From positions 62,001-126,000 of the forward strand of contig NW_022985103.1 of assembly GCF_010015585.1 (NCBI RefSeq): a stretch of 64,000 bases of DNA. The letters are read 5' to 3'. This document shows, piece by piece, positions 1 through 64,000 of this stretch. The notes beneath the pieces are model-generated. The model had not been told where the DNA came from, made no database searches, and saw only the letters and a program-made list of their open reading frames with translations. The DNA is from Eremomyces bilateralis CBS 781.70 (taxonomy: Eukaryota; Ascomycota; Dothideomycetes; Eremomycetales; Eremomycetaceae). Within the stretch, counting starts at the first letter, position 1; every line of letters starts with the position of its first letter. A program made the translations under genes and the position numbers.

Positions 1-3000
1 TGCCTTGAAATGCACCGACTCTGTTGATATTCCGTCCACTCGTCCTTGGCCCCAGGGGTCGGCGTTCTCCAAGAGAATATTGATCAACTCGATCTGAAGC
101 GTGATCAGAATTCGGATGGTAGAAACTGCCCACAAACTCCATGTCGGCGAAGAAATCATCGGCAGTTAGGTCGACCTCATCCGGAGACCGCGATTCTTCT
201 TCGAGTTCTTCTTTCTCCACAAATGCATCGCCAGTAAACGAAGCCATCATGTCCTCCATGGGCACCACCTGTGTTCGATACTTCTGTTCTTCGCTTATTG
301 GTGGGGATTTCGGCTTCAACCCGCTGGCCATACCGATGAGAGTTTGAGTCGAGTCGGCACATGTTTCCATTACGAACAGCTCATCTTTGAAGTCCACCTC
401 AACTGCCTTTGCTCCATCAGCGGCCTCATCGACCTGGATTACTGCCTGGGCAGCAGAGATGACACCAATGGAAACATAGCCTTGATCTTGTAGATCTCGT
501 GCATGCTTGCTTTCGCCAAAGGTCATCGCCGGTTGTCTTGGGGGTCTTTCTACGAATTCATCTAACCTCTCAACGTCGTCAATCAGCAGCAAAGATGCCT
601 TTCGGATATCCAGGACGGCCTTGATAGGGTGATCGATGGGCAGCGCGCCATGGAGCCTGGTGTTCGTACAAAGAAACAGTGCCTTTGCAGTAGAATCATA
701 CGGGTTTAACCCCACCGCACAATCTCGGAGCAAAATATCCAATTGTAATGGTTTTCGCTCGAGCTTCTCTGGGCTAGGTTGTCGGGTCGACACATTCTCA
801 GAGTCCATCGTGATTGTGGCGATAGATAATGCGAGTTCCGTTGTGAGTTCTTCAACTGTTCCTTCTTCGTCAAGACCAAGTATTGCCATGACAGTACTGA
901 CATTGTATTCACAGCAAAGGTTGTGCAGTTTGATTTTAACCGTCGGCTCCATCTCGCCGCCAACCATGCGCGCCATGATCATGGCAGAGTCCTCGGAGGC
1001 CGGGAAACGTAGGACCGGTTTGATGATTTCTTCATCGTCGCCTCGGAAAACCGAAATAGTGCCGACCTCTACGGCTGAAAGGGGTGGGAAGACGACGTGT
1101 GCAACCTGAGCGTTTTTGCACTTCACCCGAGCACTCCCAAAGCGAGCATTTACGGGCATTTCGAGGTCGATATCCTTGATAAGACAGAGGATCAACGGCC
1201 CGGGACTATCATCTTCAGGGAGGTACTTGGTGACGGTCGAAAGTTTGGTGATCTCTTCGTTCAACGACCGCATCTGATCAAGGCCTTCAGGGTTGACGAT
1301 GTTGATGCGGACAGCAGAGGACGTCAAGCGAACAACAGGGCCTCTTTTGCGTTGTCTCAAAAGGATCTCAAGCAATATGTCGTCATCATCCTCATACTTG
1401 TCCTTGGATGGGGTAATCAGGGACACGAGCCTCGTCAGGTCTGATTCTTCCGGTGCGAAACGGAATTCGAGACGCGAGTTGTCGATATCCACCGTAACAG
1501 GGGGGCCGTTCTGCCCTGAAAAGTCATTTGCGCATGTCAATCGAACGGCATCTATCTGCGCGCCAAAAACGGTCTCCCGGAACACGAGCTTAATGGCGGT
1601 CGTTCGAAGCGCAACGGAAGCAGACCTGCCGGCGAGAGTGAAGGTAAAGCCCGCAATACGGGCATTCAGTTTTATTTTGGCTGCAGCATCGCTCGTGGGC
1701 GGGCTCACGGTCGGAGTTGAAGGAGCGAAATGAACACCCTGCGATTTGGGTTTCTTCGGCGTAATAATTGGAGTAGGACTGTTCGAACTGATCGAATTGC
1801 TCAATTCCAGGACTCCGCTCAACCCTCCAAATGCACTCAATGTTTCGTCCAATAGAGGCATATCCAAATTGAAGATAACTGGAAGCGTGGAAACTCCAAT
1901 ATCGAAGGTATTCGCCTTTTTGTGCACCCATGCAGATATAGCTTTCGCTTGGACTTCCTTCAGCACCCTAGTGGATGTTCTCAAGCTTGCCGAGTCATCA
2001 AAGGAAAGTATCTTGTAACTTGTATTCCCAAGCTCAAAACGTCCGATATCTAAGCGACATTTACACGGGTGCAGAAAGTCGTCAATAGAAATGTCAATAT
2101 TTTTCATATCCACAACGAGGATGGCTCGTCGATTCGGTGAAGGATAGTTGTCTGGGTCAGGATCACAGTCGATACTTTCTGACATTTCTTCAACAAACGA
2201 TAAGATAAAGTCCTTGACCTGGAAATTCAGAGGTGCAGGTGTGTGGCTTGGGGATGCATCCGACGGATCCGACGAATCCGACGTGGACAATCCAGTGTCT
2301 AGCTGGCGGAGAAGCTTTAGGATGAGGACGGACAGGATACGACTTGTAAGAGTATCCAGGTGGGAAGTTATCGTCGATGCCTCTAACCCCAGTGGATTTT
2401 TAGCTTCAAAGGCGGTACCCGATTCTTCCGAACGGCTATCAGCTCGAATGGACGCAGTAGACTGCCAAGGATCATTGATCGAGGGTCGACGCCGTGCTGC
2501 GGTGGCAGATGCATATTGGGAGAACGATCCTTCGATGCCCGTGTTTGGTAACGTCATTTCTGAGGGTCGATGCTTCGGCGCATCTTCTGAAGGCCCGGCC
2601 ACAGGCGGATCGACCTCTTCTTCGGAGGGAATCCAGACAAGAAGCTCGTCCACTTTGAGAAAATCGCGGACAGTCTTTGGCAAACCTTCCGTATTCTCGT
2701 CGACCGGTTGAACGCTTTCGGCCACGCCATCATCGTGGACTGGAGGTGCAAAAAAGGAGGATGTAGTGGTATTCGCGCCCCCGTCCGACGTTGGGCTCCT
2801 AGGTCTTGGCGTCACGCAGTCTCGCTCATCCGAATCTTGTGTAGGAGGCTGAGATGGTCCCGCCCCCGAGACATCCGCAATAGTGGGTTGTCCAGAGTCA
2901 GATACGGGCGGAGATGCCTCCCACGCACCAGGGACTCCATGTCTCGAGTCAACCTGGGGAGGTGCTTGGCTCATTGCGCTCATATACATACTTTCGGCCT

Positions 3001-4651
3001 GCTCGTGAGTGAACAATTGGGACTCGGCAAGTTCGCCCATGTCGGAGCCTGAAGAATTGCCTGACGATGGAACTTTTGTTAATGACGGTTCATGATAATG
3101 GATGCCAGAGCCCTGGCTGGATGCCTCGTCAGATGGCAGTGATGATTTAGCGGCGAGTGGTTCCGACTGAGAGAGTAGAATCCCTTGACCTTCCGCTACG
3201 TGATCCAAAGACCTTGACGACCAGAGAGGCGCATCAGTATTTGCTGAAGTCACGAGATTGGCAAGCCGCAGTGGTAGGGACTGAGAACTCCCACTATCAG
3301 AAGCAGACCGGCGGCTTTGAAGTTGCCTTCGGGTTCGCCAATCATGGAATGATACAGACTGTGTCAGTTCTGGATCGTCTTCCCAAAAAGAGTCTCCGAC
3401 GGAGGCTATGCCAACGTCGTCAATCTCGCGCTCCAAGATCGTGGGGGAGCCGTTATCGCCGGGAAGAGGCATAGAGCTAACATTCCGCGTTGAAACCGGA
3501 TCATGACCATCGTCATCTGCATCGGCGAATCGGTCGGCATCTTGGGTAATAATCGAATCCCTTAGACTTTCCGAACGATTTTGCCGAATCGTCGGAGAGT
3601 GGCCTGAAATGGAAGCTGTGGGACTGCGGACGGCGGATCGAGAAGTTTGCGGAGACGACGTTCTATGCCGAATTTCTGAACCGGGTAGAGATCCCGAGGT
3701 CGCACTCCCTGAAACAGAACGATTGGCTGACGGGGATGCGACAGACGGTACGGTGGACGTAGTTTGCGTATTGAACAACCTTGAGTCCGCAATCAATGAG
3801 GCAATCACATTTTGGAGTACCACTCGTCTCCGAGGACCAGGTTCTTTTACTTGAGGAGTTGGAGATGACCCGGTAGTAACCCCTTCGATCCCGATATCGT
3901 CGATGTGAAGTCGAAGGCATGCTTCATAGTCATCCTTGATGCTTATCGCGGGAAAACTTTCGTTTGATAGAGGACCAGGATCAAGAAAGCAGTCAATATC
4001 CCGGACGGTCAATTCTAACCTGTCGCCAACGCCCTTTAACCAGCTCGTCAGGAAAATGGGGAGACTGATGCCAGTCCCAGTGCCGAAAGCAAGATCGTCT
4101 TCAGATTCCGAGTCGGAAAGGTGCATCGACTGGGACTCCAAGGCCGCTTCTAATTCTTTCTTCTCGTCTGCCGGTTCCTCAGCTAAGAAGGACTTTGCCA
4201 AATCTTGAGCAGTCGGAAGGCCTTCCTCTTCGCCGTGAGCACTCGACTTAGATGGACTAGGCTGTCCTGTTCCAGCTTGTGCCGCCGGCTTAATGGTGAT
4301 TTTGAGCTCGACACCTCGCGCCTCGACTCGGATGGGTGTCGCATGAAGATCAGTTGGGATGGACACCCGGAGAAGACGTACGGTAGCTTTGGATAGCTCG
4401 AAATTCGGGGGTAGATGGAGAATCGATAGCAATTTCTACCAGACAATGCATCAGCAGTTTTATCTTTCTCCGATGGAGTCTTGGTCCCGTACCTGTGTGC
4501 GCAGCGCGACATCGCGAAGCTCTACGACGTTCTTCCTTCCCCACGCGATGTCCAAGCTGTCCAGGTCAAGTGCGTCGGTGTCGAGCACATCGATATGAGA
4601 TAGGGCATAGCGAAGGACCCGCCGCTGGATGGAATACGGGATGAACGACAT
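1..4651 (-). CDS. atg2: Autophagy-related protein 2 (partial, 5' part)
   Basis: Atg2 is the bridge-like lipid transfer protein that joins the ER to the growing phagophore. The start is the ATG at 4651. Exon 1 (4651-4493, 53 codons) ends RTQ; a 57-nt intron (4492-4436) follows; exon 2 resumes with KLLSILHLPPNFELSKATVR and stays open to the left edge. The N-terminus (LRYALSHIDVLDTDALDLDS, then DIAWGRKNVVEL) is the chorein_N lipid-entry module and matches the Atg2 N-terminus known from Aspergillus. Downstream comes a long Ser/Pro-rich low-complexity stretch, then beta-rich sequence. The C-terminal half, including the CAD-tip and Atg9/Atg18-binding parts, lies outside the window. More introns near the left edge (about 160-80) cannot be excluded, because another frame there also reads well. 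The family call is firm. Confidence 0.95.
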
Positions 4652-5527
4652 GGAGGGTTCAGGGTCCTCGGGCCAAACCCGCAATCAAGAGTGCAGAAGG
4701 ATCCTGTTTTGAGAGAGAGCCATGGGCGCAGCTGTGCGTGCCAGGTATTCCGATGAGGTGAGGGCCGCAGAGTTGGGCACGAGGGCAATAGGGTGGCACG
4801 ACAGAAAGTCAGAGGTGGGCGTCTGGATGATACAAAGGTTAATATATGAGAATCAAAGAGTGAAATAGGTCGATGGTTAAGGCAGCGGCATTGTTGGGGT
4901 CAGGGTGCCTGGAAAGAACAGAAAGACGAGCGTATAGGGTAGCTGGGTGATCAAGAGATAGGGTGTTGATGGTGCTGAATGTGGACCAGCACAGCAAGGA
5001 GACATCAGATGGTACAATGTACTGCGTAGCTTGGTTGATTGATTTGAATATAGAGGTACTCCGTACCGTTGGGTTAATAGGTTAAGGATGGTACCATCGG
5101 AACAGGACCGTACTGAAGATACAGTACATCAGGGACGGTGAGAGAGGTCCTGATATTGATCAACACAGGAACTAATACAGTACAGCCTCCAGAGGCAGTA
5201 CGTATCGGATAGTACCAAGTTAAAGGAAAGGTTGGATGAATAGTGAAGCCATCCGATGGAGGATGGAGGCATGAACCATCGGGATGATGAATGCACGTGA
5301 TCATTCTGGTGCTATGGCTGTGAATGGGGGGGTGATGGGAAAAGGCGTCAAGGCTACAAGGCTAACATGGAACTAACACCTGAGCTCGCTAACACCAGGA
5401 CGAATTCTACCCACTTCAGCGCAAAACTCGGGATCACGAAGACAAAAACATGTTCTATCAATATCATAAAAAAAAGCTGCTATATATACTTTGCTTCCTG
5501 AAGGTAAATCTTGGGAATATGCCACCC
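4652..5527. other. Intergenic, upstream of atg2
   Basis: No coding region is seen. This is the 5' flank of atg2 (transcribed leftward) and the 3' flank of the tRNA gene. It contains an unusual cluster of GTAC tetranucleotides between 5012 and 5215 (ten copies), reported as a finding. Confidence 0.6.
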
Positions 5528-5539
5528 AAAAACAAAAAA
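5528..5539 (-). terminator. RNA polymerase III terminator of the tRNA gene
   Basis: On the minus strand a run of six T (5539-5534) is followed by G and five more T (5532-5528). It starts 21 nt after the predicted 3' end of the tRNA-Arg gene. A T run of four or more just downstream of a tRNA is the usual Pol III stop signal. Its position supports taking the half after the insert as the true 3' end of the transcript. Confidence 0.8.
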
Positions 5540-5560
5540 GATCTGGCAAGTTTGATATTA

Positions 5561-5691
5561 GACCCAGCTGGGACTCGAACCCCTTTAATGGTTGTTAGTA
5601 TGATTCTTTCTCAATTTCTTGCATTTTTATGACTTACAGAACCTTGCCCTTACTATAGGAGGGGCACGCGCTACCATTGCGCCACAGAGCC
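5561..5691 (-). tRNA. tRNA-Arg(CCU) gene with a 5-nt anticodon-loop intron and a 55-nt spliceosome-like insert in the T arm
   Basis: Read on the minus strand from G1 at 5691. The acceptor is GGCTCTG. The D arm is GCGC-AATGGTA-GCGC. The anticodon stem TGCCC/GGGCA is perfect, with loop CT-CCT-A-[TAGTA]-A (anticodon 5659-5657). The variable region is AGGTT. After the first two T-stem bases comes an insert, 5637-5583 (55 nt), starting GTAAGT, holding TACTAAC and ending AAAG. Joining the flanks gives a perfect T arm, CTGGG-TTCGAGT-CCCAG, then the acceptor 3' strand CTGGGTC. The acceptor has two G-U pairs and one U-U mismatch. Box A (TGGCGCAATGG, 5684-5674) and box B (GGTTCGAGTCC, 5581-5571) match consensus. 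The body resembles yeast tRNA-Arg(CCU), which reads AGG. It is either a functional gene with two introns or a recently interrupted copy. A GT-AG insert in a nuclear tRNA T arm is not something I know from fungi. Confidence 0.8.
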
Positions 5692-6363
5692 AGAATTAAG
5701 CAAAATAAAGGAATTAAGCTGATGATTCTAGCTCATTTTCTAGTCGTTGTGGCCTGAGGACAGCTTGGAGAGCTGAGAGCGGGGAAAACACCAGTCACGG
5801 CTCAGCCACACTAAGATCAACATCCCTGTCACTCTGTGGAGCTAGCCCCATCCAGATTTCAGTGACAAGAGCAACAGAAGCAATCTGATCGACGAAGCAT
5901 CAATTCCTTTGAATTTTGAAACTTGAAACCCCTTGATTGCTGGCTTCACCCACCATATATTATTTCCTTGAAGATGTATAATTTCCCTTATACTTCATTT
6001 TCATTTACTGGGGTAGGACATCGAGGGTGAGGGCCATTATTGAGATTGGAAAGTTTGATATATATCCAATTCAGTCAGATCAGTAGGATAGACACTTCAT
6101 ATAGGAGGAATACGGTATTAAGATATATCTACTAACTAGACTTAAAAAAATTAGATAATGCCCTATTAGGAATGGTTATGTTAACCGCCACTAGTTTTCT
6201 TCCACCCATGATTCTGCTTTATATCACAACCTAACACTAGTTAGGACACCAATACACAAACATGTTGTACACCAATATGCTGAACCTATTGATAGTGGTA
6301 TCTTGTGAAGAGAAAGGTATTCTATGCATTGTGTGCTCTGAGTTTGCGCTTCCATTTTGTTCT
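5692..6363. other. Intergenic, AT-rich
   Basis: No gene, RNA or repeat recognised. It is the AT-rich 3' flank of the alpha/beta hydrolase gene and the 5' flank of the tRNA gene. Confidence 0.6.
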
Positions 6364-7275
6364 TCATCGCAAGTTTTCTCCTCCTGAAAGATCTCCTGCA
6401 CTTTGCATCTTCTCTAACCTTTCTCCATCTTCAATCAAGTTGGTCTGAAGCAGCTCCTTCTCTGAGTCATCCACCTTTAGATCAGCGCATGAGGTGATGA
6501 AGTCGCACAACATGTTCTCAACCTGACCTGCGTTCTGGGTAAGAGCGTGATCATCACCATCAAATAGCTTGAGCGTCCTCTGCCCACCCGGTCCATACAT
6601 GGTGTACAGTCTCCCGGAACAGCTCGGACCTAGAGTTCGATCGGCTGTGCCATGAAGCAGCAGCAAGGGCCGAGGGGAAAGTTGTCGAATTCCGTCCGTT
6701 TCTGCAGTCTGACTTGCTATGGTTGCGCACCCAACAACGCGTTGATCCTTCCCCGCGACGGTCAAGGCCGGTGCACCTCCGAAGCTCCATCCTACCAAGA
6801 TGAAACGTTCCAACCCGTAAAGATCTTTCATCAAGTCCATCGCAGCGGTGACGTCTCGGGCACAATACGAGTTCCTCGCTGGGAAGCGGTAGTCCAGTCG
6901 AAGACAAGGGATCCCTCGTTCCAAACTGGCCAGTTTGTCGGAGATTCCAAGATAGACGCTGCTAGGACCGACGACCCCTCCTCCAGCTCCGGATAGAAAT
7001 ATCGCCGCCGTCTGTTTCGGGGCCGTAGTTCGATTTCGAGCGAAGTTGACGGGGAGGTGGAGAAATCCGGTGACAAAGCCATCTTGCGCATCTTCCACCT
7101 GAATCTGCAAAGGTTCAACTTTGCACAGCAGCGATTTAGGTGTCGGTATCTTGTTCAGACGTGTTGCATGGCTTAGGGCTTTGAAATCCTCGATCTTACG
7201 AGGCTGGATACCTGCCGGTTTGGTGCCGATCGCGGAGAGCGATGTCCTTCGTGATGAAGCAAGCATCGTCGCCAT
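6364..7275 (-). CDS. Alpha/beta hydrolase (dienelactone-hydrolase-like)
   Basis: A single-exon gene of 303 aa. The alpha/beta hydrolase fold is shown by an oxyanion-type stretch LSGAGGGVVGPSS near residue 93, the nucleophile elbow GWSFGG (G-x-S-x-G) near residue 162, a late-strand Asp in LLLHGTADRTLG near residue 206, and a DDHAL His near residue 242. A catalytic triad Ser-Asp-His is therefore complete. The substrate cannot be read from the sequence; related fungal proteins are usually annotated as dienelactone hydrolase or alpha/beta hydrolase of unknown role. No signal peptide is obvious, so it is probably cytosolic; the first 30 residues are rich in Ser, Thr, Arg and Lys, so mitochondrial targeting is possible. 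It is divergent from the 2-oxoglutarate oxygenase gene, with a shared intergenic region of about 630 bp. Confidence 0.85.
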   Translation of the reverse strand: MATMLASSRRTSLSAIGTKPAGIQPRKIEDFKALSHATRLNKIPTPKSLLCKVEPLQIQVEDAQDGFVTGFLHLPVNFARNRTTAPKQTAAIFLSGAGGGVVGPSSVYLGISDKLASLERGIPCLRLDYRFPARNSYCARDVTAAMDLMKDLYGLERFILVGWSFGGAPALTVAGKDQRVVGCATIASQTAETDGIRQLSPRPLLLLHGTADRTLGPSCSGRLYTMYGPGGQRTLKLFDGDDHALTQNAGQVENMLCDFITSCADLKVDDSEKELLQTNLIEDGERLEKMQSAGDLSGGENLR

Positions 7276-7907
7276 ATTTGCAGAAGATATACTGATATCC
7301 TTTGTTTATTCGAATTAGTCTGTTCGCAAGTTTTGAGATGCAAGATACTAATACTGTTGCGTTGAATCGTTACTAGACACTGGACATTGATATGGCGATG
7401 ATGTCATCATTACCTCTCATGACCGGCGGATTAAAAGGGTTCAACAAAGGGTACTGTGGAAATGTTGCCTTCTCTGTTCTAACAAGGACGTGTATGTACC
7501 GTGCCACAAAAATGCATTTTCGGAAGCATTGAATGTGCCTGCAGGGCTCCTGATGGCGCAGAAGGACAACTTGGGACACAAATGGAGTAAGCTGTATGCC
7601 TTGCAGCAGCTCCACAAGGTGGGATGTAATTGTCCAGAGAGGCAGCACGGGGCCTCCTGTTGCGCATATAATCCTAGACCAAGGCCTGAGTACGACGCAT
7701 ATCGGACGGATCATCAGAGCTGGTGATCGTCTTGTGGGAGGTGCCTAAGTTTCAGAGCCTGAAGGAAATATGGATGGTTATCTCAAGCTCAGCGCATTGC
7801 TTCCAGGTTCCATGCGAATTCATACCTATTACTTGCTGTATGGCATTCCGCGCCTGTCTATTCCTGTCGACCTCTTTCCGCGCTGAAATCTCCTTTCTCA
7901 CACTGGT
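7276..7907. promoter_or_regulatory. Divergent promoter region, hydrolase / oxygenase
   Basis: 632 bp between two divergently transcribed genes, so both promoters must lie here. No convincing coding sequence and no clear TATA element stands out. Confidence 0.5.
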
Positions 7908-8912
7908 ATGGCTTCAGCCTCGATTCCGGTTGTGGACTTTGCACCCTTCTTGCGGGGAACAAAAGATCAGCCGAAAGAAATTGCCAAAATCATCGATGAT
8001 GCATTCCAGAACACGGGGTTCGTGTGCTTAGTCAACCATGGTGTGGATGCTGAGAAGGTAAAGGATGCGTTCAAATGGGTAAGATCCAGATGCCTCTACC
8101 TCTGCCAGACATCGACCAACACAAGATCAATTTAATTGACAGCAAATCAGAGTAAACGTTTCTTCGACCTTTCATCCTCCATAAAGGCACTAGCACCACA
8201 CCCACCAGGAGGGCCTCATCATCGGGGATATTCGAAACCAGGCCTAGAGAAAGTTTCGCAGGATGTTTTCGATCGTGGTTCTATTCAAACCTTGAGGAAC
8301 ATCCCTGATGTGAAAGAGTCTTTCGAGTCTGGAAATGTTGACGATGGCGATCAGCCTAACATCTGGCTTCCTAATGAATGTCTCCCAAGCTTTCGTGATT
8401 TCATGGAAGGGTTCTTCCTAGACTTACGATACGTCGTTCACATGATCCTTCAAGCTTTGGCGATCTCTCTGGATCTTCCAGAAGACCATCTGAGCACTCG
8501 ACACTCGCAGAGCTTGTTCCAGCTGAGGCTATTGCACTATCCTCCTATTCCTAGGAAGGCATTGGAGGAGGGGCTCGCATCCCGCATTAACACACACTCA
8601 GACTTTGGAACGCTCACCCTGCTCTTTCAAGACGCGGTGGGCGGTTTGGAGATACAAGATCCGGCAACGAAAGGTCGAGGGCAAAGCGAAGCGAAATTCT
8701 TTGCCGTAGAGCCAATTCAAGGGGGAGTTTTGGTCAATGTGGGTGACTTGCTGGAGCGATGGAGTAACCGAAGATGGAAGAGTACTGTGCACCGTGTCGT
8801 CGCGCCGGCAGAGAAAGTCGGAGACGGAACGGCCTGTCCCGAACAGTATTCCATTCCATTTTTCGCGACGGCGGATAATGATGCCGTAATTGAAGCGCTG
8901 CCAGGAACCTAG
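7908..8912 (+). CDS. 2-oxoglutarate/Fe(II) oxygenase of the isopenicillin-N-synthase family, C-terminus cut by an in-frame TAG
   Basis: Exon 1 is 7908-8078 (57 codons). A 72-nt intron (8079-8150, GTAAGA..CAG) follows, then exon 2 from 8151. The joined protein reads AFKW-SKRFFDLS across the junction, as expected for the DIOX_N part. The N-terminus IPVVDFAPFL and VCLVNHGV are family hallmarks. The iron ligands are H and D of NTHSDFGTLTL and the later H of STVHRV; R-x-S is not clearly seen. The frame stops at TAG 8910-8912 just after EALPGT. Past it the same frame runs on for 25 sense codons (GKDRPKRYESVTGKRYVQMR, then MAALY) to TGA at 8988-8990, the normal C-terminal tail of this family. The TAG replaces the usual Trp of a PGTWG motif, so it looks like a single TGG to TAG change. 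The core catalytic domain is intact. The substrate is unknown. Confidence 0.82.
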
Positions 8913-9101
8913 GGGAAGGATCGACCCAAACGATATGAATCGGTCACGGGGAAAAGGTATGTGCAAATGAGAATGGCTGCACTCTATTGAGGGATATCTT
9001 TGTCAATCATACAGGGTATCGTCGAATCCCATAAGTCGTAAATTCCTGGATATCCACCATATCAATCCAAAACAGTGATGGGAACGTCATCCAGCGTCCC
9101 A

Positions 9102-10103
9102 TCAAGTCTCTCCGAAATTCATGTGACCTGTCTCCGTAGCATGTTGTGTTGCTGCTTGCTCCCCATTTCCTTTCCATTTGCATACATTGCACTGGATATC
9201 GAATTTGGCAGTGTCAGTGAAGTACCCTCTCTTTTGAAGCACTTGGCATAATTCTTGGGCGCGGATCAGGACTTCATCATCATACCCCTCGAAGATCGTG
9301 ATGTCAACCTCCGCCGGCATATCAGCTTTATCGAACGGAGGACTGCTCGGGTTGAGCGCAATGACGTCGTAATGGATCCCGGAGTATACCAGGACACACC
9401 TCCGGGGTGCTCCTTCGTTGAATCGATCAATTCTCTGATCTTGGACGCTCACGCTGCAGATTTCGATTCCAAGAGACTGGCTCAATATCCCCATCTCAAT
9501 CGCACCGCCCCAGGAATCCGGATGTTGAATCCAGTCGCAATACGCCTCGGGACTCCGTTGGAGTACGGCTTCGCTATATGTCTCGGGTTGTGATTGTATT
9601 CCAGCCGAAACCATGTTTCGGAGGTCGCCCATGGCATCCTGGTTGACTCCGAAGACCGCTGTACCTATGGCACGGAACAGGCAGGAGTTATCGTCGGGCA
9701 TAACCCGAAGGACGAGGGTACCGGAGTGGGTGTCGAATGGAAGCTCAGGGGGATCATTGGATACGTCTCTTGTTTTCCGTTCTAGCGCGAGGGGTTGGGA
9801 GGGTTGAGAGAGGGTATTCGATTTGTTCTTCGAGGGAGACGCCGGCCGTCGCTCGCGGGACGATACATTGCCACCCATAGCAGCGATGATAAGCTGCTCG
9901 CCGTCCAAATTGATGCCGATGTTGTTTAGCGTCGTGGTGACATCGAGGGGAAGTTCTAGTGGTTGCGGAGGGTATCCGCTCTTGATCGTGAAGGACATTA
10001 GGCCCGTCTTTTCGGTTATTGAAGCCTTGAGATCCGATACTGTCGCCGCACCGTCGAGCGAGACGGTGGAAACGCCGCCAGGGCCCCGAATTCGTATTCT
10101 CAT
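9102..10103 (-). CDS. otu1: OTU1-type ubiquitin thioesterase (YOD1 homologue)
   Basis: A single-exon gene of 333 aa, normal for the family. Residues 1-78 form a UBX-like ubiquitin-fold domain (MRIRIRGPGG at the start, INLDGEQLIIAAMGG at the end), which in Otu1 binds Cdc48/p97. A Ser/Lys-rich linker follows. The OTU catalytic core carries MPDDNSCLFRAIG (Asp at about 137, nucleophile Cys141) and the catalytic His in VYSGIHYDVIAL. The C-terminus has a C2H2 zinc finger (CNVCKWKG...HATETGH). It removes ubiquitin chains from Cdc48 clients in ER-associated degradation. The gene is convergent with the oxygenase gene, with about 110 bp between their 3' ends. All catalytic residues are present. Confidence 0.95.
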   Translation of the reverse strand: MRIRIRGPGGVSTVSLDGAATVSDLKASITEKTGLMSFTIKSGYPPQPLELPLDVTTTLNNIGINLDGEQLIIAAMGGNVSSRERRPASPSKNKSNTLSQPSQPLALERKTRDVSNDPPELPFDTHSGTLVLRVMPDDNSCLFRAIGTAVFGVNQDAMGDLRNMVSAGIQSQPETYSEAVLQRSPEAYCDWIQHPDSWGGAIEMGILSQSLGIEICSVSVQDQRIDRFNEGAPRRCVLVYSGIHYDVIALNPSSPPFDKADMPAEVDITIFEGYDDEVLIRAQELCQVLQKRGYFTDTAKFDIQCNVCKWKGNGEQAATQHATETGHMNFGET

Positions 10104-10696
10104 GGTTACAATAGTATTCGCTCCTGGGTTGTGTTGCTCAAGACCCGACAGTCCGTGGAACAGAAGATGGTGTTGGAAAGGAAGTTGGTAAGAGCGCGTT
10201 CAGTGATTTGGGGGAATGGCTGCTCCTGTATCTTGTACACGCCAATGCTTGGAAGGAACTGAGTGCACGATGAACGTCTATATTACGGAATGTAATCCAC
10301 CTGCATGTCAAGTTGCCCGTTGTCGGTGATGTTGAATTCCCGATGTGAGATGACGCGGTGTCGGCCATATTTCGGGATATCACGTGCTGGATATCCTTGC
10401 CGGGGTCCTTGGTGAAGCTTACGATAGCAAGGATTCCAAGAATGTACGGAGTAGTGTGCAGTTCTCCCTGCTTTTCATGGTCAATTCCTTAACCAGCCAC
10501 AATTGGAGCAATTCCAAATACGCGAGGATGTCCCACCGGTTCCTCAACCATACTACCGTAGAGACTGGTTATATTTCATCGGCGATGTTCACAATATAAT
10601 GTGGTCGAAGAAGCAAGTTCTGTACGGAATTCATCGATATTCCTCACATATGTTGTTACATATATTGTTACATAGACTCAGGCATGTCTCATACTA
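10104..10696. other. Intergenic between otu1 and the peptide transporter
   Basis: 593 bp holding the 5' flank of otu1 and the 3' flank of the transporter gene. No coding region or repeat recognised. Confidence 0.55.
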
Positions 10697-12843
10697 TCAT
10701 ACTACCGTCTCCTTGCTAGCCGCATCGCTACGCACTTCCTTTGAAACCGGCACGGCAGCCTGGCCCTCCAAATCTTCTACCTTTCCCTTCGGACCCACGG
10801 TTCCAGTAGGCAACATGTTCAAACGATCTTCTGCGTGGTCAAGATCGCGGTAGAAGAAAAAGAATATGACCCCGGCGATGGCAGAAATCACCGCCATAGC
10901 CCCGTAGTTCCACACAAGCAGCGGATCCTCGGATAATGGTATGAACGCTTCGCCAATAGCGGAGCCGATGGCTGACATGAAAAGACTGAAGGCCATGACA
11001 AGAGATCGCATGTTCTTCGGGGCCTTGCTAAAGGCATACTCGTAAGAGGTGATGGAGGCGAAGATCTCGGAGATGGCAATCAGAACGTAAATTCCAGTTT
11101 GTGCCCAAACATTGATGTTTGTCGGTGCACAGCCCTCCCCGGTAGCATCGGTCCCACATTCGGAATCGCGGTAGCTAGTACTGTCAGTTGTGTGAAGTAC
11201 TAGAGGGAGTCAGGAGGAAACTCACATATATACTTGTAGCACGCATGCCCAGATCATCGCCATAGAACCGACCCAGAATCCAGCAGTGATCTTCTTAATC
11301 GGAGTAAAGTTGATTCCAACCTTCCGTAGACCCGGATAGAGGAAGGCGTTGCAGATAGGGATGAAGATAATAAGAGCGAAAGGGTTAAGGTTCGCAATGA
11401 TATCGTTGGGTACGCCGTGTAATGCCATGACAGCGGCTTGGGATGTCAGGTTGTTGTTGATCTGGTTATAGGTGATCCAGTAGAGCGGCATCCACAGGAA
11501 TACGCTGCATGCGGCAAATCCACGAGCAACCTCATCAACCCTAACAAGTCAGTATGAGAAATAAAAAATGTTGTTCAAGATCAACTCACCAAGCATCGTC
11601 AAAAGTGTACCAAGAAGGGCGTCCTTCCATTGGGACACTTGACGGTTTCAGACTGTTCCAGAAGGTACCGTCGTGCATATGCTTGTAGGTTGCCCATGGG
11701 TTCAGATGCCATCGTCCCTTCGTGCCCCTGATCAAGAGTTTGGTGGCGGGTCCCAATACGCTGCCCTCTGGAGGAGTTAATTTGTACATCTTCTTGCAGA
11801 AGAAGAGCACTGGCAGCGTGGTGATAAACATGGCCGTGGGAATGAAAAAAGACAGCCAAAATCCGACATATCTCTCGGCGTAAACCATAGAGATTTGGCC
11901 AACAATGGCACCGATGTTGATGGCGAAGTAGAACCAATGATATACGCTCGACGTCGTAACTGCAGGGTCAACGATGACGCGCTCCCCAGATTTCAGTGTC
12001 TTGACTCTTAATCCCTCAAGAGGGATCTGCTCTGCAATGAGAGGAGAAATATTCGGTTTGAAACCACCGGTCCCGATTCCCATGATGATCACGCCAACAA
12101 TGAAACACCCAAGCGCAGAGTTTGGAGTTGCCATGACAGATGGCGCCGCAGAGGCGGTCAAGATAATATGGCCGACGATAGCCACGAGCGCCGAAATCCA
12201 GATAGTCCGGAAGCGTCCGAGATAGGTATCTGCAACCCAGGCACCGAACAGGGGAACAACGTATACCCAGAACTAATATATGTTAGCGCTTGGCAGTTAG
12301 TTGATGAATTGAATGACATACACTATTGAAAGTCGTGAGGCCGGTCGACGCCCGTTGCCCTAGGCCTAAGGCACCTGGTTGCGCCTGTTCATCGCTAGGA
12401 TTGAGCGCTCGTCCAGTATCTGTCCCTGGATTCGGCTGCTGGATGAAATTGACGAACACCTGGTAATTTATTCAGCGCTTCATTGCTATTGAATCCTCGG
12501 GCGAAGGCATACCTGAACTGTGCCGTAATATGAAAGACGCTCGACAAGCTCGACGAAGGCAACTGTATACACCTTAAAAGGGATACGTTCGGAAACTCGT
12601 CGAAGCGTGCGTAGATCCTCCTCGGTGGGAAGGTCCTTGTCTTGAACGTCGTATTCGCTCTCCTCTGCCACCTTTTCGTCGTACTGTGGAGGAGGCTCGA
12701 TCACATCAGAGCTCGGACGCCTCATTAGATCGCCGTTGCCAATGATGAGACTCGGGTCATGTTTCTCGCCAGCGAACTGATGTCCATTAGCCTAGTGTTT
12801 TCAAGAAATTATTTGGGAGTCGTAAACGTACGGTGTCTGCCAT
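10697..12843 (-). CDS. ptr2: PTR2-type proton/oligopeptide transporter (POT family)
   Basis: Six exons: 12843-12832, 12776-12513, 12459-12322, 12272-11590, 11540-11226, 11174-10697. Introns are 49-55 nt and the phases agree throughout, giving 629 aa. The first exon codes only MADT; starting at the later in-frame ATG (12725) would lose the residues FAGEKHDPSLIIGNGDL and the tiny exon. Family hallmarks are VAFVELVERLSYYGT in helix 1, GVIIMGIGTGGFKPNISPLI, and the POT signature FYFAINIGAIVG. About a dozen hydrophobic segments and short charged ends fit a plasma-membrane symporter that imports di- and tripeptides with protons. The family is usually under nitrogen control; I did not define such sites here. 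Confidence 0.93.
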
Positions 12844-15387
12844 CTCGCCAGAAATCGAGATCCAGTCCGAACAGGGAACGGAGAAACAACCAAGATACCA
12901 CCAGATAGCTCAGGTGCGCTTACGGCACTGATAATCGTGTGGGATGCGTGAGAGTTAAAGATTCAGCCGAAATGGAGAGGCATGCGGTCGATATAAGTGG
13001 CACGGATGGAGACCGGGTGGCCACGCTGGAGGCGTTCTCCCGGGTTCCATCCCCCGGATTCCCTTCCGGGAAAGAAAACCTAAACGTGAAGACTTCATTT
13101 TGTCTAGGTCGACAGAGGCGGCGTTCGCCACCCGACCGCATTTTAGATCCCTAGGCTTGCGAGACATGCGAATGATTGAAGCTGATGATTGTCCGATTGC
13201 GGCACTGTCGCACGGGCCGGGGATGAGACAGCGGAGGGTTCCACATGGCAACGGGGTTGAGGTATCTGGTACAGACTACCTACGGTACCGGTACGAAACG
13301 CCTGATGTCGATGGTGTATGACTGTCCAGCCTGAATTATGTACGGGACACTATAGCATGTCGTTAGAACGTCTGTAGAACTTGTAGCTTTTGCTTTTAAG
13401 CCTACCCACAGACTTGGCGTGTGTGCTTAATATTGGCAGTTAAGCATGGCTAAGACTTGGCCAAGGACCTGGACTCTGAAATCGATATGATATCCGAACT
13501 TGATCGGCGACGACGACGGTCGCATCGATAAAAGTGGCGATTTGGTGGAGTGGCTAGTGGCGGAATGGACTATAGTCCGGTACCATCTGAATATCTGATA
13601 CAGCAGCGAATTTAGTTTATGGAGTGACAGGAAGAAAGAAATAAAGGGAGAATTGGTAACAAAAAGTTTGTGAGTGGCCAAAAGCTTCCATTTCAGCCTC
13701 ACCGGCGCCGTTTTCGGTACCTGCCCCCGGTTTGTACGTTCCGGCCGGGACTGCTGTTCGGATAGTCTAGCAATTAATTAATTAAGATCAAAGATTACCT
13801 AGAGGCTCCGGACCGGAATTCTACGGAATATTTCCGTCGACGGGAAGTACGATTGAGCCAATTGGAGAATTTCTTCTTAGGACTTCTGCACTAGATATAT
13901 CCCGTTATCGGCCTATCGGGGTCGCCTCCGGCACCATCGCCAGAAATTCGAGGTCCTGCCATCAACCATCCCGTCTTGTGTGTGCACCTCCGGAAGTGTG
14001 GAGGAATCCCTTTTCGGGGAAATCCGATCCAAACTCGGTGCCGGTCTACCGGCTGATGGACTCCGGTCCCGGCGTTTCAGTCTCTTCGGAGTTTTGGATC
14101 GCTCGGCACCGAGTATGGGATCTTTTATCTCTCGCGAATGGAATCCTTCAGTGATCCGATCAGACGATGCCTTACTTTGACATACTCCCCCTCCAACCGA
14201 AAGTCTGTGCTTCCGTGCATCATCTTCGATTCGAAAACGGTTCTGTTGAGTCCGCCCCAGCCCACTTAACGAATCGATTGATTCCTCGGGAACGACTGTT
14301 CCGCACATAATTAGTACCTGTAGAGGCGCTGGAGGCAAGTCCAACAGTAAGGAAATGAGGGAATCATGACGGGAAAATAAATTCCAATGCAATCTTCAAT
14401 CTAGGCCTTCGGTCGGCTGTGGCCGCTATCGCTGATCAAGGGATCATCCAACATGACTTGTTCTGGGCCACATGTTTTTTTTAAAAATCGATCTTATGGT
14501 ATGCAACTGGGGTAGTCCGTAGTCGTTGAGCCAAATGCCGATCGGAATCCATTACCTGAGAAATGAGAGTTCGCTTTGAACAGCAAAGCTGCAATAAAGG
14601 AGAAAATATTCTGAATGCTTCACTCATAGAAATTGTTGATATGCTGTCCTGCGCTTGTGGTCAACGTTTATGAATGTTTGACGAATTCGTCCATTCATAA
14701 ATTAGAGGCGGAAAATTAACAACCGTACATTTGATACATTCGGGTTTTAATTGGAGCCATTGCACTTGAAGCTCTTTGCTAATGTCGGGAAAGACCACTG
14801 AATAGACTGAATGCTACCAAGTACCCACACTGGAGTTTATAATTGGCTGTTGTACGACCGAGCGAATGCCACAGCACCAGCAGTATTCGGGTATATACAG
14901 CTTGGGATGTCCCGGGATCCGACTTCTTCGTCCGGTTCCCACGCCAGAAGATTCATCGAAATGGGACCTTCAGAAGAGACGGCTAAAATATAGGGGAGAG
15001 AGAAGTTCGGTCCTCAACTAGACCAGACCCGTATTAGGAACCGGATTCATAGCCTTTGTAACATCCACCGAAACGGAGTGTATGCAATATTCTTTAAGGG
15101 GACCATGTGACATCTCGAAGCTTACTCGTCGACGTGCTTATCATCACCACATTTGGGATACTAAATGATTGCGCGGCCATGAGGGAGGTCAGTGACTTTG
15201 ACGTTTGAAAGCTTGGGCACCACACAGCGATTGAACGGGGTTAGGTTGGAAGTCTATGGTGAAAGATAGGGACCTATATTCTAGGAAAGGAACAAGGAGC
15301 AACGGCTATTACCCAGAGCAATACACTTGACTTTCAAGGAAGACTGAGCATTGGATATGACCATATTTAGGAGTAATATACTACCTT
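12844..15387. other. Long intergenic region
   Basis: About 2.5 kb between the ptr2 5' end and the 3' end of the next minus-strand gene. Open frames here (longest 159 codons on the minus strand, 14392-13913) have biased, arginine/serine-rich translations with no recognisable domain, and I do not call them genes. No tRNA or transposon end seen. Confidence 0.5.
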
Positions 15388-18136
15388 CTATATAGTACTG
15401 CGGCGGAAATGCATCCGTATCCCATACCGTTTCCGACTAAGATTCCCCACAGTCACGCCATCCCTCCGATCATTCCACCTCCTCGACGTATCCATTTTGC
15501 CGCCTAGGATACGTTTCTTCAGGATATACTGTAGATACTCCGTGGGCAGCCCATCGAGCCGGCCCTGCGCCACAAGCCGCCGGAACCGCCCGCTCTCCAT
15601 GCGCTCGAGAAAATTCCGCATCCGTGCCAACTTGTCGCTGTACGGCGCGAGGGAGGCCAGGAACTCCACCGCCTGCGCCTCCCCTTCGATATTAGAGATG
15701 AGGGCGGCGATGTAGCGTTGCATGGAGAGGCTGACGGGGCGCATACGTGCCAGTTGCTCGTGGACCGCGATGTGGATCAAGGCGCGGGCCAGGGAAGGTT
15801 GGATGGGGATGTTGCGGCGCTGGAGGATTTGACAGCAGTAGAAGACGTTGCGGAGTCGGACTCGGTAGGGATATTTGCTGACGGTGGCGAACGGCCATGC
15901 GATGTCGTGCATAAGTTGCACATACTCTGGGGTGAAGTCCTGACGCGCAATCTGGGTTCCTTGACTCTTGTTGGTCGTTGAGGGACGGCCTGAGTTGTTC
16001 GTCGCACCCAAGTGTTCAGCAAGTCCAGTAGCGCCAGGTGGGGCAAGACTAGCCACACTGTAGTTTCTATACCGTACGATGTTGAAAACCTGGTCACTAT
16101 GGCAACCGTTTTGAATCATGGCGGTTAAGTACTCCGTCCAGTACTTCAAGATGGAAACGCCAGCCTTTCCGCTGGATTCATACCAACCCGCTCGGCTAAG
16201 GACAGATGCCACCTGATCGTGATGGACCGCGATACCGCTACGTCTGACGTCGCCGAGTAGCTGGAAGAAGATCGAGGTTCCCTGAGTGCGCAGGACAAGC
16301 GTGAAAACGTCCGACATCATATGTGCCTGAATAATCCCGCAACTCTTCACCGCCAGGAGAAGTAACCTGTAAGGGAGGTGAGGCGGCGAGCCTACTTCCT
16401 CGGCGGCGGCTTGACAGGAGCGGAGAAACGTATCCTCCAGTTCTTGAGCGTGGTTGAGACAAACACCACACGAAGATGCCCATCGATGGATTAGAATCCG
16501 GCAAAGTGTGGAATCATCTATCCCGTTCCGATGTATCACAACGTCCAATGGATCTAGATGTTGCGCGGCGACACAGAGGACGGCACTCCAGTTGATGGAA
16601 CAGAAAGTCTGTGACTGCATGTCCGCAATTTTGAGAACGCCAATCCATTTGTCCACGATGGCCTGCTTGGTCTTCGTCGGCCCATCCGACGTATGTAGAT
16701 GGTCGCTGAATGAGGTGCAGAAGTCCGTGTCAACCGATGGCCGTAGGTCTAAAAGGATTTGTGCAATGTTTTGCTCCGTGAAGGCCGAGTGACCTGCAGA
16801 ATCGGATGACCCCTTGCCCATGCCTGGCAGTTTCCGGAGCAAGTCCATTACAGTCATGGCGGGGGTAAAGGTCTCATCGATCTCGGAATCGAGCCAGAGG
16901 GTTCGGTGCAGTCGAATCACGAGAGATCGCCAGTTCTCGAGCTCATGGGGGGCGACATCTCGTTGTCGTAGACGCTTAAGAATTGCCTGTGCTACGTCCT
17001 TCCATAATGGTATCCGTTCGGAAACCCTGTCCGTGGAGGGCTTCGGCTTGTATGTTAGTGAGTCATATGTCCAGAGTGGCAACGTGGATGCGCTTTCAAG
17101 TGACTCGGTGTCGCCAGGAACGTTCGGGGTGGGTGAGCACACTCGAGTCCACAGCTCTTCAATCCGACCGAACAGCGCTGGAATTTCGTATTCTCTGCCG
17201 GCATGCGCTTTGATAGCGGACTTGAGATGCCGGTGCCGCACTCCAGCCATGACGAGGCGAAAAAATGCCGACCGCTCGTCCACGCCGGTCCGTTGCACCA
17301 CGGTCGCGACAATATCCACGTCCTTGAGAAAATCGGGATTGAAAATTTGCCAAGCCACGGCACCAGCCTGTTGTTCTCTGCTCAAGCACTGGAATATCAA
17401 GTGCGAGAAAGCGTCGTTGTCTAAGTCCGTGGTCGTATAGGACTGCCGTATCCGGTCCAGTTGTCGGATAGTGCCAGATAAGGAGGCAAGCTCCTCAAAG
17501 CATTGGCTACGTGGAGTCGGTGAAAGCCATTCCCGAGATAAAGCGGAAATTAAGGATGGTGAGGAGGGTTCTAACCGATTGCATTGCGGCATAGATGTAT
17601 CTCTATCTGCTCCTTCGTTAGCCTCGTCACCCTGATAGGGGTTAAAAAAGTGCCCTACACTTACCAGCGTGCGCAGCATCATGACGGCTCACGTCCTCGC
17701 CTGGCTCTCTTCTATACCGTTCCCTTTCGTTCGTCTTTGGAGCCTCCCACATCAACTCCCCCATCGTCGGCACCCTCGCGTCCAACCCAAGTGACCGTCC
17801 ATTCCACCCACCGAGACCCAACCCGCCGCCCCACGCCCACTCTATCGGTGCGCCCCCGTCGCTATATGCCTCGACCGTCGCGCCCATCCGCCTCCGCGCC
17901 AGCCGTCGATTCGCCTCGAGCGGACCAGGGACGTTGCTACCATGGCGGCGGGAGCAAAGGGCTGGTGCAGGAGGGACGCCGGAGCACGCGCGGGGAGCGC
18001 TGCGACACGAGGACGGGGCGGGAAGGGCGCTGGAGGTGCGGAGGAAGCGGTGGAAGGCCTCGGTGAGGAGGGTGTCAGGAATCCAGACATATGGGGAGCG
18101 AAGGGGGGAGGAGGAAGGGACGCGGCGAGGACGCAT
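15388..18136 (-). CDS. Conserved fungal protein of unknown function (896 aa)
   Basis: Exon 1 is 18136-17665 and exon 2 is 17606-15388. The 58-nt intron (17664-17607) has GTAAGT, a GGCTAACG branch site and GCAG; the junction reads ...DAAHA-DRDTSMPQ and total coding length is a multiple of three. The exon-1 product has a low-complexity Pro/Ala/Ser start and the motif HGSNVPGPLEANRRLARRRM, which I associate with a group of filamentous-fungal proteins without assigned function. The rest is alpha-helical, soluble and free of membrane segments, with blocks such as LMHDIAWPFATVSKYPYRVR; it gives a faint impression of helical repeats (PPR-like), but I cannot define the units. The basic N-terminus could be a mitochondrial signal. 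The start is uncertain: MGATVEAY inside exon 1 is an alternative. Confidence 0.72.
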
Positions 18137-19299
18137 AGGCTGGCATTGGGGCTCGGAATTCGAGGACAGGATAGGATGGGGGTGGGATTAAAGAGGAAGA
18201 CGGGATTAGAAGGAGTTTTCGTCGTTAGATGGGACTGGACGAGATCTGTTAAGGCAATTTTGGGGTGCAATTGGACTTGGATAGTTACATGCAAGGTGAA
18301 GTTGGAAAGCTTCAATTCACTGGTGAGCTTTTTGGCTTGGCTTCCATTGGCTCCCTAGTTTTCCCCACACTCTGGGCCAGCAACACAGAACGAAATAAAT
18401 ACGAATGCATCTCACGCGTTGATACTGCTCATACTGTGGGAGGAGCTTTTATTTTCAACTCTTATTATCGCATTTAACCCACTCCTAAAGAGTGAAGACG
18501 ACGTGATGGCATTTCCTGGCACGGAAGGGATGAATCATTGTATGAATGTTGAAGCACGAGGTCATTTGCATTTCCATATTCTACAGATGCCAATCCCATA
18601 CATCAAGAAAATCAAAGAAAATCCAATGCCGCCTTGGAGGCAGGTCAAATCCGCCTCGTCATCAAATGGACAGCGCATATCCAGGAAAATCCTCTCGATC
18701 TTCCTCTTAGATTTCCAAATCACCCATCCAACACAATTGTCCCCAGGGGTTCTTTCCATGCGGACAAGGTGACGGCATGGTTTCCTAATCCACTCAAGAG
18801 ATGCTCTGCCACTCACGACGCCAAAACCCCATCGCCTCCACCAGGCGATGTCCAAGGTCCAAAATATTGCCCAACCAGTAAGGGAAGGTGGGCGAGCCGA
18901 ATGTATATTCATCGTTAAGGAGCGTTAGGGAAATGAAGGATTCCCAGAATCCTCCAAAAGGAGCGAATCGACAAGAGGGAGAGACATGGACCATTTGTTT
19001 CGGAACGATGCGACTGCGAAAACGCCAGTGGAACGCTAAAGGAGAAAGGGGGCGTGGCCGGGATCTATGGGGCGGGAAAAATGAACGCGGCCAACGTGCG
19101 GATTGGACCGTGAAGGGTCGAAAGGGTATCGCAGACCATTCGATCCAACCAAGAGGAGGCAACATGCTGGCCGGAGACCATGATTAATTGTCGCTGAAAG
19201 GAAACAAGGGATAGCCCAGAACCGATGAGGAATACCGAGTTCTGGACGCAGCGAGCAAGACATCAAGGACGATGGTCATTGCTGAGCTGACTGCCGTGT
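18137..19299. other. Intergenic, downstream of the WSC gene
   Basis: 1.16 kb with no recognisable gene: the 3' flank of the WSC-domain gene and the promoter of the 896-aa protein gene, both on the minus strand. Confidence 0.55.
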
Positions 19300-20237
19300 C
19301 TACCGTCCGTCGTCGGGGTTCGTCACTTTCAGGATCCTTCGGCTGTAGTCTTGATTGTCCGCAATGCTTCCGTCGCTCATCCTGCGATGCATCACCGCTT
19401 CCGGATCCAGCCTCGAATCACCGGAGCTGCCACTCTGGCTGCCGTGGGAGCGTCCATTTTTCACGAAATCGCTGACAGCGGCTTGTCGCTTATGTTCTTC
19501 CTCGAGTTCCCTCCTCCTACGTTGACGGAGGAAGAAGAATACGCCGCCGATGATACCAGCGATGGCCAAGACACCGACCACGACGCCCACGGCGATCCCG
19601 ACCTTGGAAGGAGAACTTCCTTTGGATTTTTCGGGGTCCGCCGTCGGCTCTTGAGTGACAACGACGGTGGAACCACCCACGGTGATGACCCCGGTACTAG
19701 ATCCGGGTCGACGAGAGGCGGCAGGATCACCTGGATTGTTCGCATCGAAATGAGCGATTTGGTTCTTGGTGATACCCGTGAGGTAGACACTCCAGTAGCC
19801 GTTACCACCACCTACGAATCTCGATTAGCGTTCTATCCCAATTACGATAAGGAAAACTGGATGGGATGAGACGGTTGACTCGTCTACTTACACATATCAT
19901 CTGGGAAGCCGTTGCAGGGAGTGTTGCAACTCGTGTTGTCCGTCTTCGCGTCTTCCTGTGGTAGCAGATCTCCACACCAACAGTTCGAACCATCGCTGAG
20001 AGCCATAACTGGCTTATTGAACTGATAGCAGATGGGCTGACAGTTGCCGCTAGTTTGGAAAGTGTAGGGGCCATGATCGGTCAAGGGCTCTGGCGTCGCA
20101 TAACAGCCATCCATGGTAAGAGCTTGCATTTTAACGGTCGTTGAGGCTGTTTCCACCTTTTGTGCGGATGCAACAGTCAGAAGGGAAAGAAATACGAAGG
20201 CCGCCATGCCGACTCGCTGTCTTGATGACGATGACAT
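19300..20237 (-). CDS. WSC-domain cell-wall stress sensor, single-pass membrane protein
   Basis: Two exons, 20237-19892 and 19811-19300, with an 80-nt intron (19891-19812); 285 aa. A signal peptide covers about residues 1-25 (hydrophobic stretch after MSSSSRQRVG, cleavage near VASA). The WSC domain follows: GCYATPEPL, then cysteines in NCQPICYQF, NCWCGDLL, SCNTPCNG and, across the intron junction, DDMCGGNGYWSVYL. A stalk of about 55 residues leads to one membrane span (VGIAVGVVVGVLAIAGIIGG) and a cytoplasmic tail starting RQRRRR. This layout is that of Wsc1-type sensors, which report wall stress to Rho1 and the Pkc1/Mpk cascade. The stalk is shorter and less Ser/Thr-rich than in yeast Wsc1, so the protein may be a minor Wsc paralogue. 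The chosen start, rather than upstream in-frame ATGs, gives a clean signal peptide. Confidence 0.9.
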
Positions 20238-23200
20238 GTTGGATGCTAGTTGTGGGAGTCTCGTATGTTCTGGGAGGGATGTCGAGTAAAATGGGGGAGT
20301 CAGGTAGAGCGGAAATGCACTACAGGCACGGTGGTTGATCCAGCTTGGACAACTTGGCCAGTCAACTGATGAACCATCCATGATTAGCATGCTGTGTAGT
20401 GGCAGTGGAAGCTTTGGGACAAGGAGATGGAGCGATATACCTTTTGTACTTGGACTCAATCCACTGCGACCTTACACGGCGAGACCAGCGATCCGATCCC
20501 TCGCTACCGTGGTATTCTTTGAAAAGAGGGCCACGGAGTCGATCGGGCCTTTCCTAGACAAATGTCGACGTCGAAATATTCAACGACCCGTAGTCGTGAA
20601 AAGGATATCGACAGCTTGAATCGGTGGCTGTCGTATAGTCAGGGTCAACGAAGTCTGGTTCGGTCGACCAAACTTTGTGTGGCTGGCGCAGAGGTGCTCG
20701 TGGGTATCGAGGGAAGTCTGGGAAGTCCGGCAGTAGGCGACCAGCGACGGACGAGATGGGTATCTGAGGACGTCGACGACTGTCTAACTTGACCTATTCC
20801 TTTTCGGAAACAGGAGGAGACGATGAGAAGTCGAGATGAAGTCGAGATGGATTCCGTTGAAGTGGACCGTGGAAGAGACTGGAAATGGAATGCAATTCAG
20901 CCGACGTGGTGTTTCAGAGGTCCGGGTGGTGTTAGGGCCAAACGAGATTGACCCCTTTCTCGACCAAGGGCCCAACCCGAACGATGGAGATTCGACAACG
21001 ACACTAGGGATGGATTCTCGAGGGAGATGGATAAAAATGAATGACGGATGCACGATAACGAGCGTCTGGATGGAAATATGGAAGAGAGGGAATGGTAGAA
21101 TGAGGAGTCGGTGGTGTGGAAGAGGTGGAAATGACGCAGGATAGCGAGAGATGGATAGGCACTGGAAGGAAGCGGAGAGAGGAGGCGTGACAGTGACTTG
21201 TGCGTGTGTCTCGGCGTCTCGGTGTCTTTGGTGAGGAGTTGGACGGGAACAGACTGGGACAGGGGTACTGTCAGACTTAGAGACTGGCGGCGAGGAATTG
21301 GCAATTAGGGGAATTGGGGGGGAATTGGGGGGAATTGAGGCCAAGATTGCAAGGAACCGCAGGGAGACCAAGGCACTTTCCTTGTTTGATTCCTTCGACG
21401 CGGCATGCCAGGCACGGTTAAGTCCAGATGCCAAGGGAAATGGCCTATCACGCCAATCAGATCCCAATAAAAAGTGGGGAGAGCACTGGCGCTTGCAAGG
21501 GGAGAGGCAGTGAAATGTGAATGGACGTCGGAAGGCAGGTGATGATGCCAATCCATACCAACAATCAATACGACGGATGGTACATTATTGTATCCCTCGC
21601 GGTTTGATGATTGGACAAAAAGAACAATACTAACTCAGGAACGTCAAGTGTGTGAGGTTCTCTGTACGCATAATGTAACAGCATTAAGGGCATAAGGCAT
21701 AAGCATCATTCTGTGAGGGCCGCGGGGGTAGATATCACTTGTACCAGAACTCTCCGCTGGGACAGGGGGCCGCGGAGATGAAGTCTGCGTGGGTGCAATT
21801 TATCCGTGCCACACTCACTGCCACACTGTGTGTGTCTGTACCCAGTAAATAACACTCAGTAAAAAATACTAAACAGACGATCCGTCAGAAGATTTCCTTA
21901 ATACTGTCCAGTGTCCACTGTACGGAGTTACAGGTGTAAACTGGGCCACTGGGGTAATCAGATGATGAGAGTTGAGTCCGGCCGAGGCGCTGGTCGCGGG
22001 ATAGTGGATGATCGCACTCCTCAACCATGAAACGGTTAAATATTAGCATCAATTCAACTGCTTCTCCAATCATCTGGATCTGATCATCAACCCCATCGTT
22101 TCAATTATTATCATTGTTTTTCTGTTCGCCCTGTCCGTTACGGACAGAAGAACCTTGAGCACCCATTTCACCCCGCCACAGCGTCTCGACCATTCATGAT
22201 CCAATCCAACCAGAACTTTTGAGTTAGGACTCCATCTCACCCCGTTGGACAGTCTAACTGTTTCGAACCGTTTCTTGCGGACTCCGGACTTTGCCTGTCC
22301 TGTAAATAGAATACCAGGCTGACTGATATTACACAACATCACAAGCAAAGGTAATGGTTACACTTTATAAAGTTCTCTGGCAGCCCTATTCGTTGCATGC
22401 GCCTCTTGAAATCTGAATCCGTGGAAAGCGGCAGCAGGAGAAACCCATCAAATCTCCAATGGTTTCGGGCTTCGCAGACTTCGCTACATCCGTATCCCTT
22501 GGAGCCAAACCCGAGGCGCCATAGCTCGTAAATGTACGTATCCTGAGTCCCAGAATGAAGTCCATGCCCCAGTGACCGGGAAGTTGAGCCATGGCTTTTA
22601 CGAATGGGCTCCAAAATCCAGATCTAGACTCTATGAGTTGCTCCGCGGGAAAAGCAATATTATTTACGGGGCCCCCAGCAGATATTCAGCTGGCTTGAAC
22701 CACAGGCAAAACCGGACGCCCTGGAGCTTAGAGGACGGAAGGTAGGCCAATTTGTCCTGTGATGGCCATGAAGCACGTTTCATCGCCTCCAAGCCAGACT
22801 TCTGAAACTCGCGGCACAAGTGCTTGTCCCTTCTCGGCTTTGTCCCATCAGATCTTTTCACAATTCACATCTTGACGTACCCCAAGGCCCAGAGTCCAGG
22901 GACATCTGCTCCAAACACCCCATATCACTCAGACCAGCTTCACCCCTGAATTTAATACTGCGGTTGCTGTGCTTTGTTGAGTTTATACAAACTGCAACGA
23001 CACAGCCTCAAATTTGTCCTAATCCAGTTAGCCATATCCTCTATCCACTAATTGGTTATTGGATAATATTATTTATTACACAGTTGTGCCCTATTTCTGC
23101 TTCACATAAACAAAGGACCGACGCTCATTGACGGTCGACCCACAGAAGCCGCTCTGCCCTCAAAGACATCGTTATTCGTTCCTGAGCGACCGTATCACCA

Positions 23201-24009
23201 CCTGGCAAAAGCAGATCAGGCTAGTACCAATTCGGTCAACATCGTCCGCGATCAGCCGGTCAAACGCAAGGAGTCGGTGGCGTCGGTGCTGCACCAATAC
23301 GGAGTACTGCTGCGGTCTGGTGGAGGCCAGGAGAGTTTTCATGTGGATCGATAGAGCGAGAATGTTGAGAGGATCCATAATCCAGATTCCAGGCTCTCAA
23401 ATAGAATGCGGTTTTGGTCCGGGCGTGGCCTGGGTGGCATTCTGGAATCCAGAGTCCATGCAGGAACCGTCAAATCACCAATGCACCAGCTCAACGGGTC
23501 GGGTTATCACGACGTTCATTCGAGAGGCACAAAGGGGCGGAAGAGGCGTTCCTTTCTGGGTGAATAAATAGATTTTAATCATTTTACTTCTCAACCGTTT
23601 CTATGGGTGGAGACACGTGTAAAAGGAAAGCGGGACCCATCCTCCACCTTCAGTTGGATCTGATGAGTCGGACCAGAAAATCAGATGTTGCGTATCTGCA
23701 TGCTCACTGCTCACTGCTGACTGCTGGGAATGGGATTATGGGGTCTTCTATTTCTGATCTGGGTGAGCTGCTGGCCACGCATCGTGGAATCGGACATGTG
23801 GCAATTGGTGCTAGGCAGATGATTTCAAACTGACCACCAAAGCATCTGGGGGATTGATACGTTTGTCAATGAGGTTTTGAAGGCATCTGATGTTTTTACA
23901 TTGTGTTCCTCATGTTGGATGGCAGAGCCATTTGCGCGGTACTACAGAAACTCGACCATGGCGAGGATGAATCGGTAGGGCATTCTCGAGTCTCGAGACC
24001 ACCTTATTT
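20238..24009. other. Long intergenic region upstream of the WSC gene
   Basis: About 3.8 kb between the WSC gene start and the rrp6 stop. Many short frames exist on both strands, but none shows a domain or a fungal-like composition. A run of three G tracts separated by AATT lies at 21308-21332. Long 5' regions and leaders are common for cell-wall genes, so part of this may be a 5' UTR; that is inference. Confidence 0.5.
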
Positions 24010-26598
24010 TCACCCTTTCCATGTCCCACTGATACCATCTGGGTTCATTCTCCTCCCCTTCCCCCTTGGGGCATCCAATCCCTTCCTGAATGGATTCATC
24101 GCCTTCTTCCCACTCTGTTCCGGCTGCCCTGCCGGATGCAGCACGCTCGGCGCACTTGCATAGTCAAACGGCTCGGGAGCCGTCTCCACCGCCTCCCCAT
24201 CCCCCGCCGGCTCGACGTCACTCCTGCGTTGCTTCTCCGCCTTCTTCTGCCTCTTCCGCTCGCGCTTCCGCCCCTTCTCCGCCGCCCGCATCTCGCCGCG
24301 GAACCGTCGCCCCGCATCGCTGTCGTCCGTGTCGGTGACATGCACCTCCTCGATCCCGTCGACGAAGGCGTCCGGGGCGGGCGCAGGGCCGCCGGATTCG
24401 GGGAGCGCGGGATCGGAGGAGATCGCCTCGCTCTTGCGCTTCTTGCCGGCTTTGTGCATGCCCAGTTGCTTGATGACGAAGATGTCGTCGGCCTTGGCTT
24501 CAGGGCGGGAAGAGGCGGGAACGAACGAATGCGCGGGAGGTTCGGCTGGCTGGGAGGGTCCTTCGAGCTGATCGAAGTCTGAGAACACTTCCGCAGTGAG
24601 AGGTGGAAGCGGTAGGGACAAGGACACGTTGTGAGATAACTGGTCGCGTTTCTGGTGGCCTTTGACGCCCATTGGAGTTGGTATCTGGCCCAAAGACCCG
24701 CCCCAAAATCGTGACATCAACCCGCGTAACGAGTCGGCGGCCCATGTAGCAGGATTGAACTTTTGTAGTGCTGGATCGGGAACCGTCGTCGCTGTAGTCG
24801 TCGCGTCCGAAGGGGTCGTTCCGTTCGCCACTCCATTCCGAATCTCTCGAAGCGTCTCCGCCGTCGACGGGCCTCTAGCGAATTTCGACGCCATGTCCCT
24901 CTCGAATTTCTTAGGTAGCAGTCCCTCCATCTTCTTCAACACCTCCACCATCTCCGGCCCATTCTTGCCCTGCTCCTTCGCCACCCGCACCACCTCCACG
25001 AGCTCATCCCCCCTCTGTCTCATCACGGGGCTAACCGTCCCGATCATCTTCCACAGCTGCTGCTTCGTCGTTGGCATCGCCCGCGCAATGCTGAACAACC
25101 CATGATTCGCCAGCACCCAATTCGTGCTCTCGTCCTCCTCGCGCGCCACGCGGTCGCGCCATGCGTGCACGCGGCGGAACACGCTGAACTGCTGCCGGTC
25201 GAGGAGCGCAGGCGTGCGCGCGATGAGCTTGAACCACCCCACGGTGCCGAGGCCGGTGGCCGGGTCGGCGGACGGATATTCGTACCGGTTGAGGGCGGTG
25301 GCCTTGGATTTCTCCAGGACCCCGTGCATGTGCTCTGACGCGAACGGGGGGTCGCTGTCGCGCGCGACGAGCTCATTACGGATGTGGTCGAAGATGTAGA
25401 GAAGGAAATGCGTGTCGGAGCGGGCGTAGTCGAACATTTCGGTGGGCAGCGGCCGGATTCGCCAGTCGGCCATCTGATATTGTTTCTGTGCGTTAAAGTT
25501 GACGAACTTTTGCAGCAGGAAGGCCAGACTGCCTCCTGCGTATCCAAGGACCCGGCTTGCGTGGTGGGTGTCGAAGAGCCCTACAAGATAGAGTCCTAAA
25601 TCCCTCTGCAGCCACACCACGTCCATGTAGGCACCGTGCAGGACCTTCAAGATCTTGGGGTCCGTAAACACCTCGTTCAGCACTTGTAGCTTCCTTCTCC
25701 ATGGTTTCAGCGTATCCACAACCCAGTCCTTGTCCCTCGTGCTGATTTGCATCAGCGATACCAATCCGATGTACGTCCTGGCATCGTGATGCTCCAAGTC
25801 AATGGCAATCTCCTTTGCCTGCTTCAGTTCTTGGAGCATCTCATCTACTGCTTCCGGAGTATCCACAAACGTCGCCGTGGTGCTTTCGAACGGATGGTAC
25901 GGTTGCGGGTCGGTGTTTTGGTAAACCCATTCCGGGTAGTCGTATTGCTCGATCTCCGTTTGGTAGGGATGCTGGTACTGCTCCAGGCCGTCATCGTTGG
26001 CGACAGTGACGAGACTTTGGTCAAGCGGCACAACCGCGTGTGGCTTGGTGTGCAGCAATGGCTTCCACGGGGCAGTCTCGTCGTTGGTTGGTGCGGCCTC
26101 GAAGAGCTCCTGTGGCTTCGTGATATCCTGCAAGCGGTAGGTGTTGCGTGTCTGAGTTTTGCCCTTGGGCGGTGCCGGCGACTGAGATTCCGGATCCATC
26201 CTCTTGACGACGCCGGAAAATTCATCCAGCGTGGAGTCCGCCTTCTCGAGCAGGCCATCGAGCACGTCCACCACCCCTCTCCAGTTCCGGTCGATCACGT
26301 CCACAGCTTCGGCATCCTCCTCCTCACCGCTCCCTAGTATTCCCGCGCCTTTTTTCCCTGACCCTTGCCCAGACGGCTCAGCTGGTGCTGCATCGCCTTG
26401 AGCAACCCGGATGAGGCGTTCGCCGAGCGATCGCAACCGCGCATTTTGCGAGGTGAGCGCGCGCCCGAAAGAGGGATCGAGACTTCGCTGAAAGGGGATA
26501 TCGGTGGCAGCAAGGGTGCCGCTGGTGCGTGTGACGGAGAGAAGAGCGGATTGAATGGAGGGCTGGAGAGTCGCAAAGTCGGGCGGGATATCGGACAT
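24010..26598 (-). CDS. rrp6: Exosome 3'-5' exoribonuclease RRP6
   Basis: A single-exon gene of 862 aa. The N-terminal PMC2NT region (residues ~1-110) is where Rrp6 binds Rrp47. The DEDD-Y exonuclease domain shows all motifs: Exo I IAIDLEHHDARTY near residue 267 (Asp and Glu), Exo II LHGAYMDVVWLQRD (Asp), and Exo III FDYARSDTHFLLY (Tyr and Asp). An HRDC domain follows around residues 440-530. The C-terminus is basic, with a nuclear-localisation-like stretch RKRERKRQKKAEKQRR and the end motif GLDAPRGKGRRMNPDG. It trims and degrades nuclear RNAs (rRNA, snoRNA, cryptic transcripts) as the nucleus-specific exosome subunit. It is divergent from mdm35, with about 345 bp between the starts. Confidence 0.96.
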   Translation of the reverse strand: MSDIPPDFATLQPSIQSALLSVTRTSGTLAATDIPFQRSLDPSFGRALTSQNARLRSLGERLIRVAQGDAAPAEPSGQGSGKKGAGILGSGEEEDAEAVDVIDRNWRGVVDVLDGLLEKADSTLDEFSGVVKRMDPESQSPAPPKGKTQTRNTYRLQDITKPQELFEAAPTNDETAPWKPLLHTKPHAVVPLDQSLVTVANDDGLEQYQHPYQTEIEQYDYPEWVYQNTDPQPYHPFESTTATFVDTPEAVDEMLQELKQAKEIAIDLEHHDARTYIGLVSLMQISTRDKDWVVDTLKPWRRKLQVLNEVFTDPKILKVLHGAYMDVVWLQRDLGLYLVGLFDTHHASRVLGYAGGSLAFLLQKFVNFNAQKQYQMADWRIRPLPTEMFDYARSDTHFLLYIFDHIRNELVARDSDPPFASEHMHGVLEKSKATALNRYEYPSADPATGLGTVGWFKLIARTPALLDRQQFSVFRRVHAWRDRVAREEDESTNWVLANHGLFSIARAMPTTKQQLWKMIGTVSPVMRQRGDELVEVVRVAKEQGKNGPEMVEVLKKMEGLLPKKFERDMASKFARGPSTAETLREIRNGVANGTTPSDATTTATTVPDPALQKFNPATWAADSLRGLMSRFWGGSLGQIPTPMGVKGHQKRDQLSHNVSLSLPLPPLTAEVFSDFDQLEGPSQPAEPPAHSFVPASSRPEAKADDIFVIKQLGMHKAGKKRKSEAISSDPALPESGGPAPAPDAFVDGIEEVHVTDTDDSDAGRRFRGEMRAAEKGRKRERKRQKKAEKQRRSDVEPAGDGEAVETAPEPFDYASAPSVLHPAGQPEQSGKKAMNPFRKGLDAPRGKGRRMNPDGISGTWKG

Positions 26599-26943
26599 GG
26601 CGTTGGTTATTGCGTGATGGGATTTCGGGTCATTTCGTGGGCAAGAGGAAATGTGACGCCGATATGCAGTCGTATGTAACGGAATACTTGGATATCGAGA
26701 GTTTTCTCGTCGCTGTAGTTATTACTGTAGTGATAGACGCGAGTAAAGCTGGTTGGGGTTATAAGATCAGCGGGTAAGGGAGGAAATCTGCAAGTTTTAT
26801 GATTGATGTTGAGTTTTGCCGTCTTATCGATAAGAATTGGAGTGGAAACATTCGACCCTCCAAGTTCCACCACCAACGTCAACTCAAGCACTCAACATCT
26901 CATCTCGACCGTGTAAGCTAAGTCTGCCACCCGCATTCGCGCC
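26599..26943. promoter_or_regulatory. Bidirectional promoter region, rrp6 / mdm35
   Basis: 345 bp between the start codons of two divergent housekeeping genes; both promoters and leaders must lie here. No distinct element singled out. Confidence 0.55.
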
Positions 26944-27400
26944 ATGTCCGCATCTCTGGCTCCCGAATGCAATGAGATCAAGGAGTAAGAATTATTTTTA
27001 CCACAATGCCCTGAGGCGTGCCAGCCGTGATCTAACCCAGTCTCCAGGCGATATGACAATTGCTTTCTGAAATGGTACACCGAGAGTACGTCCACGCTTC
27101 ACATCTACCTCTTCCGTGGTTTTCTTTAGAGGATAGCAATATGCATAGAATACACCTAATGGATTCGTTTTTAGAATTCCTTCGAGGCACCGCGACCACC
27201 GATGAGTGCGCGCCACTTTTCCAGGAATACCGGAAGTGTCTCGGCGTACGTTGCCTCCATCGCTCCGGATGCGCCGCGTTCAATACTTACCGATTTAATG
27301 AATACAGGTGGCGCTCAAGGAGCGGGGACTGGATATCACGATTGAGGAGGCGAGAGGGGACAACAAGGAGAACGACGACCAGCACATGAGACGGAGTTGA
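26944..27400 (+). CDS. mdm35: Mdm35-like twin CX9C mitochondrial intermembrane-space protein
   Basis: Four exons (26944-26984, 27048-27085, 27175-27245, 27308-27400) with introns of 63, 89 and 62 nt; phases agree and the product is 80 aa. It contains two CX9C motifs, ECNEIKERYDNC and ECAPLFQEYRKC, the hallmark of Mia40 substrates folded in the intermembrane space. LAPECNE, DNCFLKWYTEKFLRG and LFQEYRKCL match Mdm35. Mdm35 pairs with Ups1/Ups2 lipid-transfer proteins to move phosphatidic acid and phosphatidylserine between mitochondrial membranes. The gene spans only 457 bp yet has three introns, so gene finders may miss or truncate it. Confidence 0.93.
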
Positions 27401-27960
27401 CATCCCACTCCATCGGTCCCGGCGCAGCACGGTAGAGGGTTAGTAGCATTATTGGGCGTTTCTGGCTACGGGTCCTGGAATCTAGATAGGAAAAAGCTTC
27501 TCCTCCATACTTTGACAACTCGACAGTTCATTCGAACGATTGGATTCCCATCTGCTCAAACCACTCTGCTTATAATATACATGCACACTGCCGGTGTCCC
27601 GAAGACGCATCGCTCTAACCTGACGAGACGCGTCCGAAAGCCAATTGGCATCAAATCAAACCCTCCTATTAGCCATACCCCAATGAAACGCCTCCAATTA
27701 CCGAATCGCCGTGCAAGGCGTCATGACCTCAAGCCCGCGAACGAAGGCGTTGAGTTCACGCCGACACACTGCCGAAGCTTGCCGGAACCCCCTAGAAAAA
27801 TGTCCTTGGTAAGACGGGTATCTCAACATCCCAAAGAAAGGAAATCCAGCGTATCGGTGCAAGCCGTGAACGCCATTCGTGTCTATTAATGTCGTGTAAA
27901 CTGCCCGGTCCCAAGCACGCCGGCTTCGTGCGAACCCGTTCCAGCCTCGTAGTCGTATCG
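27401..27960. other. Convergent intergenic region
   Basis: 560 bp between the 3' ends of mdm35 and lst7. No further gene recognised. Confidence 0.55.
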
Positions 27961-29525
27961 TCATCGCCCCTCAAACTCCTTGATCAGCTCACTCAGAATC
28001 AAGCAGAACTGCGCATGCAGGTCTACGAAAAAGTTGGGATTCCCCACGATTTCCGCCAGGCATTTGCTCCGGCCCGCATCTCTTGGATCTCTCGACCCGC
28101 GCGGGTGACCGTCCGGATCGACCATTTTCGCGGAAAGGAAGGATGAGACCGGCGTGAAATTGCGTGTTGCTGCGGCGACGGTAGCCGCCGTGCTCGAAGG
28201 CGCGGAACTCCCACCGGCCGTAGGCTGTCTAGATGCTTCGGACGCGGCATTAGGCCTGGAAGCGCCGTTCGCCGTGTGCTTCAGCAAATCCGACCTGTTT
28301 GCATTCGCTTTCGCAGACGCCAATTCCACTTTCTGGCTCTCCTTCTCCAGCACCCTATCGGTCATGGCGATGATCTTGCTCGCGATGTTCTCGAACATGC
28401 GCACGAGCTCCACATAGACCTTGGTGACCTTCCAGCTATCCTTCACCCCCAAGCCTAGCAACGCATAGGTTCGATACCGTCCACGGGCGCGTGGATCCCG
28501 CAGCTTGAACACGTAGGCGATGGCGTACCCGGCGATCGGGTCCCCGAAGAGGATCGGGCCGGATGGAGAGCCGCGCGGAAGATTCTCGGTCGAGAGGGAG
28601 CGGATGCATGTGCGGCGGAGGAGCGAATAGCTGGCGGCGGTGGACGGCTGGCGCGTCGTGATGTACGTGAGCGTGTGGGTATGCATAGGATACGGGCTCG
28701 AGGTCTTCGGAAGATTCAGCGGAGACGAGGCCATGGAACTATTAGCGCTCGGTGGAGACGGTGTCAGCTTCCCTGAGTAGACAGAGGCGAGCTGAGGATG
28801 GATATGGGCATTCTTCGCCTGCAAGCTGCGGTTGACGGGCGCCCGGACGGTGGTATCGTCGTCGTCATCATCGGAGGAGCGGAACTGTATGTCCCCGACT
28901 TGAATTCTCTGCTTCGTACGCAAGATGGGTGCGCCATGGCGACCCTTGCCGTCTTTCGTCGGGCTCCCAGGAGCACCGTCCGGGAGACGCTGGCTCATGT
29001 CTTTGGAAACGAGGAACGTGCAATTCTCGCATTCATCGCAGTCATCCGCGGGATTTCCCAGTTGGCCGTAGCCAAGATGCCCTCCTGGAACACCGAAGTA
29101 GGGATCCTGCGAACCACTTCCGGCCCATCGAGGGCTGGTCGGTGGGGTCTGAAGAGGAGAATCGAGGGAAGGATTTGGATCGGGTCTCGCAGAGGTGGGC
29201 TCCTCGCCGGAGCTGTTCTGAGTCGAGAAGGACGACGACTTGGAAAGTTTTCCAGAAGAAGGAGTCCGACAAGGGTGGGAGGCGTTGCAGGAGACTTTGT
29301 CAACCTGGGTACAGAGGATGGATGTGGGACCGTGAACCTCGCAGAAATGTGCGAGGGAGAGCTGATGGAAGGCACATTGTTAGTAATTGCTTCGATTTGG
29401 CTCCCATTGCCGTACAGGACAGAGTGAAGTGACGTCGGAGTGGGCAGCGTCAGGTAAGGCGTCAAGGAGCCGGTGTAAGGATTCCGGAGTCTGTGGGTAA
29501 TTGGAGCGCTTACAATGAATTCCAT
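27961..29525 (-). CDS. lst7: Folliculin homologue Lst7
   Basis: Exon 1 (29525-29514) codes only MEFI. A 152-nt intron (29513-29362, GTAAGC..TCAG) follows, then exon 2 (29361-27961). The product is 470 aa. The joined start MEFI-LSLAHFCEVHGPTSI is the conserved folliculin/Lst7 N-terminus (longin-type DENN module). Further markers are CDECENCTFLVSKDMSQRLP, and later GDPIAGYAIAYVFKLRDPRARGR with LLGLGVKD. The C-terminus ends LHAQFCLILSELIKEF. Lst7 with Lst4 forms the GAP complex acting on Rag GTPases at the vacuole, passing amino-acid status to TORC1. A start at a downstream ATG would miss about the first 125 residues, so the tiny first exon matters. Confidence 0.9.
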
Positions 29526-32354
29526 GATGACACCTTCCCTAATAACGGACTTTCTCTACCCTCTCGCACCCATGCCAGCCACAACGGCCATGACCGACAA
29601 CTTTCTACTTGCGAAGTGGTGGTGGGTGTGGTGGGTATGTGTGGTAGGCGTGGTGTGGTGTTTGCGACAGTGGTGGTGGTGTTGTGGAAGCCCAGCTACA
29701 TAAGGCGAACCCGGGAGCGTGGGTCTGGAGGGGTGGAGCGATCCCAGACAGGGAATCGAGACGAGGCGAAGTGGAGCGTGGCGAAGGTGTCGAGGAGTGC
29801 GACAAGCACGGAGGAGGAAGGTGAAAGTGAAAGAGGAAGTTGGAATGGAGAATTTCGCGGATTTCGTAAGACAAGTTTGCAGGAGCCGAAGACAGGAAAT
29901 AGGAGCAGTATGGAACTGGGTATCGTCGGATTTCGGAAGGAGAAATGTTGGGTTGTTAGACGATGGATGGGCAGGATGCTGGTCGGGATCTGGTCGGGAT
30001 GCTGGTCAGCTAGCGGAACTACGGAAGGGATGTGGATTGTGAATAAATGGATTACTGGTTTCCAATGCATGTTACGTACTGGGACGGTGGCGGTCAGATT
30101 CTTGATTGCTGCTTCTTGCTGGTCAAATGGTCGGACTCAAGGTCGCAGTCGAAGGTGGCAGTCCGATTCGGAATTGAACCGGGCGCCGGGAATGATCCTC
30201 CGTAAGAAGTGAGCTGGAGGATAAAGGAAACTGAGGGGAGAATCGGGATGAGAGTGAGGAGGCTCAGGAGGGGGGGTATGAATACTCGAGTTGAAAGGGA
30301 AGTAAATGCGGTGAGGGCAAGGAGGGATAGAATTGGTGAAAACAATGATGATGATATTATTAAGGTATGATTGAATTGACTTGACTACTGTAGGAGGTAC
30401 ACAAGCCGATCAGATGTAATAACATTCCAAGCCTCAGTTTAGCAGTTTGGCACTCTACTTATCACCAGAGTAATTTCTGAAGTAAATGCTACTAGTTCCT
30501 AACTGCGTTGCTGGTAACTATTGGTGTGTCGTCTAATAATGCAGAGTATGAATGCAAGTGGAGGCAGGGAGGGCCATTACTATCCCAGTCTTCGATCACA
30601 GGCACAGCAAATATGAATGAATCAATCAGAGGAATTATACCAGTACCTTAACCACGGTACACGTACACAGCAACTACAGGTGCTAGTGCTTCCATAGCAA
30701 TTCGCAGGAGTAATCCCCGGTTGGTCGGCATGTATATCCGGTACGGAATATTACATATGGGGGTTTCGATAATTCTAAGGAAGGAAGGAAGGAAGGAAGG
30801 AAGGAAGGAAGGAAGGAAGGAACAGGTCGGTAGGGTAGTGTGTTGTAAGGCATAGTAGGGCAAGACGCTGCAAACGGCCCTGCCGCATTCCCCTCACCGC
30901 TTATTTTGTACTGTTTCTATTGGTCCGCCCTCATCATTGAAGTTAGATAGTCCAGACTCCAGAGTTCCAGAACTTGTATTCCATAACATACTTCGTTTTC
31001 AGTATTTATAGTTCAATAAATTTACTCCATCTCATATACCTCCAGCTATCAAATCCATTCATGTATGTGTGGTTGTATTCTATATCATGTTTCATCCTCC
31101 TTGTCACACAATGAGCCCTACAACCGCCACGTCTTTGGTCGGTTCAATTCATAACTGTACCCACTACACTAGTTACCTATTTCCAATAGATATTATTCCC
31201 TCCACAGAGGCAGAGGTATTTCTCAGCCCAATATCAGTCCGACAATAATTATTCTGGCTCAGAAGGAGTCTGGAGCCTCCCATCTCCCATATTAGATATT
31301 ACATATGGAGTAACAACAGGTACCTAGTTCCTGGTATCTGATGAAGTGATGATGGGTGACGCATGCAGTCCGATTGTGGAACCCCGGCTGTCTTTATTCC
31401 CGGGCGCCGTTTGCTGTCGCGTGTCAAATTACTCCGCCGAACTTCATCGGTCCCGCAGTCACTCAGTCCCTCTTTACTTTGACCTCCCTGTTTTACGTAC
31501 GTCGAAGCACCACTGTCCACTGGCAGCTCTTACATTTGTAAATACGGCAACAATCGGCTCCATCCGGCGGAAAAGTGTGAATGAGTTAATCTGCTTGAGA
31601 CTCAACAGTGAACCCCTGCCCTTGGAGCTAACTCCAGCGTCGGTGCAATATTCCCCACATACACACCGGTTTGCCAATTGCGATGTGCTCGACAAATAAG
31701 TCGCGTGGTGTGTCGGAAATCTAGAAAACGCTCCCGATTCATGTCCATATTCACCCGAACATTCCATGCTCTCCATGCATTCGCTTGCTCACCATCGTGA
31801 GAAACCGCTTACTCGCCCCTGCGGCCTACATGGCTGCATCTCGTGTACCCAGTCCCGATCCATCATGATTCCTGTCCCATTCGTCCACCAGCAGCCGACG
31901 TCTCGTTCCGTGAAGCCGCGTTGCGTATCCTTCCGTGTTCACCATCGCGAATCCGTCAAGACAAACAGCGAAGACGTCGGTTCCGGTGGCCGAGGTCCAA
32001 CCCGATCCTACCGTGCGGCGCCGAGCGGATTGATTGATCAGATATTGCCCAGGGTGGACGAGTTTGAGTCAGGAAGCTATAATCCGAGGATTTGGTCTTG
32101 GAATGGCGTGTCCCCAGTAGAACGGCGGATCGCAGATGGTGTGGAGACTCACTGGAGAGACTCACGTTTTTGGATCAATTTGTGAACTGGAAGTTTGGCT
32201 GCGGTGTGAGTGGCCAGTAGATAGATTATTAAGTTAATTGGATTTACAAATGCGGACTGCGAACGGTACCACATGATATGCATAGAATGAAAGACAATTG
32301 AAGTCGAGTTAGAGCGTACTTCTCTTGGATGCATTAGTTTACTGATATTTAACA
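29526..32354. other. Long intergenic region
   Basis: About 2.8 kb without a recognisable gene: the promoter of lst7 on the left and the 3' flank of an amino-acid permease on the right. It is AT-rich in the centre (30.3-31.3 kb) and holds a GGAA microsatellite, listed separately. Confidence 0.5.
30777..30822. repeat. (AAGG)n microsatellite
   Basis: 46 nt of uninterrupted AAGG repeats, 11.5 units, in non-coding DNA. It is likely to vary in length between strains. Confidence 0.95.
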
Positions 32355-34017
32355 TTACAAGTTCTTCAGCAGATTCCGCCACCATGGCCCTCCGACATCC
32401 GGCTTTGCCGTCTCAGGTCTTATATCCTTTGTATCAAGATCCTTCCTCCTCCCGGAATCCAAATCAACCTCATGCGAGCGCCAGAAGCGAGTCTTATAGA
32501 TCAGCTTAAAGGAAATCCAGATCAGCGGGAATAGCGGCAGAAGAATGTATGCGTCGACAAAATTGCCGGCGTCGAACGGTGTCAAGGTCGTCCATCCCTG
32601 GATAAGAGCGAGGAAGATGTTGGCAAAGAGGCCAAAGTAGGCATTCCATGGATACCAGAGAGACCTGTACGGAAGCTGTTCTGGCGTCCGTCCCTGAGCG
32701 GCCCATGCTTGACGGAAGCGGATGTGGATGAAAGAGATCGAACCCCAGACCAGGAACGTCGACACGCCGGACAAGTTGACGATGTACCCGTATGCCTTGC
32801 CTGCTCCCGTGCTGACATTCATCATGGAGATCGCGCCGAACAGATTCGTCACGACGATTGCCGCCACAGGCACGCCGCGCTTGTTCGTCATGCCGAGGAA
32901 CTTGGGCGCCTTGCCTTCCTGTCCCATGAACAGCAGCGTCCGCGAGGCGATGTAAATGGATCCGTTCACCGCGGACAGGCAGGTGATGAAGATAAAACTG
33001 TTGACCAGGTGCACGCCGCCCTCCCAGCCGGCGTTCTGAATCGCGACGGTCATCGGCGATCGCAGCGCGCGCGACTTTCCGTTCACCAGACCATCGGCAT
33101 CGGAGGGGCAGGTCAGCCCGAAGAAGATAGCGGAGCCCATGTACACGAAGATGATGCGCCAGAACACCTGCTTGATCGCGCGGGGGATGGCGATGCCGGG
33201 GTTGCGGGTTTCAGTCGCGGCGACGGAGAGAGACTCGACGCCGGCGTAGAACGTACTGGTGAAGACGAAGACGGTGGCGACGCCGCGGAAGCCGTTGGAA
33301 AAGGCGCCCGGATCGTGCCAGTATCGCGCTCCGATGGCCTCGGTCCCTTTGATTCCACCGCCGACGTAGATAATGGAGAACAAGAAGAAAGCGGCGAGGC
33401 CGACCAGTTTGAAGAGCGCGAGCCAGAACTCCGCTTCGCCGAAGCTTTCGACACCGAGAAGTTGGAAGCCGAGGAAGAAGACCCAAAAAATGAGGAAGTA
33501 TCCCCATAACGGCACTTGCGGTCCTGAATGCGGATTAGCATGCGATTAGATATCGGGCCAGGCCAGGCCACTCACCCCAATAGACTAGAACACTACAGAT
33601 GACATTGTACTCATTCGCCAACACACTCGCCCAAATCAACCAGTAATTGAAGCCAACCGCAACAGCAAATGCCTTGTCCACAAATCGATCCGCGAGCGAG
33701 ACAAACGCTCCGGCGGTGGGATACAGGGTCGTCAGCTCCCCAAGCGACTGCATGATGCTGAATGCAATGACACCGATGACGCCGAACCCGATGATGAGTG
33801 CCGCCGGGCCGCCATTGGAAAGCGCTCCGCCCGCGCCGACTAGCAGTCCCGGTCCGATGATGCCGGCAATGGCCAGCATGCTAATATGCCGTGTCTTGAG
33901 CCCGCGCTTGACGCCGCTGTGCGGGTCCAAGACCGCGAAGTCGGAATCATTACTGCCGCTATCATATCCTCCCCCTTCATTGACCAGCTGCTGCGGCAAC
34001 TTCAAGGTTTCTGCCAT
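32355..34017 (-). CDS. Amino-acid permease (APC superfamily, yeast amino-acid transporter type)
   Basis: Two exons, 34017-33576 and 33523-32355, with a 52-nt intron; 536 aa. The N-terminal cytosolic tail is followed by the helix-1 motif RHISMLAIAGIIGPGLLVGAGG and GELTTLYPTAGAFVSLADRF, both classical for the fungal YAT family (Gap1, Agp1 and relatives). About twelve membrane spans follow, with YAGVESLSVAATETRNP in the middle and an Arg/Glu/Lys-rich C-terminal tail. It should be a proton-coupled amino-acid importer of the plasma membrane; the substrate cannot be read from sequence. It lies on the same strand as the hydroxylase and the second permease to its right. Confidence 0.92.
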
Positions 34018-35454
34018 GACTCGAAAATTGGCCTATATCCTAAGCTCTTTTGGACGGGTATAGATAACTATAAGCGAACCGATAAGGCCGCCGATCTTCC
34101 CCGTTTAAAAAAATACAGGGCCAGTCTGCAAAGCTTGCTCAAGGTCGGTTCGGAGTGCATAAGAGGAAAGTCCGAAGGAGCGGTTCATAAACCCGGAGTC
34201 AATATATTTTGAGCGTCAAGTATTTGTATCCTTAGCGGTATCCCACACAAATCGTGCCATGGCGATGGTGCCATTGTAGAGTCGATCAGCGCAATTGCAC
34301 TAGCGTGGGATTCTGGGGAGATGCATTAAGATGGCGCTGGTGGCTGGACTCTTGCGGAGTGTTGAATTGGTTTGGCGGTCTAAAAGGCCACTGTGGGGTT
34401 TTTAGTACGTTCATGTTTGAGTTTATTGGGAATGGAATGGAGATGGGATAGAGGATGAGTGCAGACAGAGTTAATATGTGTCGTCGTTTGAAGGAAGAGG
34501 GTTGAGCTGGGGTCCGGCCATTGGACTGTCGAGGAAACGAGCTAGGCGTCACTGTGTGGAATCTAGAAACCCGCTGCCCACTTACAGGTTGAGACTTGAG
34601 CCATATTAAACCCTCCATGCAAATGGAATTGTAGACGAGGTTGAACTCTGAAGGCATGATGAAGTTAACGCTGCTTGTTCGGCTCCATCCAATGTCTGTA
34701 TGGTCCTTTGTCCACCAAATGTAAGCCCCTGTTGATTGATCATGTCTTGCTGGACGAAGAATTTTTTGTCACATCTAACCAACTAATACGCCAAAACCCC
34801 AAAACGGGACCTTCTAGGAGACTAGTAGAAGGGCAGAGAGTTAACTAACTAAGTTAAGTTAGTTAGTTAACTAAATACAAGGGAAAACACTAAGCTGTCC
34901 GAAATAGGCCTAGCCTAGGGGTAATGTGCAGTGAAAGGAAAGTTAGGGCAGTAGAAACCAACAGGGGCATCTTGCGACACATGACGCTTCCAGCCGGAGC
35001 GGAGACTTCTCTACTCTAGCTTCTAACGATAATGAATTCCTCCGCAATCTGATCCCGTTGCGCCCTCAGACCTTCTCGGTAGCGAACGTCGTACACCAGA
35101 TGTATGCCTGTGCTACATATTGGATCTTCGGCTCCATGTTGTCTAAACAGTGCTTGAGGAATACTTCGCGGAGAAGGCCAGCGGGCTAGAGCAGGAGGGA
35201 GAGCTCTCTGCTGCTGAACACTTCCGTTCAGCACTTACATCGGACTCCAAAAAGACCAATTTCTAGCAGAACGCCTACCGGTATCTATTTTTTAAAGAAT
35301 TTTTTCCATTCTGGTCTACCAGCTATAGAATCTACAATCCGGAAATTTCGGTGGGGGAAACCTCTCCGTGACTAGAAACACTGGAAACATTGGAAACATC
35401 GGACAATTACTCGTTAAACTCCGGTTTACATAACGATGTCAACTTCAGGTACAC
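34018..35454. other. Intergenic region
   Basis: 1.4 kb: the promoter of the permease gene and the 3' flank of the hydroxylase gene. Contains a perfect 13-bp inverted repeat at 34840-34871. A 72-codon minus-strand frame (35234-35016) shows no domain and is not called. Confidence 0.5.
34840..34871. repeat. Perfect 13-bp inverted repeat with 6-nt loop
   Basis: GTTAACTAACTAA (34840-34852) and its exact complement TTAGTTAGTTAAC (34859-34871) flank GTTAAG. The arms are themselves made of TTAACTAAC-like units. It could be a protein-binding palindrome or an AT-rich cruciform. Confidence 0.85.
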
Positions 35455-36532
35455 CTAATAATCATAAAACACCAGCGTCCGCACCTCAATGCTCTCCCTC
35501 GGCGGATCATTCGCATGCTCCGGATTCACAAATGCCGTGTGCGGAACTCGTCTCGCGCGCCCATCGTCCACAGAATCGAAGCACTTGATCAACGATGGTT
35601 CGTCGGGCCGTTGCCCGTACTTGAAGTACCACTCGTGGCTCGGGTTCGCCTTGACGGCGTAAGTCTCGCCCTCGCGGTCGGGGTAGATCAGCTTGACGGG
35701 GATGAGGTCGCTGTCGGGCACGGAATGGGCATCGGCGAAGGTGAGCGGATCTCGGGTGATGGTCTTAATCGGGCGCCACACCTGCAGCACGGGAAGGGTG
35801 AGTGAACTGCGTCGCTTACTGGGATGGAAGAAGATTTGGGGCGGCTTACATTGATGATCTGGAAGCGCTTCGAGAGAAGCTCTTCGGCTTCATCAGGGAG
35901 GTGGTGCCTCACACGGTTCTCGGAGGCGCTATAGGACTGGTCGATGTGAACCCGGCGTGCTGGGCCGCGGAGATCGGGTTGGCCGTCGGTGGCATCGCCG
36001 GTTGAGCGGCGAATTGTATGGTCAAAGATGAAAACGCGAGTTGCTCCAGTGCTATCCGAAAAGAGTTAGCGTACGGCATATTTGTTGCTCAAAATAACGC
36101 CAACACTCACGCATCCTTCAGAAGTTGCTCGACTTCCGGGTAGTATTCCGCCTTGATCTTCTCATCGTCGAGGAAATCTTTCTCCTTGCTTTCATGCTTC
36201 AAGAATTGAAAGCCATGGCTGTCAATGGTGTATTTCTCCTCCTCTCCGGCAACGTCGTGGATGACGAAGTTCTCTGTGGTGTGAGGGCGTAAATAAGTGC
36301 TTGGTTTACTGGTGCTCTGGTTTAGAATAAACTTCCTTTCTCATCCTGATTGACCGAGAACTCACCCAACGTAAGTAGGATCTGGGGGAGATCCGTCCTC
36401 GTTCTCCTTGTAATAGTATAGCTCCGCAGAAACGTCATGCTTCGCAGGCTTCAAGGTATTCTCCTGAGCAAAAGGTTCTACAACTTGCCCGAGGGCGCTA
36501 CCCGGAGCGTGTTGGACTGCAGCGGCGGCCAT
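35455..36532 (-). CDS. CmcJ/AsaB-type hydroxylase/desaturase
   Basis: Four exons: 36532-36366, 36317-36111, 36051-35850 and 35781-35455. Introns are 48, 59 and 68 nt; the product is 300 aa, usual for the family. Conserved blocks are YYYKENEDGSPPDPTYVG at the N-terminus, FVIHDVAGEEEKYTIDSHGF, ARRVHIDQSYS (likely metal-site H-x-D), RFQIINVWRPIKTITRDPL across the last junction, and HEWYFKYGQRPDEPSLIKCF. This family (7-alpha-cephem-methoxylase CmcJ-like, GA4-desaturase-like, AsaB of aspergillic acid) modifies small metabolites, often amino-acid-derived ones, with oxygen. The first intron is the least certain: only the CAG at 36318 keeps frame, and its branch site lies close to it. It sits between two amino-acid permease genes on the same strand. 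Confidence 0.9.
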
Positions 36533-36990
36533 GATTGGATATATTTAGAGATGGTCTTTGTTTTTGTACTTATTCAAAAACAGTCGAGAATGCTGTTCGA
36601 AAAAGATTATAATTCTAAGCCTTGTGAAGCTTTAAGATGCCATATATATTCCATCAGCAAAGCTTACTTATGGTAAGCAGCACCACCCATCCATTTGTAA
36701 TGTGACGTACTCCCCAGCACGCAATGCAATGCAAAAAGCATGACATACATACTACACCCTCTCAGATATCGTTGCTGCCTTGACTGTTCGCACTGAACTC
36801 CACCAGTGAAACTATTAGATCATGAGCGTTCAATGGGTAGGAAATATATAGTAATCATTATGCTTTGAAATCAAGTGCGGGGAGTGGGTGATACGGCGCA
36901 AACAAGTATTACAGGATTCGTATCTCTAATGCAGATCATTGGATCTATTCAGTTTACCCCAGCCTTGTAGACCGTTTCCCCAACATCACA

Positions 36991-38882
36991 TCATTCATCG
37001 TATGCCCCTTGCTCAGTTGTGGGTACCGGCTTGGATCCAATAGGCACCCATACAAGCTTCGTAACCGTCGTTCCATCGCCTAAAGTAGCTACTGTCTCTT
37101 CAAGAGTACAGCCGTTCCGGCGTGGTATCCATACCGTCCAAATATACCAATATAAAACGCCAAACAAAAGACTATGGATAAATTAGCCAAGGCTCTGAAT
37201 ATTTCGCAGGAAAACTCACATCGCAGTCCCCACGAAGGCGTAACTAACTGCAGAGAGATGTTGCCTCCAATTCAACCCTTCCCGTGGTATAAAGGGTGCA
37301 AATATCACGGAAATCGAGTGCACGATCTGGAACCCGACCGCAGGAAGAAACGCCTTATATGGCCTCCTCAAATCGGGCATTTTGAATCGAAGCCAGATTA
37401 AGCCAACGGAGCCAGCTATAGCGAAGAACTGCCCCGGATAACCCTCAACGTCCAGGATAAAGGAATAGATGTTGGTAGCAGGAATGATGATAACCAGGAA
37501 GGAAGGGATGTAATGCGTAATTAGAGCACCCATCGGCGCTCCGAAAGGTTTGGAGGAAGATATGAACTGTGAGAAAGGAAGAAATCCCTGTCGTGCTATC
37601 TCTTGCACGACTCGAGCCTGGGACATGTCAGGATGCTGTTCAGAATCAGTTCGGAGTCACTTACATGACTAAATGTCACAACCATAACATTTCCCGCCGC
37701 CGAGGTTGCTATTGCCAATGGTAGCAGCACCCTTCCAACGTCGGGGCCGAACACTCGTTCAAAAAACAGAGCAGCGATCAATTCCCCAGAATGTTTGATA
37801 TCCTCAATTGGGACAACCAGAAAGTAGGCAATGTTGACTAGGAGATATAGAAGACACGATGTTATAAGTGCAGCTGTGGCTGCAGATTTAAGAGTTTTGA
37901 CCGGATTCTTGACCTCGTTGAGAACGTTGTTAACGTTGGAAAGGCCGGTATACGAATAGGAAACCTTGAACATGGCAGTGGAGATGATTCCCCAGTTCCA
38001 CACCGAACCATCCCAGATAGAGCTGTTATTGATTGTGAGTTGAGAGGCGCTGTTTATATCCTCATTTCTCCGGAAAAGGACCACGAAAAGACTTATAAAG
38101 AGCATAAAAATGGCCAGAGCGATTTTGATCCAGCCAAGCACATTTTGAATAAGGATTCCAGTCTTTAGAAAGCAGCTGTGGATGATAACGACAGTAGTGA
38201 GCAATCCAAGAGCGAGAACTTTTCCTTCGGCCTGTGACGGTTCTCTTTTGAGAGCATATAAGATGTATTCGCCGAACACAATGCAGTTGGAGGCGGTAAA
38301 CCCAAGAAGGACGGAGCGAACTGCGATAAGAACAGAAGCCAAGAACCGCGGACGTCGGTAGACGAACTCGAGATAAACTTTGTCCCCTTCATACAGTTAG
38401 CATCTTCTCAAGTCAGATAGTACCAAGGAATACTCACCTCCGGACCTTGGCAACATGCACCCATACTCCAAACTAATCGCTAAACCCAACCAAGCTATCA
38501 GAGCACCGACTACCCAGAGCAACAACGTGATTCCGAAGCTTCCCACTGACTGCACAATCGCACCGGGAGTTGCGAAGATCCCGCTGCCTATAACACGGGA
38601 CATGATCAGGATGTATGCACTGCTCCATCCCAGGTTGCGGCCCAGGACCGCCGTCTCTGGAAGGACATCATTCTCCACCGACCGATCAAGAAGGTTGCTC
38701 CGGCCGCGTGGTGCCTCCTCTTCGTCGATCGAGGATTTTGATGTGCTGTTGTAGCTGGCGATGTCACTATTCGGGGAATCGACGGGCTGGAGCAGCGGTT
38801 CTTGCTCGGCGGTCGGGGACGATGAAGACGACATGTAGAACGGTCGCGAGACGTTGGCGGTGGGGTACGAGCTGAAGGGCAT
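36991..38882 (-). CDS. MUP1-type high-affinity amino-acid (methionine) permease
   Basis: Four exons: 38882-38438, 38386-37665, 37617-37220, 37171-36991. Introns are 47-51 nt; 581 aa. The LAT-type core starts LGWSSAYILIMSRVIGSGIF, with helix-1 glycines GSGIFATPG. Then come GLAISLEYGCMLPRSGGDKV across the first junction, SYSYTGLSNVNNVLNEVKNP, and GNVMVVTFSHARVVQEIARQ across the second. It resembles yeast Mup1/Mup3 methionine permeases, which sit in the plasma membrane and are removed by ubiquitination when substrate is plentiful. The start MPFSSYPT at 38882 is preferred; an in-frame ATG at 38975 would add 31 unusual residues. It lies about 460 bp upstream of the hydroxylase gene on the same strand, so co-regulation is possible. 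Confidence 0.9.
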
Positions 38883-39996
38883 ACAAGACTGCGTCCGCTG
38901 CACAGAAAGATGTACATGTTGCAAGAAAGGAGAACGAGTAGAAGTAAATCTATCTATCAGCGGAGCGTCCAGCACGAGACATGATGCTCGTGCAGTGATG
39001 AATCATCCAGCGAGCATCATAAGACGAAATACAGAGTAGGTAAGCATGTTGGGGTTCTGTTACCGTTAAGCTTAAGGAGCATTCTAGGAAGGGGCTGATC
39101 GGTCGCACGGTTCAAAATACCTCATATTGATATATTGTGACGCGGGATGGCGTGCGAATCCGGGGCGGAGGGTGTTACCAGCCACATATCCGCCAGGGGC
39201 CTGAGACGAGAAGGGAAGGCGATTGTATCTTGGGAAATGCCAGTTGTCTCTCCAACTTGAAGCTGCCGCAGGTAACTATCAGATCCCTCTGTGCCCCTGA
39301 TCCACTTCTCGCGCTGCTGTCATTAAATGATAGGGTGGTTGATGTTTGAGGTCGAAAAGAGCACCGCAGGGATATCCCCTTCGCTGGTCGACCTGCAGTA
39401 GGTTTTTGTTCTAACCCTATTTGGTTAGACAGCTTCTTGGGACTCTTGAAAGCACCAAATCTCGTGACTTGAGATGGGATGGCTAAACGACGAAGGGGAT
39501 AGGTATAGCGGAATGCATTACACGCCAGCTCCCATCTGGATCCGCTTCAATCGTAAAAGGCCGGCACTTTAACTGGTACCCCACGAAGGAATGGGCGAAG
39601 CACGATGAGAGGATGGTGTGTATGTCGGACAAAATGTGGTACGCGGTCACTCATGAGTTGTGGTAAGGAAGAGTCCCTTGACATTTTAATTAGGGGTCCT
39701 TAGCGGCCGAATGACAAGAGAACCCTATCCCCAACGCTCCTATTGAAAGCGTCCCTCGGGACCGCGTTGTTTCGTCCCAGGTGAAATCATGCTAATGTGT
39801 AACGTCATAGTCATCGTGATAGTCTCCAGATTCCCCCGTTTCCCGATTGCGCCCTGTCATGAATGGCAGGATACCGAAAACTACGGAAGTGATATCCCAG
39901 ACGCCGTTTGCCTGGTGATCCTCCGGGTATAGCCGTCTGATTGCGGAAAAACAAAGAAGAAAAGCCACGTCGAAGCTCAAGGGTAATCAATTGCGG
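38883..39996. other. Intergenic region
   Basis: 1.1 kb between the MUP1-like gene promoter and the 3' end of the F-box gene. No gene, RNA or clear repeat seen. Confidence 0.5.
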
Positions 39997-41622
39997 CTAT
40001 CCTTCATGCTCGTCGGAATCTTGGTTGGCCTCGTCGTTCGGTTCCGCCTCGTCCTCCTCATCATCTCCCTCCCCTGAATCGTCGGCGTCCGTGTCGTCCT
40101 CGTCATCATCATCGCCGTCATCATCGTCCGCGTCATCATCGTCCTCTTCATCATCGTTCGAGTTATTCAGGACCCCCGGTCGGAAAAGGTCATACCCCAG
40201 CAGATCCCGCACAAACTCCCGGGCCGACTGCTGCGCTGCGGTACCCCTGAAATCTACTTGCTCGATGACGCGTTTTCGCAGAAGCAGCTGTAGCGCACAT
40301 GGCACCCAGATGACATGCAGCGGAGGCACGCCGATCGTCGTGTGCGGAATCTTGCTCACGCCCATCTTGTCCGCGTCCGGACCGAGGACACGTCTCCAAT
40401 TCCGCTCCCAGCGATGGTCCATGGCGGGATCCAGCCCACCCAGGAACGTCGAGAGTGCCCGGCGCCGCTCTACGTAGGTGCGGGGCAAAAGGATCTGCCG
40501 GACGGCGTCGATGCCGCCGAGGATGAGTGTGGTTTCGATTTCTTTGGTGGATGCCGGCCGGCGATTGTATCCAGGGAGGAAACGGTTGAGTAGCTGGTTG
40601 AATCGGGGAGGGCGTAGCTTGCGCTCGAATACTTGGAGGATGAAGCCGTACATGTGGTAGCAGTCGAGGAGTTGCTGCTTCTTGTATTGGTCCATGATCG
40701 CCAGCTGCTCGTCCCAGACTGTGGTCCCTGGGACCAGCCGAAATTTCTTGTCTGGACTGCTGTTTGCAAAACATCGGTCGAGTACACTTTTGCGGAAGCT
40801 TTCGAAGAACTGTCCAAGAATCAGGAGTAACGGTAGCATCTTGGAGTACATATGTCGGTATCGCGGTTCGAACTCCTTGCGCCTTCGAGCATTGTTTCGT
40901 TTGAGCACATCGATCGCCACAAAGTCGCACATCTGTTTTGCGAGTTTCCGAACGACGATCTCGCGGTGTCGAAGGTTGAGGAGGTAGTTGAGGTCCGCTT
41001 CCATCGGTGCAGGGGCAGGATAGAGCTTAACCTCCAGGTCGGTAAGGATGTTGCGGACATGGTGCCGCACTACGGGTGATTCGCAGGACTTGACTAGTTG
41101 ATTGAAAGCAGCGGAGCAGCGTCGAAGGGAAAGAATATCGTCGAGAGAAAGGTTCACAAGGATCTGGATGCGCAACTCTTGTGGGAGGGATAGGAGGAGG
41201 TCGCCAAGAGTTCTCGGCGTCCTGATCGACAAAGTTAATATAGGGTTCAATCAACACAACAAGGACAAGGCAGCTTGAAGTAGCAACCCGGACGGAATCA
41301 TTCAACCGAATATACGGCAAAGGGGAAAATAAACAATAGTGTAGGTAGCATACCATGCAGTCACAGTGGTCGATATCATGCTTTTGACACTGTTATGCCT
41401 TCCAAGCTTGAACTGGCCCATGGCTTTATCGGCATAAGACACCATGGACTTCGGCCGAACCGATCTCCTCCGCTCCACCACTATCGGCTTGTTCAAGGTG
41501 ATCCCCTGGCCATGTTCCCCGCTCTCCGAGCCGACGTCGACGGCGGTCCCGGTTGACGTTGCCCCATGCTTCTGGGCGCGGTGCACGTTGCGCAGCTTGT
41601 GGACGAGATTAGCACCCGGCAT
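39997..41622 (-). CDS. F-box protein with a long acidic C-terminal tail
   Basis: Exon 1 is 41622-41354 and exon 2 is 41221-39997, with a 132-nt intron; 497 aa. The junction reads TVTAW-TPRTLGDLL. The F-box lies at about residues 97-135 (LLSLPQELRIQILVNLSLDD, then ILSLRRCSAAFNQLV); it would dock on Skp1 in an SCF ubiquitin ligase. The middle is helical and holds no WD40 or LRR repeats, so the substrate-binding mode is unknown. The last 65 residues are almost only Asp, Glu, Asn and Ser, encoded by a repetitive GAT/GAC-rich stretch (40150-40010). I do not know a specific orthologue name. Confidence 0.86.
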
Positions 41623-42677
41623 GGTGAGTGACAGTCTGACCAAGGATTATTGTGCGAGACAAAGTGAAGGTTCCAGGTCGGCTGCCAGGTGCGAATTTGG
41701 ATCAGCTCGAGGTCGATCACGATGCAATGTCCGGAACCACAAAGTGGACCCCGCCCTTCATTTGTTCATGGTGGTGGGCTGGTCGACGAGATGGGTCGCT
41801 GGCCTGGATGTGGGGTAAAGGATGATGTATCAACTTAGGTAAAGAAACAAGTGAAGGAGCGAGAAGGTGAGTGAGAGAGGTCGCTAGGTCGAGGTTGTGA
41901 TAAGGCGCCTCGAAATGTCCGATGAAAGGAGGATTCGCATTCACGGCCTTCACCTGACGTCCAGGCTGGACAGTTCACGCTGCACATCACACAGCATACG
42001 GTAGCGGAGAAGTGATGGCGTAGCAAGTGGGTGACACGCAGGAGGCTAGACCATTGGATCTGCACGTGATTAGTGTAAGGCGAAGTAACTGGTATCCGTG
42101 GCCCTTGGACCCACATTTCGGTGTGGGTCCAAAGGCCACGGATACAGCTGTACAGGTAACATGCCTCAGGCGATAAGGCAGCCGAGCATCCAGTTGAAAT
42201 CTGAAAGCAGCGCTCACTGCCCGATAATCACGAACAAAGTCCGAATAGCCCTAGGTACCCTCTCAGGAGTTTCCATTACTTGGGCATGTAAGATGTTGTT
42301 GCCTATAGAACTCTCGACATTCGGACATACTGCACCACTGGTAGGTCTAGGAATCCTCAGCCCAGGATGCAGATTCAGTTGCTCAGTCCGTCAGGGGCAA
42401 ATCACACGAGACAGAATCATTGGTGAAGCTATGTTTGATTTGCAGCGAACAGGGTTTGCACGAAAGTTCCTCTATAAGCCTTATATCATGAAGCTGGCCC
42501 ACCCAATGGAAACGATCAAGCTTAAGCTTCAATGCCGAATCAAGGGTGGCGCCAACGAGCTGCCAGTTTCGTCTTCGTTGAAGTTCTTTCAATACCACGC
42601 CTCACGCCGTCCCGTCACCGCGATACATTGAATCGGATGTCGGCGTATGAAATACAGGAACCGGGGGAGCGGCGGAA
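41623..42677. other. Intergenic region with a strong hairpin
   Basis: 1.05 kb between the F-box gene start and the CCT7 stop. The clear feature is the inverted repeat at 42092-42145, listed separately. A plus-strand frame across it (42098-42631) shows no domain. Confidence 0.5.
42092..42145. repeat. Near-perfect 24-bp inverted repeat (hairpin)
   Basis: The arms 42092-42115 and 42122-42145 are reverse complements with one mismatch and are separated by six bases, TTTCGG. Each arm holds GTATCCGTGGCC and GGACCCACA. No target-site duplication is evident around it. Transcribed in either direction it would fold into a stable hairpin. Confidence 0.9.
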
Positions 42678-44553
42678 TTACCGTCGGGGCATGCCGCGTC
42701 CGCGCCCTCGGAGCGCTCGCTGTGCAGCACCGGGAGGGAGTCCACGCTGGGGTGCTTGGGGTTGAGCCGACTCTTGGTTCTCTGTAGTACCGGTTAGATG
42801 AGAGATACCCCATAAAAGGGAGGATGTACGTACTGATGGTTTCGTCGACGCTGAGGATCAGGCACGAAGCTTCCACCGCCGCCTGGATCGCATTGACCTT
42901 GACCAGCGCCGGTTCCCAGACGAATCGCTCGAGGTTGTTGGCGATGCCTTCGTTCACGAAATCCACGCCGGCCCAGGTGTTTCCGCGGCGGTGCTCCACG
43001 CGCAGCCGGTTGAGGATGTCAGTGGAGTCGAAACCCGCGTTATCGCACAGCTGGCGAGGGATCACCTCCAGTGCTTTGGCAAAGGCTTTGATGATCGCCT
43101 GCTGTTTGTGCGGGACGTTCTTGTCGGCGAAGTCGTGGAGATAGGCCGAGATTTCCATCTGCATATAATCAGAACCATGACATTATTAACCGCACCACAT
43201 AACATACCTCGCATGCTCCACCACCAGCAACGATGGTCCGGTTCTTGATGGATCGCTTCACAATCATGATGGCGTCGTGAAGACTCCTCTCCACCTCAGC
43301 AATGAACTGCTCCGCACCGCCGCGGAGGATGAGTGTGCAAGTCTTGGCTGCGGGACAGCCCTCGAAGAAGTTGTATCGCTCGCCGCCGATCTGTCGCTCT
43401 TCGAATCGCTCGCAAGTGCCAAGGTGCTGTTCCTGGACGTCGGAGCATGTCGATTGGATGCTTGCCCCGGTTGCCTGTACAACTCGTTCCATATCATCGG
43501 CGGAAACTCGCCCGGCACAGAAGATGTCTCGATCGGCGAAGTACTGCGTGGCCAGATCTCCAATGGGGAGCTTGCTCAATACCACCTTGGCTCCTGTGTT
43601 GTGTAGCGCCTCCATCTTATTGAAGATGATCTGCCACTCGGCATCCACCACCGCCTGGTATTCCGAGACATGTTCGACCCGCACTTCGGCGTTGTCCTTC
43701 TCCGCTTTCAATTCTAGCTCGACGTTCAAGCAGACGATTTTCGGGTTCGTGAATGACTTCGGTTGCTGCTCGAACCCGGCGTACGAGAAGGTTTTCTTGA
43801 ACGCAACGCCGTTGACGAACAGCGAGTCCTCCAGCGCACCGCCGGTGATTTTCTTCATGCCAATCAACTTTTCGTTGAGGTCGTTCTGATCCAGCGACAG
43901 CACCGCGTCGACCACGATCTTCGTGAAAAAGTCGGCGTTGCGGTGTATTAGCTTGCTGCTCATGGCGGTGGCCGCAAGTTTTCGCAGGATGTCCCGTTGA
44001 TTGCCTTCGGACGTATTGACGGCGATCTCCTTGATCTTGTTCACGGCCATGGCGGACGCCCGTCTTAGGCCCTTGATGATGGTCTGAGTGCTGACACCTT
44101 GCTCCACGGGTTCCCGGATCTCCTTCAACACTTCACCGGCCAACACCACCACCGACGTGGTCCCATCTCCGACCTCCGCATCCTGTGATCGCGCGATGTC
44201 GGTCAATATCCGGGCGGCGGGGTGGACGATGTCGAGCAGCTAGCCACACGGTTAGAGTGGGAACTCCGGCGAATTCTCGAATGTGCTCACCTTCATCACC
44301 GTGGCGCCATCGTTGGTGATGGTTTGCCTGCCATTCTCATCCACGAGTAATAGATCGCCTCCGTAAGGACCCAAGGTGCTCCGGATCGTGGCCTGGATGG
44401 CGAGACATGCGTTGATGTTCGAGATGATTTGACCTCGTCCCTGTGACTGATCGGTACCTGTATATCTTCAGCATGGACACTCGCACCGAGGTCTTTGCTT
44501 GGCGAACCTTCTTTGAGGACGATGATGGTCGGTGTCTGGCCACCAAACGACAT
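42678..44553 (-). CDS. cct7: Chaperonin TRiC/CCT subunit eta
   Basis: Five exons: 44553-44508, 44457-44291, 44239-43208, 43158-42834, 42781-42678; 557 aa, normal for CCT7. The start [16 protein letters not shown] and the group II chaperonin motifs [21 protein letters not shown] and GGGACE (nucleotide-binding and hydrolysis site) are present. Also seen are [12 protein letters not shown] and, in the apical domain, [19 protein letters not shown]. The C-terminus ends in an Arg/Gly-rich tail ([12 protein letters not shown]). The CCT ring folds actin, tubulin and WD40 proteins in the cytosol. The first intron (44507-44458) has an unusual GTTCGC donor but is required for the frame [11 protein letters not shown]. 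One end of the second exon was placed by codon phase. Confidence 0.95.
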
Positions 44554-45477
44554 TTTCCTGGATGTATCAAGGACTCTTCAGGAGATGAGTTTCGGGATAG
44601 GATGGGAAATTGTTCTTGGAAGAACCAGGAGCTTATTTTTCTCGGGCCAATACTGAAGCCAATGTCCGCTGGAGAGTAAAGAGCGATAGGTAGTTGGACT
44701 GTATAATTTGGGAGCTTCCAGAGGTTACCGCAGTGGACGGGATGTTTTAAAATATACTGGCATCGTAGAGCAACCCGCGTAATGGATCTGAAGTTGTATG
44801 GAAATTTCATATCAGGCAGCAAGGCACCAAGGCACCAAGCTATGTAGCAATTAAAGCTTCTCGTAGCTCAAGCTAAGTCAAGGGACAGTCACTGCCACGT
44901 GCGTCATGCTAGGCAGTGACACTTGTGGCACAGTGGCAGACACAGCCCACTCCTGACTCCCTGACAGGCAGCAGCCTAACACCTCCACAGCCAGAGCTTC
45001 ACCACCTGCGTGTCACTATAAACATGCGGCGGGGCTCTTTGATGATAAAGACAAGCTGACTTTATTGAGTTCACTCACTCACTCCCTCCATCTGATCTGG
45101 TGTGCCACTCCAGCTCTCTATCACAATCGAGTCTGCTTTGTGCTCCGCAATCCCATTATTACGTACCTATTTTCTAACCTATCTATATCAATCCCAGTGT
45201 CTCGAAGAATCCTCCTCCCCAGAACATGCTCGTGAGACTACTAGCCTGAAAGTCGGATGTTCATGAAAGCGGCCTTCTACTCCATGCCGCTGATCATGTT
45301 CTACGGCACTTCCTGATCATCATCTGGTTTTCGCCAGATATTCGTATCCTATCGTCCGGTTCTAACTCCTAAGACCGTCTTCGCTGCAGGCAGCAGATCG
45401 TTGTACCTTCCCTCAAACCCCCAAAGCTGGCACATACATATCATGGACGGAGTAACGTCAACCAGTCCATTCGAACC
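44554..45477. promoter_or_regulatory. Divergent promoter region, cct7 / 2EXR gene
   Basis: 0.92 kb between divergent starts. It carries a perfect 9-bp inverted repeat, GTCACTGCC (44888-44896) and GGCAGTGAC (44912-44920), about 335 bp upstream of the cct7 ATG. This could be a dyad for a dimeric regulator; that is inference. Confidence 0.5.
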
Positions 45478-46083
45478 ATGAACCAAGCAACTGAAATCAT
45501 GGCGTTCAAGGAATTCATCGACTACGGACTCTCGCGTAGATCCCTGATCCCGAAGCAGCCGTTGGCGAATTCCCTCGCGATCACCCCGAAGCCAGCGTCC
45601 GTCCCACCTCCGACCCCGATCGAAGCCCAGAGGGCCGACCCTCCTCTCCTGCGCCTCCCCACGGAGCTGCGTCGGGAAATCCTCCGCTATCTGATCCCGC
45701 ACCACACGCGGAAGCTCCGATTATACAGCGACATTGACTCGAGCATCATCCATTGGAAATCGAGTCGCGGCTCCCGCGCGGCGTCCGATTCGCGTGCGCT
45801 GGCCGTCTTTCGGACGAACCGACTCCTCTATTGGGAATGTCTCTCGGTGCTGTACTCGGAGAACCACTTCCATTTCATCGGGTTCAGCTACCGGCCGATG
45901 CTGGAGTTTGTGCGCAAACTGAGTCCGAACACCCAGACGTTGATTCGGCATATGAGGATTACGCGGCTGACCGATGACGAGACGGAGATACGAAGGGACC
46001 AGCATGACCTTTTCTGTAGAATGCTTCATGACTTCCTCCCGGGTCTAATATCCCTTCGAGCGGATCCGTGGATATGGATGTAA
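45478..46083 (+). CDS. 2EXR/F-box-like domain protein of unknown function
   Basis: An open frame of 201 codons, no intron needed. The core PPLLRLPTELRREILRYLIP (about residues 55-74) is the start of the fungal 2EXR/F-box-like fold. It is followed by the family pattern ALAVFRTNRLLYWECLSVLY and ENHFHFIG. Such proteins are very common in filamentous fungi and their partners are largely unknown. It ends LRADPWIWM; related proteins are often longer, so a further exon or a truncated paralogue cannot be excluded. The second ATG (MAFKEF, 45499) is an alternative start. Confidence 0.75.
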   Translation: MNQATEIMAFKEFIDYGLSRRSLIPKQPLANSLAITPKPASVPPPTPIEAQRADPPLLRLPTELRREILRYLIPHHTRKLRLYSDIDSSIIHWKSSRGSRAASDSRALAVFRTNRLLYWECLSVLYSENHFHFIGFSYRPMLEFVRKLSPNTQTLIRHMRITRLTDDETEIRRDQHDLFCRMLHDFLPGLISLRADPWIWM

Positions 46084-46667
46084 CTGGCACAACTGGCATT
46101 ATCAAGGATGGTCGTTCGAACTGTTAGATCTGAACGACGTTTAAGAGACCCTTCTACAGGGACGGACCTTAGAATGGGTGACGACTCGGGACGATTCAAT
46201 AGATATAATTTCCTTGAGAACAGCACTGAGTGCCGGCAAATGCAAAACCCAGTTTATATACCATGGGATGTGGTCACAAATTCCTATGCAATCAATGACA
46301 ATGACATAGCGATGTTGCGCTCAACATGTTTCGTGTGCATCCAGTAAGAAGCACACAAGCGAGACCGTCCTCAAGCCCATCTCGATGACCAAGAGGACTC
46401 TCAGGTAGTCGCAAAAACTGTTCGCGCCGTCTGCTTTATAGCAGAACTAGTCTTGATCTCTCGCGCGTAATACTGAGCGAAGAGGAATGTCCTTGCCTCG
46501 TGCTCCACCTTGCCGCGCGATGATTAGGTCACTTGGGTTTCCTATAGAGCTGACAAAAGGGAAGAAATGAAGTAACATCCGGGGTATCATTCAAGTTCGA
46601 CGCGCCGTCGTCCCGCATCACAGTCAGATGCACGTGCTGTCCACACAGACTCCAAAACCGCCGCAAA
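46084..46667. other. Convergent intergenic region
   Basis: 0.58 kb between two 3' ends. No gene recognised. Confidence 0.5.
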
Positions 46668-48701
46668 TCACGCTGCAAATCCCACTCGCCGGCCCGGAGG
46701 CGGCTTTTGACCCAATATATCTAGGTACCGATCGATTCCTCCCACATCCAACTCCGAACGATCGAGGAGGGTCTCATCAACCATGTCGTAGTCCTCCTCT
46801 TCACTTTCAAGCGTCTCGTTGCCTCGGTGTAGCGCGCTCTGAAAGCTGCTGGGCGACCATACGACGAATTGTCTCGCATCCACCACCAACAGGTCCCGTT
46901 GCGAGGCCTCGGTTTGGCCGTCGGACCTCTTGACCGCCGGAAACTGGCCCACGCCTACCAGGGAACTGCCGTCGACCCTCAGATCCACGATTGGCGGAGA
47001 GGGAGTCTGTACACTGAGGATGTTTCCCTTCGTCGACCCCTTCGACTTGGCCCGGTTCCAGAACCCGTTGAAACTAGGAATCGCATAGACATGATCACCG
47101 TACCACAGCACGACGGACTCGTCATAGCCCATCCCACTCAAAGTCGGGTACTGCGACACGGAGATGCCTCCTCGAGGAAGATGGCGGGTGTCCGAACTTC
47201 CGCTACTGAAGAGCGATGTTTGCTTTGTTTTGCGAGTATTCGGCGTCATGGGAGCGAGCGATGGTCGGCCTCCACTGACGAATTGCGGCTTCGAAATCGA
47301 CGGCGGAGAACCGATATCTTTTGGAATTCGCAAGCGCCCACTCAACGCAAACTCGGATAGCGTCGTCGCCGGTCGTCCGCTACCGTGTATGTCAAGGTCA
47401 CGGCGCCACACACCCCACTGCCCATCTGGTAGAAGGGCAAAGATCCCCGTTCCATTGAGAACCCATTGCGCGTCGAGGACGTTTTTCCGTTGGACTGATC
47501 CCGGTGCGGCTAGCCTGGGAGATCCAGAGGCAGCGTACCGCGTGGAATATGTCATGAGCCAAGCACCGTGTCGCGGTGATGGATTATCGATGTTTTGTTG
47601 TCTGTTCCCCGTATCGCGACGCAGCTGCGAGAAGGGGTCGTAGATCCGGACCGAACCTTGTCTTTCCACCACCATCAGATACGAATGTCGCTTGGAAGGG
47701 AAGATCGTCGGGCTAAAGAACACCTTGAGCGCTGCACGGGAGAGGTAGAGCCGTTGGAAAGGAGGAGCGGACTCCAAGTCATCATTCTCCGGGTCGATGG
47801 GAACGCGGAACAACAGTAAGAGTCCGCTCACTTCGTCCGAGCAGGATGCGAGGAGCAAGTCGAATTGCATCGGTTCCGTTTGCGATTTTCCACCCCGAGG
47901 TTCGCCTGCTGGTCGCTCGGTAGCATAGCCATCTTCCTCGACAACATCCGGCCCAATTTCCGATTGGCTTGCCGCGTGATGAATGTCCCGTGAAGTCCAT
48001 GTCATCGATACCGAGTTCGGCGCCTGCTGATGGCCAAGGGGACCACCCAGGTGTACCACGGAGATTCTTAAAGCAGATTTGCCAGCCAGCAGTTGTTCAT
48101 CCGTGGGAGGTACAAGTGGGAAGCTGTATATGCGCAAATATGAATCGGAGCACGCCACAGTAACCACCACCTTGCGCTCAAATAGTGAGGGCATGATGCG
48201 CAGATCGCGGAGCCCGGAAACAGGAATAGGCGGGAAAGCGATGTCCATCACTTCGGCGCCTACTGATATATCCATCTCTTGCACAACATGTGGATATGGC
48301 TCGGAGGGATCCCACTCGGGTTCCTCAGTCTCAAATTCGGCCGGTGGCACCACAACCGCTGGCTCGGGGGAGTTTTCCTCGTCAGAATCCAGTATCATGA
48401 ATGCATTCTCCGTGGAAGCCCCTAGGCCAGAAGCATCCGATGTGCGGTTGTGGCTGTCGGTCCGCGGTCGTTTGTGAGGTCGGCCACCATGCCAGAGAAC
48501 CTTGATGCCAGAATCGTGACCGTAGACGATGATATTCGAGCCATTTGGGGATTTGAGTGGATATATCTTGGCCATATGAACACCGTTTGGGGAGGAATAA
48601 CTGTTACAGCTTTAGCAAATCAAGCTTTACACCTCGAATGGTACTAACCTTGTTGAAGCATTCCGTTCAGAACGAACGAACTGAGCGTGTGTCTTCGCCA
48701 T
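46668..48701 (-). CDS. Nucleoporin NUP37-like protein
   Basis: Exon 1 (48701-48649) codes MAKTHAQFVRSERNAST; a 48-nt intron (48648-48601) follows, then exon 2 (48600-46668); 661 aa. The joined N-terminus runs into SSPNGVHMAKIYPLKSPNGS and IIVYGHDSGIKVLWHGGRP, the conserved start of fungal Nup37-like proteins. WD40-like blade elements follow (VVTVACSDSYLRIYSFPL, LLASCSDEVSGLLLLFRV, LDAQWVLNGTGIFALLPDGQ). The C-terminus holds a short conserved end, LLDRSELDVGGIDRYLDILG. In fungi that keep it, Nup37 binds Nup120 in the Y-shaped Nup84 complex of the nuclear pore. The family name comes from memory of fungal annotations and is less certain than the gene model. It is divergent from APC1. Confidence 0.82.
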
Positions 48702-49375
48702 GTTAACGAAAGACCGGAACCGACGCTCTTTCTCCGGTGATTTCCTATTAGTTGGACAAGCCTTTATGGCCTCGGACTATAAAACCATGACTGAGATCGA
48801 TTGCTATGCTGGACATTAAGGCAGTTGATACAAACGTGAAGCTATCAACCTCCAGGTCCTGGAACAACAGTGAGTTCTCGAAAGCCAGCGCCAGTCACGT
48901 GAGTTGAATTTCGTCTGGATTCTGCCATTCTGCCTGCCTTCCTGCCTGCCTTTGGACTCTGGACTCTGCCGCTCTGCCCTCTGGCCCCTGGACTCTGAAC
49001 ACTCTGCGACTCTGGCACGTCTGGGTCTCTGGACTCTGCCACTCACTCTGGGCCTCTCGACTCTGTCACCCTGCCCTCTGTCCTCTGGCCTCTGGTTACT
49101 GCCTAACTGCCTAACTGCCAACTGCCAACTGGCAACTGGTAGCTTTCACGTGCACGAGCCACGACGCGCTGTCCGCTCTCCCTGCGCGTCAAGGACCACC
49201 AGCACTGTATTATTCACCCCACGCAAACTTTGCCTACCAATGCAGTTGTACAAATTCCTTTCTCGGTCCAGCTGATACTTTAGAGAAATATGAAGGCTCC
49301 GGGCAATGGCCTCCTTTTTTAATTTGATTTGAACCCAAGAAACAACTGTCACCCCCATGCCTCATCCTGGCTTCG
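48702..49375. promoter_or_regulatory. Divergent promoter region, nup37-like / bimE, with degenerate CTCTG/CTGCC repeats
   Basis: 674 bp between divergent start codons. About 48,925-49,140 is a degenerate pyrimidine-rich array on the plus strand made of GGACTCTGCC-, CTCTGG- and ACTGCC-type units. The rest holds no obvious element. Confidence 0.55.
48925..49140. repeat. Degenerate tandem repeat (CTCTG / ACTGCC units)
   Basis: TGCC and CTCTGG motifs recur every 6-20 bases for about 215 bp, first as TCTGCCTGCC- and GGACTCTG-like units, then as ACTGCCTA/ACTGCCA units at the right end. The strand bias is strong (C and T on plus). It is simple-sequence DNA expanded by slippage and since diverged. 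Confidence 0.75.
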
Positions 49376-52300
49376 ATGGCGTCTGTTTGCTCTTTGGGGG
49401 TTCGCACCCCATGTGGACTGCCATATATGGTTGCGGAAGGCATACTCCCAGCTGACCCGGTACCGGAGGACTACCAATGGCTGACCTATAATGAAAATGG
49501 CCATGAAGAGCTTGGAGAAGAAGAGATTCTGCATACGGCGAACTGCGTCGTCTATTCGCGAGGAGGGTTTGTTCGCAAAGTCTTCAGTTTTGCCGTGGAG
49601 CAGCAGGAGATTCGCCAGGTCTTGCTTACTTGGTTCCCTGTGGAATTGAACGTTACGCAGAATACCCTGGAAAGATGTCCTTCCGTCCAGGAAATGAAAG
49701 AGGATGTCCCTTCGCATTCGGCCCCAGAATCTCTCCTCCAGTCTCGACCTGCGAACCAGACTTCCCAAATCGACAGTCCTCGAACGCAAGTCTCGTCTCG
49801 ATCTCGAGCATTAGTGGTACTTCTCAAGCTACAGGCACACGTCTTCTACCTTTCTGGTCCAAGCCATGTTATCAACTTGCCATTCGAGGTGGACAAGGCG
49901 TTTCCTGCACTGAGGGGCCTAATTCTTCAGCGAAGACTCCCAAGGTCTACCGAAGCGGCTACTCCACGGGTTCCCATCGTGCCTCCTAATTCTTTCTTGT
50001 CATCCTTCTCTCTCACACAACCACATTCGAGCCCAAGCTTCAGTGACAATCTGCCCCTAGGATCCGCAGCGGCACTCTTGAGCAAATTATCGAAGTCGTC
50101 CAGACAACCTACCACCGACGATCTTCCACGGCATTTCACATTGACAGATCCTCTCACAGAAGTCGGTTTGATTGTCTCATCCCCTCATGATCCCCCCGCG
50201 TATGGCTTGGCATCTTCTCTCTCCTCGACCCGCAGCAATGCGTTACAGTTCGAGACTTTGGAGAAGTCGGAGAGCATCCTGTACGTCTCGCAAGAAGATG
50301 ACCTGGGCGACATGAGCCTAGCAGGATCTACTCCGGTGACCTTGGTTGTCACTGCGAATTATGAGCGCCGATCGTTCACGATCTGGTTTGGTAGTTATGT
50401 CGAACCCCAAACCACCTCCAAATTGAACTCGAAAGACTCCCCATTAGCTTCGGGAAGTAAATCTCGGCGCCGAAGTTCCCTTGCAACCACGCCAGGCACC
50501 GTAACGCCCTCGATGAGGTCACGGGACGGGCGAGAAAGCTTTGGGGCCACGGCGAGGTATAAAGGTGCGGCAGCGTCGTTTCAGCAATCGATGAAACAAT
50601 TCAAGAATCAGAAGAACCAGAAGGGTAAGCAAAATGAGGAAGAGATTTTGGCTTCGCAATTGGATCCGGATTTCAACCCGGGCCAGCAACCGGTCAGACA
50701 GTCTCGCCGAGTGAGTTCACTCCTTTCGAGAACAGATCTCTCCACCAGTTTCGACCGATCGGCTTTCCAAGACATGGCCACAGGACACAGTACCAGCGTC
50801 TCAGGCGCCCCTACCACCGGACGGAGAGGACACTCTTTCGGAAACCATCCGGAACGAACCAGTTTCGGTGGCACCGCTCGCTTACGTGCGCGAGCCTCGA
50901 CCCCGGGCAGCTTTTCACGGCTCAGCATCGGCCCTTCTAATGAAGAAATGTCCGCCGAGACTAACATATTTGACGATAATGACTTTGATGAACCGAATGA
51001 GGAAACCAATGATCTTAGAAGGAGCGATTTTGATGTCCTCGGATCGCAAAGCCCGCTGGATGGACTGCTCAAAGAGTTTGTAATGAACAAGTGCAAAGAA
51101 GTTGCCATGGATGCTCCTGGGGAGTTTTCGTCCTGGACGAGTTCTGATATTGAGAAGGTAAGTCTAGTTGCCTGGTTATTTTGGAGTCATGCTTATGGGA
51201 ATGTCAGTTGGAGCCAAAGGTGTTCACTGAGCTCACTTCTCGACCCTCAAGCGGTTCTTCACATTGGTCTTCAAAGGTCCTCGTGCACGTTGTGTACAAA
51301 GCCCGAGAAGCGCAGCACATCGAGGTCACAATTGCTCTTTCCAGTTATGAAGCATTGCCCTCATCATCACAAGGCGCTGGGGCAAGCTACCCGCATTCGC
51401 TCCGGTTCAAAGCTACCGATTTGCGGTACTTCAAAGAAGGCATCGATGGCTCTCAGTTTCGTGATGGGAACCTTATTCAAGCAATGTCCTTGCTACATGG
51501 GGAGAGTGGTCAACAGTGTCTATCTCTGAGGTCACTCTGGACTCCCCTGCCGCCCCTCAAGTTCCCTATTGGCAAAATGCGCATTCACAGTCCATACTCG
51601 ATTGCCGACAACCCTCTTTCTTCCCCACGGAAGGAAGGTCAGCGGAGATATTTTGATTCGGTCGGGCCTATAGTTAAATTTGGCCAGCGCTCAGGGAACG
51701 GTAACATTGATTTGATCGATTCCTCCGGCAGGTGCCACCGAGTTCAGATCCGACTGCGTCTTCAAAGTGCATTCGTCTCCCGTTGCGTCGAAGTCTGCGA
51801 ATACGTCCTTCCAAAACATGCTTTTGAGTCGTTTCTTCAGATTATATGGCATCAGACTTTACTGTCCGCGGTACATCACAGCGAATGGTCTCGCTTCCTC
51901 ACCGCGCTCTTCGCAATTGTCTTAGTCTCCGATGACAGGCGAGGTGGGATTCTCTCCCGACCTAGTGGCTCGAGATCCTCAGCTCGACAGGATCTATCTA
52001 AAGCACTGACAGACAACTGGGAATCGATGATTCGGGCCGAAGGAGGGGCTGGACAACACGTCCGTCACACGAATCCCTCTTGGAGCTGGAGCGACGACGT
52101 TTCCAGAACGACCACAAGTCTCCCCAAGGTCCATAAGAAAGGTTCGCATTCGGCTCCGGACCTTTCGATCGTTTCATGCATTCAAGCCGCACGACAATTC
52201 TGGAAATCAGAGTATGGACATTCTGTTGTCAAGTCTCTGAAAGTACATAAACTTGCCATTTCCACCGTTGATGTCTCTCGCATTCTGGTGGCGCTCCATC

Positions 52301-55300
52301 TATTCCGTGAAGAGACTAAACTGGATATAATCACGGAACATAATGAGGCAGTCGTCTTCGACCTTGCGCCTGCTCTTGCTCAACTTGGGCAGTGGCTTGG
52401 GTGGGATCTGTGGAATGGATCAAGAAACGGGTTTTATGACCTTGACAGCGCTCGAGTTGGACAATGTGCCATCGAAATGACTTCGTTCCAGACCCGAATC
52501 GATCCTCACCATTCCCTACAGCATCCGCCTTCAATTTTTCAATGGCTTCAACAACCAAACGGAGATCGACGGCCTTTCTTAACTCTGGACTCGGCGATCA
52601 AACTTGAGAGGTCGAATAGGTTTCCGTTAACTTACTCCAAATCTTACACAGATAGGTTTCTCTCTCGTGTGACACCCAGAACAATCACCTTGAGGGACTA
52701 CTTTGACAAGAGCCACCAAGATTCCTCGTCCGCAGATCGGGTCACCTCGATGGTCGCGTGTGGTATAACCGCCCGCATGATGGAATCTTTCCCCGAATCT
52801 GTACGCGCTTTCCTGCAAGAAGCGGTTGTCAAATGCCGGGCCGATCCGCCTACCACGTGGAACAGCACACTTCTAAACTTCGTGGGTCGTGAGGATCTTA
52901 TTCACTTGCTCAACAGAGATACGGACTACGAGAGCCCTCCTCAACCGAGTGGCGGCCTCTCGATCCGTGAGTTTCCGAGTCGAGATTTACGCAGTGTTTG
53001 TCAGGGCGCGGATGCACAAGAAATCATGCATTCAAATCCGGAGACAGACAAGTATACAGTCTCTCGATTGATTTTCAACGAAGATCGACGCCTTGCGGAG
53101 GCAGCCAAATTGCTGGAGCCGCTTCGCGTACCAGTTGCTGAATGCCATCCTGAGCCGGCATGGACCGAGTCCGAGATTTTAGATGCTCAGAAGGGGGTCG
53201 TCCAATGGGTCATGGTTCGAACATTTTCATTGTCCCCTGGACAGGCCATGGTTGGGTTCGATAGCAAATCGCCGCTATTGACCGAGAAGTTCAATATTCA
53301 TGGTTATAACACGTCGTGCATCATGAGACCAATGAACAACACGGTGAATGCGGACCGAGCGCTGTTCACGGAGGAGAAATACGGATGGGCTTGGTTTCAT
53401 TCTGGCGTCTCGGCTGGCCTGAGCATTTCAAAGAAAGCAGAAGGGATTGACACCTCCTGGATCGTCTTTAATAAGCCAGCCGATTTGAACAATCGCCACG
53501 CGGGGCTTCTTCTCGGTTTGGGCCTAAATGGACATCTCAAGTCCATTGCGAAATGGCTGTCGTTCAAATACTTGACCCCGAAGCATACGATGACCTCAAT
53601 CGGGCTACTACTTGGCTTGTCTGCTTCCTATATTGGGACCATGGATTCACTAATCACCCGTCTCCTATCGGTTCATATCACGCGGATGCTCCCCCTCGGC
53701 GCTGCCGAGCTCAACCTTTCGCATCACACTCAGACAGCAGGCCTCATGGGCATCGGCCTATTGTACTACCAAACACAACACCGTCGAATGAGCGAGGTGA
53801 TGTTGTCTGAAATCGAGCGGATTGATCAAGAAGAAGGACCGGGCTCACCGGATGACCTTCACGACGAAAGCTACCGACTTGCCGCTGGTTTTGCATTGGG
53901 CTTCATCAATCTTGGTAAAGGACGGGATCTTCGGGGTCTCCATGACATGCGCGTCATTGAACGCCTGTTGTCTGTTGCCGTCGGTCCTCGACCAATCGAT
54001 CTGGTACATGTACTGGACCGAGCTACCGCTGCAGCCACCATCGCAATTGCTCTCATATACATGAAAACTCACAACGAGCCGATCGCCCACAAAATCGACA
54101 TCCCTGATACGATTCCCCAGTTCGATTATATTCGCCCTGACATCCTTTTGCTTCGGACTGTGGCGAAGCAGCTCATCATGTGGAATAACATCCGAGCGGA
54201 CGTTCGATGGATCAAAGCGAACCTTCCTAAGGAGCATGCGAATGACATTCTGCTCGAGTTCAGAGCTCTCAAGAGCCAGCAGATCCCATTCTACAACATT
54301 ATGGCCGGACTGCTATGGTCGATTAGCCTTCGATTCGCCGGCAGTGGGGACAGCAGCGTGCGTGATTTTCTCCTGGCGTACCTTGACCAATTCATACGCC
54401 TATGCCAGCTCCCTGCTCCACACTATGATGCCAAGCTTGCAAGAACCACGGTGCGCACTTGTCAAGACCTACTCGCCGTATCGTGCGCCACCGTGATGGC
54501 AGGGACAGGCGATCTTCATGTGTTCCGAAGGCTACGTTTGCTCCATGGGCGAGTCAGCCCCGACGTTCCATATGGTTCGCACCTCGCTATCCATATGGCC
54601 TTGGGACTTTTGTTCGTGGGTCGCGGCACGTACACGATCTCCACCTCCCCATTGTCCATTGCATCTCTCATCTGCGCATTCTATCCCATATTCCCGTCGG
54701 ATGTTACAGACAACAAGGCGCACCTCCAAGCCTTCCGTCACTTGTGGGTTCTGGCAGCTGCTCCCAGATGCCTTGTTGTCCGGGATATTGAGACAAGAAA
54801 AGCGATCCCAGTGGGAATCCGAGTCACTTTGTTAACTGGAGAAGAGCTATCAATTTCCTCGCCATGTCTTCTTCCTGATGTCGACTCGATGTCTTCTGTC
54901 CGAACGGATAGCACGGACTTCTGGCCGATCACCCTTGACTTTGCCAACAATCTCCGGCTTCGTTCGGCGTTCCGCATTACACAGACGATCTATGTTAGAA
55001 GGCGGCCAGTGGGCGCTGCCCAAGAATCCACCTTCGCCGGGGCCTTGGCTGCGCTCACTGACTTACAGAGTTCTCGCACAGTCAGGGCAATGTGGGACTG
55101 GATTTTCGAGCTTCCTAGCCTTGTGGCGCTTTGTCCCGGGTCTAGAACACTGGCCGCTTCATTAGTATTGCCACGGGATGTGGGTGGCATAGGCGATTTA
55201 GCCACCAGGGGAAACGTCCTGGATCATGTCATGGTCCTAAAAAGGATGACTGAAAGCTCAGTCGCTCGAGAATTGTGGGATATTCGAGGCGTTTTGAAAT

Positions 55301-55428
55301 GGGCAGAAATGGTGCTCGCAGATCAACAATCTGGGGGTCGGCTTGCATGGTTAGGAAAGGAAGTTATCGAGGAGATTCGAGCTCGCGTCTGGCTACGAGG
55401 CATGGCGCTTGGTGGAATTCGAGCTTGA
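49376..55428 (+). CDS. bimE: Anaphase-promoting complex subunit 1 (BimE/APC1)
   Basis: Exon 1 is 49376-51157 (594 codons) and exon 2 is 51208-55428; the 50-nt intron begins GTAAGT. The product is 2000 aa, close to the length of Aspergillus BimE. The N-terminus MASVCSLGVRTPCGLPYMVA and the following WD-type half fit Apc1. The C-terminal half (about residues 1350-1720) holds proteasome/cyclosome repeats with the usual G-x-x-L-G-L-G pattern: HAGLLLGLGLNGHL, SIGLLLGLSASYIGT, TAGLMGIGLLYYQT, AAGFALGFINLGKG, IHMALGLLFVGRG. Apc1 is the scaffold of the APC/C ubiquitin ligase that triggers anaphase and mitotic exit; bimE mutants enter mitosis early. A loop around residues 340-530 is rich in Ser, Thr and Gln and is likely disordered and phosphorylated. 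Confidence 0.95.
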
Positions 55429-55909
55429 CCATAGCCGCGCTCCGAACCAGTGTCGTTTCGGTTCAGAGCATGTATTGTGCTTCTTGTGGATACCACATGA
55501 AATATATCTCATGAGGCTCCTTTAGAAGAGTATGACTATTTTATGCATTCGCAAAGCGAACCCAAGTTTCTCCCCGTTCATTGATGTGTATGGAATTCTC
55601 TTTCTGAATATTGGAACCTCGTATTTCACGTGAAGTCCTCTCGTTCAAGGGACCAAGTCTATCGTTAGGGCATAGGATGCTGCTCCGCTCAGGGATCATC
55701 TATATACTTGCTGTACACTGACTGACATTGACACTGGTACGGACAGATGCGTACCAGTAGTCCACTGCTCTACGCTGTACAGCGTACTACTACGCTGGCG
55801 ACAACCTGTCCTCCCGCACTAGGGCGGCTTCAGTCGGAAACAACTGGCAAAACATTTCGAACCCGATATTTGATTATCTTCATAGGGGAATATGGAGAAA
55901 TTCAACCCC
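55429..55909. other. Intergenic, 3' flank of bimE
   Basis: No gene seen. It contains a perfect 16-bp palindrome, TACGCTGTACAGCGTA, at 55771-55786. Confidence 0.55.
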
Positions 55910-56740
55910 TCGGACCTGGCATAGACAATCACACATTGTCCACTCATCGATAACCAGGCCGACCTTATGGGGAGGGCAACGAGAAGTATCCCTTTGAACT
56001 TTCAATACGAAGCCCAAGATGCTTTCTTGAAAGACTACCAGTGTATCTTTTCCTCGTTGCAAGCGGATCACGATCGCCAATTTACAAACCCGACTACTAG
56101 TTTTCCGCCCTGGACGCAAAGTAAGCTGGACGGACTGGGATGATACGCCTGCGGCAGAGCACGCACATATGGACTTGATCCTAATAAACTGGCCAAATAT
56201 GTCACGAAGGTACGCATTGTTTACTCCTCTTTGGCAGCCTAGACAGCATCTCCGTCTGTCGCCCATATAGATGGCGTGGTCAGATCACCACAGCATCATG
56301 CGAACGCGTCTTACGCATTGAGACGGGCAGCGGAGGGAATTCTTCACGATATGCTAAGAATGTGAGTTTGGAGTGTTAAATATCATAACTCAGGAAGGTT
56401 CGGAACACTTTCTCCAGCACATTTTCCACCGAGATCAAGACTCTTCGGATGATCTATGAGTCGCCTGGTTCAAATCAACTGACTGCGATCACTCCAGTCT
56501 TGAAATGACTCTCCACGGCTCCTCAGTCGCTCCTGGGTTCTTCTATGCACTTCAGACGTGCCTCATTATCCTTCATTCCATCTATGATGGACGGAATTGA
56601 CGGAGTAGCGAGCTCATATATCCAGTCTACCGTACATAGAGCTGGTGGGCATCATGACAGCCTACTTGAACAGGGACCTTACACAGCGGCGCTGATATCT
56701 GTTAGGAAAAGGTTCATCAGGAACTGTTAACAGTGTCGAA
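55910..56740 (+). pseudogene. Wrecked FluG-type amidohydrolase gene
   Basis: Short pieces in different plus-strand frames recall the N-terminal amidohydrolase of FluG-like proteins, in the right order. These are HCPLIDNQADL (the usual PIIDNHAHNL, with the metal-binding His pair lost) followed by NFQYEAQDAFLKDYQCIFSS from about 55,940. Next are TTASCERVLRIET and, one frame over, AAEGILHDMLR near 56,280-56,360, and VAWFKSTDC near 56,470. Stops and frame changes separate the pieces, so no protein can be made. It sits directly upstream of the intact glutamine-synthetase-like gene on the same strand; in FluG proper these two domains form one polypeptide. The assignment rests on my memory of the family and on the order of the pieces. 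Confidence 0.6.
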
Positions 56741-57059
56741 GGCATGGAGGTATGAGCCAGGGCCATTACTTTCGCCCACGTTAGATCCCTCATTTACTCC
56801 ATGTAGTATTAGGTACCTTAGGTACCATATATGCCATCCATCATGGTCCTTTCCGCTCAGATATGGAGGTCGCAACCGCCGTTTCGCACTTGCTGTCGCA
56901 GGGGGTCGATCTACTGCCACCCTGACGTTATCGGTATTACTTTGATCGCCTTTCTCTAAGAACCTTAACTGCATGTGTCGTTAAGCACCAATATGGTCAA
57001 AATATTCTTTTCAACAAATCAAATTCATTATTCAGCTGGGACCCACCTTAGAGATCAAC

Positions 57060-58498
57060 ATGAACCAGTTTCCACCACCGGAGGAGATAATCAGCCTGGA
57101 TATCAACGAAAAATTGAAGCACAACTTCGCTGTGAAGTTCTTCAGAGACCGGGCAACAGTGACCAGGTATGTCTACCTCATGTGGCTAGACTACATGGGG
57201 ACGATGCGGTGTCGGATCCTGCATGTACGGGACCTTCTTCATCTCATCAAAACCGGTAAACGAGTTGGAATCGCCCAAGCAATCATCGGCGTTCTGCAAG
57301 ATGACACCATCACCTCCGCTTGTTCCAGCGTGGGCCAGATCTTCCTCCATCCGGAGTTCACATCCCTACGAGCGTGCCATCCGAAAGATCGTCTTCCGTC
57401 CGCCTCCGTCCTTTGCTCCTGGTACGATGCACTCGGCGACCCTTTCGATCGCTGCCCTCGAAGCATGCTGGGAAAGAGCTTGAATGAAATGGAAGACATT
57501 TACTCGATTATCGCATGTCTTGGCTTCGAGGTGGAGGTAACCTTCCTTCGTCGGACAGGCGACGAGGATAATCCGTTCGAGCCGATTACGAAAAACCACG
57601 CCTGGTGTGCCATGAGCGGTGACCAGTGGAGCAACGCAATGCCGCTTGTAGCGGAGATTGTCTCTGCGCTCGAACTATCTGCCCTCCCAGTCCTGGAATT
57701 CCATGCAGCGCCTGGTCCTGGAAAGTACGATTTTGCCCTACGACCCAAACCCGCGCTCCAAGCGATCGATGCGCTCATACAGACCCGACAAATCATCTAT
57801 CAAATCGCCGAGTTGCATGGGATACGGGCGACGTTGCATCCAGCGCCTGTTCCCGGGGCCGCTTCCGGCGCACATGCTCATATTTCGTTAAACGGCGAGG
57901 AGAGTAGCATGCAGATGCTGGCGGATAACTTCTTTGCGGGCGTGATTGAGCATCTGGAATCGATCTGCGCCTTTTCTATGCCACAGGCTCCGAGCTACGA
58001 CAGGGTCGCCGAAGACCGTTGGACCGGGGGAGTCTGGGTAGCATGGGGTACACAGAATCGCGAGTGTCCACTGCGCAAAGTGAAGAGCAACCACTGGGAA
58101 ATGCGATGCGCGGATGGAACGGCGAACATGTACCTAGCAATAGGTGCTGTGATCGCGGCTGGCCTAGAAGGGATTGATCTTGAAAAGAGCCTAACTCATA
58201 AAGATTGTCAAGGTAATTCCCTATGCCATGCGGAAATGAACACGCGCGCTGACGCTAACACTTCTTAGAAAAGCCGCATAAGATGACTGCGGAAGAGAGG
58301 TTGGAGCATGGGATGACCAAGATGCTTCCCAAGTCTATCGAGCAGTCGCTGCAAGCACTTGAAAAGGACGAGCAGCTGCAGGCCAGAATGGGGCCTGCTA
58401 TGGTCAAGGATTACATCGTAATGAAGAGACAAGAACAGGAAAAGCTGAAGAATATGCCGAAGAACGAAGCCCATGTCTGGCTGGTTGAGAGATACTGA
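57060..58498 (+). CDS. Glutamine-synthetase-like protein (FluG C-terminal type)
   Basis: Exon 1 is 57060-58212 and exon 2 is 58269-58498; intron 56 nt; 460 aa. The beta-grasp start (VTRYVYLMWLDYMGTMRCRI) and the catalytic half (EVEVTFLRR, LEFHAAPGPGKYDFALRP, SGAHAHISLNG, CPLRKVKSNHWEMRCADGTANMYLAIG) show the GS fold. H-A-H-I-S-L and the E-R-C-A-D-G type motif correspond to ATP and metal sites. It is much closer to the FluG C-terminal domain and to fungal stand-alone GS-like proteins than to primary nitrogen-assimilating glutamine synthetase, so gamma-glutamylation of some other amine is likely; that is inference. It follows a wrecked FluG-type amidohydrolase, which suggests a former fused or paired gene. 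Confidence 0.9.
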
Positions 58499-59120
58499 TG
58501 CTCTGGGTTTCCCATAGCAATTGGAAGAGTGGATAGCTTGTCTTCCAGCCGAAGGACTAATACCTCTGCTAGACCATGTAACCATATCCCTAATTGGGTC
58601 AGGAGATCAGAACATTCGTTAGCTCAATCAATGGTTCTTAACTTCGGTCCTCGGGAACCCAATGTCTCTGCTCTTCTTCTCGTCGAAATTGTTGTTTCAT
58701 TCCGTCATGATATTCCGGCTTCATATGCCCTTGGGGCAATTCTGCGCAAGAATGTGGATGAAGCCGAAGGATACCATCATGGTACGCAACTGCGATATCA
58801 GGAGCTAGAGCTCGATCCATCCAAACCGGGATAGTCGAATAGAGTATATAAAGGAGAAAGGCTTCACGGCTAAATTTTGTGGACGTTCATCCTCCAGCCT
58901 CAGAGCGGTTGATGAGCGTTTTAGCTCAGGGCAACATAAGTAATCTGTCCTTGGGCACCCAAGGTATTCTCCCGTCATCAGCTCTTGTGCGCTGTCATTT
59001 ATTTCCGATTCTTGTCATCGTCCAGTATTAGCACATGTCCCCCATGTAAATCCCATCAAGAAAATTCGCCGGGGTATCATTTGAATTATAACCATTGCGC
59101 CAGCATGCCAACTCCCTAAT
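58499..59120. other. Convergent intergenic region
   Basis: 0.62 kb between two 3' ends. A box-A-like string near 59,092 was examined as a possible tRNA and rejected. Confidence 0.5.
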
Positions 59121-59996
59121 TCACGCGTAGGTCCGCAAACAAGTCTCATCGTGCACCGTCTTACACTCTAACCCGCATGTCCGCCCCCCGCACCGCAAGC
59201 ACTTCACCCTTCCCCAATACCCACAGTACTCGCAGAAGAACCGCTGCGGCGGCGCACCCTGCCCCGGAGCCGCCGCCCGCGCCGCCAGATACGACAGTGG
59301 CGGCTCGGCCAACAGCGCTTCGAGATCGTCTGCGGAGGGCATTTGAGGCGCGGACACGGCGAGGAGCGGTTCCCGATCGAGGTCCGTGGCGTTGGGGCCG
59401 GGCGCCGCGGAGGGTTTGGGTGCGGACGCGGAGGACTCGGGGGCGGCAGATGATGGGGTTGGTTGGGGGGTCGAGGCGGAAGGGGGGGTGGGGGTTGGGG
59501 GGACGGAGACTTTGGCGAGCGAGGACCGCTTGCCTCTGGTGCTCGGAAGAGCAGCGCGTAGATTGGATGATGACTGCTGGAGGTTGAGAAGGGCCTCCTC
59601 GTCACTCAGATGGTTGGCGAAGGTCTTCTGCGACTGGAGGATTTTCTTGACAGCGGGCGTGGTTTTCGGTTTCGCTTGACGACCTGGGTTAGCTGGCGCT
59701 TCACGGCCGATGACGCATTGCGGGGACGCACCTCTTCTTGAGTGGACGATCGGAACGGGGATATGGACGTTCGTCGGATTGTCGCGATCGAGCTCGGCGA
59801 TCCGTCGCTGGATGGCCAGCTGCTGGCGGGAGTTGAGTACGCCGGTGGAGGCGGTCGGGACGTTCCGCGCGGCGCGTTTGCGGGCGCCGGAGGGGTTGAT
59901 GGGGACTTTGGAGGGGTCGTAGCCGGTGTCGGGGACGTAGGCCCATCCAGGGGCGGATGCGGACCCGGATGCGGGGAGGACTTCGATGCTGGGCAT
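59121..59996 (-). CDS. vps71: HIT-type zinc-finger protein, Vps71/Swc6 homologue (SWR1 complex)
   Basis: The C-terminal HIT zinc finger (FCEYCGYWGRVKCLRCGGRT followed by CGLECKTVHDETC) has the eight Cys/His ligands in the expected order. The middle block AVKKILQSQKTFANHLSDEE is the conserved core of Vps71/Swc6. That protein helps the SWR1 remodeller to put histone H2A.Z into chromatin. The frame is open without splicing (291 aa), but a convincing 48-nt intron lies at 59731-59684 (GTGCGT donor, GCTAAC branch site, CAG). It has no stop and a length divisible by three. Spliced, the protein is 275 aa, which I prefer (VHSRR-GRQAKPKTTPAVKK). A Pro/Ser/Ala-rich linker separates core and finger. Confidence 0.88.
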   Translation of the reverse strand: MPSIEVLPASGSASAPGWAYVPDTGYDPSKVPINPSGARKRAARNVPTASTGVLNSRQQLAIQRRIAELDRDNPTNVHIPVPIVHSRRGASPQCVIGREAPANPGRQAKPKTTPAVKKILQSQKTFANHLSDEEALLNLQQSSSNLRAALPSTRGKRSSLAKVSVPPTPTPPSASTPQPTPSSAAPESSASAPKPSAAPGPNATDLDREPLLAVSAPQMPSADDLEALLAEPPLSYLAARAAAPGQGAPPQRFFCEYCGYWGRVKCLRCGGRTCGLECKTVHDETCLRTYA

Positions 59997-60445
59997 TTTG
60001 TCGTTGGTGTAAAAGCAGTGTTGGCAAGCAATTTGATACTACAATATGTATGATGGGAATGTGAGGGACTGGGATGGGACACGGCTGTGGAAAGATGAGA
60101 GGCAACAAGGCAACAAGGCACTCTAGTGTTTTGACGACACGTTATCACGTGATTCATGACATAGGGTCGTTCAGTCGACATGGATGAGGGAGCCGGTCGA
60201 CATATTTACAGCAACTACGTCATACATTCGTCAAAGGTCATTAAAAGCAACATGTAACTTAAGAAGAGCAATTCAATTTCCCTTACTACCGTGCCCTTCA
60301 AAATCCACCAAGTAACGCAATCCTATTCCAATCCTCATACCAGTACGGACTCCTGCCTCGCACTTCATCGGCGGAAATCGATGTCCTAACCAAGCCAGAT
60401 AGATCATCGTCCGAACCATAATACCTTTCGACATCATCCACCAAC
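59997..60445. promoter_or_regulatory. Divergent promoter region, vps71 / LEA-like gene
   Basis: 449 bp between divergent starts; no coding region recognised. Confidence 0.5.
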
Positions 60446-60886
60446 ATGTTTCGATCAACCGCCATCCGCACCTCCCGGACGCAGTTCCGCTCCTTCACCA
60501 CTACGCGAGTGGCATCCAAGTCCGTTGTCGAGAATATCAAGACCGCAGCGAAGACCGTCGATCGCGCGGCCTCGGATGCCGCTGTAAAGAGCATTGAGAC
60601 AGGCGGTATGTATCCATCCCGTGTCCCCACCCTGCGTAGATGTTCGTCGGCAACTCGGAGGACCATGGGCTAACGGTCGGTTTTCTTGCATGCAGAGAAG
60701 GTTGCCGGTGCCGTTAAAGGCACAGTGGGCGTCAATACGGGAGAAGCCAAGGGCAAGGCCGAGGAGCTGAAGGGTGAGGCGAAGGGGAAGATGAATGAGG
60801 CGACTGGCAAAGCGAAGGGCACTGCGGAGGAGGCGGCTAGCAAAGCTAAGGGTGGTGCGGAGCAGGCGAAAAGGAAGATGAGCTGA
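60446..60886 (+). CDS. Small LEA-like mitochondrial protein
   Basis: Exon 1 is 60446-60605 and exon 2 is 60696-60886, with a 90-nt intron; 116 aa. The N-terminus MFRSTAIRTSRTQFRSFTTT is rich in Arg, Ser and Thr with no acidic residue, a typical mitochondrial presequence. The rest is a lysine/alanine/glycine/glutamate-rich amphipathic repeat (AKGKAEELKGEAKGKMNEAT, then GKAKGTAEEAASKAKGG) like group 3 LEA and CsbD-like proteins. Such proteins fold on drying and protect membranes and enzymes, for example in conidia. That role is family knowledge, not shown here. Confidence 0.85.
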
Positions 60887-61068
60887 TAGCCTCGGAAAGA
60901 CGAGACAGGGCGTGACGGTGTAGAGATATGGGTTCCATCAGCATTGCTTGCATTTTCCAATTGGCTTGATATTCGGTGGCTTTCCATCCTGTACATTACC
61001 GATATGAAGTCCTTCTCTGGCCCTCGTGGGGCTCAGTAAACGAAGATTGGGTTTGCATCCTCGTGGTT

Positions 61069-62157
61069 TTACAAGGCATCCTTCGGCGGCAGTTGTAGAA
61101 CATACTCCCTCTCGCTCTCGCCAAATCTCACCAAATCCCCATCCCGCAATTCCACATACTTCGCGGCCCCGATCTTCTCCTCATTCAGCGACGTCCCATT
61201 CCGGCTCTCCAAATCCATCAAATACGGCTTGACCCGCCCCTCCATCTTTTCGAAGCCTAGTTCGTCCATCTTTTTCCGTTGGACGTAACGGAACTGCAGG
61301 ACCGCGTGCTGGCCGCTATTGCTCGGATGCTCCAGGAAGATGTCGGCCACTTTTTGCTCCCGTCCGAACAGCCAGCACGTGCGCTCCCCCAAGGGGATCG
61401 TGTCGAGGAGGTCGGCGCCTTTGAAGACGTACATTCGCCACGGCGCCGATGCCGGTGGTTTTCGGGCGTTTGGCGGCTCGTGGTACTTCAGAGTAATGTT
61501 GGTGCCTGCCACGGTATTCGATTCCTTCGCCAGCAAGCCGGTGTTGGCGAAATTGGGCTTCTCCTTCTCAACCGGTGGGGCCACATCTGTACTTGTTTCG
61601 CCCTGGAATGCAGCGACTTGGTCCGGGAGCGGCTTGCGGGATCGAGGGGGAGGTGAAGGGGACCGTGAGGAAGAAGGAGAGCGTCGACGACGTTTCTGAT
61701 GGGGCGATCGAGAACGGGAATGTGGGTGACGCTGGGAGCGATGATGGCCTCGATCCCTGCCCACATCTACTCGGTTCCGGCGACGCGTGTTATGGCTATC
61801 TCTATCTTGTATTTCCCGGCTTCGCGAGCGGTCTCGACCGCCGCGTCTTTCTTTCTCCCGACGACGTGGCGGTGACTCCACCCGACGGCGAGGCCTGCGT
61901 TCAGCCCTATCGCTTATGTGACCGCTACCGCTGCTCCGAGATCGTCGTGCATGCTTCTCGGATTTATGGACCCAATCGTGATGCCGGCCGTATCCATCCG
62001 CGTCAGCAGAGGCGTGTCCCCGCGGTCGATCGTCGCGGTGGCGCCGCGTCTGACTTCGACTCCGCCTTCGACCATTTTTCTGACTTGTATCTCGGTACTC
62101 GACTCGGGATCGGTCGGAGAGCTCGGCTGAGGTCGCTGCTCGTCGGTCGCCTAGCAT
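61069..62157 (-). CDS. FHA-domain splicing factor, Pml1/SNIP1 type (RES complex)
   Basis: A single-exon gene of 362 aa. Residues 1-175 are an Arg/Ser/His/Asp-rich low-complexity region of the SR type. A linker with NITLKYHEPPNARKP leads into the C-terminal FHA domain: FKGADLLDTIPLGERTCWLF, GREQKVADIFLEHPSNSGQH, AVLQFRYV, and DLESRNGTSLNEEKI. The phosphothreonine-binding Arg and Ser of G-R-E and S-x-x-H type are present. The layout is that of SNIP1 and fungal Pml1, which with Bud13 and Snu17/Ist3 forms the pre-mRNA retention and splicing (RES) complex. It is convergent with the LEA-like gene, with about 180 bp between. Confidence 0.9.
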   Translation of the reverse strand: MLGDRRAATSAELSDRSRVEYRDTSQKNGRRRSRSQTRRHRDDRPRGHASADADGYGRHHDWVHKSEKHARRSRSSGSGHISDRAERRPRRRVESPPRRREKERRGGRDRSRSREIQDRDSHNTRRRNRVDVGRDRGHHRSQRHPHSRSRSPHQKRRRRSPSSSRSPSPPPRSRKPLPDQVAAFQGETSTDVAPPVEKEKPNFANTGLLAKESNTVAGTNITLKYHEPPNARKPPASAPWRMYVFKGADLLDTIPLGERTCWLFGREQKVADIFLEHPSNSGQHAVLQFRYVQRKKMDELGFEKMEGRVKPYLMDLESRNGTSLNEEKIGAAKYVELRDGDLVRFGESEREYVLQLPPKDAL

Positions 62158-64000
62158 CGTGACCGAACTGACCCAAGCTGGTGACGCTACAGGAAGGAGA
62201 TGTTCAGTGGAGACTTGGAGAACATGTCAGAACGTGACGTTCTTATGCCACTAATAGCAAGCACGGCCGATCGGAGGTGGGATATTGGTAGACTTAAGGC
62301 TTGTATACCTTGAGCTGCGAGGGGCGCATAAGATATTGGACGGTGGGAGTTGCGGTATGAGCCAACGATTCGGAGATGATGCGATTCTCGGAACAGAGTA
62401 CTAGATACTGTATGGTTCACCCCAGTCAAGCTTCCTCCCTGTTCTATTCACCAGTGTGGATGTGGTGATAGAGGACGTTGAATTATCGGTCAGGACGAGA
62501 GGCCAGCGATGCGGTGCAGGAGCTCGGTGTCACCGTGAAGGATGAAATGTCTCGGGGAGTCGGTGAAGGATCGCGGTCATTTGCGGCTCTTTCCTTCGGC
62601 CCGTCTGGGTGGCTGAGGGAGCTAGCCATGTCAGGTAAGGTGCCATCCTATGCAATCGTTGATTGGCCCTAAATGTTTAGCACCCTGGCACGCGCAGGAC
62701 CCCTGTCGGCCCCAGCACCGCTCTTTCTCACCTTTGGACTGGCGCTGCTGACACACTCTCCTCGACTGTCTACCACACGAGGGCCAACTCACCAAATGTA
62801 TCTTCGCTTCGTCCGAGACGGGAATTATTAGAGCATAGTACCGCCGAAAATCCCCATCAAGCTTTTTTCGCCCGGAGCACTAGACCATACGGGTATGACT
62901 TATGAGTATGATGAGCAATGCTGGGTTTGCCTACTACTGTACTCATCTACACCGCCGCGGTTTGGTATCCTTCTGTATGCTGTCACATATGACATGTTCC
63001 CCTTGCCAATTCTCATTCCTGGTCGTCAAACCATGTCCGTGTCCTTTATTCAACCCCGGGAGCCCCGAGCACATCGAGTGGCCCACCGGTCATTCGGTCG
63101 GCTTGATTATTGATATTCAGCAAATTATGTTCACCCGGTACTCCCGCAATGCTTGCTACTTCGCCAATTTTCTGCTCTTGGACGAAGAGCGGGTCTACAA
63201 AGTCATCCCCTCTATATGTTCGAATCGGTGGTCTGATCCTAATAGACGGCTAGACGAGTAGACATTAACCAGGAACCACAGAATACAGCGCCGATCAAAG
63301 CCATCCCTAAGGTTGACGCCAAGTCGTCTTGCCGAGATACATCTAGGTGGCACCGGACATAAAGGGACAGTCGGCGTTCAAGTTTCGCTCACCTGAATAA
63401 AGAAATTGCTCACCGTTTCGGTCCCTCCGCTAGACCAATCGCCCTTTAAGTGCTTTGGCGGCTTCCTCACACAATGCTCACAAATCGCTCATAACTGAAG
63501 GCGGAGACGATCAGCAGCACCGTCGATCACATACCTTGATTCCATATATCAAGATCTTTCCAACCACAGCCAGTACCGGTGGATTGGACTGTGTGTCTTC
63601 GGAGCAACAAAGGAAACGCAATTCCCATCTCTGCGCCAACCGACCTGCTTCTGTCCGCATCAGCCCTATAGACGCGAGCAAATAACTTCCTCCCCGCTGG
63701 ATCCTCGATCCCACAGAGTTCACGCATACACCGTCAAGGAAACACAGGAAGTCCCAAGGCGACGTGTGTACAACCGATGATCGAGCCAAAACACTCATCA
63801 TTGACTCCACCGCTATTCTCGCGACGCGATACGCCACAATACTGGCTAACGGCTGCCAAGGTCGTCCACCATTCGGACCACCAGGGTCTAGATCGCGGGG
63901 TCGGGACGAAGAGGTCTGCGAAAAGCAAACAGCGGAGAATTGGCGACTACTACAACTTGGAAGCAAGTTCCATTATCGGCCACGATCCACGAGGGTAATC
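62158..64000. other. Intergenic to the right edge
   Basis: 1.84 kb: the promoter of the FHA gene and then DNA in which I recognise no gene. The longest frames (63511-63966 minus, 62902-63261 plus) have no domain. An exon of a gene beyond the edge cannot be excluded. Confidence 0.45.

Follow-up and report, generated by a model that had tools for sequence, protein, structure and literature searches.

A tRNA-Arg(CCU) gene in the 64-kb stretch of DNA analysed here (the window), which judged by its genes is most likely fungal, is interrupted in its T arm by a 55-nt insert with a donor, a branch site and an acceptor of the kind found in mRNA introns. The insert fits exactly into the 5′ strand of the T stem and is absent from the one homolog retrieved, itself probably fungal. 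Read from the sequence, this arrangement suggests that a fungal nuclear tRNA-Arg(CCU) gene gained a spliceosomal intron between tRNA positions 50 and 51 and may be expressed and yield a working tRNA after splicing, a reading to which we give a little less than an even chance (about 0.47). The parts of the locus are as follows.

5560..5691, minus strand: tRNA-Arg(CCU) gene, unspliced, with its first base at 5691 and base 73 at 5560 (sequence, Rfam and ARAGORN)
5674..5685, minus strand: box A region, GTGGCGCAATGG (sequence)
5651..5655, minus strand: putative canonical tRNA intron UAGUA after position 37, in a 12-nt loop, boundaries ambiguous by a few bases
5583..5637, minus strand: 55-nt insert, very probably a spliceosomal-type intron, in the 5′ strand of the T stem between tRNA positions 50 and 51, with GTAAGT, TACTAAC and AG
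5594..5600, minus strand: branch site TACTAAC, branch A at 5595
5571..5581, minus strand: box B, GGTTCGAGTCC (sequence), intact and directly 3′ of the 55-nt insert
5534..5539, minus strand: T6 run, Pol III terminator-like, starting after the 20 nt that follow base 73

Inspection of the sequence confirmed that box A and box B are intact and that a T6 run lies downstream, as a preliminary description of this DNA had stated; both box regions were judged against their consensus. The distance from box A to box B is 92 nt with the insert and 37 nt without it, and TFIIIC tolerates spacings in this range. ARAGORN reported no tRNA in the window, either by default or with introns of up to 150 nt allowed, and the Rfam tRNA model gave the unspliced gene 22.6 bits, short of the gathering score of 29, and placed the 55 nt among inserted bases between the anticodon arm and the T loop. 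In its default mode ARAGORN called a tRNA only once the 55-nt insert had been removed, and it named Arg(cct) once 5 nt of the anticodon loop had been taken out as well. When the intron site was fixed and the threshold lowered, ARAGORN did name the unspliced gene Arg(cct), but this call was discarded; its anticodon and T stems were broken, and it stood beside other poor calls at the locus.

With both inserts removed, the gene yields a cloverleaf with a CCU anticodon in which 20 of 21 pairs are standard. The D, anticodon and T stems are Watson–Crick throughout, and the gene carries a U6×U67 mismatch and U73. The ARAGORN call and the cloverleaf support the original assignment to tRNA-Arg(CCU), with the amendment that a second interruption, of 5 nt, had gone unreported and that a CCU anticodon needs its removal. 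In folding predictions for the RNA lacking the 55 nt, the cloverleaf was both the minimum-energy and the centroid structure; the unspliced RNA gave no cloverleaf. Stability alone proves nothing here, since neither RNA folds better than its shuffles (z = 0.87 spliced, z = 0.77 unspliced).

The insert has a GC content of 27%. Its GTAAGT donor at 5637 fits the GTRWGT-like fungal consensus, and the donor, the TACTAAC branch site and the terminal AG are all as first claimed, flush with the break in the tRNA. The acceptor takes the form AAG and not the usual, though not strictly defining, YAG; AAG acceptors are rare in fungi, yet found. The spacing from branch site to acceptor, originally put at about 13 nt, is corrected to 12 nt from the branch A to the last G, which is within the 6–36 nt range for RCTRAY branch sites in PMC5832005. 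A CAG is present 27 nt from the branch A, 15 nt beyond the end of the insert and inside the T stem, and its use as the acceptor would destroy the tRNA.

Chance is a poor source for this set of signals. GTAAGT, TACTAAC and AG occur together at one locus only in the 64-kb window, where the two matches listed have one donor and branch site in common and end at different AGs; the strict motif set had a mean of 0.01 in shuffled sequence, and none of 100 shuffles had two matches. TACTAAC taken singly is no rarity: the window has 6 copies, against 2.46 expected. In none of 200,000 dinucleotide shuffles, none of 200,000 base shuffles and none of 200,000 random 55-mers from the window did the three strict signals occur together and flush with the ends. 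A looser pattern was matched by 23 of 200,000 dinucleotide shuffles, a count inflated because such shuffles preserve both terminal bases and, often, the AG, and by 1 of 200,000 random window 55-mers, which may be the insert itself.

The fit of the insert was examined by a deletion scan from the anticodon stem to the T loop that left 9–12 nt and required a five-pair T stem, with G–U pairs allowed. Two registers passed; they describe a single deletion that leaves AGGTT-CTGGG, and one of them is GT…AG. Removal of the insert does restore a five-pair T stem, as had been proposed, and among the deletions scanned it is the only one to do so. The variable loop then has exactly five bases.

The window also supplied a local standard for intron size. 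Its genes include OTU1, an RRP6-like exonuclease, ATG2, APC1 and CCT-eta (best PDB match 4v81, presumably a yeast structure). Scans for coding introns returned one candidate by codon scores and seven with a looser setting, and a pair in a PTR2 gene was examined further. Two of these neighbouring genes bear on the tRNA locus.

10700-12185, minus strand: PTR2 peptide transporter with two short introns of 45 and 49 nt
4460-4651, minus strand: probable ATG2 N-terminus (Pfam E 5.3e-13; score 48.1 bits, cut-off 50), putative ATG at 4651

The exons flanking the PTR2 introns match successive parts of the PTR2 profile, and the introns have GC contents of 49% (45 nt) and 31% (49 nt). The AT-rich 55-nt insert is near them in size, which agrees with the claim that its length is usual for mRNA introns in this DNA, on a sample of two coding introns. 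Taken on its own, the insert is very probably of spliceosomal type. The putative ATG2 start lies about 0.9 kb downstream of the tRNA gene on the same strand, and the rest of ATG2 may lie below 4460-4651 on the minus strand.

The anticodon loop carries the second interruption. With the 55 nt removed, this loop is 12 nt long (CUCCUAUAGUAA), and CCU can be read only if a 5-nt intron at the canonical position is removed from it. ARAGORN read the 12-nt loop as Tyr(ata), or as Thr(agt) when an intron was allowed; with five bases cut after position 37 the loop becomes CUCCUAA and the call Arg(CCT). When the five-base cut was placed at eight positions, cuts 4–7 gave Arg(cct) and cuts 0–3 gave Thr. The UAGUA sequence offers a possible C32–G(−3) anticodon–intron pair, a type of pair that serves the eukaryotic tRNA-splicing endonuclease. 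It has the 37/38 position of canonical eukaryotic tRNA introns, and at 5 nt it is under the 6–133 nt quoted for them (PMC4090602). It would be either an intron below the quoted size range or a sign of decay. The idea that the long insert belongs to one canonical anticodon-loop intron was rejected, as the GGGCA strand of the anticodon stem and the AGGTT variable loop precede the insert, matching the placement of their counterparts in the homolog described next.

Pattern scans of bacterial and archaeal assemblies for related loci gave no match in the first scan and one in the second; scans of viral contigs gave none, and a plasmid search returned six records, all at E about 6. The single match, L001 (2440-2527; also listed as L031), is a eukaryotic-type tRNA-Arg(CCT) in contig NYXK01000181.1 of an assembly labelled Deltaproteobacteria, which is probably contaminated because it holds a tRNA of eukaryotic type. 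The open frames of the contig include what we take to be HET-like and secreted fungal proteins, and with these protein types and the eukaryote-type tRNA, L001 is probably fungal. A hydrolase gene upstream of the window tRNA was not found in the L001 assembly, in a search that had no positive control. Around 1500-1630 in the same assembly are three tRNA-like sequences of 103–127 nt (L027, L028 and L030) with no ARAGORN call; they could be fungal tRNAs interrupted by introns in the anticodon loop.

L001 has no T-arm insert, and its variable loop, AGGTT, is identical to that of the window gene. It carries a canonical anticodon-loop intron of 16 nt that ends in GTA, as does UAGUA in the window. 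In this comparison with one homolog, the spliced sequences are identical at 54 of 72 positions. Standard pairs number 21 of 21 in L001, against 20 of 21 in the window gene, and at the irregular sites of the latter L001 has C–G at 6–67 and G73. The weakness of the acceptor stem is largely shared, since both genes have the G2·U71 and U4·G69 wobble pairs. At eight pairs both bases differ from one gene to the other; seven of these are paired in both, and the eighth, 6–67, is U–U in the window. Such changes suggest that tRNA pairing was kept over the divergence of the two genes, thin evidence from one homolog that is mute on activity after the insertion. If L001 shows the older state, the insert would be a gain relative to it.

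On the favoured reading, a tRNA gene with a functional spliceosomal intron, Pol III would use the intact boxes A and B and stop at the T6 run. Excision of the 55-nt GT–AG intron would fall to the spliceosome and allow the T arm to form, and the tRNA-splicing endonuclease and ligase would remove the 5-nt intron at 37/38, leaving a tRNA that reads CCU. We infer transcription and spliceosomal removal as well as the order of the splicing steps and the working product. The intron itself may have come from reverse splicing of an excised intron or from an introner-like insertion, and we offer either origin as a guess. That one working tRNA would be made by two unrelated machines, the spliceosome at the T arm and the tRNA-splicing endonuclease at the 5-nt interruption, is a slightly more tentative proposal.

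The chief competing account is that the locus is a tRNA pseudogene: the genome would have several copies of tRNA-Arg(CCU), and this one would have been struck by an introner-like or reverse-spliced insertion and be unused now, or be transcribed without yielding a tRNA. We consider this a real prospect, at appreciably less than an even chance. The kept tRNA body and the flush insert argue for a working tRNA, and they are offset by the AAG acceptor, the U6×U67 mismatch, U73 and the 5-nt anticodon-loop excess in place of an intron of normal size, all of which a pseudogene would explain. Short insertions in eukaryotic D and T arms, moreover, mostly affect a single copy among many synonymous ones and are presumed to mark pseudogenes (PMC4090602). 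For both reasons a working tRNA is put only near even. Against a pseudogene, the gene has no decay apart from pair 6–67, base 73 and the short anticodon excess: its D, anticodon and T stems remain Watson–Crick, boxes A and B are intact with the T6 run after them, and the odd wobble pairs are common to L001. The insert, too, is flush and complete with donor, branch site and AG. The well-kept body is a weak argument, because a recent pseudogene would look alike.

The insert could instead be an intron of a Pol II transcript crossing the tRNA gene, such as a long ATG2 leader or a non-coding RNA, so that its splicing would not serve the tRNA. The position of the ATG2 N-terminus downstream on the same strand leaves room for such a transcript across the locus, Pol II transcripts are where GT–AG introns are usually spliced, and an early mammalian study reportedly found that Pol III transcripts are spliced poorly. 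This account is nevertheless unlikely: it makes the exact restoration of the T stem a mere coincidence, T runs resembling Pol III terminators follow closely downstream, and intron-bearing fungal U3 and U6 genes are known. A further alternative is that the tRNA-splicing endonuclease cuts the insert as an ectopic tRNA intron of the kind known from Cyanidioschyzon and nucleomorphs, and that GT–AG and TACTAAC are present by chance. It has precedents in the excised T-arm introns reported for nucleomorph tRNAs (PMC4090602) and in the many nucleomorph introns that have no defined bulge-helix-bulge (PMC3978253). A search of both registers for that motif (bulges of 2–4 nt, central helix of 3–5 pairs) gave no candidate, and a full set of spliceosomal signals by chance is very unlikely, which makes an endonuclease intron highly improbable. 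We regard an assembly or sequencing artefact with similar scepticism: the locus is represented by a single sequence, but the insert is built as a complete intron, something that a random assembly error is unlikely to produce.

If the favoured reading of a spliced and working tRNA-Arg(CCU) is true, the largest class of Pol III genes would join U3 and U6 as hosts of spliceosomal introns, and the spliceosome would be able to act on a short Pol III pre-tRNA. The locus would also offer a direct test of intron gain where the gene product must fold exactly. Were the gene in addition the main source of the CCU anticodon, decoding of AGG codons would be tied to spliceosome activity. Programs that find tRNA genes expect eukaryotic introns in the anticodon loop, as the intron mode of ARAGORN states, and similar genes may therefore have been overlooked; ARAGORN gave no call in the window, and Rfam scored this gene below its cut-off.

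Among the matches listed from the open-access literature, in the portions available, no spliceosomal intron in a tRNA gene was found, and the intron-bearing tRNA examples met there were of archaeal type or concerned group I introns in general terms. The tRNAscan-SE 2.0 paper describes eukaryotic tRNA genes as limited to one intron (PMC8450103), and a 2017 paper states that, among small structured RNAs, frequent interruption is known only for U3 and U6 (PMC5832005); the available parts of these two papers report no case like the window gene. The gene can nonetheless be set beside several known systems.

Ascomycete rRNA genes carry spliceosomal-type introns, which resemble the insert as mRNA-type introns in a fungal non-coding RNA gene and differ in that the host is a Pol I gene with a large RNA product. 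U6 snRNA sits in the spliceosome and so has a ready route to reverse splicing, which a tRNA does not. The mRNA-type introns of fungal U6 genes (cited in PMC5832005) are like the insert in being spliceosomal introns of a Pol III gene. Introner-like elements of Dothideomycetes (PMC4457414) may give rise to new spliceosomal introns in fungi and could be the source here. Such elements have many near-identical copies per genome; within the 64-kb window the 55-nt sequence has one copy, with no further copy at up to three mismatches. The ectopic tRNA introns of nucleomorphs and Cyanidioschyzon (PMC4090602, PMC3978253) share with the window gene the T-arm position and the presence of more than one intron per tRNA gene. 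They are assigned to the endonuclease or have no known mechanism, whereas the insert has GT–AG ends and a branch site and no bulge-helix-bulge. Canonical eukaryotic tRNA introns (PMC4090602) are matched by UAGUA in the 37/38 position and the possible C32–G(−3) pair but not in length, and the 55-nt insert is of another type and lies elsewhere in the tRNA. In fungal U3 snoRNA genes (PMC5832005), GTRWGT fits 88 of 136 canonical donors and RCTRAC fits 129 of 138 introns, and all but one end in YAG; the insert agrees with the donor and branch-site patterns and departs from the acceptor pattern. The U3 introns average 92 nt, with YAG acceptors and a snoRNA host, against 55 nt, AAG and a tRNA host here, and the two are alike in being GT–AG introns with a GTRWGT donor and an RCTRAC branch site in the gene of a small structured RNA.
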